Shown: positions 1 to 42,401 of the stretch, one piece after another
Layout: each line of letters opens with the position of its first letter
Numbering within the stretch: position 1 is the first letter of the stretch
Assembly: GCA_024278135.1 (NCBI GenBank)
Contig: JAJRTU010000066.1
Location: forward strand, 1-42,401
Direction of reading: 5' to 3'
Source of the DNA: Gammaproteobacteria bacterium
GTDB taxonomy: Bacteria; Pseudomonadota; Gammaproteobacteria; Eutrophobiales; Eutrophobiaceae
DNA: 42,401 nt
Notes under the pieces: generated by a model
The model's input: only the letters and a program-made list of their open reading frames with translations
Database searches by the model: none
Told to the model about the DNA's origin: nothing
Translations under genes and position numbers: made by a program

Positions 1-119
1 AAAATGATCAAGGTTCGTAGTAGAGGTTTCCGTAACAAGAAACGGTTTGCTAATGCAATTTACTTTCACCTTGGTGGACTCGATCTTTATCCTGATGGAG
101 TGACTCGGTGAATATTACC

Positions 120-136
120 CACTCGATCAGGGGAAG
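120..136 (-). repeat. Left copy of a 17-bp sequence found inverted at the other window end
   Basis: The minus strand reads CTTCCCCTGATCGAGTG, identical to the plus strand at 42189-42205. The match extends to GGC[T/C]CTTCCCCTGATCGAGTG with one mismatch. This copy lies just past the broken IS91 transposase frame. The two copies are about 42 kb apart in opposite orientation. It may be mobile-element debris or chance. Confidence 0.45.
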
Positions 137-141
137 AGCCT

Positions 142-384
142 GTTTTACTGCTGGGGTGCTAAAAACCGTAATTTCGTGCCCGTCGAAATCCTCTGGGTAA
201 CACATGCTGTGGCACCCTCCACAGAAAGTGAGGCCCTGAGACGGTTCGGTATACACATTGCTTTGTCATGCTGTTCCGATACCGGAAGGTGACATTGCCA
301 TCCTGACAGCGGACAATGTCTTTCTCCTGAATCAGGCCGCGGTGAAGGCCCACCAGCGAGATGTGACCAAGACAAGAGACTCAT
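142..384 (-). pseudogene. Decayed IS91-family (Y2-type) transposase fragment
   Basis: Read on the minus strand, the 353-159 frame gives the C-terminal block typical of IS91-like transposases: HRGLIQEKDIV, then VTFRYRNS, then QHVLPRGFRRARNYGF. The frame breaks where these proteins continue YGFLHPN: here a TAG stop replaces the Leu codon and HPSSK follows in the same frame. No start, no N-terminal zinc-finger region and no catalytic tyrosines are present, so this is a dead remnant of a rolling-circle transposase. The three ORFs in the track here (50-256, 145-384, 159-353) are pieces or shadows of it. The rest of 1-537 shows no other gene. Family recognition is from motif memory; a BLASTX would settle it. 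Confidence 0.7.
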
Positions 385-537
385 AAATCATCACTATTAT
401 TTCCATGCAATGCCTGACCGCAGATTCGCCGCTGAAAGCAGTATTGTGTCTGCAGATTAAATCTGTTTTACTGAAAAACATAAATGGATATGTTGTGAGA
501 CAATAATTAATATTTCGTTACGGAGTTAACATGTAGT

Positions 538-921
538 ATGAAAAATGTTGTTTTCTATCTTGGCATGGGTGCATTGTTCACGCATGAGCTCGACGCCATG
601 ACAAATCACGAATGGCGCATCCTCCCGTTGATACAAGTACTGCCGGATGAAGTGGGGATGAACGTTTTTGTCGTGGCCCATGTGCCTCTTTTCGCATTTC
701 TCATTGCGCTGACAGCCAGTTCAAACGCACAAATCCGCAACACGGCCAGGTCCCTTATCAGCGGGTTTCTTGTGCTTCATGGTGTGGCACATGCTGTTTT
801 CATGAGCCACCCGAATTATGAATTTTCATCTATTCTGTCCAACACTCTCATCTTTGGTTCTGCCGTGCTGGGCGGCCTGTATATCTTTCTCAATGCCCAG
901 TCCAGATCCAAATTGAAATGA
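538..921 (+). CDS. Small DUF6713-like integral membrane protein
   Basis: The 127-residue product has about four hydrophobic segments and a conserved-looking N-terminus, FTHELDAMTNHEWRILP, which I recognise as the hallmark of the DUF6713 family of small membrane proteins. A later HGVAHAVFMSHPNYEF stretch adds several histidines near membrane helices. No biochemical function is established for the family. A GGAG sits about 13 bases before the chosen ATG, which is a rather long spacing. An earlier ATG at 531 is followed immediately by TAG, so it cannot be the start. It is followed by a cytochrome gene in the same direction, but a candidate promoter lies between them, so the two may not be cotranscribed. 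Confidence 0.75.
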   Translation: MKNVVFYLGMGALFTHELDAMTNHEWRILPLIQVLPDEVGMNVFVVAHVPLFAFLIALTASSNAQIRNTARSLISGFLVLHGVAHAVFMSHPNYEFSSILSNTLIFGSAVLGGLYIFLNAQSRSKLK

Positions 922-929
922 TTTTCATG

Positions 930-960
930 TTGGCAAAATCTCAAACCGGCCCCTTATAAT
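930..960 (+). promoter_or_regulatory. Candidate sigma-70 promoter for the cytochrome gene
   Basis: TTGGCA (930-935) and a perfect TATAAT (955-960) are separated by 19 bases, slightly longer than ideal. The -10 ends 20 bases before the ATG at 981, so the mRNA leader would be very short. Confidence 0.45.
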
Positions 961-980
961 CAATCTACATTGAAAACTAT

Positions 981-1490
981 ATGAAACTCTTTATTTACCT
1001 TGTCTGCCTGTCGCTTCTATTACCAACAATGGTTTATGCAGAGAATAAATCTCAGCATGCAGAACACAAAATTACTTCGGGGGTGGAGGCGCTCTCCAGC
1101 GATTTACGTGATTTGCTTTCCCGGGAAATGAGGGCGTTAGAGAGCGGCATGATGTCCATCATCCCTGCGTTTCATGCCGGGGAGTGGGATAAAATAGCAG
1201 CCACTGCGGGCAAAATGAAGAACAGTTATGTGTTGAAACAGAAGCTCTCGGAAAGCCAGGCCAGGGAATTACATACTTTGTTACCACCGTCTTTCATAGA
1301 AAAAGATCGGCAGTTCCACTATCTGGCAGGTATGCTTGAACATGCTGCAAAAAACAGGAAAGCGGAGTTAATCAACTTCTATTTTTCCGAAATGAACCGA
1401 TCGTGCCCTGCCTGCCACACGCTGTTTGCCACGCACAAATTTCCGGCCTTATTGCCGGCGAAAGCAGATGAGCAGCATAGTCAGCACTGA
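981..1490 (+). CDS. Periplasmic c-type cytochrome with C-terminal CxxCH
   Basis: The 169-residue protein starts with a signal peptide (MKLFIYLVCLSLLLPTMVYA, cleavage expected after residue 20). The body is mostly helical, and a single heme-binding motif, CPACH, lies at residues 142-146. One C-terminal CxxCH on a helical scaffold is the layout of class II (cytochrome c-prime-like) proteins, though sequence similarity to true cytochrome c-prime is not obvious. The tail is His-rich (DEQHSQH). The likely role is periplasmic electron transfer or gas/ligand binding; no redox partner is adjacent. It is convergent with the ThDP enzyme gene, with 29 bases between the stops. Confidence 0.75.
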   Translation: MKLFIYLVCLSLLLPTMVYAENKSQHAEHKITSGVEALSSDLRDLLSREMRALESGMMSIIPAFHAGEWDKIAATAGKMKNSYVLKQKLSESQARELHTLLPPSFIEKDRQFHYLAGMLEHAAKNRKAELINFYFSEMNRSCPACHTLFATHKFPALLPAKADEQHSQH

Positions 1491-1519
1491 CAGTTCCAGT
1501 GGCTGTCGATTCCGCTATG

Positions 1520-3163
1520 CTATTGGCACAGTTGCTTACGCACCTGCGGCATCATGATGAACTTCCAGGGGCTGGGCATTCTCTTTTTCACCGATACCTC
1601 AATAATCACCGGGCCGTCCTGCTTGAAGGCCGCCTCCAGGTTTTTTCGCAATGACTCCGGTGAATCCGCATGGTAGCCGGTAATACCGTATAATTCCGCG
1701 AGTTTGGCAAAGTCGGGATTATGCAGATCGGTACAGATACGACGACCACCGAACCATTCATCCTGTTGTCTTTGCACATTGCCGAATGTGTTGTCGTTAA
1801 AAATAATACTGACCAGCGGAATATTGTACTGGGCGGCGATGGATAATTCCTGCACGTTAAACATAAAGCCGCCATCACCGCTGATTTGCACGACTTTCCT
1901 GCCGGGATTACCGACGGCCACGCCAAGAGCCGTGGCAAAACCATAGCCCAGCGTGCCCATCTCCCCTGCTGTAATATGCTGTCTGGGGCCGTAGGTTGGA
2001 AAAGCATACCAGGACACGAAACCCACCTGGGTGATTTCATCAACAAAGATACCGTCTTCCGGCAGCAGGTCACGGATAACATCAAGATATGCCATTTGCG
2101 GCGCGACCTGTGCGCGTATGTCTGCATACACTTTTTCTCTCAGCGCCAGTAACTCATCCTCACGGGATTCGCGCTTGCTGTTGACTTTGTCAAGCAAGCC
2201 CTGCAAGGCCTGCAAGGTCACGACCGCATCACCGACAATACCAACGTCCGGCGTATCGATACGGGTCATTTCCACCGGATCGATCTCGATCCGGATAATT
2301 TTCATGTCATCATCCTTTCCCCACATCATCAACTGCTCTTTTATCCGCGTCCCCACCGCCAGCACCGCATCGGTTTCCGCCCACAGGGCATGACCCATCG
2401 GTGAGTTGGCATGGAGATAGTGATGGGCGCTGACAATACCTTTACCGCTGCGCTTTGACAGTACCGGAGCCTGCAGGGCTTCCGCGATGGCCAACACCTG
2501 CTCACCCGCCTCCAGCGCACCGGAACCGACGACAATCAGGGGTCTTTTGGCCTTGCCCAGTATTTTCGCCGCCTCGGCCAACAGGTCCAGGTCGACAGGT
2601 GGTTTATCGTAGGACGCCGGTGGCCTCGGCAGCGTCACTTCCGCCTCAGTACCCATCATATCCATGGCCATTTCAATTTCGACCGGGCGTGGTCTGCCCG
2701 TCTTCAACTGGCGCATGGCTTCATCAATCACACCCGGGGTGTAGATCGGATGTTCAATACGTTCGGCCCACTTGGTGATGTGACGAATCATTCCCAGTTG
2801 ATCATTAATCTCATGCAGATCACCATAACCTTTACCGATAGCCTGCGAAGGTATCTGTCCGCAGATACACAGCACCGGCGCATTGTTACCCCAGGCCGTA
2901 CACAAGGCCGCACTGGAATTCAGCAGACCCGGTCCGGGCACGACCGCATAGACACCAACCCTGCCGGTCGACTTGGCGTAACCATAGGCCATATAGGCCA
3001 CACCCTGCTCATGGCGGGAATGTATCAGTTGCAGCTGTTCACCTTCTTTGTACATGGCATCAAAAAAGTGATCGAGCTGACCACCGGGCAAGGCAAAAAT
3101 GGTATCCACACCATATTGACGCAACGATTTAATGATGGCTTCGGCACCCGTCATTCTGGGCAT
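1520..3163 (-). CDS. ThDP-dependent enzyme, acetolactate synthase-like large subunit
   Basis: The protein has the three-domain layout of the acetolactate synthase/benzoylformate decarboxylase superfamily. The Pyr domain carries the catalytic glutamate in SRHEQG (E52), and the C-terminal PP domain carries the ThDP/Mg motif GDGGFMFN...NDN from about residue 429. I place the start at ATG 3163, preceded by AGGGGG, rather than the TTG at 3193 used in the ORF track, giving 547 residues. It is the last gene of a six-gene minus-strand operon behind a nitrilase-family gene and a small membrane protein. No regulatory (IlvH-type) subunit is nearby, so biosynthetic acetolactate synthesis is unlikely. A catabolic 2-oxoacid decarboxylase or carboligase is more plausible; the substrate cannot be told from sequence. 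Confidence 0.85.
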   Translation of the reverse strand: MPRMTGAEAIIKSLRQYGVDTIFALPGGQLDHFFDAMYKEGEQLQLIHSRHEQGVAYMAYGYAKSTGRVGVYAVVPGPGLLNSSAALCTAWGNNAPVLCICGQIPSQAIGKGYGDLHEINDQLGMIRHITKWAERIEHPIYTPGVIDEAMRQLKTGRPRPVEIEMAMDMMGTEAEVTLPRPPASYDKPPVDLDLLAEAAKILGKAKRPLIVVGSGALEAGEQVLAIAEALQAPVLSKRSGKGIVSAHHYLHANSPMGHALWAETDAVLAVGTRIKEQLMMWGKDDDMKIIRIEIDPVEMTRIDTPDVGIVGDAVVTLQALQGLLDKVNSKRESREDELLALREKVYADIRAQVAPQMAYLDVIRDLLPEDGIFVDEITQVGFVSWYAFPTYGPRQHITAGEMGTLGYGFATALGVAVGNPGRKVVQISGDGGFMFNVQELSIAAQYNIPLVSIIFNDNTFGNVQRQQDEWFGGRRICTDLHNPDFAKLAELYGITGYHADSPESLRKNLEAAFKQDGPVIIEVSVKKRMPSPWKFIMMPQVRKQLCQ

Positions 3164-3208
3164 GGCGTCCCCCTGTTTGGATTTTTCAGACAATACATAT
3201 TCATTCCT

Positions 3209-3460
3209 CTATTGTGCAGTTTGTTTGTTTCGATGCCGGCGGCGATAGCGCAGCAAAAAAAATGGAAAGGCTATGAAATACAACCAGACCATGGGTTTCG
3301 ACACTACCCGGCCGAGTACGCTGACAATATCATCCGGACTGACATAGACTTTGGTCTTCATCGCCTGTGCTTTCGCGCTGTGAATAATGATGTGATCCTT
3401 CTTATATTCAAATTCACCGATTTGAAATTCCACATCCGCCAGTTTGCTCCGTACTTTCAT
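3209..3460 (-). CDS. Small single-pass membrane protein of unknown function
   Basis: This 83-residue product has a polar N-terminal half, one hydrophobic segment (MVWLYFIAFPFFLL, about residues 57-70) and a very basic end (RYRRRHRNK). The basic tail suggests an N-out or peripheral arrangement with the C-terminus in the cytoplasm. I do not recognise a family. The ATG lies only 3 bases past the stop of the upstream nitrilase-like gene, and the ThDP gene follows about 45 bases later, so it is firmly inside the operon. Tight packing between two enzymes argues that it is a real gene and may tether or assist one of them, but that is inference. Confidence 0.65.
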   Translation of the reverse strand: MKVRSKLADVEFQIGEFEYKKDHIIIHSAKAQAMKTKVYVSPDDIVSVLGRVVSKPMVWLYFIAFPFFLLRYRRRHRNKQTAQ

Positions 3461-3463
3461 CGC

Positions 3464-4624
3464 TTAACTCTTCTTCAAGCGCCCGGTATCCTGGGCGTAC
3501 TTGATACGTTTATCCAGCAGAGCGGATATTTCATCCGGCGCATATCCGGCTGGCGGTGTAAATTGTCCTCTCGCGTAAATATCATCGAACACTTCTTTAC
3601 AGATGGAGACCTTGTCCGACAGGCTTCGCGGCGGCTTGCCTGAAGGAAAGCGATTGGGTGGATAGATGGGTTTTTCATAGATTTGACGGAAGCCTTCTGT
3701 ACGGACATCGACCCAGCAATTGTGTATGGTCTTGGTGCGATGATGACGCAGGGCTTCTATATCGATCCCCACCGCCAGCACCTGTTCTTCCGGATAGGGC
3801 GTGTGCCGCAACACCATGCCGGTATAGTCGATGGCAAATGAATTGCCCGGGCAAAATGCCTTCGGATAGTATGCATAGTGTACCTTGCCCCAGTGCGACC
3901 CCAGTAAATAACACATGTTGTCGTGGGCCCGCGTCCTGCGGGTAAACATCCAGAAATCCCAGGGTTCCGAGACACCTTCCACCTCCTGAATGGCGCCGGG
4001 ATGACAGATCACTTCCACGCCGTTATAGCCGAGGGCACGAGACACCTCCGGTGTACAGCCATCGTGGCAGGTCATGGTCCCCAGTTTGCCGATAGGCGTA
4101 TCAACGACGGGGAACAGATCCTTGATATCCCCGCCCAGTTTTGCGCAATACTCATCAAACATATCATGAGGGCTCGTTCCCAGGCCGATATAGGCGGGGA
4201 TATGCCACTTGTGGTACTTCAGGACGATATCTCCGTCCGGACCGATGATGAAATTCGTATTAAACCAGCGATCGGGAAACTCGGGAATTTCCTCACAAAC
4301 GCCGCCGGCGACGATGTAGAGATCATATTCTTTGGCTATCGCCGCCAGTTGATCGGTTTCCGGTCCGGGAATAGTCACCACCTTGTCCATTTGATCCTTG
4401 ATCGTACTTTCACCTTTACCCGGCGTACCGACACCCTGCATGAAATATTCAGGCAACACAACGAGCCGAACCGGCTGTTCCCAAAAATAACCCACCCCGA
4501 AATGGATCATATTGCAGACCCGATCCAGGTTTTTTTTGATGCCGGCACGATCTTCGACCACGGTCACTTCGGGCTGAACCACCAACGCGGTGTAGGGCTC
4601 AATTCTTTCTGCTTTTCTCGACAT
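3464..4624 (-). CDS. Nitrilase-superfamily carbon-nitrogen hydrolase (amidase-like)
   Basis: The Glu-Lys-Cys triad is visible: E59 in VLPEYF, K139 in KYHKWHIP and C186 in TMTCHDG. The CHDG context and a following RAHDNMCYL segment resemble aliphatic amidase/formamidase branches more than true nitrilases, so hydrolysis of an amide to acid and ammonia is the best guess. The track start at 4660 gives MSQFMSNIEANIMSRK. I prefer the internal ATG at 4624 because AGAGG lies 8 bases before it, giving 386 residues. It sits fourth in the minus-strand operon after an FAD oxidoreductase. The substrate is unknown. Confidence 0.8.
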   Translation of the reverse strand: MSRKAERIEPYTALVVQPEVTVVEDRAGIKKNLDRVCNMIHFGVGYFWEQPVRLVVLPEYFMQGVGTPGKGESTIKDQMDKVVTIPGPETDQLAAIAKEYDLYIVAGGVCEEIPEFPDRWFNTNFIIGPDGDIVLKYHKWHIPAYIGLGTSPHDMFDEYCAKLGGDIKDLFPVVDTPIGKLGTMTCHDGCTPEVSRALGYNGVEVICHPGAIQEVEGVSEPWDFWMFTRRTRAHDNMCYLLGSHWGKVHYAYYPKAFCPGNSFAIDYTGMVLRHTPYPEEQVLAVGIDIEALRHHRTKTIHNCWVDVRTEGFRQIYEKPIYPPNRFPSGKPPRSLSDKVSICKEVFDDIYARGQFTPPAGYAPDEISALLDKRIKYAQDTGRLKKS

Positions 4625-4723
4625 AATGTTTGCCTCTATGTTTGACATAAACTGCGACATGCCGGATCTGATCCAGCATCCAGTGAAACAATGCGCCGCT
4701 ATAAGCGGACTTTATTTAACCGG

Positions 4724-4743
4724 GTTCCGGCTTTCGCCGGAAC
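4724..4743. repeat. Extragenic hairpin GTTCCGGC-TTTC-GCCGGAAC
   Basis: A perfect 8-bp stem with a TTTC loop lies in the 138-base gap between the FAD oxidoreductase and the nitrilase-like gene. It has the look of the widespread extragenic palindromes of proteobacteria (pattern: C-rich arm, CTTTCG loop, mirrored arm). It is not followed by a T-run on the minus strand, so it is unlikely to stop transcription of the operon. It could stabilise or process the mRNA. Confidence 0.6.
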
Positions 4744-4762
4744 GACACCTGTTTTTCTTATA

Positions 4763-6346
4763 TTAAAAATCAAAATCGTCATCTTCTTCTTTCAAACCAA
4801 GATCCAGCAGGATCTCATTCGCCGCAATGGTCCCCATACCGCTTATGCCGCCGCCGGGATGACAGGAGGGCCCGGTCATATAAAGCTTCTTTACGGGACC
4901 GCGATAGTCGGCATAATTGGGGAAAGGTCTGAATGCCCCCATCTGTGCCAGCGTGCGTTCGCCACCGGTGGTCACGCCGCGATAGAAACATAAATTGGCG
5001 CGTGCCAGGCTGGGACCGGTTTCGATATATTGCCCCAGAATATTGTCGTCACCCATATTGCTCGTGTAATGTCGTAATTGCCCCAGCAATTTATCTCGAA
5101 TATAGTCTTCTGCAATCAGTTCCCAATCTTCACCGTTGCTCAACTCCACCGGCACAAAGGTATCCATGATCAAAGTGTGCTTGCCCTCCGGTGCGCGCGT
5201 CGGGTCCATTGTGGTCCACGCGGCAGTCCATAAAAAGGGATCGCTGGGCGCCAGTCCCATCGCCATTTCCTGATATTGTTTATCGATGTCAGTCATACGA
5301 CCAAACAGCCGTTGGAAGGCGGTCTTGTCCATTTCCGGCCCGTTTTTGAATCGGGGTGCTTCATTCAGTGCATAATGCACCCGGGCGATGGTGATATCGC
5401 CAAATGTAAAATGGTGTACCATGCGCAAAAACGCTTCCGGTAAAACGCCTTCTTCAAAACCGTGCAGATAGGTCTGGAAGGGATCGAGTGCCGAGATAAC
5501 TCCCTGCTTCGCGGTGATCTCTGTCCCGTCCTCCAGACGAAAACCAATACACTCATCATTTTCGACGAGAAACTTTCGCACGGTCGCCCCCGTCATTACC
5601 GTACCCCCGTTTGCCTCAATATAGGCGCACATCGACTCGGACAACATGCCGCTGCCGCCTTCGGGAATGGACTGGCCATAATAGTGAATACTGGGAATCA
5701 TCACATAAAAACCCGCTGCCGTGCCCAGCTGATCCGGCAAGGTTTGTGGTGCCATCGCCCAACCCAGGATAAAGGCACGAACATGATCGTTTTCGAAGTT
5801 TTCCATTGTGAACTGACGGGAACTTAACTGGAAATCACGCAGACGTTGCATACCTTCTTGACTGTTTTCCATAGCCTGGTACAGATAACTGGGAGGCGTC
5901 GGCGGGGAAAACATGCTTTTGGTCACGCCTTCCCTGACCTCGCCGAACTCGTCATAGATTTCTTTATATCTGACAGCATCCTGCTTTGAGTATTCGGCGA
6001 TAGTGTCGCAGGTCTTGTCCACGTCCTTGTAAACGATAATACCCTGGCCTTCGTACTTGTTCGGATGCCCGGTGATATGATCCTCGGACCAGATATATTT
6101 CAGACCGTATTTTTCAAACTCCGGCTTTAACGCCCTGAAGTCCGGATTCAAATGTATCCACACATGGGAGGATCCAAACAGATCATGTTTGAAACCCGGC
6201 AAGGTCACTTCACGCGTTATCGCACCACCACCGACCCAGTCGTTACGTTCCGCGACCAGCACCTTCAAACCATTCCTGACCAATACCGACGCGCAAATCA
6301 GGGCGTTGTGACCCCCTCCCGCGATAATGACATCATAATCCGACAT
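4763..6346 (-). CDS. FAD-dependent oxidoreductase, CrtI/PYROXD2-like
   Basis: The 527-residue protein opens with a dinucleotide-binding fold, VIIAGGGHNALICASVLVRNG, then an ERNDWVGGGA segment, as in phytoene-desaturase-type amine oxidase-like flavoproteins. The C-terminal signature GPSCHPGGGISGMGTIAANE is the matching FAD-contacting block of the CrtI/PYROXD2 group. No carotenoid genes (crtB, crtE) are nearby, so a carotenoid role is unlikely; most such proteins in catabolic operons have no known substrate. It is 26 bases downstream of the sulfatase and belongs to the minus-strand operon. The acidic tail EEDDDFDF is distinctive. Confidence 0.8.
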   Translation of the reverse strand: MSDYDVIIAGGGHNALICASVLVRNGLKVLVAERNDWVGGGAITREVTLPGFKHDLFGSSHVWIHLNPDFRALKPEFEKYGLKYIWSEDHITGHPNKYEGQGIIVYKDVDKTCDTIAEYSKQDAVRYKEIYDEFGEVREGVTKSMFSPPTPPSYLYQAMENSQEGMQRLRDFQLSSRQFTMENFENDHVRAFILGWAMAPQTLPDQLGTAAGFYVMIPSIHYYGQSIPEGGSGMLSESMCAYIEANGGTVMTGATVRKFLVENDECIGFRLEDGTEITAKQGVISALDPFQTYLHGFEEGVLPEAFLRMVHHFTFGDITIARVHYALNEAPRFKNGPEMDKTAFQRLFGRMTDIDKQYQEMAMGLAPSDPFLWTAAWTTMDPTRAPEGKHTLIMDTFVPVELSNGEDWELIAEDYIRDKLLGQLRHYTSNMGDDNILGQYIETGPSLARANLCFYRGVTTGGERTLAQMGAFRPFPNYADYRGPVKKLYMTGPSCHPGGGISGMGTIAANEILLDLGLKEEDDDFDF

Positions 6347-6372
6347 TAATTGATAACCCCATCATCCAGCTG

Positions 6373-7722
6373 TTATGGAAAGACTTCCGGCATCGGTCCC
6401 GTCCTCATCGGATCGAAGATTTGGCGTGCCTTTGCCAGTCTGTTTTTCATATTATTCAACACTGCCGGCCTGTTTTCCGCCTGACTGTAGCGTTCAGGCA
6501 AAGACACCGTCATATCAAAGAGCAACTCATAGGCAAAACCCATTTTTTCCTCTATGTTCTCAAAGGCAATATATCGGTTCTTATAATAGGCCCTGACCAT
6601 GTATTTCCAGTCCTGTGTTCTTATTGCGGCAATATCTTCGTTATTGAACAAGTATAAAACCTCATGTGGAGAGAGATCCGATCCCTGTAACAAGGGCCAG
6701 ATATTGCGACCGTCAATAGTATTGAGTCCAGCGGTTTTCCCGGTCAATATTGCCGAAATGGTCGGGAAAATATCAATATTCATAGCGATTGCACGAGACA
6801 CTGTTCCGGCCTGAATATGATCCGGCCACCACGCGATGAAAGGCACGCGATAGGCCCCCTCCCAGCTCAGTCCTTTCATATCACGGTAAGCGGCATAGCT
6901 GCCTTCAAACCATGCCCCATTGTCGCTACTGAAAAAAACCAGCGTGTTTTTATCCAGATGATGTTGCTTCAGCGCCTTGATCACTTCTCCAACACTCCAG
7001 TCCAGTTCTTCCACCGCATCTCCGTACAGACCAGCTTTTGATTTACCTCTGAATTTATCCGAGGCGTGCAAAGGAATATGCGGAAAGGTATGTGCCAAAT
7101 AGATAAAAAAAGGGCCGTCACTGTTTTCTTCAATAAATTTTACCGCTTCGTCGGTATAACGCCGCGTCAATGTGTCTTGATTGACGGGTTGTTCCACTAT
7201 TTCTTCGTCCCTATAGAGCGCCAGTGGCTGCATGTCATTACTGTAGGGCAAACCAAAGAAATAATCGAAGCCATGCCGGGTGGGCCAGTGCTCCGGGGTA
7301 TGTCCGAGGTGCCATTTTCCGATTATCGAATTGTGATATCCATTTTGCTTAAGAAATTCTGCCAGTGTCAGTTCCGCCGCCGGCAAGCCATGTGTTGATT
7401 CCGGCTCAATAACGCTGTTTGCCAGTCCCATTCTGATCGGATAACGACCGGTCAATAATCCCGCTCGCGAGGGTGAACAGACATTGGCGCTGGCGTAAAA
7501 GTCGCTTAGACGGGCACCCTCTTCTGCCAGTTTATCGATATTGGGGGTTTGTATTGGCGAGCCGTTTATACTCAAGTCCCCCATGCCCAGATCGTCCGCC
7601 AGAATAATAATGATATTGGGTTTTGTATCGGCCAGTGCAGATACACCCGAGTTCAGGAAAAACAGCAGTACAAAAACGACAGGAAACTGTATTTTGTGAA
7701 AGTGTTGCCTCAGCTGCATCAT
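6373..7722 (-). CDS. Secreted type I sulfatase (arylsulfatase family)
   Basis: An N-terminal signal peptide (hydrophobic core FPVVFVLLFFLNSG, cleavage near ALA-D) is followed by the sulfatase N-domain: ILADDLGMGD supplies metal-binding aspartates, and CSPSRAGLLTGR is the formylglycine signature, with C82 as the residue to be oxidised. Later KWHLGH and SSDNGAW are the further active-site blocks. The enzyme would hydrolyse a sulfate ester in the periplasm. Cys-type sulfatases need a formylglycine-generating enzyme, which is not in the window. It is the second gene of the operon behind manD. The 449-residue length is usual for single-domain family members. The sulfated substrate cannot be named. 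Confidence 0.9.
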   Translation of the reverse strand: MMQLRQHFHKIQFPVVFVLLFFLNSGVSALADTKPNIIIILADDLGMGDLSINGSPIQTPNIDKLAEEGARLSDFYASANVCSPSRAGLLTGRYPIRMGLANSVIEPESTHGLPAAELTLAEFLKQNGYHNSIIGKWHLGHTPEHWPTRHGFDYFFGLPYSNDMQPLALYRDEEIVEQPVNQDTLTRRYTDEAVKFIEENSDGPFFIYLAHTFPHIPLHASDKFRGKSKAGLYGDAVEELDWSVGEVIKALKQHHLDKNTLVFFSSDNGAWFEGSYAAYRDMKGLSWEGAYRVPFIAWWPDHIQAGTVSRAIAMNIDIFPTISAILTGKTAGLNTIDGRNIWPLLQGSDLSPHEVLYLFNNEDIAAIRTQDWKYMVRAYYKNRYIAFENIEEKMGFAYELLFDMTVSLPERYSQAENRPAVLNNMKNRLAKARQIFDPMRTGPMPEVFP

Positions 7723-7760
7723 TTATCTCATTTCTTTATTCTTCTACACAACATGTAAAA

Positions 7761-7796
7761 GGCCTGTCAGGCCGGATTGACGGCTTTGCTCCGGCC
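7761..7796. other. Two overlapping, mutually exclusive hairpins inside the operon
   Basis: GGCCTG-T-CAGGCC (7761-7773) and GGCCGGA...TCCGGCC (7770-7796) share the GGCC at 7770-7773, so only one can form at a time. They lie in the 88-base gap between manD and the sulfatase. This could be an RNA-processing or attenuation point that sets manD apart from the downstream genes, or a decayed extragenic palindrome. Confidence 0.4.
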
Positions 7797-7810
7797 CGCT
7801 CACCGCCCGG

Positions 7811-9019
7811 CTACCAGTTCCACATAGTTCCATCTTCCAGCCTGTTGACCGGTAAATAAGCACGTTGATAAGGAAATTTTTCCGCCAGTTTTTCATCAAT
7901 GTCGACGCCATGTCCCGGCACGTCACCCGGATAGAGGTATCCCTGCTTGAACGTATAGGCATGGGGAAAGACTTCATCGGTCTCCCTGGTATGGCGCATG
8001 TATTCCTGAATGCCGAAATTCGGTACCCAACTGTCAAAATGCAACGCCGCCCCCAGGCAGACCGGGGACAGATCCGTCGCGCCATGACAACCGGTGCGCA
8101 CATGATAAAGCGCCGCCAGATCCGCGATACGGCGTAAATGGGTAATGCCGCCGGCATGGACGACTGTGCAGCGAATATAATCGATAAGTTGTTCCTGAAT
8201 CAGCGCCCTGCAATCCCAGACCGTATTGAATATTTCACCCAGGGCCAGCGGGGTCACCGTATGTTGTCGGATTATTCTGAAAGCGTCCTGATTCTCTGCC
8301 GCGACGGCATCTTCAAGCCAGAACAGACGATACTCTTCCAGCGATTTCCCCAGGCGCGCAGCCTCGATGGGGCTGAGGCGGTGATGAACGTCGTGCAGGA
8401 GATGGGGCTCAAAACCGAATTTCTCTCGAAGTTTGTCGAACAGGCCGGGAACATGGTCCAGGTATTTTTCCGTCGACCAGGTATTTTCCGTGGGCAGATC
8501 CGCATCAGCAGGTTCATAGAACATTTTATCCTTTGCTACACCGTAGGTGGAAGACAGACCGGGCACACCCGACTGGGCACGTATGGCCCGGTAACCCATG
8601 TCTATGTACCTGGCGACCTCGTCGACCGTCTCTTCGATATCCTTGCCATTGGCGTGGCCATAGACCATGACGCCTTCACGGCTTTTGCCCCCGAGCAACT
8701 GATACAGGGGCAGGCCGGCTGCTTTCGCCTTGATATCCCACAACGCAGTATCCACCGCCGCGATCGCTGTCATCGTGACCGGGCCACGTCGCCAGTAACA
8801 GCCCCGATACAAAAATTGCCAGATATCCTCGGTTTGATGGGCATCGCGACCAATCAAACAGGGAGCGACATGCTCTTGCAGATAAGCGGCTACGGCCATT
8901 TCCCGCCCGTTTAAAGTGGCATCACCGATCCCGTATATTCCTTCGTCTGTCATGATTTTCAACGTGACAAAATTGCGGCCAGGACAACTGATGATGACTT
9001 TTATGTCGCTTATTTTCAT
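7811..9019 (-). CDS. manD: D-mannonate dehydratase, enolase superfamily (ManD/RspA type)
   Basis: ManD dehydrates D-mannonate to 2-keto-3-deoxy-D-gluconate. The 402-residue protein matches the ManD subgroup along its length: [24 protein letters not shown]. The key residues fall at the positions described for characterised ManD: R147 and Y159 (acid/base), metal ligands D210, E236 and E262, and H212 in HDVHHR. This makes it one of the safest calls here, though some family members with the same residues have very low or gluconate-type activity. It is the promoter-proximal gene of the six-gene minus-strand operon, behind a strong promoter and a palindromic operator. kdgK and eda, which process its product, lie 4-6 kb away. 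Confidence 0.9.
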
Positions 9020-9085
9020 TGGACAAGGTCTCAGAACAGACTTACAGCATTGTTTAATATCATATTATTAGATTTGCAACTTAAT

Positions 9086-9103
9086 TAGTTTAAGCATAAA
9101 CTA
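9086..9103. promoter_or_regulatory. Palindromic operator site 1 (manD/SDR divergent promoter)
   Basis: TAGTTTAAGCATAAACTA is an 18-bp inverted repeat (8 of 9 arm positions match). It overlaps the last base of the -10 box of the manD promoter and the expected transcription start, and on the plus strand it overlaps a candidate SDR promoter (TTGCAA 9074-9079, 17 bases, TAAACT 9097-9102). That is a repressor position for both directions. Related sites occur at 26635-26652 and 32342-32359. Confidence 0.7.
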
Positions 9104-9131
9104 TTTTATTCTCAGAACTCACTTCTGTCAA
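9103..9131 (-). promoter_or_regulatory. Sigma-70 promoter of the manD operon
   Basis: On the minus strand a perfect -35 TTGACA (9126-9131) and a -10 TAAAAT (9103-9108) are separated by exactly 17 bases, about 85 bases before the manD start. The rest of the 214-base manD/SDR gap is AT-rich, and I see no further element in it. Confidence 0.7.
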
Positions 9132-9233
9132 AAATATTTAATCAAAAGAAAACACGCAGATCATGCCCGAACAACGCTGACACCAGCAATCGAAACGAGC
9201 TTACGTTCATCACAAAGCAAAGAGACTCATGAT

Positions 9234-10118
9234 ATGGCGACTATAATACTGACCGGTTGCAGCAGTGGCTTCGGGCTGCATGGCGCTCTAGCCTTTGCCC
9301 GCAATGGCGACAGGGTTTACGCCACAATGCGAAACCCGGACGATGCCGATGCTCTGCTGGACGCTGCTGACAGTGAACGGCTCAATATAACGATCAAAGC
9401 ACTCGATGTGACGCAGTCCACGACCTTTTCAGTATTATTTCAGGACATCATGGATGAAACAGGTCGTATCGATGTACTTGTCAATAACGCAGGTATCTTG
9501 CGGGCCGGTGCGTTTGAAGATTTATCTGAAACCATGATCCGTGAAGTGCTGGAAACCAATCTGTTTGGCCCCTTGCTGCTGACAAAAGCAGTGTTGCCCT
9601 TCATGCGCAAGCAGAAGAACGGCTATATTATAATGGTCAGCTCGCTCTCCGGTCTGGCGGGTTTGGCCGGGGATGTGACTTACACTGCCGGCAAGTTTGC
9701 GCTCGAAGGCGCGACAGAAGCCCTGCGCCATGAAGTAGATCGCTGGGGAATCAAGTTGGCCCTGCTGGAAGCCGGTATGTATGCCACGAAGATTATGTCG
9801 CAAAGCCTGCCTGATGAAGCCGCTCTGCCTGAATATTATCCGGATGACTCTCCTTACCGTGCACTTATTGAAAGCAAGCTTCAGATATTACGCCAACGAA
9901 TGCCGGAAGCTCTAGACCCGGCGAGCGTCGGCAGTTTACTGGTGGATATCGCCGGCTCGGACGGTTCACAACTGCGTTGGCCTGCCGATGATGTGGCATC
10001 ACTGGTTTTGGAGAAAATGCTTGCTCAGACAGACCCGGAACGGGATGCGTTTTTACGTCAGGTTGCCGCCACAGACTGGTGGAGTGAAGGCAGGGCGAAA
10101 CCTGAAGTCGACAAATGA
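9234..10118 (+). CDS. Short-chain dehydrogenase/reductase
   Basis: A classical SDR of 294 residues. The cofactor motif is TGCSSGFG (residues 7-14), the structural NNAG is at 84-87, and the catalytic set is the serine in MVSSLSG with Y150 and K154 (YTAGK). The substrate is not predictable. It is divergent from manD across a shared palindromic operator, so coregulation with the mannonate operon is likely, and it is a candidate for the missing oxidoreductase feeding ManD. A VOC gene follows 31 bases later on the same strand. It could instead act on an unrelated hydroxy/keto substrate. Confidence 0.85.
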   Translation: MATIILTGCSSGFGLHGALAFARNGDRVYATMRNPDDADALLDAADSERLNITIKALDVTQSTTFSVLFQDIMDETGRIDVLVNNAGILRAGAFEDLSETMIREVLETNLFGPLLLTKAVLPFMRKQKNGYIIMVSSLSGLAGLAGDVTYTAGKFALEGATEALRHEVDRWGIKLALLEAGMYATKIMSQSLPDEAALPEYYPDDSPYRALIESKLQILRQRMPEALDPASVGSLLVDIAGSDGSQLRWPADDVASLVLEKMLAQTDPERDAFLRQVAATDWWSEGRAKPEVDK

Positions 10119-10149
10119 ACAATATACCCGCTACTGAGGAACATTAATC

Positions 10150-10566
10150 ATGGTTGTACGGCTGGCACATGTCTGTATTGAAACAGATGACTTCGACTCC
10201 ACCGAAAAATTCTATAACTATCTTGGCATCAGCAGACAATTCGAATTCAGAAACAGGCAAAACGAACTTGTCGGCATGTATTTATCCGTTGGCGAGAGCA
10301 CCTATATTGAGATAATAAAAGTAAAAGACCCCCTGTCTGAAGGCAATATGCGGCACTTTGCCCTGCAGGTGGAAGATGTTGAGGCTACCCGCAAACTGCT
10401 GATATCCAAAGGTGTGGAGGTCAGCGAGAAAAAACTGGGCGTTGATCATACCTGGATGGTGACCTGTCACGATCCCAACGGGAATTTTATAGAATTCCAC
10501 CAATACACTGAACTCAGCATGCAACAACAGGGTGGGGTCTGCGAGATAGACTACAGGCCCGAGTAA
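10150..10566 (+). CDS. VOC-family (glyoxalase/dioxygenase fold) protein
   Basis: A 138-residue single-domain pair of beta-alpha-beta-beta-beta modules. Likely metal ligands are the His in LAHVCIETDD, the Glu in YIEIIKV, the His in MRHFALQVED and the Glu in NFIEFHQY, which match the glyoxalase I/methylmalonyl-CoA epimerase arrangement. It could be an isomerase, epimerase, lyase or dioxygenase. GAGGAA lies 9 bases before the ATG. It is the second gene of the SDR transcript. Confidence 0.8.
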   Translation: MVVRLAHVCIETDDFDSTEKFYNYLGISRQFEFRNRQNELVGMYLSVGESTYIEIIKVKDPLSEGNMRHFALQVEDVEATRKLLISKGVEVSEKKLGVDHTWMVTCHDPNGNFIEFHQYTELSMQQQGGVCEIDYRPE

Positions 10567-10593
10567 AACCTGCTTCTGCCAGGCTGCACTTCG

Positions 10594-11592
10594 CTAGTAA
10601 GCCTCTTTGCTCCAGTCAAAGAGAACGCCCATGGTTTCTTCGCGCCGTTGATCCACCTGCGCATAGGCATCGACACATTGATCGGGCGTAAACTCGTGGC
10701 TAATGAGTTGTTCCAGGTTGAATTTGCCCTGTTCAACCTGCTGAAAAAAGTGCGCATCCACTTTTCTTTGTGTCCAGCCATCGCGATCGTGGGAATCATG
10801 CGTTGCCTGTATACTTAAACCCTTGGTCATAACATCCGAACTGAGGCACTGCCGGGAAGGATAACCGCAATCTCCCAGTAGAATCACTTTCCCGAATCGC
10901 CCTGCTGTGCGCAGTGCATGTTTAAATACCGCCGCGTTGCCCGTGGTATCGATAACAATACCAGGACCCTCACCGTCATTGATGGCTTGTATTTCTTTCA
11001 TACTTTGCTCGATTTCCCCGGCAATGGTCAGCGTTGCCCCTCCCCGCGATGCATGCTCCAGCCGAAATGAAGAAATATCGACAACCGCCAATGTATCGAC
11101 GTCTGCGAGCGAAGCCCAACGCAGCAACATCTGCCCGACGGGACCGGCACCGATAACCAGGACGTGTTGCCCCGGCACCAGACGGCCTGCCCAGGCTGCT
11201 CTGAACGCGGTCTTGGCCAGACCACACCAGCATGCGGATTTCAAATCCATCTCCGGTGGTACGGGCGAACAGGCCGCTGCCGCCAACACCTGGTGCGAGG
11301 CATGGGCCTCGCGCATATAAACAATATCACCCGGTCGATATTCTTTTACATTCCGGCCTGTCTCTTCCACTTCGCCGATAGCCTGGACGCCGGTTTTCAG
11401 TTGCGGGAACGAAAACATGTTGGCGAAATGTGTATCCGGATCGTATTTCTGATGAAGAATGATGCTTTCAGTACCGATACTCATCAAGCTGTAGCAGGTT
11501 CGCACTTTTATTTGCTCCGGCTCCGGTATCGACAGTTCGAACGATTCCAATACGACCCTGCCTTTTTCAGGAAAAATAATTCGCTTTGGCAT
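10594..11592 (-). CDS. MDR-family (zinc-type alcohol dehydrogenase-like) oxidoreductase
   Basis: The 332-residue protein has the GroES-like N-terminal domain and a Rossmann domain with VIGAGPVGQMLL. The usual catalytic zinc region is altered: where most members have a cysteine before the GTD motif, this one reads YSLMSIGTE, and the structural four-cysteine zinc lobe is missing. It resembles the short MDR branch that includes BchC-like and sugar-alcohol dehydrogenase-like proteins. NAD(P)-dependent oxidation of a polyol or sugar acid is plausible in this context but not shown. It is convergent with the VOC gene and transcribed in the same direction as the NSS transporter, with 210 bases between them. 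Confidence 0.75.
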   Translation of the reverse strand: MPKRIIFPEKGRVVLESFELSIPEPEQIKVRTCYSLMSIGTESIILHQKYDPDTHFANMFSFPQLKTGVQAIGEVEETGRNVKEYRPGDIVYMREAHASHQVLAAAACSPVPPEMDLKSACWCGLAKTAFRAAWAGRLVPGQHVLVIGAGPVGQMLLRWASLADVDTLAVVDISSFRLEHASRGGATLTIAGEIEQSMKEIQAINDGEGPGIVIDTTGNAAVFKHALRTAGRFGKVILLGDCGYPSRQCLSSDVMTKGLSIQATHDSHDRDGWTQRKVDAHFFQQVEQGKFNLEQLISHEFTPDQCVDAYAQVDQRREETMGVLFDWSKEAY

Positions 11593-11802
11593 GCTGGTGC
11601 TCTTCCCGCTACCGGCCGGCTTCGGATACAGGTGACATCGTCCGACTAGACAGAAGATCCTGAACGACGGCGATAAGACAGTGCATTGGCCTGAACAGAC
11701 AAGTGGCGCGTACGCAGCAGGCAGGCCGCTTTCGGGCGTGCAGGGTCGGGCTGTGTGGCCGCGTTCTGTTCATGACAATGTACGGGAATTCAGCACTTCC
11801 AT
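11593..11802. other. 210-base intergenic stretch with a faint repeat copy
   Basis: No ORF or clear promoter was seen. Near 11763-11791 the sequence (GTTCTGTT, then TGTACGGGAATTC) resembles parts of the repeats at 20232-20345 and 30423-30511, perhaps a third, more decayed copy. Confidence 0.25.
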
Positions 11803-13185
11803 TTAGTTATCAACAAAACTTGAGATGACCACAAAAGACACGGCAACGGGGGCAAGATATCTGACCAGAAATGACCACAGGCGATATCCCGCCTCACTCT
11901 TCATCTCCATTTCATCACGCAGAATATGTCGACCGAACACCCAGCCGGTAAAAACCGCTATCAGCAGGGCATTGATTGGCAGCATGATGTTGGATACCGT
12001 GAAATCGAGAATATCAAACATGTTACTGCTCTCGTAAAGCGGGATAAAGGACAGGGGGGTAAAGTCACTCAATATATTAAATGACAGGACGGCGGAGATA
12101 CCGATACACCACACCACAAAGCCTGTGCAAACCGTAACGGGAACGCGGGCATAGCCTTTATGTTCCATTAACCAGGATACGAAAGGTTCCAGCATCGCCA
12201 GCGATGAGCTGAAAGCTGCAAAGAAAACCAGCACAAAGAAGACAATGGCGAAGAAATAACCACCGGGCATTTGTCCCAGAGCGACAGGCAGGGAAATAAA
12301 CATCAGGCCGGGTCCCTCGGCGGGATTCAGGCCGGAAGCAAAGACGATGGGGAATATTGCGAGCCCTGCCATCAATGCGGCGCAGGTGTCGGCCAGCGCA
12401 ATGATCCAGGATGAACTGATGATATTGACGTTCTTTGACATATACGCCCCGTAGGTAAGCAAGGCGCCGGTGCCGACGGACACCGAGAACAGGGCCTGAC
12501 CAAGGGCGATCAAGACACTTTTTGACGTGAGTTTGGAAAAGTCAGGATTGAACATAAAAGACCAGGCCCGCATCGGATCGCCTGTGATATGAGCGTAAAT
12601 CACCAGCATGATGATCATACAGAACAGGGCCGGCATCATGATATTGCTGGCCTTTTCCAGCCCCTGCTTGACTCCTTTGCTGACCACATACACCGTGAGT
12701 ATGAGATAAAGGCTGTACCACATACCCAAACGCCAGGGGGATGCCAATAATTGATCAAACAGAAGTCCCGCCTGTTTCGGCTCGATAGCGACGAAACCTC
12801 CTGCTGTCGCTCTGGCGATATAATCCAGTGACCAGCCTGCAACAACAGCATAAAAACACAGGGCCATCAGTGGCGCAAGAATACTGAACCAGCCTATCAA
12901 CTGCCAGAGTCCACCGGCGGCTGATTCTTCCCGCAGTTTTCTTATTGTATTGACGGGACTCTGTTGCCCCCGCCTGCCCAGAGACAGCTCTGCCATCATT
13001 AAGGGAACACTGATGGCGAAGACGAAAAACAGATAAACAATGACGAAAGCGCCGCCACCGTTCGCACCGGCAACGTAGGGGAAGCGCCATAAGTTACCCA
13101 GGCCTATGGAGGCCCCGATAGTGGCCAGTATAAAGGTCCAGCGTGAGGACCATTGTTCGTGAATTGAATTATGCGTGTTTGCCAT
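11803..13185 (-). CDS. Sodium-dependent transporter, NSS (SNF) family
   Basis: A LeuT-fold sodium symporter of about 460 residues and some 12 membrane helices. The N-terminal signature GASIGLGNLWRFPYVAGANGGGAF is the TM1 unwound region that binds sodium and substrate. The track begins at a GTG (13209). I prefer ATG 13185 (MANTHNSIHEQWSSRW), which matches the usual short N-tail of the family. Substrates of characterised bacterial members are amino acids or amine-like compounds; the specificity here is unknown. It is divergent from eda-kdgK and upstream of the MDR gene. A paralogue lies at 29003-30376. Confidence 0.9.
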   Translation of the reverse strand: MANTHNSIHEQWSSRWTFILATIGASIGLGNLWRFPYVAGANGGGAFVIVYLFFVFAISVPLMMAELSLGRRGQQSPVNTIRKLREESAAGGLWQLIGWFSILAPLMALCFYAVVAGWSLDYIARATAGGFVAIEPKQAGLLFDQLLASPWRLGMWYSLYLILTVYVVSKGVKQGLEKASNIMMPALFCMIIMLVIYAHITGDPMRAWSFMFNPDFSKLTSKSVLIALGQALFSVSVGTGALLTYGAYMSKNVNIISSSWIIALADTCAALMAGLAIFPIVFASGLNPAEGPGLMFISLPVALGQMPGGYFFAIVFFVLVFFAAFSSSLAMLEPFVSWLMEHKGYARVPVTVCTGFVVWCIGISAVLSFNILSDFTPLSFIPLYESSNMFDILDFTVSNIMLPINALLIAVFTGWVFGRHILRDEMEMKSEAGYRLWSFLVRYLAPVAVSFVVISSFVDN

Positions 13186-13333
13186 TATTATCTGTTGAAA
13201 TACAGGCACTGCTGTGGATTACTATGACACAGAATATTGCTCAGTCACAGCGGGATTTATCCGCTGAAACCAGGACTGGACAGCCGTTGTAACATAACGT
13301 TTAATTGTGACCCGATTAAATCAAGGCCCTGAA

Positions 13334-13963
13334 GTGAAAACAACCATCCTTGCCAGAAAACTTGTTCCCGTCGCTGTCATCGACGACGTCGAACATGCAC
13401 TTCCTCTTGCCGAAGCGCTGCTGGCCGCTGATCTTAATGTTATTGAAATCACCCTGCGAACAGAAGCCGCAATGGCCTGTATCGAAACGATTAAAAAATC
13501 GATGCCGGAAATGACAGTCGGTGCCGGCACGATACTCGATCAAAAAATCATCCCGAGACTTGTTGACTATGGTATATCATTCGGCATCACGCCCGGTCTT
13601 AATCCACGGGTGATCGAAAGTGCCGAGAAAAAAGGCCTGCTCATCATTCCGGGTGTCATCACCCCATCGGAAATAGAACAGGCACGCCACTACGGTCTCG
13701 ATACATTGAAATTCTTTCCTGCCGAGGCGGCTGGCGGAACCGGCATGCTGAAGGCCCTGGCCGGTCCCTACGCCCATACCGGTATTGCATTTATACCCAC
13801 CGGCGGGATTAATCTTTCCAATCTTGAGAGTTATATCAGCAGCCCCTGTGTTGCAGCTGTCGGCGGTTCCTGGTTTGTTGCCGCTCACCTGCTGAAAGAC
13901 AAAAAATACACCGAAATATCTCAACTGACCAAACAGGCCCTGACTTTAATCCAAAATATTTAG
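13334..13963 (+). CDS. eda: 2-keto-3-deoxy-6-phosphogluconate (KDPG) aldolase
   Basis: The enzyme cleaves KDPG to pyruvate and glyceraldehyde-3-phosphate. The (beta/alpha)8 sequence shows the Schiff-base lysine in DTLKFFPAE (K126 with this start), the catalytic glutamate in NVIEITLRT, the GAGT phosphate-region motif and PTGGIN. The track starts at GTG 13307, but no ribosome site precedes it. GTG 13334 has AAGG at a good distance and gives the usual N-terminus and length (about 209 residues). It is 7 bases upstream of kdgK and surely cotranscribed, giving the KDG to KDPG to pyruvate step pair. Confidence 0.9.
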   Translation: MKTTILARKLVPVAVIDDVEHALPLAEALLAADLNVIEITLRTEAAMACIETIKKSMPEMTVGAGTILDQKIIPRLVDYGISFGITPGLNPRVIESAEKKGLLIIPGVITPSEIEQARHYGLDTLKFFPAEAAGGTGMLKALAGPYAHTGIAFIPTGGINLSNLESYISSPCVAAVGGSWFVAAHLLKDKKYTEISQLTKQALTLIQNI

Positions 13964-13970
13964 ATCCATT

Positions 13971-15071
13971 ATGACAAAGTTGACATTCAGATCTGACGAC
14001 AGTTGCCAGTATGATTTACTCTCTCTCGGGGAAGTCATGTTGCGACTGGATCCCGGTGAAGGACGCATACGCAACTCACGCCAGTTTCGCGCCGGTGAAG
14101 GTGGCGGCGAGTACAATGTTGCCCGCGGCCTGCGCAAGTGCTTTGGTTTGAATACCGGTATTATCACCGCGCTTGCCGACAATGAGATAGGACATCTTAT
14201 TGAAGATTTTATCATGCAGGGTGGCGTCGACACATCCCGGATCAACTGGTTGCCTTACGACGGCATTGGCAGAACAGTTCGTAACGGCATTAACTTTACC
14301 GAGCGTGGTTTCGGTCTGCGTGGTGCGGTGGGGGTTTCCGACCGGGGAAACACGGCCGCATCACAAATGAAACCCGGTGACATTGACTGGGAAAGTTTGT
14401 TTGGCGAAACGGGTGTCAAATGGTTCCACACCGGCGGTATATTTGCCGCTCTTTCCAGCAGTACCGCCGAGCTCGTTGAAGAGGCGGTGCAGGCAGCACA
14501 AAAATACGGCACCATCGTTTCTTATGATCTGAATTACCGGCCTTCACTATGGCAGGATATTGGAGGTCCCCGGAAGGCACAGGAAGTCAACCGGCGTATC
14601 GCAAAACACGTGGACGTCATGATAGGAAATGAAGAGGACTTTACTGCCTGCCTCGGGTTCGAAATTGAGGGGCAGGACGAAAACATTTCAAGCATTAATA
14701 TTGATAACTTCAAAAACATGATTGAAAGGGTGGTAAAAGACTTTCCGAATTTTAAAGTCACCGCCACCACGCTGCGTACCGTCAAGACCGCAACGATTAA
14801 CGACTGGGGTGCTGTCTGCTGGTCAGATGGCCGCTTTTACGAAGCCATTCATCGCCCTGATCTGGAAATCCTGGATCGTGTGGGTGGTGGCGACAGTTTC
14901 GCTTCCGGGCTGATATACGGTTTTCTCAGTACAGGGGATCCTGACAAAGCGGTCAATTACGGAGCCGCCCATGGTGCATTGGCCATGACCACGCCGGGAG
15001 ATACTTCCATGGCCAGGCTTGCTGAAGTGGAAAAACTGATGCGTGGCGGCAGTGCCCGCGTCGTCAGATAA
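13971..15071 (+). CDS. kdgK: PfkB-family sugar kinase, probable 2-keto-3-deoxygluconate kinase
   Basis: The 366-residue ribokinase-fold kinase has the N-terminal LSLGEVMLRLDPGE and GGGEYNVARGL blocks and the C-terminal signature DRVGGGDSFASGLIYGF, where D308 is the catalytic base of GGGD. Directly behind eda, phosphorylation of 2-keto-3-deoxygluconate is by far the best assignment, and it takes the product of ManD. It is somewhat longer than E. coli KdgK (about 310), as in a larger-kinase branch often paired with eda. It converges on the UbiD-like gene with only 17 bases between stops. Confidence 0.85.
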   Translation: MTKLTFRSDDSCQYDLLSLGEVMLRLDPGEGRIRNSRQFRAGEGGGEYNVARGLRKCFGLNTGIITALADNEIGHLIEDFIMQGGVDTSRINWLPYDGIGRTVRNGINFTERGFGLRGAVGVSDRGNTAASQMKPGDIDWESLFGETGVKWFHTGGIFAALSSSTAELVEEAVQAAQKYGTIVSYDLNYRPSLWQDIGGPRKAQEVNRRIAKHVDVMIGNEEDFTACLGFEIEGQDENISSINIDNFKNMIERVVKDFPNFKVTATTLRTVKTATINDWGAVCWSDGRFYEAIHRPDLEILDRVGGGDSFASGLIYGFLSTGDPDKAVNYGAAHGALAMTTPGDTSMARLAEVEKLMRGGSARVVR

Positions 15072-15088
15072 TAATCCGAGCCGGGCTG

Positions 15089-16405
15089 CTATAAATAATC
15101 GTCCAGTTTCATCGCGTCCATCCCGGGGATCTGTTTGCGCTCGAAATCATCTCGGCGATGGAAGGGTTTTGTCGCATCGATTAACAATCTTCCCCAATGG
15201 TCCTTGTTGTCATCCCGATAAAAACCGGGAATATCCTTAAGGATCTGCGCCCGGGTATCCGCCCTTCCCCTGGATAAATAGGCCCACCAGACATCATTCA
15301 GATCATAGATATTGACGTCATCATCCACCACAATACAGGTCTTGCTGTAATCCATATGTGCGGCGACAGCGGCCAGCAATACTTTGCGTGCGTGGCCTTC
15401 ATATTCCTGCCGGATCTGTACAACGGTATTCATTAGAAAGGGATGGCAGGCAACGTTGACGATTCCGGGCAGCTGATCGCAGAGATAAGCATAGATCCGG
15501 GCCGCCGTCGTGTAATCCAGTGGATACATATCTTCAGCCGTACCGCAAACAATACTGTGAAACACCGGCTCACGACGCCAGCTGACATGGGATACCTTAA
15601 AGACATGATTATCGCCAACCGGGACGTAATATCCCATGAACTCTCCAAACGGGCCTTCCGGTTTCAATGTATCGGGTAAAAAATATCCTTCAATGACAAT
15701 TTCGGTGTCGGTCGGGAACATCAGATCAATCGTTTCGCAGGATGCCATGCTGACAGTGCTGCCCTTGATGATGGCGGCCATCTGCAATTCATCTTCTTCG
15801 GCAGACAATGAAGCGCAGGCGCTGACAAACAACTCTGGAGATGTCCCCAGCAGCAGTGCGGCAGCCAGAGGTTCATTTCTCGCCTCTGCCGCTTTGTAGT
15901 AGTGATACAGATCGTGAGAACTGCCCAGCCTGACACGTAATTCATCATTATCAACGTACATGGAGCGATGAAAGGAAAGATTGTGGATACCGGTATCCGG
16001 GTGTTTTGCCATAAACACAGCAGACGTGAAATAAGGCCCGGCATCTTTTTCAAAATAGGTGATTAGCGGCAGGTCGCTCAGCTTGCCGGAGATTCTGTCT
16101 TTTCCCGATACCACCTCCCTGTACTTGTTCGCGACGGATGTCTTCAACTGACGATGCAGTTCCGACCAGCGTTGACAAAAGTTACCGTCATCCGCACCGA
16201 CAATTTCACATAAGCGTTGGCGAGATCCGTAGAGATTGGTGGCAACAGGCATATTCGTTCCAGTGACACTGTTAAACATAACAGCGGCATCATCACGTTG
16301 TTGCGACAATAGTGTTAATCCGGCAAGTTCAAATTCCGGATCTACCGGTTTTCGAATGCTTCTAATGTCCCCACGCTCAGTCAATTTTTTTAAATATTCA
16401 CGCAT
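15089..16405 (-). CDS. UbiD-family (prFMN-dependent) decarboxylase
   Basis: The 438-residue protein has the UbiD layout: an N-terminal mixed domain, HNLSFHRSMYV with the expected arginine of the E-R-E catalytic set, and the glutamate-rich EGPFGEFMGYY block that faces the prenylated FMN. VDDDVNIYDLNDVWWA matches the conserved C-terminal region. Such enzymes reversibly decarboxylate aromatic, heteroaromatic or alpha,beta-unsaturated acids; activity needs a UbiX prenyltransferase, not present in the window. It lies 60 bases downstream of an exported amidohydrolase on the same strand. This is too far from any ubiquinone gene to be assumed to be UbiD itself; a catabolic role is likelier. Confidence 0.85.
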   Translation of the reverse strand: MREYLKKLTERGDIRSIRKPVDPEFELAGLTLLSQQRDDAAVMFNSVTGTNMPVATNLYGSRQRLCEIVGADDGNFCQRWSELHRQLKTSVANKYREVVSGKDRISGKLSDLPLITYFEKDAGPYFTSAVFMAKHPDTGIHNLSFHRSMYVDNDELRVRLGSSHDLYHYYKAAEARNEPLAAALLLGTSPELFVSACASLSAEEDELQMAAIIKGSTVSMASCETIDLMFPTDTEIVIEGYFLPDTLKPEGPFGEFMGYYVPVGDNHVFKVSHVSWRREPVFHSIVCGTAEDMYPLDYTTAARIYAYLCDQLPGIVNVACHPFLMNTVVQIRQEYEGHARKVLLAAVAAHMDYSKTCIVVDDDVNIYDLNDVWWAYLSRGRADTRAQILKDIPGFYRDDNKDHWGRLLIDATKPFHRRDDFERKQIPGMDAMKLDDYL

Positions 16406-16465
16406 AATATCTTGTCCCTGTATCTATCACATACGGCAGCCGTCACCAAGAGAGCTTCTTTGCGA

Positions 16466-17767
16466 CTACTCCTGTTTATAGACGATACCGTTCTTCATAA
16501 CAAACTTCACATCCTGTAACAGGGTGATATCGTCCAGCGGATCGCCCTGCACTGCAACCAGGTCGGCCAGCTTTCCCGTTTCGATGGATCCGAGGTGGCT
16601 GTCAATACGCAGAAGCCTTGCCGATTCAATAGTGGCACTTTTTATTGCTGTCACAGGTGGTATTCCCGCCGCCACCATGTACTCAAATTCACGAGCGTTC
16701 AAGCCATGGGGGAAGACACCGGCATCACTGCCGAAAACGATCCACAGTCCCTTTTTATAGGCCCTGCTCACGGTAATATCAATCTGTGGCCCCATACTTT
16801 CTGCCCTGGCACGTATTCCGGCCGGCATACTGTCATCGTCTTTTGCCTTGTCTGCCAGCCATTTCATAGCCGTCATTGTCGGCACGTACGCAGTGCCGTG
16901 TTTTTTCATTAATATGATCGATTCTTCATTCATGAAGGTACCATGTTCAATGGAATCCACACCCGCCCTGACTGAACGTAAGATACCTTCCGCTGTATGC
17001 GCATGCGCGGCCACCACCATGTCATAGTCCCTGGCGGTTTCCACTGCAGCATCGAGTTCATCCTGCATCCATTGCGAACCGGGACTGAAACGACCTTTAT
17101 TGATAACGCCGCCGGTCACATTCAACTTGATGACATCAGCACCTTCCTTGTAGCGCTGCCGTACCGCCTTGCGTGCCGAAATCGGGCCATTAATCACACC
17201 CTCGACAAAAGCAGGGTTGTCCATCCATTCCCGACGCAGACCGTTGCCGGAATCGGCAAGCCCGCCGGTTGTGGCCAGGCCTTTACCTGAAGTATAGATA
17301 CGCGGACCATCGATATAACCTTTCGCGATGGCTTCACGCATGGCGATGGTCAGGTTGTGATCCTGATCACCGAGATCCCGTACCGTGGTGAAACCGGCCA
17401 GCAGCGTATCCCGGGCATAGACTGTCGAACGAAATGCGTAATCAGCCGAATCCATGACAAATTTTTCCATAAAGAAATTCGCTGAGATAACCGTGCTTAA
17501 ATGCGTATGCATATCCATCAGACCTGGTAGTACAGTATAATCCTTCAGATCAATGATAGTTTCCGCCCCGTATTTCGTTATATAGCCCGGCTCAACAGCC
17601 CGGATGTGATCGTCTTCAATGACTATTGATATTTCAGTCATGATTTTGCCGGTTTTTACATCCAGCATTCGACCGGCATGGATAATGATATCGCTTGCCT
17701 GTACACCGGGTATTCCAGCAACAAGTGCGACAACGCTGAATAAAAGAGTGTGAAATTTGTGCTTCAT
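16466..17767 (-). CDS. Exported amidohydrolase (imidazolonepropionase/prolidase-like)
   Basis: A signal peptide (FHTLLFSVVALVAGIPGVQA) precedes an amidohydrolase-superfamily metal site: MDMHTH (HxH), the probable bridging lysine in DVIKLNVTGGV, HAHTAEG, DSIEHGTF and the aspartate in FGSDAGVFPHG. The closest branch is the Xaa-Pro dipeptidase/imidazolonepropionase-like group, which cleaves C-N bonds in small cyclic or N-acylated compounds, often outside the cytoplasm. The 433-residue length is normal. It is divergent from an MFS transporter (98-base gap) and upstream of the UbiD gene, suggesting a hydrolysis-uptake-decarboxylation set, which is inference. Confidence 0.85.
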   Translation of the reverse strand: MKHKFHTLLFSVVALVAGIPGVQASDIIIHAGRMLDVKTGKIMTEISIVIEDDHIRAVEPGYITKYGAETIIDLKDYTVLPGLMDMHTHLSTVISANFFMEKFVMDSADYAFRSTVYARDTLLAGFTTVRDLGDQDHNLTIAMREAIAKGYIDGPRIYTSGKGLATTGGLADSGNGLRREWMDNPAFVEGVINGPISARKAVRQRYKEGADVIKLNVTGGVINKGRFSPGSQWMQDELDAAVETARDYDMVVAAHAHTAEGILRSVRAGVDSIEHGTFMNEESIILMKKHGTAYVPTMTAMKWLADKAKDDDSMPAGIRARAESMGPQIDITVSRAYKKGLWIVFGSDAGVFPHGLNAREFEYMVAAGIPPVTAIKSATIESARLLRIDSHLGSIETGKLADLVAVQGDPLDDITLLQDVKFVMKNGIVYKQE

Positions 17768-17865
17768 TTTTCAATTCTCCATCGAATTCCAGAATAATTA
17801 TTCATGGATAATTTACCTGCATACACTATAGTAGCATTCAATTTCCGAAGGCTATCATTTTCTCC

Positions 17866-19140
17866 ATGCAAAAAGACATCACAATAAACAGACGGGGTGG
17901 GATATTTTACGGCTGGTGGGTATTGCTGGCTTGTGTGATTGGTCTTCTTGTGGGCCCCGGACAATTCGTCTTTGGTTCCCTCGGTTTATTTATTATTCCC
18001 ATGCAGGAAGAATTCGGCTGGCGACGTTCGGAAATCAGTCTGGCTTCATCATTCTTTACAGTTGCTCTCATTTTTTCAATGCCAATAGCCGGCAGGCTCG
18101 TCGATCACTACGGGGGTCGAAAAATACTGCTTCCTTCAATGATCATCGTCGCCCTCAGTTTGGCAATACTGCCCCTGGTTGTCAGCCAGCTTTGGCATCT
18201 TTATATTGTTTTTCTGCTGATAGGCTCACTGGGCGCGGCTGCCAACAGCTTACCGTTTATGCTGGCTATTTCCTCATGGTTCAATCGTCGTCGCGGTACA
18301 GCTATCGGCATTGCCATGGCCGGCAGTGGTTTGGGCTATGCCGGTGTGCCGCCGCTGGTGCAGTTTGTCAACAGTCACTTTGGCTGGCACCTGGGCTATT
18401 ACACACTGGCCGCAATAATACTGTTCTTCGCCATCCCGCTTATTGCGGTTTTGTACCGTAACAGGCCCGAAGATTCAGGCCTGTTGCCCGACGGTGACAC
18501 AGTTGATGTCAATATCCCGGCTGCATCATCACCACAGGAAGCGGGGCTCACTCGCCATGACGCACTGCGCAGCCGGACCTTCTGGTTATTGACCTGTATC
18601 TTTTCATTACTGGCCTTCTGCCTGTTTGGTTTATTACAGCACATGGTCCCCATGCTTATTGACCGTGGCATGGTACCCGTAAATGCCGCCTTGGTAGCCT
18701 CTATTGTCGGTATAACGATTCTCTGCGTGCGCGTACCCATCGGTTATTTTATGGATCGTTTTTTCGCACCCTATGTCGCACTGTTTTGTTTTTTATTGTC
18801 TGCGCTCGGCATTGGTATCTTTGCCAGTGGCGTCACAGGGTTTCCAGCGTATGTTGCTGCTGTGTTCGTCGGCTTCAGTATTGGTGCGGAAATAGATCTG
18901 CTCGCCTTTCTGGCAGGACGTTATTTCGGCCTGAAGAATTTCGGTCAGATTTACGGTTTATTGTTTGCCTCGATGATGCTGGGCGTCTCACTGGGTCCGC
19001 CCATATTCGGTTATTGCTTCGACACTTTGGGCAACTATACCGCCATCTTGTCTGTGAGTTGCCTGTTGGTGATCGGCGCATCACTAATGACAGGACTGCT
19101 GCCGAAATATCCGGACTTTGCTGTCCACAACAATCAATAA
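17866..19140 (+). CDS. MFS transporter, monocarboxylate/oxalate-formate type
   Basis: A 424-residue major facilitator with 12 predicted helices. It opens with GGIFYGWWVLLAC and has the loop 2-3 motif GRLVDHYGGRKILLP, features of the MCT/OFA-like branch that carries small carboxylates. WFNRRRGTAIGIAMAGSGLG is the matching TM4-5 block. It is divergent from the amidohydrolase-UbiD pair and probably serves that pathway. A close paralogue at 38811-40070 shares the same landmarks. Confidence 0.85.
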   Translation: MQKDITINRRGGIFYGWWVLLACVIGLLVGPGQFVFGSLGLFIIPMQEEFGWRRSEISLASSFFTVALIFSMPIAGRLVDHYGGRKILLPSMIIVALSLAILPLVVSQLWHLYIVFLLIGSLGAAANSLPFMLAISSWFNRRRGTAIGIAMAGSGLGYAGVPPLVQFVNSHFGWHLGYYTLAAIILFFAIPLIAVLYRNRPEDSGLLPDGDTVDVNIPAASSPQEAGLTRHDALRSRTFWLLTCIFSLLAFCLFGLLQHMVPMLIDRGMVPVNAALVASIVGITILCVRVPIGYFMDRFFAPYVALFCFLLSALGIGIFASGVTGFPAYVAAVFVGFSIGAEIDLLAFLAGRYFGLKNFGQIYGLLFASMMLGVSLGPPIFGYCFDTLGNYTAILSVSCLLVIGASLMTGLLPKYPDFAVHNNQ

Positions 19141-19174
19141 GCTCCCAGACTTCCTTGCTTCCTTCGTTCCATAC

Positions 19175-20173
19175 TCAGTTGAAATAAGGAATTATTTTAT
19201 CGCCAAACAGACGTATTGTTTCACGCGGGTCGGGGCCAAGGGGGCCGCCTACAGAAATTTGTGTTATCCCCGCGTCGATCAACATTTCAATTTTGCTGAT
19301 GGCATCTTCAGCAGTACCGACGATGGCCAATTGTTGCATATCTTTACTTATCAGTGCTCTGGCCTGCTCATACTCCCGCTGTTCAATCAGTTTCGCCGTC
19401 ATGGAAAAATCCTGTTGACTTAAACCGACCGTATTCAATGCCTCTTCGTCCAGATAATTGCCAAAATAAGCAAGGATGTCCTTGAGAGCGTCGGTCTGCG
19501 TGCCCTTCCCGTCCTCGCTGAGCGAAAACCAGGCACAACCGCAAATATCCACTTCAGAGGCCTGTCGACCGGCCCTTTCCACACCTTTCAGTACCCTGTC
19601 CACCATCAGTTTCGCTGATTCCGGCGGCGTTACCATAGGTAAACTGCCATCGCCTATCTCACCGCTGAGCGCGAGATCATCTTGTTCAAAACCGGACACA
19701 TAAATGGGAATATGCTCACGATAAGGATCAAAACGAAGATAGCACTGGTCTGACCAGTGAAACTCCTGACCGTCAAATTCAGCGACTTCTCCCCGCCATA
19801 TTTTTCTCATTAATTCCACGGCTTCCCGCACCCGTGTAATACGGTCATTCACGTCAATGCCCATCCATTCGATCATTTTCTGTGTATGCATGCCAAAACC
19901 CACAGCTGTACGACCACGACTCAGATGATCCAGTGTCGCCATAAATGCAGCCGTTTCACCCGGTGAAACACCATAGGGTTCGGTACCGTTCGCCCCCACA
20001 ATAATGCGATCCGTATGCTCCGCCAGCGCAGCAATAATGCTCCAGGCGTGATACATGAATTTATCACTGGGAAACCATGCATGATGAAACCCGGCCTTGT
20101 CTGCCAGTATGCCCAGTTCGACAATGTCACGGGGACTGCCGAGGTATTGAATTAATCGGACGCCGAAACGCAT
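19175..20173 (-). CDS. LLM-class flavin-dependent oxidoreductase
   Basis: A luciferase-like TIM-barrel protein of 332 residues. The N-terminal GVRLIQYLGSPRDIVELG, the FPSDKFMYHAW segment and the C-terminal GITQISVGGPLGPDP resemble the Mer-like subgroup (FMN or F420 users). The reaction could be a two-component monooxygenation or a deazaflavin-dependent reduction. The start is well defined: AGGAGG sits just before ATG 20173, so the TTG at 20179 used in the track is the ribosome-site spacer, not the start. It converges on the MFS gene; upstream lies a 183-base gap with a repeat. Confidence 0.85.
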   Translation of the reverse strand: MRFGVRLIQYLGSPRDIVELGILADKAGFHHAWFPSDKFMYHAWSIIAALAEHTDRIIVGANGTEPYGVSPGETAAFMATLDHLSRGRTAVGFGMHTQKMIEWMGIDVNDRITRVREAVELMRKIWRGEVAEFDGQEFHWSDQCYLRFDPYREHIPIYVSGFEQDDLALSGEIGDGSLPMVTPPESAKLMVDRVLKGVERAGRQASEVDICGCAWFSLSEDGKGTQTDALKDILAYFGNYLDEEALNTVGLSQQDFSMTAKLIEQREYEQARALISKDMQQLAIVGTAEDAISKIEMLIDAGITQISVGGPLGPDPRETIRLFGDKIIPYFN

Positions 20174-20231
20174 AGACAACCTCCTGGTTCTGAATAAAAG
20201 TTTTCAAAGAGCATGCAAAACAAGTACATTC

Positions 20232-20345
20232 GCATGAGCAGATAAGCGGGCCGTATGCGACAGGGATATTGTATCCAGGCTTACACGGGCGTATTCACAG
20301 CGCATTTGCATGTTGCTGTACGGGAATTCGAAACGGCTGTTCAGC
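20232..20345 (+). repeat. Dispersed intergenic repeat, copy A
   Basis: This stretch shares ordered blocks with 30423-30511: GCATGAGC[A/G]GATAA at the left, ATTCACAG in the middle, and ATTCG[A/G]AACGGCTGTTCAGC at the right (19 of 20 identical). Spacing differs (94 against 69 bases between the outer blocks), so these are diverged copies. Its ends are partly inverted (GATAAGCGGGCCG against GATAAGCTGAACAGCCG on the other strand), like a small non-autonomous element. Confidence 0.5.
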
Positions 20346-20355
20346 TTATCCATAT

Positions 20356-20829
20356 TTATTTGTTCAACCACTGAAACAATTCAACGGTATACCCTCCCGG
20401 GTCTTTAATCAAAAACGCCCGTATCGGCACATTATCGCTGTTATGGATTTCTTTTAATACCGGCACATCCGGGTTTGCCTTCACCCTGTTGTACCAGAGA
20501 TCAACATTATCAACAACGATACTCAGCATAACCGCGTTAGTCTTCTGTACTTTGTGATAGGCGTTACCACCTTCCTTGACGACACCAATATAGGAGGTTG
20601 CCGTCAGTTTGTACAGGCTGACCCAGTCATCTTGAAAGCTCGCTTCGAGTCCCAGTATGTCCGCATAAAAGTGCCGGGGTGCAGTCATATCCCTGTAATA
20701 AAGCATGACATAGCTCTCTGTTATTTTTGATTCCATCCCTGTGACTTCCAGATTCTCTGTCGCAGAAAGGCTGCCACAAAATAATGGAATAGTCATTATT
20801 CTCAACATTACTGAAAGTATTGTCTTCAT
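20356..20829 (-). CDS. VOC-family protein with an N-terminal signal peptide
   Basis: A 157-residue protein. After an export-type leader (MLRIMTIPLFCGSLSATE) comes one VOC domain: YVMLYYRDMTAPRHFYADILGLEASF, then MLSIVVDNVDLWYNRV, ending DPGGYTVELFQW. The first module lacks the usual leading histidine (YVMLYY), so metal binding may be partial and the fold may only bind a ligand. VOC proteins are generally cytoplasmic, so the leader is unusual. It is 10 bases downstream of another exported protein, which suggests that the two work together in the periplasm. An internal methionine near residue 32 (MESKITES) could give a cytoplasmic form. Confidence 0.75.
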   Translation of the reverse strand: MKTILSVMLRIMTIPLFCGSLSATENLEVTGMESKITESYVMLYYRDMTAPRHFYADILGLEASFQDDWVSLYKLTATSYIGVVKEGGNAYHKVQKTNAVMLSIVVDNVDLWYNRVKANPDVPVLKEIHNSDNVPIRAFLIKDPGGYTVELFQWLNK

Positions 20830-20839
20830 ATAATCACCC

Positions 20840-21736
20840 CTAATTTATTTTCTTTGGTCTATCTGTCTGGCCACCATCCATGGCAGGCATCACCCCAGGA
20901 CAAGCACTGCGACTTTTCAGTTTTTCCCCGCTGGTTCTAATATCCAGAAATGTCGTGACGGCATAAGTCGCAATTTCGGGAATATATTTATACTCACCGG
21001 TATCCATCTCGGCTTGTTCGACAAACAGCTGGAAAGTCTCCCCGGGCTGTAATTTTGATGCCGGTATCACATACTCTGTCGCGGCATAAGTAAGATAGTC
21101 AGCCGATCCAAACGGGCCGCCGCTGTGATCAATCTTTTCACCGTGACAATTTCCGGTAACAACGAAGATCAAATCATCCACTATACCGTTGACATCGGCA
21201 TTACCGGATGCAAAAGCACTCCATCGGACCGTAAGATTCTTCTCAGGATCAACTCGTGACGGCGAGACCGGCTGTCCTTGCTGCCACAAATAAATGCTGA
21301 TGGGATCCGGAATACGGGAAGCCTTGCCACCTCTGTGAATGAATACAGGCTGTGAAATAACGACACCATCGGCAAGTCTGTAAGAAAAAATATATTCCCC
21401 GTCGGGATACTCTTCGTCCAGTGCCTGTTCACTGCGATAGCGTCCACCATGCACTTCCAGTACTGAGGAGTCACCTTTAAAATATAACGGCGTATCAGGC
21501 TTGTCAGGCCTGTACAACAATGCGTCCGTCACCGAGCCCTTGTCCTGCAGGAATATTTCTGCAAAAAAATGGTAATTTAACAGGCGATGACCGACATCAG
21601 GTAATTGTCGATAATTGGAAGTTTTACCCAGAACGACAAATGACACGTCCCGCCGTTCATTTTCAACAGCTCCCGCCTGGACCGACAGGAAAAAGAAAAT
21701 AATGGGAATCAATTTGTCTGCTGAAAACCGCATCAC
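20840..21736 (-). CDS. Exported protein of unknown function
   Basis: I do not recognise a family. The 298-residue product starts with a signal peptide (LIPIIFFFLSVQAGA, cleavage near residue 24). The mature part is rich in short beta-prone segments and aromatic residues, with phrases such as DGEYIFSYRLADG and LTVRWSAFASGNADVNG that suggest beta-sandwich modules. Two cysteines (NCHGEK and SACPG) could pair. The C-terminus is polar. It is the first gene of a two-gene minus-strand unit with the secreted VOC protein and is divergent from the nhaC-like gene. Confidence 0.7.
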   Translation of the reverse strand: MMRFSADKLIPIIFFFLSVQAGAVENERRDVSFVVLGKTSNYRQLPDVGHRLLNYHFFAEIFLQDKGSVTDALLYRPDKPDTPLYFKGDSSVLEVHGGRYRSEQALDEEYPDGEYIFSYRLADGVVISQPVFIHRGGKASRIPDPISIYLWQQGQPVSPSRVDPEKNLTVRWSAFASGNADVNGIVDDLIFVVTGNCHGEKIDHSGGPFGSADYLTYAATEYVIPASKLQPGETFQLFVEQAEMDTGEYKYIPEIATYAVTTFLDIRTSGEKLKSRSACPGVMPAMDGGQTDRPKKIN

Positions 21737-21816
21737 TTGCAGGTATTCGCTGTTCCACGCATTCTGAATCTTATCGGGATGTGGCGTATCATGCTGCCCA
21801 AGCTTACAGATAATCC

Positions 21817-23307
21817 ATGGATATGAACAACAATAACAAGAGCTCCGATTTGGGCAAACAGGCTAATCTAAGTGAATCCCTGACCGTCATCACTGTTCTC
21901 ATCGGCTGTATTTCCACTGCAGTACTTCTGTTCAGGGATGATCCGACCGGAGGCCCGATACAACTGGCCCTCACCTTCACCGCATTTATCGCCATGCTCA
22001 CAGGTTTCAAAAATGGCGTGCCATGGAAAACGATGGAAAAATCCATCGCGGATTCGGTAGGTGTTGCCACCACGGCAATATTTATACTGTTTTGTGTCGG
22101 CGCGCTGGTGGGGACATGGATATTAAGTGGCACCGTGCCCACTATGATCTATTACGGATTGCTTCTTCTCTCACCCCTTATCTTCTTTCCCACCGCCTGT
22201 CTGTTATGCGCCTTTGTCTCCCTCAGCATCGGCAGTTCCTGGACAACCATGGCGACGGTAGGTATCGCCCTGATGGGCATCTCCAGTGTGCTCGGCCTGT
22301 CGATACCGATTACCGTAGGCGCCATCGTATCCGGCTCTTATTTTGGCGACAAAATGTCACCGCTGTCCGATACCACGAATCTGGCTCCGGCCGTCGCCGG
22401 TAGTGAGTTGTTTCCCCATATTCGTCACATGATCTGGGTCTCTGTGCCCAGTTTTCTTATTGCCCTTGTTTTATATACTGTCCTTGGTTTGAGTATGGCA
22501 TCGACCTCTACCTCTGCCATTGACCTGCATGTCTTCACCAATGCATTGACCGGACACTTTAATATCGGGTTACACCTGCTCTTACCCTTACTGGTGCTGC
22601 TATACATGGCCTATAAACGCATACCTGCACTACCTGCCATTTTTTTTGCGGCCCTGCTCGGGGCCGTGTTTGCTTTGTTATTTCAGACCAAAATGGTGTT
22701 GGCATTGGCCAATGACAGCACCGCGCATACCGGGATTGCCCTCGCCGAAGGCATAGCCCGGGCCATGTTCGCCGGTTACCAGGCTGAGACGGGCGTCGCA
22801 GCGATAGACAAGCTGCTCAGCAGGGGGGGTATGTGGAGTATGGCGCAGACAGTCTGGTTAATTCTATCCGCCATGCTGATGGCGGGTGTGTTCTCCAGCA
22901 TCGGCGTTTTTGATCGCATTGCCAACAGTCTGCTGGGCATCACACGAAAAACCGGCAGCCTGATACTGGTGACCTTGTCGAACAGTGTTCTGATGAACCT
23001 TATCGCCGGTGATCAGTATATTTCTATCGTCGTCCCGGGACAAATCTGGCGCAAGGAATACCAGCGCCGTGGACTGGCCGCCGTTAATCTTTCACGCTGT
23101 CTTGAAGATGCGGGCACGCTCACCTCCCCGCTCGTCCCCTGGAATACCTGTGGTGCCTATATCTATGGGGTACTGGGGCTGGCAAGCTTTGCCTACATTC
23201 CTTTTTGTTTTTTCAATATCATCAATCCTGTCATTTCAGCCATCTACGGCTACACCGGTTTTACCATATTGAACAGCGAGGAGGCGGTAACTGATACTGT
23301 TCAATAG
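21817..23307 (+). CDS. NhaC-family Na+/H+ antiporter-like transporter
   Basis: A 496-residue membrane protein with 11-13 hydrophobic segments. Landmarks of the NhaC branch of the ion-transporter superfamily are GSSWTTMATVGIALMG, the ion-site region VSGSYFGDKMSPLSDTTNLAPA and, near the end, LEDAGTLTSPLVPWNTCGAY. It would exchange sodium and protons or a carboxylate, as in the malate/lactate-sodium antiporters of the same family. In a catabolic cluster the latter is as likely as pH homeostasis. The start may be the ATG given here or the second Met. A Tat-signal protein follows 91 bases later. Confidence 0.85.
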   Translation: MDMNNNNKSSDLGKQANLSESLTVITVLIGCISTAVLLFRDDPTGGPIQLALTFTAFIAMLTGFKNGVPWKTMEKSIADSVGVATTAIFILFCVGALVGTWILSGTVPTMIYYGLLLLSPLIFFPTACLLCAFVSLSIGSSWTTMATVGIALMGISSVLGLSIPITVGAIVSGSYFGDKMSPLSDTTNLAPAVAGSELFPHIRHMIWVSVPSFLIALVLYTVLGLSMASTSTSAIDLHVFTNALTGHFNIGLHLLLPLLVLLYMAYKRIPALPAIFFAALLGAVFALLFQTKMVLALANDSTAHTGIALAEGIARAMFAGYQAETGVAAIDKLLSRGGMWSMAQTVWLILSAMLMAGVFSSIGVFDRIANSLLGITRKTGSLILVTLSNSVLMNLIAGDQYISIVVPGQIWRKEYQRRGLAAVNLSRCLEDAGTLTSPLVPWNTCGAYIYGVLGLASFAYIPFCFFNIINPVISAIYGYTGFTILNSEEAVTDTVQ

Positions 23308-23398
23308 CCGGTATGATTAGGGTCATCATTCTAATAATCCAGACCCGCCTGCCGGCAACTGGATTACACTTTGTCGAGTAACAATACAGGAGAAAAAG

Positions 23399-23626
23399 AT
23401 GAGAAAACATACCGAAAACGAGCCTGAACAGGATACCGACGAAATTTCACGACGACAGTTTTTACGTTCCGCCGCCAGTGGCGGGGTGGCCCTGGCTGTT
23501 GCCACTGCTTTGCCATCAGACAGTATCGCCGGAGAAAATAAAACCGGCTCGAAAACAAAACATCCTTACGAAGAAATTCTGTCTCGCTGTGGCAGTGAGT
23601 TTGGTGACATCAGAACTTCAACATAA
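23399..23626 (+). CDS. Tat-signal mini-protein of unknown function
   Basis: The product is only 75 residues. It carries a textbook twin-arginine signal, SRRQFLRSAASGGVALAVATA (RR at 18-19), followed by a mature part of about 30 residues, HPYEEILSRCGSEFGD, with a single cysteine. AGGAG lies 9 bases before the ATG, so it looks translated. Such short Tat proteins can be small partner subunits that carry a cofactor enzyme across the membrane or stand as truncated remnants; the unique cysteine could be a ligand. It is 18 bases upstream of a NIPSNAP/EthD-like gene, so the two are probably one unit. Confidence 0.7.
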   Translation: MRKHTENEPEQDTDEISRRQFLRSAASGGVALAVATALPSDSIAGENKTGSKTKHPYEEILSRCGSEFGDIRTST

Positions 23627-23644
23627 TCATCAGGGGGAAAGAAC

Positions 23645-24001
23645 ATGTCTGTATTTGAAGCAGAAAGCTGGTTTGTGGCCGAGGGCAAAGACAAGGAACA
23701 TGATATCGAAATGCGACGCTGGCTTCGTTGGGTCAAGGAGCATCGTGAATTGTTCCCGGAGTGGAAAAGCCTGCGTTATTTTGACCTGCACGCGGCGGGA
23801 GATGATTCCGGGCGTAAGATGGTGATCTGGGAATACGAAAGCTTTGCAGAATACGAAAAATACAAAACACGTCGTAAAGATTACGAAGGCCCGTATAAAG
23901 AATACAAGGAGAATGATCCCTACTATAAAGGTGTGTTCATTCACAGCCGTATGAAGGTGGAATTCTGGAAGGATCTGGAGCGAGAATTCTGGATTGAGTA
24001 G
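23645..24001 (+). CDS. Small ferredoxin-fold (NIPSNAP/EthD-like) protein, putative
   Basis: The 118-residue product has charged, aromatic-rich text such as MRRWLRWVKEHRELFPEWKSLRYFDLH and KMVIWEYESFAEYEKYKTRR. This is the rhythm of dimeric alpha-beta barrel proteins of the NIPSNAP/EthD kind, where a WEYESFAEYEK strand-helix unit is typical. I am not certain of the family. These proteins are often small catabolic accessory or lyase-like enzymes. GGGGGA precedes the ATG. It is immediately followed by a strong hairpin terminator, so it ends the unit that starts with the Tat mini-protein or nhaC. Confidence 0.55.
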   Translation: MSVFEAESWFVAEGKDKEHDIEMRRWLRWVKEHRELFPEWKSLRYFDLHAAGDDSGRKMVIWEYESFAEYEKYKTRRKDYEGPYKEYKENDPYYKGVFIHSRMKVEFWKDLEREFWIE

Positions 24002-24014
24002 CGTATGAAACGAC

Positions 24015-24050
24015 AAAGGCCCCGACTGTTCAAAGTCGGGGCCTTTTTTA
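24015..24050. terminator. Bidirectional intrinsic terminator
   Basis: AAAGGCCCCGACT and AGTCGGGGCCTTT form a perfect 13-bp stem with a GTTCAA loop, followed by T-run on the plus strand and A-run on the minus side. It sits between the convergent NIPSNAP-like gene and the TonB receptor gene and can stop both. Confidence 0.9.
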
Positions 24051-24077
24051 TTGCATCAAGTCCGTTTTTCTTACAAC

Positions 24078-26528
24078 CTAAATACCGCCGAAGGAGTAAC
24101 TGATATTGCCGCCGATGGTACGTGTATTCGGGCGTAGTCGAATACCACTGACACCAAAGTTCTCCTGGGTACCGGTATAATACTCTTCATCCAGCAGGTT
24201 CTGCACAAAGCCGGTAATACTCCAGCTACCCATCTCAAAACCGGCGCGCAGGTTCAGGATATCGTAATCCGGGCTCAGGTAGGGAAATTCATTCGGCCCT
24301 GAATTATGGATTTTTGTGGCATCGTTAGGTGAAGGTCCATTCAACTGAAGATTCGTTAATCCTTCGATATCGGAATACTGACCGTCACGGTGAATATATT
24401 CCAGTCGCAGCCAGGCTTCATTGTTGCCTATCGGCCAACGGTATTCACCGACAATGTTCGCGGTCAATTCCGGGGCCTTCGGCAGTCCCAGACCCTGCAA
24501 TTCGGGTCTCCAGCCACCGGAAAGTTCCACGGTTTGCTGAGAGGTAATCTCCGTATCAAGATAGCCAAATCCACCTGATACTGTCAGGTTATCTGTCAAC
24601 AGGGCAACAAACTCCATCTCAATACCGTTGCCTTCCGCATCGGGAATGTTGATGAACTGTTCAAAGTTGGTCGAAAGATTACCTGGAGTGAAGAAAAAGA
24701 AAGACTCGAACTGCAGGTTCGACCACTTCAGGTGAAATGCCGACATGTTTAAGCGCAGACGATTATCAAACAATTCCGATTTAAATCCGAACTCATAATT
24801 CCAGAGAGTTTCCTTCTGGAATTTGGTGCTGAAAGCAGGGCTGCCGGCGGCATTGGTATTGTTACCCACACTGTTGCCGCCGGGCTTGTAGCCTTTGGAG
24901 ACCATGGCATAAATATTCATTTCATCGGTCACCTGAAAACGGGCACCAAAGCGCGGGGCAAAATCAGTAAAATCCGACTCAGCCGAAGCCTCAGGACGTG
25001 GGCTGTTTGCAAAACTTTGGAAAAATGCAAACCCCGGACCACCCGGAAAACCAGGGGAACCCGGAAAACAGCATGTTGGTCCAATACTCTGTGCCAGCAG
25101 GGACTTGTCCACCTGACTGTGGGTAAAACGGCCCCCGGCAATCAGATCCAGCGTATCGGTCATGTGAAAGGTGATATCACCAAACAGAGCCTGCTCTTCC
25201 GTGACAAAGCTCTTGTCATTAAAGGCCAAACCCAGGTCTTCCGGGAACGGAGGTAACCAGCCCACACCGTTAATCGTCGCGGTGGCATTCGTGGAAATGG
25301 CCACCAGGTTGTCCTGGCTCTGATCATCCTTGGAAAACATCATGCCCATGGTCCAGTCCACCGAATCGCCACTGTAATCCAGTCGTAACTCTGTACTCCA
25401 GGAAGTACCTTTGTAGGTGTTGGTACGGTCGAGAGTATCCACGCCGCCGACCAGGTCCTGATCAAAAAAACGTTTTTGCTTCGCATCGATCACACCGGTG
25501 ATGGAGGTCAGCTTCATATTATCGTTAAACTGATGCTGTATATTTAAAATCGCCACCAGGGATTTGTTTTTGTTGAACTCAGGCAAGTCGTGAGAAAGCT
25601 GGCTGCGGTTGTTCGGCCAGAATCCGGTACCCGGGTCCTGTGCCACAGAAATACCCAATGTATCGACTGTGTCGACATCGAGGATGCCGGAGGGGACATT
25701 TTCATCGGTGCCCTGATCCGCATCGGAATAGATCACAGTTACACCCACTGTCGTATCGGCACTGAAATCCCAGTTCGCCTTGAGGCGACCGTAGAATTCT
25801 TCATAACCGCTGTTTTTGGCACCGTTGGGCGTAAACCCGTTGGCGGCGGCGGCGGGACACTCAGCAGCAGACGCACCGGTAGCGCAGGCATTGGTGACGC
25901 GGCCCCCGCTGTTCTCATACTGAAATACACCACGTACTCGAAAGTTATCAGCAAGCGGGGCGTTAATGATGCCGGTCACCCTGCCCATCTCATTGGCTTC
26001 TTCGTAACTCTCACCGCCGAGCGAAATCTTCCAGCCGAATTCGTCCGTGGGTTCATTACTTCTCAGGTTCAGTGCACCACCGACAGCATTGCGCCCGAAA
26101 AATGTTCCCTGAGGACCACGCAGCACTTCAATGCTCTGCATATCCGGGATAGTGGGATTAGCGACCTGATTCGGTACCGAGGCGACACTGAAACCGTCGA
26201 GATAGATACCGATTGAGTTGACCGTCGCATTTTCACCGGAGACCAGATTGCCAATACCGCGAATGGCGATACCCACACCTTTACTGCCGGACTGGCCGTC
26301 ATCAGTAAAAGCCACGTTGGGTGTCAGTGCCAGATAATCTCTGGCGGCGGTAATATTGGTTCGTTCGATAGTGGCGCCAGTGAACGCAGTCACGCTGACC
26401 GGGACTTCCTGCAGATTTTGTTCACGACGTTGTGCTGTTACAACAACCTCTTCAAGTGCGCTTTGAGCAAAGACGGGCATTGCCGTCGCGGCGGACAAGA
26501 CAAGACAAGACAATGTTCTTGTATTCAT
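24078..26528 (-). CDS. TonB-dependent outer-membrane receptor
   Basis: The 816-residue protein has a signal peptide (VLSAATAMPVFAQS), a TonB box (LEEVVVTAQRRE), a plug domain with IRGIGN, IYLDGF and VLRGPQGTFFGRNAVGGALN, and a long beta-barrel ending in the aromatic ...GGNISYSFGGI. It belongs to the large group of receptors of marine heterotrophs that take up organic nutrients rather than only siderophores. GGGGGAG precedes the start. Upstream lie a good sigma-70 promoter and palindromic operator site 2, tying it to the manD operon. It is the best candidate for importing the cluster's substrate. Confidence 0.9.
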   Translation of the reverse strand: MNTRTLSCLVLSAATAMPVFAQSALEEVVVTAQRREQNLQEVPVSVTAFTGATIERTNITAARDYLALTPNVAFTDDGQSGSKGVGIAIRGIGNLVSGENATVNSIGIYLDGFSVASVPNQVANPTIPDMQSIEVLRGPQGTFFGRNAVGGALNLRSNEPTDEFGWKISLGGESYEEANEMGRVTGIINAPLADNFRVRGVFQYENSGGRVTNACATGASAAECPAAAANGFTPNGAKNSGYEEFYGRLKANWDFSADTTVGVTVIYSDADQGTDENVPSGILDVDTVDTLGISVAQDPGTGFWPNNRSQLSHDLPEFNKNKSLVAILNIQHQFNDNMKLTSITGVIDAKQKRFFDQDLVGGVDTLDRTNTYKGTSWSTELRLDYSGDSVDWTMGMMFSKDDQSQDNLVAISTNATATINGVGWLPPFPEDLGLAFNDKSFVTEEQALFGDITFHMTDTLDLIAGGRFTHSQVDKSLLAQSIGPTCCFPGSPGFPGGPGFAFFQSFANSPRPEASAESDFTDFAPRFGARFQVTDEMNIYAMVSKGYKPGGNSVGNNTNAAGSPAFSTKFQKETLWNYEFGFKSELFDNRLRLNMSAFHLKWSNLQFESFFFFTPGNLSTNFEQFINIPDAEGNGIEMEFVALLTDNLTVSGGFGYLDTEITSQQTVELSGGWRPELQGLGLPKAPELTANIVGEYRWPIGNNEAWLRLEYIHRDGQYSDIEGLTNLQLNGPSPNDATKIHNSGPNEFPYLSPDYDILNLRAGFEMGSWSITGFVQNLLDEEYYTGTQENFGVSGIRLRPNTRTIGGNISYSFGGI

Positions 26529-26604
26529 CGGGTAACTCCCCCTGTTTCAGATTTTTAATTTTCGGCGGCAAGTCTCTATATTTTATGAGGCTTAACCGCC
26601 CGCA

Positions 26605-26633
26605 ATTTAAAGCTATTTCTATTTTCCTGTCAA
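26605..26633 (-). promoter_or_regulatory. Sigma-70 promoter of the TonB receptor gene
   Basis: On the minus strand TTGACA (26628-26633) and TTAAAT (26605-26610) are 17 bases apart, 77 bases before the receptor start. The -35 is perfect and the -10 matches four of six positions. Confidence 0.6.
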
Positions 26634-26634
26634 G

Positions 26635-26652
26635 TAGTTCACATTTAAACTA
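26635..26652. promoter_or_regulatory. Palindromic operator site 2 (TonB receptor promoter)
   Basis: TAGTTCACATTTAAACTA matches site 1 at 13 of 18 positions and keeps the outer TAGTT and AAACTA arms. It sits one base upstream of the -35 box. In that position a regulator could activate or hinder polymerase. Confidence 0.55.
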
Positions 26653-26777
26653 ATCCCTGAATAATTGGGTCTTCAGCCCTAATTTAGATCAAAACCACTG
26701 TTGCCAAACTGCAACGCTAACGTATTCGCCAGCCAACATCGTCTGTCAGTGCGTGACCGATTATTTTCACTTTTCTA

Positions 26778-27812
26778 TTAGTTTTTAATCACTTGTGAGT
26801 TTTCAAAGATTTCATTTTTAATGACTTTCACCTGAGTGATCGTTATCTCATCACCTATCGTCATTTTCATCAGATCATGGGCCACCGTCAAAGGCCCGTC
26901 ATAGCCGGGCCGGGTTGCTGTCATCAGCTCCTCTGCCGTCATATCAGGTGGAATAATGTGTGAGTACACCGCCATTGCCGGCCGGGTCTGAGAGAATATA
27001 TAAGCGGCCTGGGCTGGTGTCGAATGAACGGAAAGACTGACATTAGCCAATTTGGCCTCTTTCGACTCTCCAGGGGAGGGCACCTGCACTTCGTGGATCA
27101 ACACATCAACGCCCTTGCCGACCTTGAGCAAATGACTTGTTGGTGTTGACCGCGTATCACCGGAGAACACCACAGAGCGACCCCGATAATCGATCCTGAA
27201 TCCCAGCGTCTGGCCCCTGAAGGGCAGTCGTTCTCCCGTCCTGATATCAATCGGCATATGCTCCACTTCAAATGCGGTGATTTTCAAACCATCCTGATTG
27301 AAAAACACACCGGGTCCCACATTGACGGCCTGCAATTCCGAGCCTTGCAAAGGCACACCGACAATGGCTCTGTAATCAATATCCCATTGATAAGCCTTTT
27401 CGAAATGTTTCATCATGGCGACTGTGCCGACGGGACCGTACACTTTCATGGGAACCCTGCGACCATACAACCATCCGCTCAACCAGAACCCGGGGATACT
27501 GATGGTGTGATCGAAGTGCAAATGGGTCACCAGTATCGTGTCAACACCGGTGAGCATTTTAAACCCGCCCGCCTGGAACAGGCGTTCACGCATACCGGAA
27601 CCGGCATCAACGATTATCCTGTGTTTGCCTGCTTCCACCAGAATCGCCGGACCATATCGATCCAGTGACGGTCGTGGCGCCCCGGTACCGAGAAAGGTCA
27701 ACACAATTGAATTCTCATCCGATGCCAGGGCATCCGCCTGTGGACCCGCTATAGTGACAAGACTGCCCAGCAGGAAAATAATGGATGGAAATGCGAATAA
27801 TCGTAAGTTCAT
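26778..27812 (-). CDS. Exported metallo-beta-lactamase-fold hydrolase
   Basis: The zinc motif HLHFDH (in VTHLHFDHT), the upstream FLGTGAPRPS opening and the later SGDTRSTP and YSHIIPP segments place this in the RNase Z/ElaC-like arm of the MBL fold, which contains many lactonase or ester-hydrolase-like enzymes. The track start at 27899 adds 29 residues without signal character. The ATG at 27812 has AAGGA 8 bases upstream and begins a signal peptide (LFAFPSIIFLLGSLVTIAG), giving 344 residues. A secreted location rules out tRNA processing. Its substrate is unknown. It is upstream of the TonB receptor, with about 250 bases between them. Confidence 0.8.
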   Translation of the reverse strand: MNLRLFAFPSIIFLLGSLVTIAGPQADALASDENSIVLTFLGTGAPRPSLDRYGPAILVEAGKHRIIVDAGSGMRERLFQAGGFKMLTGVDTILVTHLHFDHTISIPGFWLSGWLYGRRVPMKVYGPVGTVAMMKHFEKAYQWDIDYRAIVGVPLQGSELQAVNVGPGVFFNQDGLKITAFEVEHMPIDIRTGERLPFRGQTLGFRIDYRGRSVVFSGDTRSTPTSHLLKVGKGVDVLIHEVQVPSPGESKEAKLANVSLSVHSTPAQAAYIFSQTRPAMAVYSHIIPPDMTAEELMTATRPGYDGPLTVAHDLMKMTIGDEITITQVKVIKNEIFENSQVIKN

Positions 27813-27999
27813 TGATTTGTTCCTTGACTGATTAACAGAATATGTACGGAATAGCTTAAGCGCGTCGCAGCAAAACGCAATGTCATGTCTGTTCAGCATG
27901 ATTCGACCTCGCTTTTTTAGGGCTTCTTACCTATTTATCGGTTTTTATTTGTCGGATTTTAATACACTAATGTAAAACAACCTATTGAGGTGCCTGTTT

Positions 28000-28986
28000 A
28001 TGAGTCTTGTCGTCGATGTACATACACACATGTATACCCATAGCTGGCTGGCGTTATTGCGTCAGCATGGTGGGCCCGATCTTGAAGTGAAAGCAAGTCT
28101 GGACAGTCCTAATACCGTGTTTTATCGCGGTGCCAGTTTTTGCGTGCTGGAAGATCCTCATTTCGATTATGCGGAACGTATCAGGAATATGGATAAGGCG
28201 GGGGTCGATCTTGCTGTTATTACCCTGCCCGCCCCCAGTGCTTTCTGGGGTGGCCCCGAGCACAGTCTCACTGCCGCACAGACGGCCAACAACGCCTTTG
28301 CACAAGCCCAGCTGGAATATCCTGACAGGATTCGCTGGATGGCATCTTTACCCTGGGAATATCCGCAAGCCGCGGTGGCAGAACTTGAACGCGCCTGTCA
28401 GATCGGCGCCGTCGGCGTACTCACGCTTGGCAATATCAATGGTCGACACCTGACAGATGAACTTTTTACTCCCATCTGGGAGGCCATAGACAAACGTGGT
28501 CTGCCGGTATTGCTGCACCCGACCTACCCTCCCGGCATTGATGAACTCGCCCTCACAGAATATGCCATGGTGGCATCTATCGGCTTTATGGTGGATACCA
28601 GCATCGCTGTGATCAGGATGATTGGCGATGGCTTTTTTGATCGTTTCCCCGATCTGAAACTCATCGCCGCCCATGCCGGAGCGACATTGCCCTATCTGGT
28701 CGGCCGGCTGGATCAGGTATTTGAAAAAACCCGGCGGGCACGAGTCAACATCGAACGGCCACCCAGTGAATATTTACGGCATATTTACTACGACGCCGTG
28801 ACTTACCGGCAGGAATCACTGGAAATGTGCGTGCAGGTCGGTACTGAAGATCGCGTCATGTATGGATCCGACTACCCGTTTAACATCGGTGATATGGTGG
28901 GTTGTCTTTCACGAGTCAATAGTCTGACAGGCAGCGCCCGGAACAAGGTCCGTGGCGATAATGCGCTGCGTATATTCGGTCTGTAA
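28000..28986 (+). CDS. Amidohydrolase of the ACMSD-like family
   Basis: A cytoplasmic TIM-barrel metal enzyme. The N-terminal HxH is H8/H10 in VDVHTHMYTHSW; later come HPTYPPG, IAAHAGATLPYLVGRLDQ and YGSDYPFNIGD with the metal-site aspartate. This pattern fits the ACMSD/gamma-resorcylate decarboxylase branch, whose members decarboxylate or hydrolyse aromatic and ring-cleavage acids. The track begins at TTG 27985; ATG 28000 follows GAGGTG at the right distance and is the better start (328 residues). The NSS transporter gene follows within 17 bases, implying uptake and turnover of the same compound. Confidence 0.85.
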   Translation: MSLVVDVHTHMYTHSWLALLRQHGGPDLEVKASLDSPNTVFYRGASFCVLEDPHFDYAERIRNMDKAGVDLAVITLPAPSAFWGGPEHSLTAAQTANNAFAQAQLEYPDRIRWMASLPWEYPQAAVAELERACQIGAVGVLTLGNINGRHLTDELFTPIWEAIDKRGLPVLLHPTYPPGIDELALTEYAMVASIGFMVDTSIAVIRMIGDGFFDRFPDLKLIAAHAGATLPYLVGRLDQVFEKTRRARVNIERPPSEYLRHIYYDAVTYRQESLEMCVQVGTEDRVMYGSDYPFNIGDMVGCLSRVNSLTGSARNKVRGDNALRIFGL

Positions 28987-29002
28987 TTACTGCACTCATA
29001 TC

Positions 29003-30376
29003 ATGCCATCTTCCCGACAAACAGTTCGAGAACACTGGTCGTCCGAAACAACTTTTGTTCTCGCTGCCCTTGGCAGTGCAGTGGGCCTGGGTAATATCTG
29101 GCGCTTTCCCTATGTCGCTGGCGAGAACGGCGGCGGTGCCTTTGTGATCCTCTATCTTTTGCTGGTAATCGGCCTCGGTTTACCCGCCCTGATTGCCACG
29201 ATTATGATAGGTCGACGTGGACAGAGCAGCCCTGTGCATTGTTTTGAAGTCATCGCGAAAGCGGAGAAGCTGAGTCTAAGGTGGACCGGCCTGGGCTGGT
29301 TGCTGGTGCTCAGCGCTTATTTCCTGCTCACTTTCTTCAGCGTTGTGGCCAGTTGGACCTTTGATTACCTAATCAAATCACTGTCAGGTGAATTTAACGG
29401 TCTTAACGCCGCCCGCTCGAATATGCTGTTTAACGAATTGAAAGCCGATCCTCTGCGACTCTCTCTTTGGCATGGATTATTTATGGGGATAACACTTTTT
29501 GTCGTGGGCAAAGGCATTAAAGGAGGCATCGAAAAAGCGATTAAGCTGATGATGCCGGCCTTGTTCTTCCTGTTGCTGATCCTGGCCGTTTATTCTCTGT
29601 CAACGGGAGATGCCGAGGCGGCGCTGCAATTTCTTTTTCAGCCGGATTTTTCAAAACTGACGCCACATGCCGTATTACTTGCTGTGGGCCAGGCAATGCT
29701 CAGCCTGAGTGTAGGCGGTGCCGGCATGCTGGTTTATGGTGCTTACCTGAGTCAGGACGCCTCCATTCCCCGTACCTCAATTGTGATTGCCGGTGTGGAT
29801 ACTCTGGTGGCCCTGCTCACCGGCCTGATCATCTTTCCGGTAGTCTTTGCCTACGGCCTGGAAGCCAGCGCCGGCCCCGGCCTGATATTTGTCACGCTGC
29901 CGATTGCCTTCGGGCAAATGCCCGGCGGCCTGATTTTCGGTGTATTATTTTTCGTTTTGTTATTGCTGGCGGCCCAGACATCGGCCTTTTCCATGTTTGA
30001 GCCCGTGGTGGCCTGGATAGAAGAGAATAAAGGCATATCACGGAAACGAGCAGCCTTGATTACCGGTGTCATTGCCTGGATCATCGGCCTGGCCACCGTT
30101 TTTTCGTTCAATATCTGGAGCGAGGTCAGACCACTCCGGTTTATTGCCAAATTTCAGGATATGTCAATATTCAGAACACTGGAATATCTGGTGACCGCTA
30201 TTGGTATCCCTGTCGGAACATTCATGGTCGCCATATTTGTTGGCTGGGTTATTTCAGAAAAATTGAGAAGTGATGAGTACGGAAACAGTCACACACACTG
30301 GTACACACTGTGGCGCTTCCTGACCCGTTACATCGTTCCTGTCGCTGTGTTAATAATATTCTTTATTAACTTTTAA
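29003..30376 (+). CDS. Second sodium-dependent NSS-family transporter
   Basis: The TM1 signature GSAVGLGNIWRFPYVAGENGGGAF and the whole 12-helix layout match the transporter at 11803-13185. The track's GTG start at 28952 lies inside the upstream amidohydrolase gene; ATG 29003 (MPSSRQTVREHWSSET) gives the normal family N-tail, 457 residues. It would drive sodium-coupled import of an amino acid or related organic compound. Cotranscription with the ACMSD-like gene is likely. Confidence 0.9.
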   Translation: MPSSRQTVREHWSSETTFVLAALGSAVGLGNIWRFPYVAGENGGGAFVILYLLLVIGLGLPALIATIMIGRRGQSSPVHCFEVIAKAEKLSLRWTGLGWLLVLSAYFLLTFFSVVASWTFDYLIKSLSGEFNGLNAARSNMLFNELKADPLRLSLWHGLFMGITLFVVGKGIKGGIEKAIKLMMPALFFLLLILAVYSLSTGDAEAALQFLFQPDFSKLTPHAVLLAVGQAMLSLSVGGAGMLVYGAYLSQDASIPRTSIVIAGVDTLVALLTGLIIFPVVFAYGLEASAGPGLIFVTLPIAFGQMPGGLIFGVLFFVLLLLAAQTSAFSMFEPVVAWIEENKGISRKRAALITGVIAWIIGLATVFSFNIWSEVRPLRFIAKFQDMSIFRTLEYLVTAIGIPVGTFMVAIFVGWVISEKLRSDEYGNSHTHWYTLWRFLTRYIVPVAVLIIFFINF

Positions 30377-30422
30377 TGAGGCCGATAAAAAAAGTTAAAG
30401 GGCTTGTATAAGGCCTGCATCA

Positions 30423-30511
30423 GCATGAGCGGATAATGGCGCCGACGTTATTCACAGTATGCCCGTGTTCTGTTTCCGCTGATATGCGGAAATTCGGAAC
30501 GGCTGTTCAGC
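30423..30511 (+). repeat. Dispersed intergenic repeat, copy B
   Basis: It has the same ordered blocks as copy A at 20232-20345: GCATGAGCGGATAA, ATTCACAG and ATTCGGAACGGCTGTTCAGC. It lies between the convergent NSS transporter and marR genes, so it is fully extragenic. Confidence 0.5.
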
Positions 30512-30531
30512 GGTCGTTCAGATAAAAATGT

Positions 30532-31032
30532 TTATGTCTCCCGTTCATCCCGGATTTCCTCAACCACTTCTTTTACCTTGGCCAGCACCCCGGTAAAAGT
30601 GTCACTGTCATCCAGAGATACGTCCGTAAACAACTTGTCCAGCAATATTTCATACTCCTGTTCCATTTCCTTATAGAGTTTTTTACCTTTACCTGTCAGG
30701 GTGACACAAAATGAACGGCGATCTGTTGGTGTTGGATTCCTTTTAATAAATCCGTCCTCTGATAATCGCTCCGCAATGCCTGTTACATTGCCCTTGGTAA
30801 CCATTAGCCAACTTGACAGTTCACCCATACTCAGACCATCGGGCACGCGATCCAGCGCGGACAACAATTCAAAGCGCGGCAGCGTGGTATCATACTTTTC
30901 CCTGAGCATGATACGGATTTCCTGTTCAACCATTTGTGTACAGGACACTATCCGCAACCACAGTCGCAGACCTTCTTTTTCCCGCGGAATATGCTGCAGT
31001 TTTTTATCTACAATTTGCAGGCGATTCACCAT
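30532..31032 (-). CDS. MarR-family transcriptional regulator
   Basis: A 166-residue winged-helix protein with helical dimer ends. The DNA-binding core reads GLSMGELSSWLMVTKGNVTGIAERLSEDGFIKR, and the wing is NPTPTDRRSFCVTLT, a clear MarR signature. GGAGGG precedes the ATG. It lies 47 bases downstream of the DUF819 permease on the same strand, so it is likely autoregulated through the promoter above that gene, where palindromic site 3 is found. MarR dimers bind 16-20-bp palindromes and commonly respond to aromatic or carboxylate ligands, which makes it the prime candidate for the three sites. That link is inferred. Confidence 0.9.
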   Translation of the reverse strand: MVNRLQIVDKKLQHIPREKEGLRLWLRIVSCTQMVEQEIRIMLREKYDTTLPRFELLSALDRVPDGLSMGELSSWLMVTKGNVTGIAERLSEDGFIKRNPTPTDRRSFCVTLTGKGKKLYKEMEQEYEILLDKLFTDVSLDDSDTFTGVLAKVKEVVEEIRDERET

Positions 31033-31079
31033 TGATCTCTACCCTCCGGAATTTCCGAAACCTTGCCGGGTAAGCGTAT

Positions 31080-32234
31080 TCAGGACAACAGCCTGGTGAT
31101 GGCCACACCGATAAACGTGGCGATGGCGTAACCAAAGATGCCGCACATGATTCCCGGCGTGACCAGATTACGCCAGCCCCGCGAAATTGCAATCGCGGCA
31201 GTCACCGCAGGCCCTACCAATGCCGCGCCTGAAGCCACGATGGCATCGGCCAGATCCACCTTGAACAATTTCGCCACCACCAGAACAATGCTCAGATGAA
31301 CGATAATAATAAACATGCCATAGAGAAACAAATTAAATGCAGATGACAGGAACAATGTCGCACTGGTGCCTGCGCCGACAGCGGCAAAAAAGACATACAT
31401 CAGCAACATACCTATATCAAAGTCACCCTGCAGGTTAACAAGCGATTTGGGAAACACATTCGCGATGATAATGGTCAGCACGGTAATAATCAGAATATTA
31501 TAGCGCTCGATATCAAAGTGCTCTCCCAGATAATTCGATATGGCACAGATCATAAAACTGGCCGCGATGGCGGCGCTGACATGCGTGAGACGAAAATGAT
31601 CCAGCTCAGCGCTGTCTGCATGAACCTTCCTGCCTGCGGAAATATCGCTCATCACCGCAGATGGGATCATTTTCACTATCCAGGGAATGGATGGAATGGT
31701 GATTAACATAAGCAGAGCAAGATTACTGACCTGACTGCTGGCACCAATGGCAGCACTGAATTGTTCCGCAGACATCTCCACAGCCTGAGAGACGGCCAGA
31801 AAATTAACCGCACCGCCGATATAGCCGCCGGTATAGACACCCGCCACTTTAGGACCGATATCCCCCAGGTCCATCAGATAAAACCCCAGCACGGCACCGG
31901 TAATCGTCGCCATGCTCGCCACACAAAATACCAGCATAACCTTGCCGCTTTCGCTGAATATTCTGCGCAAATCCGCCTTGAACAACAACATGGGGATGGC
32001 CAGGGGGATCAAGGTCCCGCCGACGAAATCATAGACCGGGCTTTTAAAAGGAATAATATTGAAATTTGACAGGGCCATGCCGGCACTCAGAACCCAGACG
32101 ACACCGGATATTTTTTTACCTATTTCTTTGCTGTCTATCCAGAACCCCAGCCAGGCCATACCAAAAAGTGCAGCGCCCAGCGCAAAAATATTGTCATCGG
32201 CAATTAGCGGCATAGCTGACAGTGTCATATCCAT
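31080..32234 (-). CDS. DUF819-family integral membrane protein, putative permease
   Basis: A 384-residue protein with about ten hydrophobic segments. The text GVYTGGYIGGAVNFLAVSQAVE and the C-terminal ASGAALVGPAVTAAIAISRGW are characteristic of DUF819, whose two related halves suggest a transporter. Function is not established for the family. It is transcribed just ahead of marR and divergent from the aminotransferase gene across operator site 3, so it may export or import the regulator's effector or the pathway substrate. Confidence 0.8.
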   Translation of the reverse strand: MDMTLSAMPLIADDNIFALGAALFGMAWLGFWIDSKEIGKKISGVVWVLSAGMALSNFNIIPFKSPVYDFVGGTLIPLAIPMLLFKADLRRIFSESGKVMLVFCVASMATITGAVLGFYLMDLGDIGPKVAGVYTGGYIGGAVNFLAVSQAVEMSAEQFSAAIGASSQVSNLALLMLITIPSIPWIVKMIPSAVMSDISAGRKVHADSAELDHFRLTHVSAAIAASFMICAISNYLGEHFDIERYNILIITVLTIIIANVFPKSLVNLQGDFDIGMLLMYVFFAAVGAGTSATLFLSSAFNLFLYGMFIIIVHLSIVLVVAKLFKVDLADAIVASGAALVGPAVTAAIAISRGWRNLVTPGIMCGIFGYAIATFIGVAITRLLS

Positions 32235-32341
32235 TCAGTTTGCTCTGTCGATGATCTTTTATTGATTTTTCTCAGCGAGAATAGACGACACCTTCCACCC
32301 ATCAATTTTGCCTGATTTTCAGTTTTCATCGTACAAGGAAT

Positions 32342-32359
32342 TAGTTTAAGATTAAACTT
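32342..32359. promoter_or_regulatory. Palindromic operator site 3 (DUF819-marR/aminotransferase region)
   Basis: TAGTTTAAGATTAAACTT matches site 1 at 15 of 18 positions. It lies in the 156-base gap between two divergent genes, 31 bases before the aminotransferase start. Another half-site, GTTTAACTA, follows at about 32374-32382. No convincing -35/-10 pair was found here. Confidence 0.65.
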
Positions 32360-32390
32360 ATTTTTCGATTTTGTTTAACTAGAACAGAAA

Positions 32391-33506
32391 ATGATGCCAT
32401 CCGAAAAGAATATGACTGCCAAAGTACCGCAGGCGCGTGCCGAGATTCTTGAAATTTCCCCCTATGTACAGGGCAAAAGCGCAATCTCCGGGCAAACGGC
32501 GCCGATAAAATTATCCAGTAATGAGTCCTCTTTTGGCCCCAGCCCCAAAGCCATTGAGGCCTACCAGTCACAGGCCACCGCCCTGCACCGCTACCCCGAT
32601 GGTTCACAGTCGCCATTACGCCAGGCCATTGCCGACATTTACAATCTGGATGCCGATAAAATTATCTGCGGCAATGGTTCAGATGAAATACTCGATTTGA
32701 TCTATCGTACTTATCTTTCGTCCGGCGATGACATCATTCTCAGCGCCAATCATTTTGTGATGTGTGCGCTTTACGCGAAAATACAGGGCGCCAATATTGT
32801 GCTGGCGGGAGAAAATAATTATGTCACCAGTGTCGATGACCTGTTGAGCAAGCTGACACCCGAAACTCGAATGGTCACGTTGGCCAACCCCAATAATCCA
32901 ACGGGAACCTATCTGAATGCAGAACAAATAAGACGGATCCACTCCGGTTTACCCTCTGATGTGCTGTTCGTGATCGATGGTGCTTATGCGGAGTACGTCA
33001 CCTGCGATGATTACGACAATGCATGCGGCCTGGTCGATGAATTCGACAATGTCGTTGTCACCCGTACCTTTTCCAAAATATACGGTTTGTCAGCCTTACG
33101 TGCAGGCTGGGCTTACTGTCCCACAGCCGTTGTTGACATATTGCAACGTATTCGCTCACCTTTCAATGTCAACAGTCCTGCCATGGCAGCGGCCATCGCC
33201 GCTGTCAACGATGTGAATTACATTGACAGGGTTCGTCTGCATACTGCCGACTGGCAACAAAGGATACAAAAAGAACTGGGTGCATTGGGTATCAGGGTGA
33301 TACCCAGTGTCGCCAATTTCTATTTACTGAACTTCAACGAATGCGAGGGCAAGTCGGCCCTTGATGCAGCCGGTTTCCTTGAGACCGAAGGCATCATTCC
33401 CCGCCCTGTCAGCACCAGCGATGGCGATGATGTGCTGAGAATTACAGTGGGACTGGATGCTGAAAACGAAGCGGTGATCAAGGCCCTGACAAAATATATG
33501 TCCTGA
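32391..33506 (+). CDS. HisC-like class I/II aminotransferase
   Basis: A PLP fold type I aminotransferase of 371 residues with the histidinol-phosphate aminotransferase layout: LSSNESSFGPSP, GNGSDEIL, LANPNNPTGTYL, VIDGAYAEY and the PLP lysine in TRTFSKIYGLSALRAGW. HisC paralogues outside his operons usually act on aromatic or other amino acids, and no other his gene is here, so I give no symbol. It is convergent with korB (16-base gap). With korBA next door, formation of a 2-oxoacid that is then oxidised to an acyl-CoA is an attractive but unproven pathway. Confidence 0.85.
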   Translation: MMPSEKNMTAKVPQARAEILEISPYVQGKSAISGQTAPIKLSSNESSFGPSPKAIEAYQSQATALHRYPDGSQSPLRQAIADIYNLDADKIICGNGSDEILDLIYRTYLSSGDDIILSANHFVMCALYAKIQGANIVLAGENNYVTSVDDLLSKLTPETRMVTLANPNNPTGTYLNAEQIRRIHSGLPSDVLFVIDGAYAEYVTCDDYDNACGLVDEFDNVVVTRTFSKIYGLSALRAGWAYCPTAVVDILQRIRSPFNVNSPAMAAAIAAVNDVNYIDRVRLHTADWQQRIQKELGALGIRVIPSVANFYLLNFNECEGKSALDAAGFLETEGIIPRPVSTSDGDDVLRITVGLDAENEAVIKALTKYMS

Positions 33507-33522
33507 TTCCAGCGTTGCTCTG

Positions 33523-34581
33523 CTAGACGGTCCAGATATCGCCGGAGCGCAGGTGCTTGAAGAAATCCCCCTTGCCCAGCTTCGTCGTCGCCTCTTCAAT
33601 CTGATCATCGAGCAGTTCGCCATAAACGGGCTTGGAAATTTTGCGGAACACCCCCATCGGTACAGGAAATTCTGATTCGTCGAGTTGCGCCAGCAGAAAG
33701 GCCAACGCGGTGCCGGGCGAAGACTCATCGTGTACCAGGATCTCCGAGGCATCGACATCTTTCACATTGACGATTTCCGGTTCCAGTATTCCGGAAGTCG
33801 CACGCCGCAAAGAGATGCCTTTCTCCATATCCTTGCCAAAGAGGATGGGCTCATTGTGTTTGAGAAGTATCTGCCGATCACTTTTTACGGATTTATCCGT
33901 AAATGAACTGTAGGCCTTGTTGTTAAAAACATTACAATTCTGCAATATTTCAACAAAAACGGAACCTTGATGACGTGCTGCCTGTAACAGAATATTACGT
34001 AAATTGCCGGCATCCGTATCCACGGCGCGGGCAATAAAACTGGCTTTGGAGGCAATCGCGATAGACAGGGGATTAATCGGTTTTTCCACCGTACCGAAGG
34101 GACTCGACTTGGTCTTTTTGCCCATCTCCGATGTCGGCGAATATTGCCCCTTGGTCAGACCGTAGATGCGATTGTTGAACAGTAATATCTTTACGTCAAT
34201 ATTGCGTCGCAGACAGTGCATAAGGTGATTACCGCCGATACTCAGACCATCACCGTCACCGGTGATGACCCAGACCTGTAAATCCGGACGGGCTACACGT
34301 AAGCCGGTGGCAATAGTCGGCGCCCGACCATGAATGCTGTGAAAGCCGTAATTGTTCATGTAGTAAGGGAAACGACTGGAACAACCGATACCCGATACGA
34401 AGACAATATTTTCTTTGGGCATATTCAATTCTTCACAGATCTCCGGCATGACACGTTGCATCTGCGCCAGAATGGAATAGTCACCGCAACCCGGGCACCA
34501 GCGTATATCCTGATCAGAGACAAAGTCTTTTCTCTGATAAGACTCGATATGCTTTAAACTGATTTTGGCTTCAACACTCAT
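33523..34581 (-). CDS. korB: 2-oxoacid:ferredoxin oxidoreductase, beta subunit
   Basis: The ThDP- and FeS-binding subunit, 352 residues. CPGCGDYSIL (C29, C32) and GIGCSSRF supply cluster cysteines, and GDGDGLSIGGNHLMHCLRRN...NNRIYGLTKGQ is the ThDP/Mg motif. GQYSPTS and the KTKSSPFGTVEKPINP segment are typical of KorB-type enzymes. The likely reaction is 2-oxoacid plus CoA plus oxidised ferredoxin to acyl-CoA and CO2; 2-oxoglutarate is the common substrate, but branched or aromatic acids are possible. It follows korA by 29 bases. No ferredoxin gene is adjacent. Confidence 0.9.
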   Translation of the reverse strand: MSVEAKISLKHIESYQRKDFVSDQDIRWCPGCGDYSILAQMQRVMPEICEELNMPKENIVFVSGIGCSSRFPYYMNNYGFHSIHGRAPTIATGLRVARPDLQVWVITGDGDGLSIGGNHLMHCLRRNIDVKILLFNNRIYGLTKGQYSPTSEMGKKTKSSPFGTVEKPINPLSIAIASKASFIARAVDTDAGNLRNILLQAARHQGSVFVEILQNCNVFNNKAYSSFTDKSVKSDRQILLKHNEPILFGKDMEKGISLRRATSGILEPEIVNVKDVDASEILVHDESSPGTALAFLLAQLDESEFPVPMGVFRKISKPVYGELLDDQIEEATTKLGKGDFFKHLRSGDIWTV

Positions 34582-34610
34582 AAATTTTACTCCCTTGCAG
34601 AATTTCTGAC

Positions 34611-36521
34611 TCAGCCCTGGGCTGCACGCGGGTAATCATGCCCCAACACCTGATAAATTTTTTCTTCCACTTCCGATGTCAACAGCGGCTGCCCCTGGAC
34701 CTTGTTCAAACCGATTATATCGATCAAATATTTTGCCCGCAGCATCATGCGCAGTTGCCCCAGATTCAGCTCCGGTAACAATACCTGCTTGTAGTTGTTT
34801 AACACGGCGCCCAGATTTTTCGGGAAAGGATGGAGATAGCGCAATTGTGCACCCGCCACTGACAGACCCCTGGCCTGGGCCCTCTCGATGGCATGTCGGC
34901 AGGCACCCATCGTACTGCCCCAGCCCAACACCAGCAGATCGCCGGATTGCGGCCCGTGCACGACCAGTTCGGGGATATCCCCGGCAATACCGTCAATCTT
35001 TTGTGCCCGCAGCCTGACCATGCGTTCATGGTTTTCCGAATCGTGACTGACATGACCGGTAATGTCTTCTTTTTCCAGACCGCCGATACGATGTTCCAGC
35101 CCGGGCATGCCGGGCACGACCCACTGCCGGGCCAGGGTCTGCGGATCCCGGGCATAAGGTGCATAGTCCTGCGGGATGCTACAGAAATTATGTTCGAACT
35201 CCGGAAACTCCTCCGGCGCCGGTATGCGCCAGGGCTCTGAGCCGTTGGCCAGATAGCCATCGGATAAAAAGAATACCGGTGTCATGTATTTAATCGCGAT
35301 ACGAAATGCCTCGATGGCCATGGCGAAACATTCACCCGGGCTGGCCGGTGCCACAATGGGTACCGGGCATTCGCCATTGCGTCCGTACATGGCCTGCAGC
35401 AGATCCGCCTGCTCCGTTTTTGTCGGCAACCCGGTGGACGGTCCGCCGCGTTGAATACTGGCGATCACCACCGGCAGTTCCGTCATCACGGCCAGCCCTA
35501 TCGCTTCCGATTTTAACGCGACGCCGGGACCACTGGTGCCGGTCAAACCGAGTGATCCGCCCCAGGCCGCACCGATAGCGATGCCAATCGCTGCAATTTC
35601 ATCCTCAGCCTGGAAAGTCCTGACACCAAAATGACGCAACCGGGACAACTCATGCAGAATGTCGGTGGCCGGTGTGATGGGATAAGAGGCATAAAAAAGC
35701 GAGCGGCCGCTTAATTCAGATGCCGCAAGAAAACCCAGCGCGGTCGCTTCATTACCGGTGATACGCTTGTAGTTTCCCGGCGGCATTTCCGCCTTGCTGA
35801 TACGATAGCGACCGGTAAAGACTTCCACCGTGTCGGAAAAGTTGTATCCAGCCTGCAAGGCCAGCTTATTGGCTTCGGCCAGCTCCGGTTTTTTCGTGGC
35901 AAACAATTGATCAATCCGCTCAACCAGCGCATCCAGGGAACGATCATAAAGCCAGGAAATGATCCCCAGCGTGAACATGTTCTTGCAGAGTTCCGCCTGC
36001 TTCTTGGCCAGCCAGGATTTCTCGACAGCCGCGACAGTCAATGAGGTAATGGGCAAGTCATAGAGTTGATATCCTGCCAGGCTGCCATCCTTGCGTGGAT
36101 CCTGTTCATAGCCTGCTTTCTTCAGGCCCTGCGTGTCAAAAGCATCGTGATTTAAAATCAGGGTGCCACTGCGTCTGACGTCTTTCAGGTGAACTTTCAG
36201 CGCCGCCGGATTAAGCGCCACCAGTACGTCTGGTTTGTCCCCGGGCGTGTGGACATCATAGGATGAAAAATTCAACTGAAAACTGCTGACACCTGCCAGC
36301 GTACCTGCAGGGGCGCGAATTTCGGCGGGAAAATCAGGCAGCGTGCTGATGTCATGTCCCGCTACTGCCGAGTCAATACTGAATATAGCCCCGGTAATCT
36401 GGATACCGTCACCGGAATCACCAGCAAAGCGGATAATGACATTATCTATTTCAAAGATCCCGCCATCCACATTTTTCCTGTTGCCGGTACTTCCGGATCT
36501 CCTATTGCCCTTCTGCGTCAT
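34611..36521 (-). CDS. korA: 2-oxoacid:ferredoxin oxidoreductase, alpha subunit with fused gamma domain
   Basis: A 636-residue fusion. The N-terminal part (IRFAGDSGDGIQITG...PAEIRAPAG) is the gamma (CoA-region) domain, and the rest is the alpha pyrimidine-binding domain with YPITPATDILHEL and the GTSGPG loop, ending in a transketolase C-terminal-like domain. AGGAG lies 7 bases before the ATG. It is the first gene of the korAB pair. Gamma-alpha fusion with a separate beta is the standard KorAB form in aerobic proteobacteria as well as anaerobes. Confidence 0.9.
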   Translation of the reverse strand: MTQKGNRRSGSTGNRKNVDGGIFEIDNVIIRFAGDSGDGIQITGAIFSIDSAVAGHDISTLPDFPAEIRAPAGTLAGVSSFQLNFSSYDVHTPGDKPDVLVALNPAALKVHLKDVRRSGTLILNHDAFDTQGLKKAGYEQDPRKDGSLAGYQLYDLPITSLTVAAVEKSWLAKKQAELCKNMFTLGIISWLYDRSLDALVERIDQLFATKKPELAEANKLALQAGYNFSDTVEVFTGRYRISKAEMPPGNYKRITGNEATALGFLAASELSGRSLFYASYPITPATDILHELSRLRHFGVRTFQAEDEIAAIGIAIGAAWGGSLGLTGTSGPGVALKSEAIGLAVMTELPVVIASIQRGGPSTGLPTKTEQADLLQAMYGRNGECPVPIVAPASPGECFAMAIEAFRIAIKYMTPVFFLSDGYLANGSEPWRIPAPEEFPEFEHNFCSIPQDYAPYARDPQTLARQWVVPGMPGLEHRIGGLEKEDITGHVSHDSENHERMVRLRAQKIDGIAGDIPELVVHGPQSGDLLVLGWGSTMGACRHAIERAQARGLSVAGAQLRYLHPFPKNLGAVLNNYKQVLLPELNLGQLRMMLRAKYLIDIIGLNKVQGQPLLTSEVEEKIYQVLGHDYPRAAQG

Positions 36522-36855
36522 AGAAGTCTCCTAACAAATTTGCTCTTGTATAAAGATCGCATTATCACTTATTTCGGCATAAAAATCATATTGTTATTAT
36601 TATCAATTCACAGATAGATTGAATGTTAATTCCGGTTTTATCCGGAAGGCAAATAAAACACTTTTGTCTTTTTACTTCCAGCACAAGACCACTCGAAAAT
36701 TGTGTTTATTCCTCTTCTCATCGACCTGTTGCAACTGCATATTCTTTTGATAAAAGAGAAGAAGAATTCATTCAGTGGTTATACAATAATCCTTCACAAG
36801 CTTGCCAGGTGCGATAATTGATTACCTGAGATAATGTTTACAGGGGATACAGCCA
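36522..36855. other. 334-base AT-rich divergent intergenic region
   Basis: It separates korA from the MBL-MFS unit and must hold promoters for both. The ORFs in the track here (such as 36623-36817) have no ribosome site or recognisable protein text. A small TTCCGG-TTTTAT-CCGGAA hairpin lies at 36630-36647. None of the TAGTTTAA palindromes is present. Confidence 0.5.
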
Positions 36856-37794
36856 GTGTCAAACAATAACGATAACGACAGCATAGCGGATGCCGCCACC
36901 GAGCATTGCGGCATCTTCACCATTGGTCCCGACATTCCCATTATGGGGGCATGGCGTGATATTACCTATGAACCGGTCAGGGATAATATATGGACAGTCA
37001 GTGAAGGCATTTACCGAAGTATTTTCCTTGAGGGAGAAAAAGGCTGTATTGCTTTCGATACGCTGACGACGCCCGGTACCGCTCGGGCCTATGCTGCAGC
37101 GGTCGGACGCGTGTTTCCGAATAAACCTATCCACACCCTTGTTTATTCTCACGATCATCTGGATCACACCGGTTATGCCGCCGATATGGCACCCGAAGCC
37201 GATATTATTGCTCACGATTACGCCAATCGTGTCATTGTCGCCAGACAATCCGATGGGCAGCTTCCTGCCACCGAGGTCTGGCAGGGAGAGCGCAAACAAT
37301 ATTCCATTGATGGCTGTGATTTTGAGTTGATTTATCCGGGCCCGACTCACGGTGACGGCAATGTCGCCGCTTATTTTCCTCAAAGCAAGGTCCTGTTCAT
37401 GGTCGATACGGTCGCCGCCGGCGTCGGTTACTGTTACCTGATGGACTGGCATCTTACCCACTATGTGGATGTCATGCGCCGCTTTCTCAGCCTCGACTGG
37501 GACACCTTTGTTCCCGGCCATTTCTGGATCCTTGACAGAGCGCAGTTCATTGACATTCTCAACTACTGGGAATATCAGATCGAATATGCCCAGCAGGCCG
37601 TTATCGACGGTGTCGATCCGCACGACTGGAAAGGCATCAATCGCTACACAGAAGAGAAACTGGGGCCTTCGGACAAAAACCTGTTTCGTTTTTATGAATA
37701 TGCGGCCATCAACCTCTCACGCTATATGCAGGGCTATCTAAGTGGCGGCTGGGGTATCGAAGGCAACCTCACACCAGACACCTCACCATTATAG
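36856..37794 (+). CDS. Metallo-beta-lactamase-fold hydrolase (first of a tandem pair)
   Basis: A 312-residue cytoplasmic MBL protein. The zinc motif is YSHDHLDHTG (HxHxDH), followed by YPGPTHGDGNVAAYFPQ with the third-site His and the MVDT aspartate. The glyoxalase II-like body has an extra helical C-terminal part. The start is GTG, with GGGG about 9 bases upstream. It is followed by a paralogue 12 bases later and then an MFS gene, apparently one transcript. The substrate is unknown; ester, lactone or thioester hydrolysis are family options. Confidence 0.85.
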   Translation: MSNNNDNDSIADAATEHCGIFTIGPDIPIMGAWRDITYEPVRDNIWTVSEGIYRSIFLEGEKGCIAFDTLTTPGTARAYAAAVGRVFPNKPIHTLVYSHDHLDHTGYAADMAPEADIIAHDYANRVIVARQSDGQLPATEVWQGERKQYSIDGCDFELIYPGPTHGDGNVAAYFPQSKVLFMVDTVAAGVGYCYLMDWHLTHYVDVMRRFLSLDWDTFVPGHFWILDRAQFIDILNYWEYQIEYAQQAVIDGVDPHDWKGINRYTEEKLGPSDKNLFRFYEYAAINLSRYMQGYLSGGWGIEGNLTPDTSPL

Positions 37795-37806
37795 GGGCCG
37801 ACAGCC

Positions 37807-38721
37807 ATGAGCGAGAATCGAGGTACATTCAGCCGTGACAGTGCGCAACAATACCTGTCCCATGAACCGGAAATGCAGGTCACAGCACTGTCTGAACGGC
37901 TCTGGACCATCAGTGACGGCAACTGCCGTACGATGTTTATCGAGGCCGACAACAGTATTATCGCATTCGATACATTCGGTACGCCGGGACGGGCCCGCGC
38001 TTACCTGAAGGCAATGACGGCCACCGTCCCCGGCAAAGACGTAAAAACCATTATCTATTCCCATGATCACCTGGATCACTGTGGCTTTGCCGCCGATCTG
38101 GCACCCCGGGCGGAGATCATCGCTGACGATATCTGCGCCAGAGTTATCAAGCTAAGACAGGCGGAGGGACAGTTGACGCCCGGCAGAATCCTCAGCGGCA
38201 ATAAAAACGATATGCAAATCGATGGCGTTGAATTTACCCTGCTCAATCCCGGCCCCACCCACGGTTCGGGCAATATCAGCGCCTGGTTTGTCAAAGAAAA
38301 GATACTGTTTTCTTCCGACACCATTCTGGCCAATGCCAGATACGGTTTCATGCCGGATTATCATATTGCCAATTTTGTGAAATTCATGCGCAGCTTTCTC
38401 GAACTTGAATGGGAGACCTTTGTTCCGGGTCGTTTTGCGCTGAGCGATCGCGCCGGTTTCAAGAAAGGTTGTGATTTTATTGAAGCCGTGCAACTGGAAA
38501 CGCAAAATGCCTTCGCTGAATTTGTGCCGATATGGGCCTTCGAACCTATGCAGGCTTATATCAGCAACAAACTCAGCAAAAAATTCGCTGATCTCGACGG
38601 TTTTGAAGAACACATCGGCCAGACCGCCATTCGTGTCGTCCACCATTATCTGATGGGGGGCTGGGGTCTTGAAGATACCCCTGAAGCTGCCGTGATGCTG
38701 GCGGACACTGTCGACTTATAA
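37807..38721 (+). CDS. Metallo-beta-lactamase-fold hydrolase (second of a tandem pair)
   Basis: A 304-residue paralogue of the preceding gene with the same landmarks in the same order: RTMFIEADNSIIAFDTFGTPG, YSHDHLDHCG, NPGPTHGSGNISAWFV and SSDT, then the FVPGRFALSDRAGF segment and a common C-terminal HHYLMGGWGLE tail. The pair looks like an old tandem duplication, with divergence concentrated in the C-terminal helical region. Retention of all zinc ligands in both copies suggests that both are active, perhaps on different stereoisomers or steps. Confidence 0.85.
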   Translation: MSENRGTFSRDSAQQYLSHEPEMQVTALSERLWTISDGNCRTMFIEADNSIIAFDTFGTPGRARAYLKAMTATVPGKDVKTIIYSHDHLDHCGFAADLAPRAEIIADDICARVIKLRQAEGQLTPGRILSGNKNDMQIDGVEFTLLNPGPTHGSGNISAWFVKEKILFSSDTILANARYGFMPDYHIANFVKFMRSFLELEWETFVPGRFALSDRAGFKKGCDFIEAVQLETQNAFAEFVPIWAFEPMQAYISNKLSKKFADLDGFEEHIGQTAIRVVHHYLMGGWGLEDTPEAAVMLADTVDL

Positions 38722-38810
38722 ATCCTTGCTGCTTTTTGACAGGTGCTTCATTGAACATCAGTTCCGCCTTCCTTTGCCCCTGATTCCAGGATCAACTTCA
38801 TTGACTCTTC

Positions 38811-40070
38811 ATGAATAACAGACCCGGGCGAATATTCTACGGCTGGTGGAATGTGGCAACGGGTTTTGTCGGCATGGGCCTCAGCTATGCCATGTTCACC
38901 GTATTTGCTTTCGGTACCTTTGTTAAACCACTTCAGGAAGAGTTTGGCTGGACCCGTGGTGAACTTTCCTTCGCCTATACGATGACCAACATCGCCGTGG
39001 TGATCGCTTCCCCCTGCCTCGGCATACTCATTGATCGATTCGGCGTTCGACGCATATTGATCCCTTCGCTAATCCTGATGGGCATGACAGTCGCATCGAT
39101 GACTCTGTTGACCGCCAACATCTGGCATTACTATGCACTCTATTTTCTTATCCCTTTTCTTGGCGCGGGCACGCTCCCGCAAAGCTACTCACGTGTGCTC
39201 ATTGCCTGGTTTAACCGACGTCGCGGTCTGGCCCTGGGTTTCTCTCTGGCAGGTTTCGGCGTCGGTGCCGCCCTGGTACCCACCGTTGCACAAATGACCA
39301 TTGAAGCTTATGGGTGGCGAATTACCTACATCGGTTTCGCCTTTGCCGTGTTCGCCCTGGCTTTGCCCATGGCGCTTTTCGTGCTCAGGGAAAAGCCCGA
39401 AACGATGGGCCTGCTGCCTGATGGCGATGAAGCGCATACTGAAACAGGAAAGAAAAAACCTGTCGATCCCGCCAGTGTTGGCTTGTCCGGCAGAGAAGCG
39501 GCCTTAACCCGCAGCTACTGGCTCATTCTGAGCTCGTTTTTACTGGTCGGGATTGGTCTAACCGGTATTCTCGCTCATCTTGTACCGATGCTGATCGATC
39601 GCGGCGTGGCGCCACAAACAGCAGCGTATTGTATGTCGACGCTGGGACTTTGCATCATATTCGGCCGCATCTTTGCCGGTTATTTAATGGATTATTTTTT
39701 TGCTCCCTACGTCACCTCACTGTTTTTAATCGGCATGGTCAGCGGTATTATCATTCTCGCCACCGGCACGACAAGCGCTGTGATATTTGTCGCCGCGGCC
39801 CTGGTAGGGATGGCCAGTGGTTCCGAGATAAGTGAAATAGCCTATATTTGCAGTCGTTATTTCGGTCAAAAGGCCTTCGGACTGATTTATGGAATTATGT
39901 TTGCGGCCTTCCAGCTCGGCGCCGCTTTCGGGGCACCTCTGATGGGCTTCTATTATGACCAGGCTGGTGACTATATCGGGGCACTCTGGTTTATCGCCAG
40001 TATCGTGTTTATCGGCGCGATTCTGATTGCCGCATTAAAGCCCTACCCTGAGCTGCAACACCCTGCTTGA
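38811..40070 (+). CDS. MFS transporter, monocarboxylate type (paralogue)
   Basis: A 419-residue MFS protein with 12 helices. RIFYGWWNVATGF, QEEFGWTRGELSFAYT, IDRFGVRRILIPS and WFNRRRGLALGFSLAGFG match, block for block, the transporter at 17866-19140. It follows the MBL pair by 89 bases on the same strand and probably moves the carboxylate those enzymes make or use. Confidence 0.85.
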   Translation: MNNRPGRIFYGWWNVATGFVGMGLSYAMFTVFAFGTFVKPLQEEFGWTRGELSFAYTMTNIAVVIASPCLGILIDRFGVRRILIPSLILMGMTVASMTLLTANIWHYYALYFLIPFLGAGTLPQSYSRVLIAWFNRRRGLALGFSLAGFGVGAALVPTVAQMTIEAYGWRITYIGFAFAVFALALPMALFVLREKPETMGLLPDGDEAHTETGKKKPVDPASVGLSGREAALTRSYWLILSSFLLVGIGLTGILAHLVPMLIDRGVAPQTAAYCMSTLGLCIIFGRIFAGYLMDYFFAPYVTSLFLIGMVSGIIILATGTTSAVIFVAAALVGMASGSEISEIAYICSRYFGQKAFGLIYGIMFAAFQLGAAFGAPLMGFYYDQAGDYIGALWFIASIVFIGAILIAALKPYPELQHPA

Positions 40071-40187
40071 TGACATCCGTCAAAGGCGGATTCTGATCTG
40101 ACTGAGCGGCAGCCCGGATACTGTAAATGCCACGGACTACTTTTAATTACCCGATATACACGTTAAGCCGGAACCGGGTTCAACCTG

Positions 40188-41135
40188 TTACCAGCCTGCT
40201 TCATATAAATAATCTTCAAGGGTCAACATGTCTTTCAACTCTGAACGAAGCAAATTGATATTGGCATCGTATCCTATGTTATCAATCCAACGATCCATCA
40301 CCGTCATCTCCATACCCGCTGAAAGTTCATATACATCCCAGGGGATCTGAACAAACTCAACCGGGCTGCCGGTAATACGACTGAATATATTCACCACCTG
40401 CTTCATCGTAAATTCTTCAGCGGCTATTTCCAGGGTTCTCCCTGTCCAGTTATCCGGCGCGTTAAAAGCGAGGGCGGCAAACCTGCCGATATCACGTACT
40501 GAAATCTGTTGCAATCGTGTATCCAGGGAAAACGGGCTGCTGATTTTCCCGGCAATTATATTCTCACGGGCATGTTCCCAGTTTTCCATAAACGATACCG
40601 GTCGTAATATTGTAAAAGGCATGTCCAGGGAATGAATATATTGCTCAATCTCATATTTGCTTTCAAAATGCGGGATACCCGTCCCCAGATCCGCACCGGC
40701 GACTGAGCTGAAAACGAAATGTTGAACTTTCGCACGTTTAGCCGCGTCTGCAATATTTTTACCTTGCCGTACTTCCGCTGCATATCCGTGTTCCCAGAAA
40801 TTGGTGACGGAAAATACACCATAAACGTCTTTCAATGCTTTATCGAGCGATGCAGGGTCCTCAAAATCCCCCTGAATCATTTCAACGCCAAGCGCTGTCA
40901 TTGCCAAAGCACGATCACTTTGAGGATGACGACTCAGACCTCTCAGACGGTATCCTCCTTTTAACAAGGCATGTGCCACTGCGCCACCCTGCCTGCCGGT
41001 AATGCCGGTGACGAGAATAACTTTGTCCTGCGTTTGTACTTTCCCGCCTGTATCCATGGCCACCTGGGGTTCACTGCTGTTGTCACAGGCCACTATAAAG
41101 GTCAGTAAAAAAAACAAATGCATTATTCGCTGCAT
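40188..41135 (-). CDS. NmrA-like NAD(P)-binding protein with a lipoprotein leader
   Basis: The body is an atypical SDR of the NmrA/HSCARG type: VILVTGITGRQGGAVAHALLKGG is the cofactor loop, and SVAGADLGTGIPHFESKYEIE follows. Ahead of it is MQRIMHLFFLLTFIVACDNSS, a classic lipoprotein signal with an IVAC lipobox. The track start at 41189 adds a polar 18-residue leader before that; I favour ATG 41135, although no strong ribosome site precedes it. A dinucleotide-binding protein anchored in the periplasm would be odd because NAD(P) is scarce there. It may instead bind another ligand, or an internal start could give a cytoplasmic form. Confidence 0.75.
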   Translation of the reverse strand: MQRIMHLFFLLTFIVACDNSSEPQVAMDTGGKVQTQDKVILVTGITGRQGGAVAHALLKGGYRLRGLSRHPQSDRALAMTALGVEMIQGDFEDPASLDKALKDVYGVFSVTNFWEHGYAAEVRQGKNIADAAKRAKVQHFVFSSVAGADLGTGIPHFESKYEIEQYIHSLDMPFTILRPVSFMENWEHARENIIAGKISSPFSLDTRLQQISVRDIGRFAALAFNAPDNWTGRTLEIAAEEFTMKQVVNIFSRITGSPVEFVQIPWDVYELSAGMEMTVMDRWIDNIGYDANINLLRSELKDMLTLEDYLYEAGW

Positions 41136-41342
41136 GGAGATTAATTTACCTGTGTATTCGCTTGTTGACATAGCGCTGTTTATTTCCAATATTCAAATAT
41201 GTTTTCTACTGTCGAAGAACTTATTATATCCTGAAAAGTCCCAATCAGGGCTGTCTGAGAAACGATAAAGCAATAACAAAATCAGCAGACGTCACATTTC
41301 AGGACAAAACTTTCTTCGTGAGTGGAGCCCTTGCATACAGGA

Positions 41343-42102
41343 ATGAATACAACAGTACAATTATTTCCTGAAGTATTCCCGGAGTTTGATCATGGTTTAA
41401 CTTACCGTCACTCCGGCCACCGGGTACTGCCTGTCATTTTATTGTCTCTGGCATTACATCTGTTCGTACTGAATTATTTCACCGACATGGATGGTTTTTT
41501 GACAGTAGATAAACCCCTGAGCATTTTCACCCCCCCTTTCAGTGATCATCCAGGAACCGAGTCCGTCCATTGACACAAAGGGGGAAACAGCCCTTGACGC
41601 CGACCCCGCTGCTATTCAATCAGAAGCGGATGAGAATGTCATTCGCACTTCTGCGAAAACCGGAACCGTCGATAGCGCCTCACCCGCAGCAAACCTGAAC
41701 AATGACAACAGTGATCCGCCGCCTTTGCCCCAAACGGAAACCCGGGCAAGGCTGTCCGCCAAAGATCTGATCGCCATCAGCAAACAAGCTACTGAAACGA
41801 CCGCAAAAAACATGGAATCACTGCTGGGATCAATAAAAATTTTCAATCCGCATTTTCGAAAGCAACTGGAAAAAGCGCGCCGTATTCAATACAAGCGGGG
41901 CAGCGGACAATCAAACTCTTCTGATATTGAGGGCACATTTTACAACAGCATGGGAGATACAATAATTATTTCAGGCGGTAACTGTTTCAGGATTCCAGGT
42001 CTTTTCCTGCTGGATACTTTTAAGGAGCTGAACTCAATTATCGCCATGCCTGATCCATCATGCAGTAAACATGAAACAAAAACCTTCAGCCTGATGAAAT
42101 GA
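41343..42102 (+). pseudogene. TonB-like membrane-anchored protein broken by a poly-C frameshift
   Basis: Two overlapping frames make one protein. The first gives a short cytoplasmic start, a single membrane helix (VLPVILLSLALHLFVLNYF) and then LSIFTPPFSDHP before stopping at 41573. The second frame carries VIIQEPSPSIDTKGE, a Pro/Ala/Asp-rich linker and a C-terminal domain. They meet at a run of seven Cs (41530-41536); with six Cs the reading becomes IFTPLSVIIQEPSPS without a break. The composite of about 250 residues resembles TonB/energy-transducer anchors. The cause may be a true mutation, phase variation or a sequencing error. The start used is ATG 41343; a GTG at 41322 is possible. Confidence 0.65.
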
Positions 42103-42188
42103 CGGGTTTTCGATTAACTGTATTTACAGAACCGAATCAGCAAAATATTTCTTCATGGTGATTCCCTTAACATAATCTTTTTGCGGCC

Positions 42189-42205
42189 CTTCCCCTGATC
42201 GAGTG
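42189..42205 (+). repeat. Right copy of the 17-bp inverted end-to-end repeat
   Basis: CTTCCCCTGATCGAGTG is identical to the minus strand at 120-136. It lies in the gap between the TonB-like pseudogene and the RAYT remnant. Confidence 0.45.
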
Positions 42206-42244
42206 AGGAAATCAACTGTTTTTATCAATATGTATTCCCTGTAG

Positions 42245-42262
42245 GGTCGAATTCATTCGACC
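42245..42262. repeat. REP-like palindrome GGTCGAAT-TC-ATTCGACC
   Basis: A perfect 8-bp inverted repeat with a 2-base loop overlaps the stop codon of the adjacent RAYT gene. The leading GTAGGGTCGAAT has the look of a RAYT-associated REP head. RAYTs recognise and mobilise such palindromes, so the pairing is meaningful. Confidence 0.65.
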
Positions 42263-42401
42263 AGCGGCGCTTCATCAAGCCCCGTCATCCAGATGCAATC
42301 CCCATGAGGATAAGGGCCAATATCACGAACTAAACCGGCTCGCAAAGGATTGGCAACGATATATCGGGCCATTTGGCGCAGCGCCTCATCCTGCCTCGCG
42401 G
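42253..42401 (-). CDS. REP-associated tyrosine transposase (RAYT), C-terminal part
   Basis: The minus strand enters the window in an open frame and ends at a TGA at 42253. The visible 48 residues, QMARYIVANPLRAGLVRDIG then a GDCIWM segment, match the C-terminal end of Y1-type RAYT proteins of the IS200/IS605-like superfamily. The catalytic His-rich motif and tyrosine lie outside the window. It is partial only because of the window edge. It is not in the ORF track. Confidence 0.8.
   Translation of the reverse strand, partial: ARQDEALRQMARYIVANPLRAGLVRDIGPYPHGDCIWMTGLDEAPLVE

Follow-up and report, generated by a model that had tools for sequence, protein, structure and literature searches.

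A 75-residue twin-arginine protein as the putative minimal export carrier of an adjacent NIPSNAP-like barrel protein

Two small adjacent genes on a 42,401-nucleotide stretch of gammaproteobacterial DNA (hereafter the window) appear to form an export unit: on comparative sequence evidence, the 75-residue product of the first gene (hereafter mini-Tat) is probably a minimal twin-arginine (Tat) carrier, or "hitchhiker" partner, that would take the folded 118-residue product of the second gene to the periplasm through a C-terminal motif. That the Tat protein may be a carrier subunit for its neighbor was one of two possibilities raised in the original prediction, and it is the best-supported reading because the pairing of the two genes is obligate and because the Tat signal has been naturally fused onto the partner in one genome. 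The compared sequences show directly that both genes exist, that the first bears a Tat signal and a conserved tail, that their adjacency is obligate, and that a natural fusion is devoid of this tail; the barrel fold of the partner is predicted from them. The predicted layout of a Tat-signal ORF of 75 residues, a 118-residue ORF behind it, and then a terminator is indeed present in full, as judged from the sequence and from a match to the Tat-signal model TIGR01409, and the two ORFs are real genes. They lie downstream of an NhaC-type antiporter gene and upstream of a convergent TonB receptor gene, with the following features:

23388..23392, forward strand: ribosome-binding site of the mini-Tat gene (AGGAG), read from the sequence
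23399..23626, forward strand: mini-Tat gene, 75 aa; TIGR01409 match above the NCBIfam cut-off, kept in 18 genomes, dN/dS below 1
23399..23530, forward strand: predicted Tat signal peptide (SRRQFLR, h-region, and SIA, cut after residue 44), from TIGR01409 and by eye
23531..23623, forward strand: predicted mature part of mini-Tat, 31 residues, a variable linker and a conserved tail, from the alignment
23588..23605, forward strand: C-terminal motif [YC]G[SGPA]E[FL][GA] of mini-Tat, here CGSEFG (residues 64–69), the proposed docking element, from the alignment
23632..23637, forward strand: ribosome-binding site of the 118-aa gene (AGGGGG), read from the sequence
23645..24001, forward strand: gene of the 118-aa NIPSNAP-like alpha+beta-barrel protein, devoid of export signal and proposed as the Tat passenger, from AF2 and Foldseek
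24015..24046, forward strand: intrinsic terminator, a 13-pair stem-loop followed by a T tract

The translated mini-Tat ORF contains SRRQFL and a hydrophobic stretch, and it matches TIGR01409 over residues 16–44 with 24.9 bits against a cut-off of 16.7. Judged by eye, cleavage may plausibly take place at SIA/G (A44/G45); the mature part was thus rightly predicted to be very short, albeit with 31 residues after this cut rather than 30. The twin arginines are invariant across all aligned homologs, as are the glycine and the glutamate of the [YC]G[SGPA]E[FL][GA] tail in the alignment of 17 mini-Tats. These proteins have in common just the Tat signal and this C-terminal tail, the sequence varying elsewhere, so that the conserved portion of the mature part amounts to about 10 residues. 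The single cysteine of the window's protein (C64), on which the original prediction laid stress, is replaced by a tyrosine in most homologs and is therefore not generally essential, which led us to discard a lipoprotein, heme, or thiol site at this position. Since pairwise dN/dS values range from 0.09 to 0.46 in the pairs tested, mini-Tat is, by this measure, under purifying selection. In this regard, the possibility that mini-Tat is what remains of a truncated gene, or that its ORF is untranslated, either of which was named beforehand as a potential refutation, would fit a protein that is short and variable outside its signal and tail, but it retains hardly any likelihood: 18 of 18 homologs are short and complete, the selection acting on the tested pairs speaks against an untranslated ORF, and profile searches returned no long homolog, on which ground a truncated gene was ruled out.

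The 118-residue protein begins at its first beta strand and lacks a signal of its own. Folded by AF2 from an alignment of ten homologs, it adopts a beta-alpha-beta-beta-alpha-beta arrangement of ferredoxin-like fold (pLDDT 87.4), and Foldseek places this model among the NIPSNAP-like, ABM (antibiotic-biosynthesis-monooxygenase), and IsdG-type dimeric barrels, its best PDB match being the NIPSNAP-like 5kak (E 3e-5, TM 0.58, 13% identity). The earlier description of a small alpha-beta barrel-like protein agrees with both analyses. At the sequence level, PF07978 (NIPSNAP) is weakly matched by 4 of 10 relatives (best E 0.0023); the window's own protein does not reach its gathering score and has no significant match to any family model, and a sequence search of the PDB with the family returned no match. 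The protein, modeled here as a monomer, probably folds as a dimer and is predicted to be a rare NIPSNAP-like alpha+beta-barrel protein. It would thus share its fold with the NIPSNAP, ABM, and IsdG dimeric alpha+beta barrels, but it differs from them by its 13% identity, by scores below those of the family models, and by its pairing with a Tat-signal partner.

The 118-aa gene was found in 4 of the 53 genomes searched in the order, in the window's own genome alone within a phylum sample of 399 genomes, in 3 of 301 sphingomonad-family genomes, and in 4 of the 347 genomes searched in the phylum Acidobacteriota, where one family carries it in 8 of 38; a scan across the collection further yielded MAGs of Marinimicrobia and Bathyarchaeota. 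Whether conserved homologs always pair was a check proposed with the original prediction, and in bacterial lineages they do: each of the 18 genomes found in which the 118-aa gene stands separate (from Gammaproteobacteria, sphingomonads, Acidobacteriota with their relatives, and one Marinimicrobia MAG, the G497 fusion and the Bathyarchaeota copies described below being excluded) has a mini-Tat gene directly upstream, at an intergenic distance of −14 to +21 nt. The outer neighbors of the pair vary by lineage, and the pairing is therefore not merely shared synteny. Conversely, in profile searches of several hundred genomes, confident mini-Tat matches (above 60 bits) occurred only where the 118-aa gene is present; the next-best matches, at 31.6 bits or less, were mostly restricted to the Tat signal and lay inside longer reading frames, so that no convincing orphan mini-Tat was found in these lineages, to which the orphan search was confined and whose genome set partly overlaps that of the search for the 118-aa gene. 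Searches of plasmids, phages, and viral contigs gave no match. With regard to the Marinimicrobia locus, the 118-residue protein of this MAG (L015, 4313–4929) is 83% identical to that of the window and groups with Gammaproteobacteria, which reflects either a recent transfer or mis-binning of a MAG so labeled.

A single preprotein made by stop-codon read-through or programmed frameshifting would fit the ORFs of the window, G001, and G016, which lie in one frame and are separated by just one TAA. However, homologs show all three relative frames with gaps from −14 to +21, on which ground we ruled out such a product, and a separate ribosome-binding site precedes the 118-aa gene in most cases, which makes a joint preprotein highly improbable. 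Because both window ORFs are in one frame, the read-through chain could nonetheless be folded with AF2 as a proxy for a complex; with a shallow alignment and the dimer partner absent, mini-Tat came out disordered in this model (pLDDT about 25–40), with no confident docking.

A single fusion is known, that of G497. Here, the Tat signal is joined straight onto the 118-residue domain (MNNDRHSMDRRTFLSSGILGGMILSAAALDGKQKSKTSVYEVESW...) and the YGxEFG tail motif is absent; contig ends interrupt this gene, which was assembled from two of them, an overlapping second contig of G497 reaching the C-terminus. In a maximum-likelihood tree, the fusion is sister to the normal pair of G1203 (support 96/93), and it is therefore derived from the paired state. 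The loss of the tail is what a docking-tail carrier predicts, insofar as a covalently attached signal would make the tail unneeded, and the fusion itself argues that the 118-residue protein acts outside the cytoplasm. It is in this light that one may consider mini-Tat as the source of an independent exported peptide, the 118-residue protein being a cytoplasmic partner such as a processing or regulatory protein. The two Bathyarchaeota MAG copies of the 118-aa gene, which lack both mini-Tat and a Tat signal, would suit this alternative; yet G497 carries the Tat signal on the 118-residue protein itself, the mature part of mini-Tat is unconserved but for its few tail residues, and the genomes searched hold no orphan mini-Tat, so that we regard it as quite improbable. 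The other possibility raised in the original prediction, that the short peptide has a role in its own right, found no positive support. The Bathyarchaeota copies form one group inside the 118-aa tree (support 96/96) and may have lost mini-Tat after a transfer, stem from errors in the MAGs, or represent a cytoplasmic variant. At one of these loci (L018, 6001–6357), an in-frame TAA interrupts codon 35 of the 118-aa gene, through decay or sequence error.

MelC1 is a small protein encoded beside its partner and required by it. It is described as a caddie for tyrosinase in PMC6312201. The mini-Tat tail could likewise be a functional subunit or caddie that aids the folding or cofactor loading of the barrel, export being one consequence. 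Such a role would account for a tail conservation tighter than a bare tether might require, and the MelC1 caddie model (NF047833) is weakly matched by 3 of 12 mini-Tats, whose 118-residue partner is not a tyrosinase. However, this weak match probably falls within the signal region, and the G497 fusion, if functional, does without the tail; we therefore hold a caddie to be unlikely, albeit the least so of the alternatives considered.

The carrier reading has parallels among established hitchhiker systems. Tat export of this kind is known for hydrogenases, PaoABC, and FAD-glucose dehydrogenase, whose carriers are HybO of hydrogenase-2, PaoA, and the small (gamma) subunit of BcGDH, the latter with a mature part of 121 aa (PMC10924467, PMC4273604, PMC6719666). 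In all three, the Tat signal is borne by one subunit and a signal-less partner is taken across, and the same layout is proposed for mini-Tat, where three marks of a carrier are seen: a twin-arginine signal on mini-Tat, a partner without signal, and linkage of their genes in 18 of 18 cases. The known carriers are, however, folded subunits of cofactor enzymes, whereas mini-Tat has a mature part of some 31 residues with a short conserved tail, and its partner is a 118-residue barrel protein without recognized cofactor. To our knowledge, no Tat carrier is smaller than mini-Tat, and a literature search found no paper naming both twin-arginine and NIPSNAP. TIGR02811 (formate dehydrogenase region TAT target), a 66-position model, describes proteins of similar size and matches the signal part of mini-Tat; the score is 21.0 bits against a cut-off of 48.45, with the signal region alone matched. 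No formate dehydrogenase was recognized beside the pair, either in the window, which has NhaC and the TonB receptor there, or in the other loci read, and membership was ruled out on this sub-cut-off score and these neighbors.

Proteobacterial pairs are found near an SNF/NSS symporter, a TonB receptor, and a signal-peptide VOC protein, and some also near UbiD and sugar-acid enzymes, which suggests that a small molecule is taken up and degraded. Counted by loci, the NSS symporter (7), TonB receptor (6), and VOC protein (5) are all lineage-limited, Acidobacteriota pairs have other neighbors, and no universal third component emerged across the loci compared. In the window, a catabolic cluster surrounds the pair (1520–30376), with a TPP enzyme, a C-N hydrolase, an enolase-superfamily protein, two SNF/NSS symporters, KDPG aldolase, a PfkB kinase, UbiD, the VOC protein, the NhaC antiporter, and the TonB receptor; parts of it recur near the pair in G016 and G021. 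UbiD-family genes also lie beside or near the 118-aa gene in lineages far from that of the window, in a Bathyarchaeota MAG (L097, 6989–8662) and at L071 (6818–8221), that of the window being at 15089–16405. The VOC/glyoxalase-family protein of the window (20356–20829) has an apparent Sec-type N-terminal signal and is possibly a second periplasmic component; G021 and three sphingomonads have relatives of it close to the pair.

Taken as a mechanism, the 118-residue NIPSNAP-like protein would fold in the cytoplasm, probably as a dimer, without an export signal, the twin-arginine signal being provided in trans by the 75-residue protein, whose [YC]GxE[FL][GA] tail would bind the folded partner. Both proteins would then be exported together to the periplasm by the Tat translocase, where the mini-Tat signal may be cleaved off or kept as a membrane anchor, and where the barrel protein would act, probably by binding small molecules or handling them enzymatically. 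Physical binding, Tat-dependent co-export, and periplasmic activity are what we infer from the genes and their distribution. More tentatively, and with somewhat less conviction than for the carrier role as such, mini-Tat may be no more than a detachable ticket for export, which contributes its Tat signal in trans, docks by a tail of about 10 residues, and has no other function; a direct fusion would have taken its place at least once.

If this is true, a signal peptide and a short tail would suffice to send a folded protein through Tat in trans, hitchhiker carriers would have a lower size limit than the one known so far, and the pair would offer a compact natural tool for folded-protein export. 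It would also suggest that other tiny "hypothetical" Tat ORFs are carriers for signal-less neighbors, whose periplasmic location would now be escaping signal predictors.
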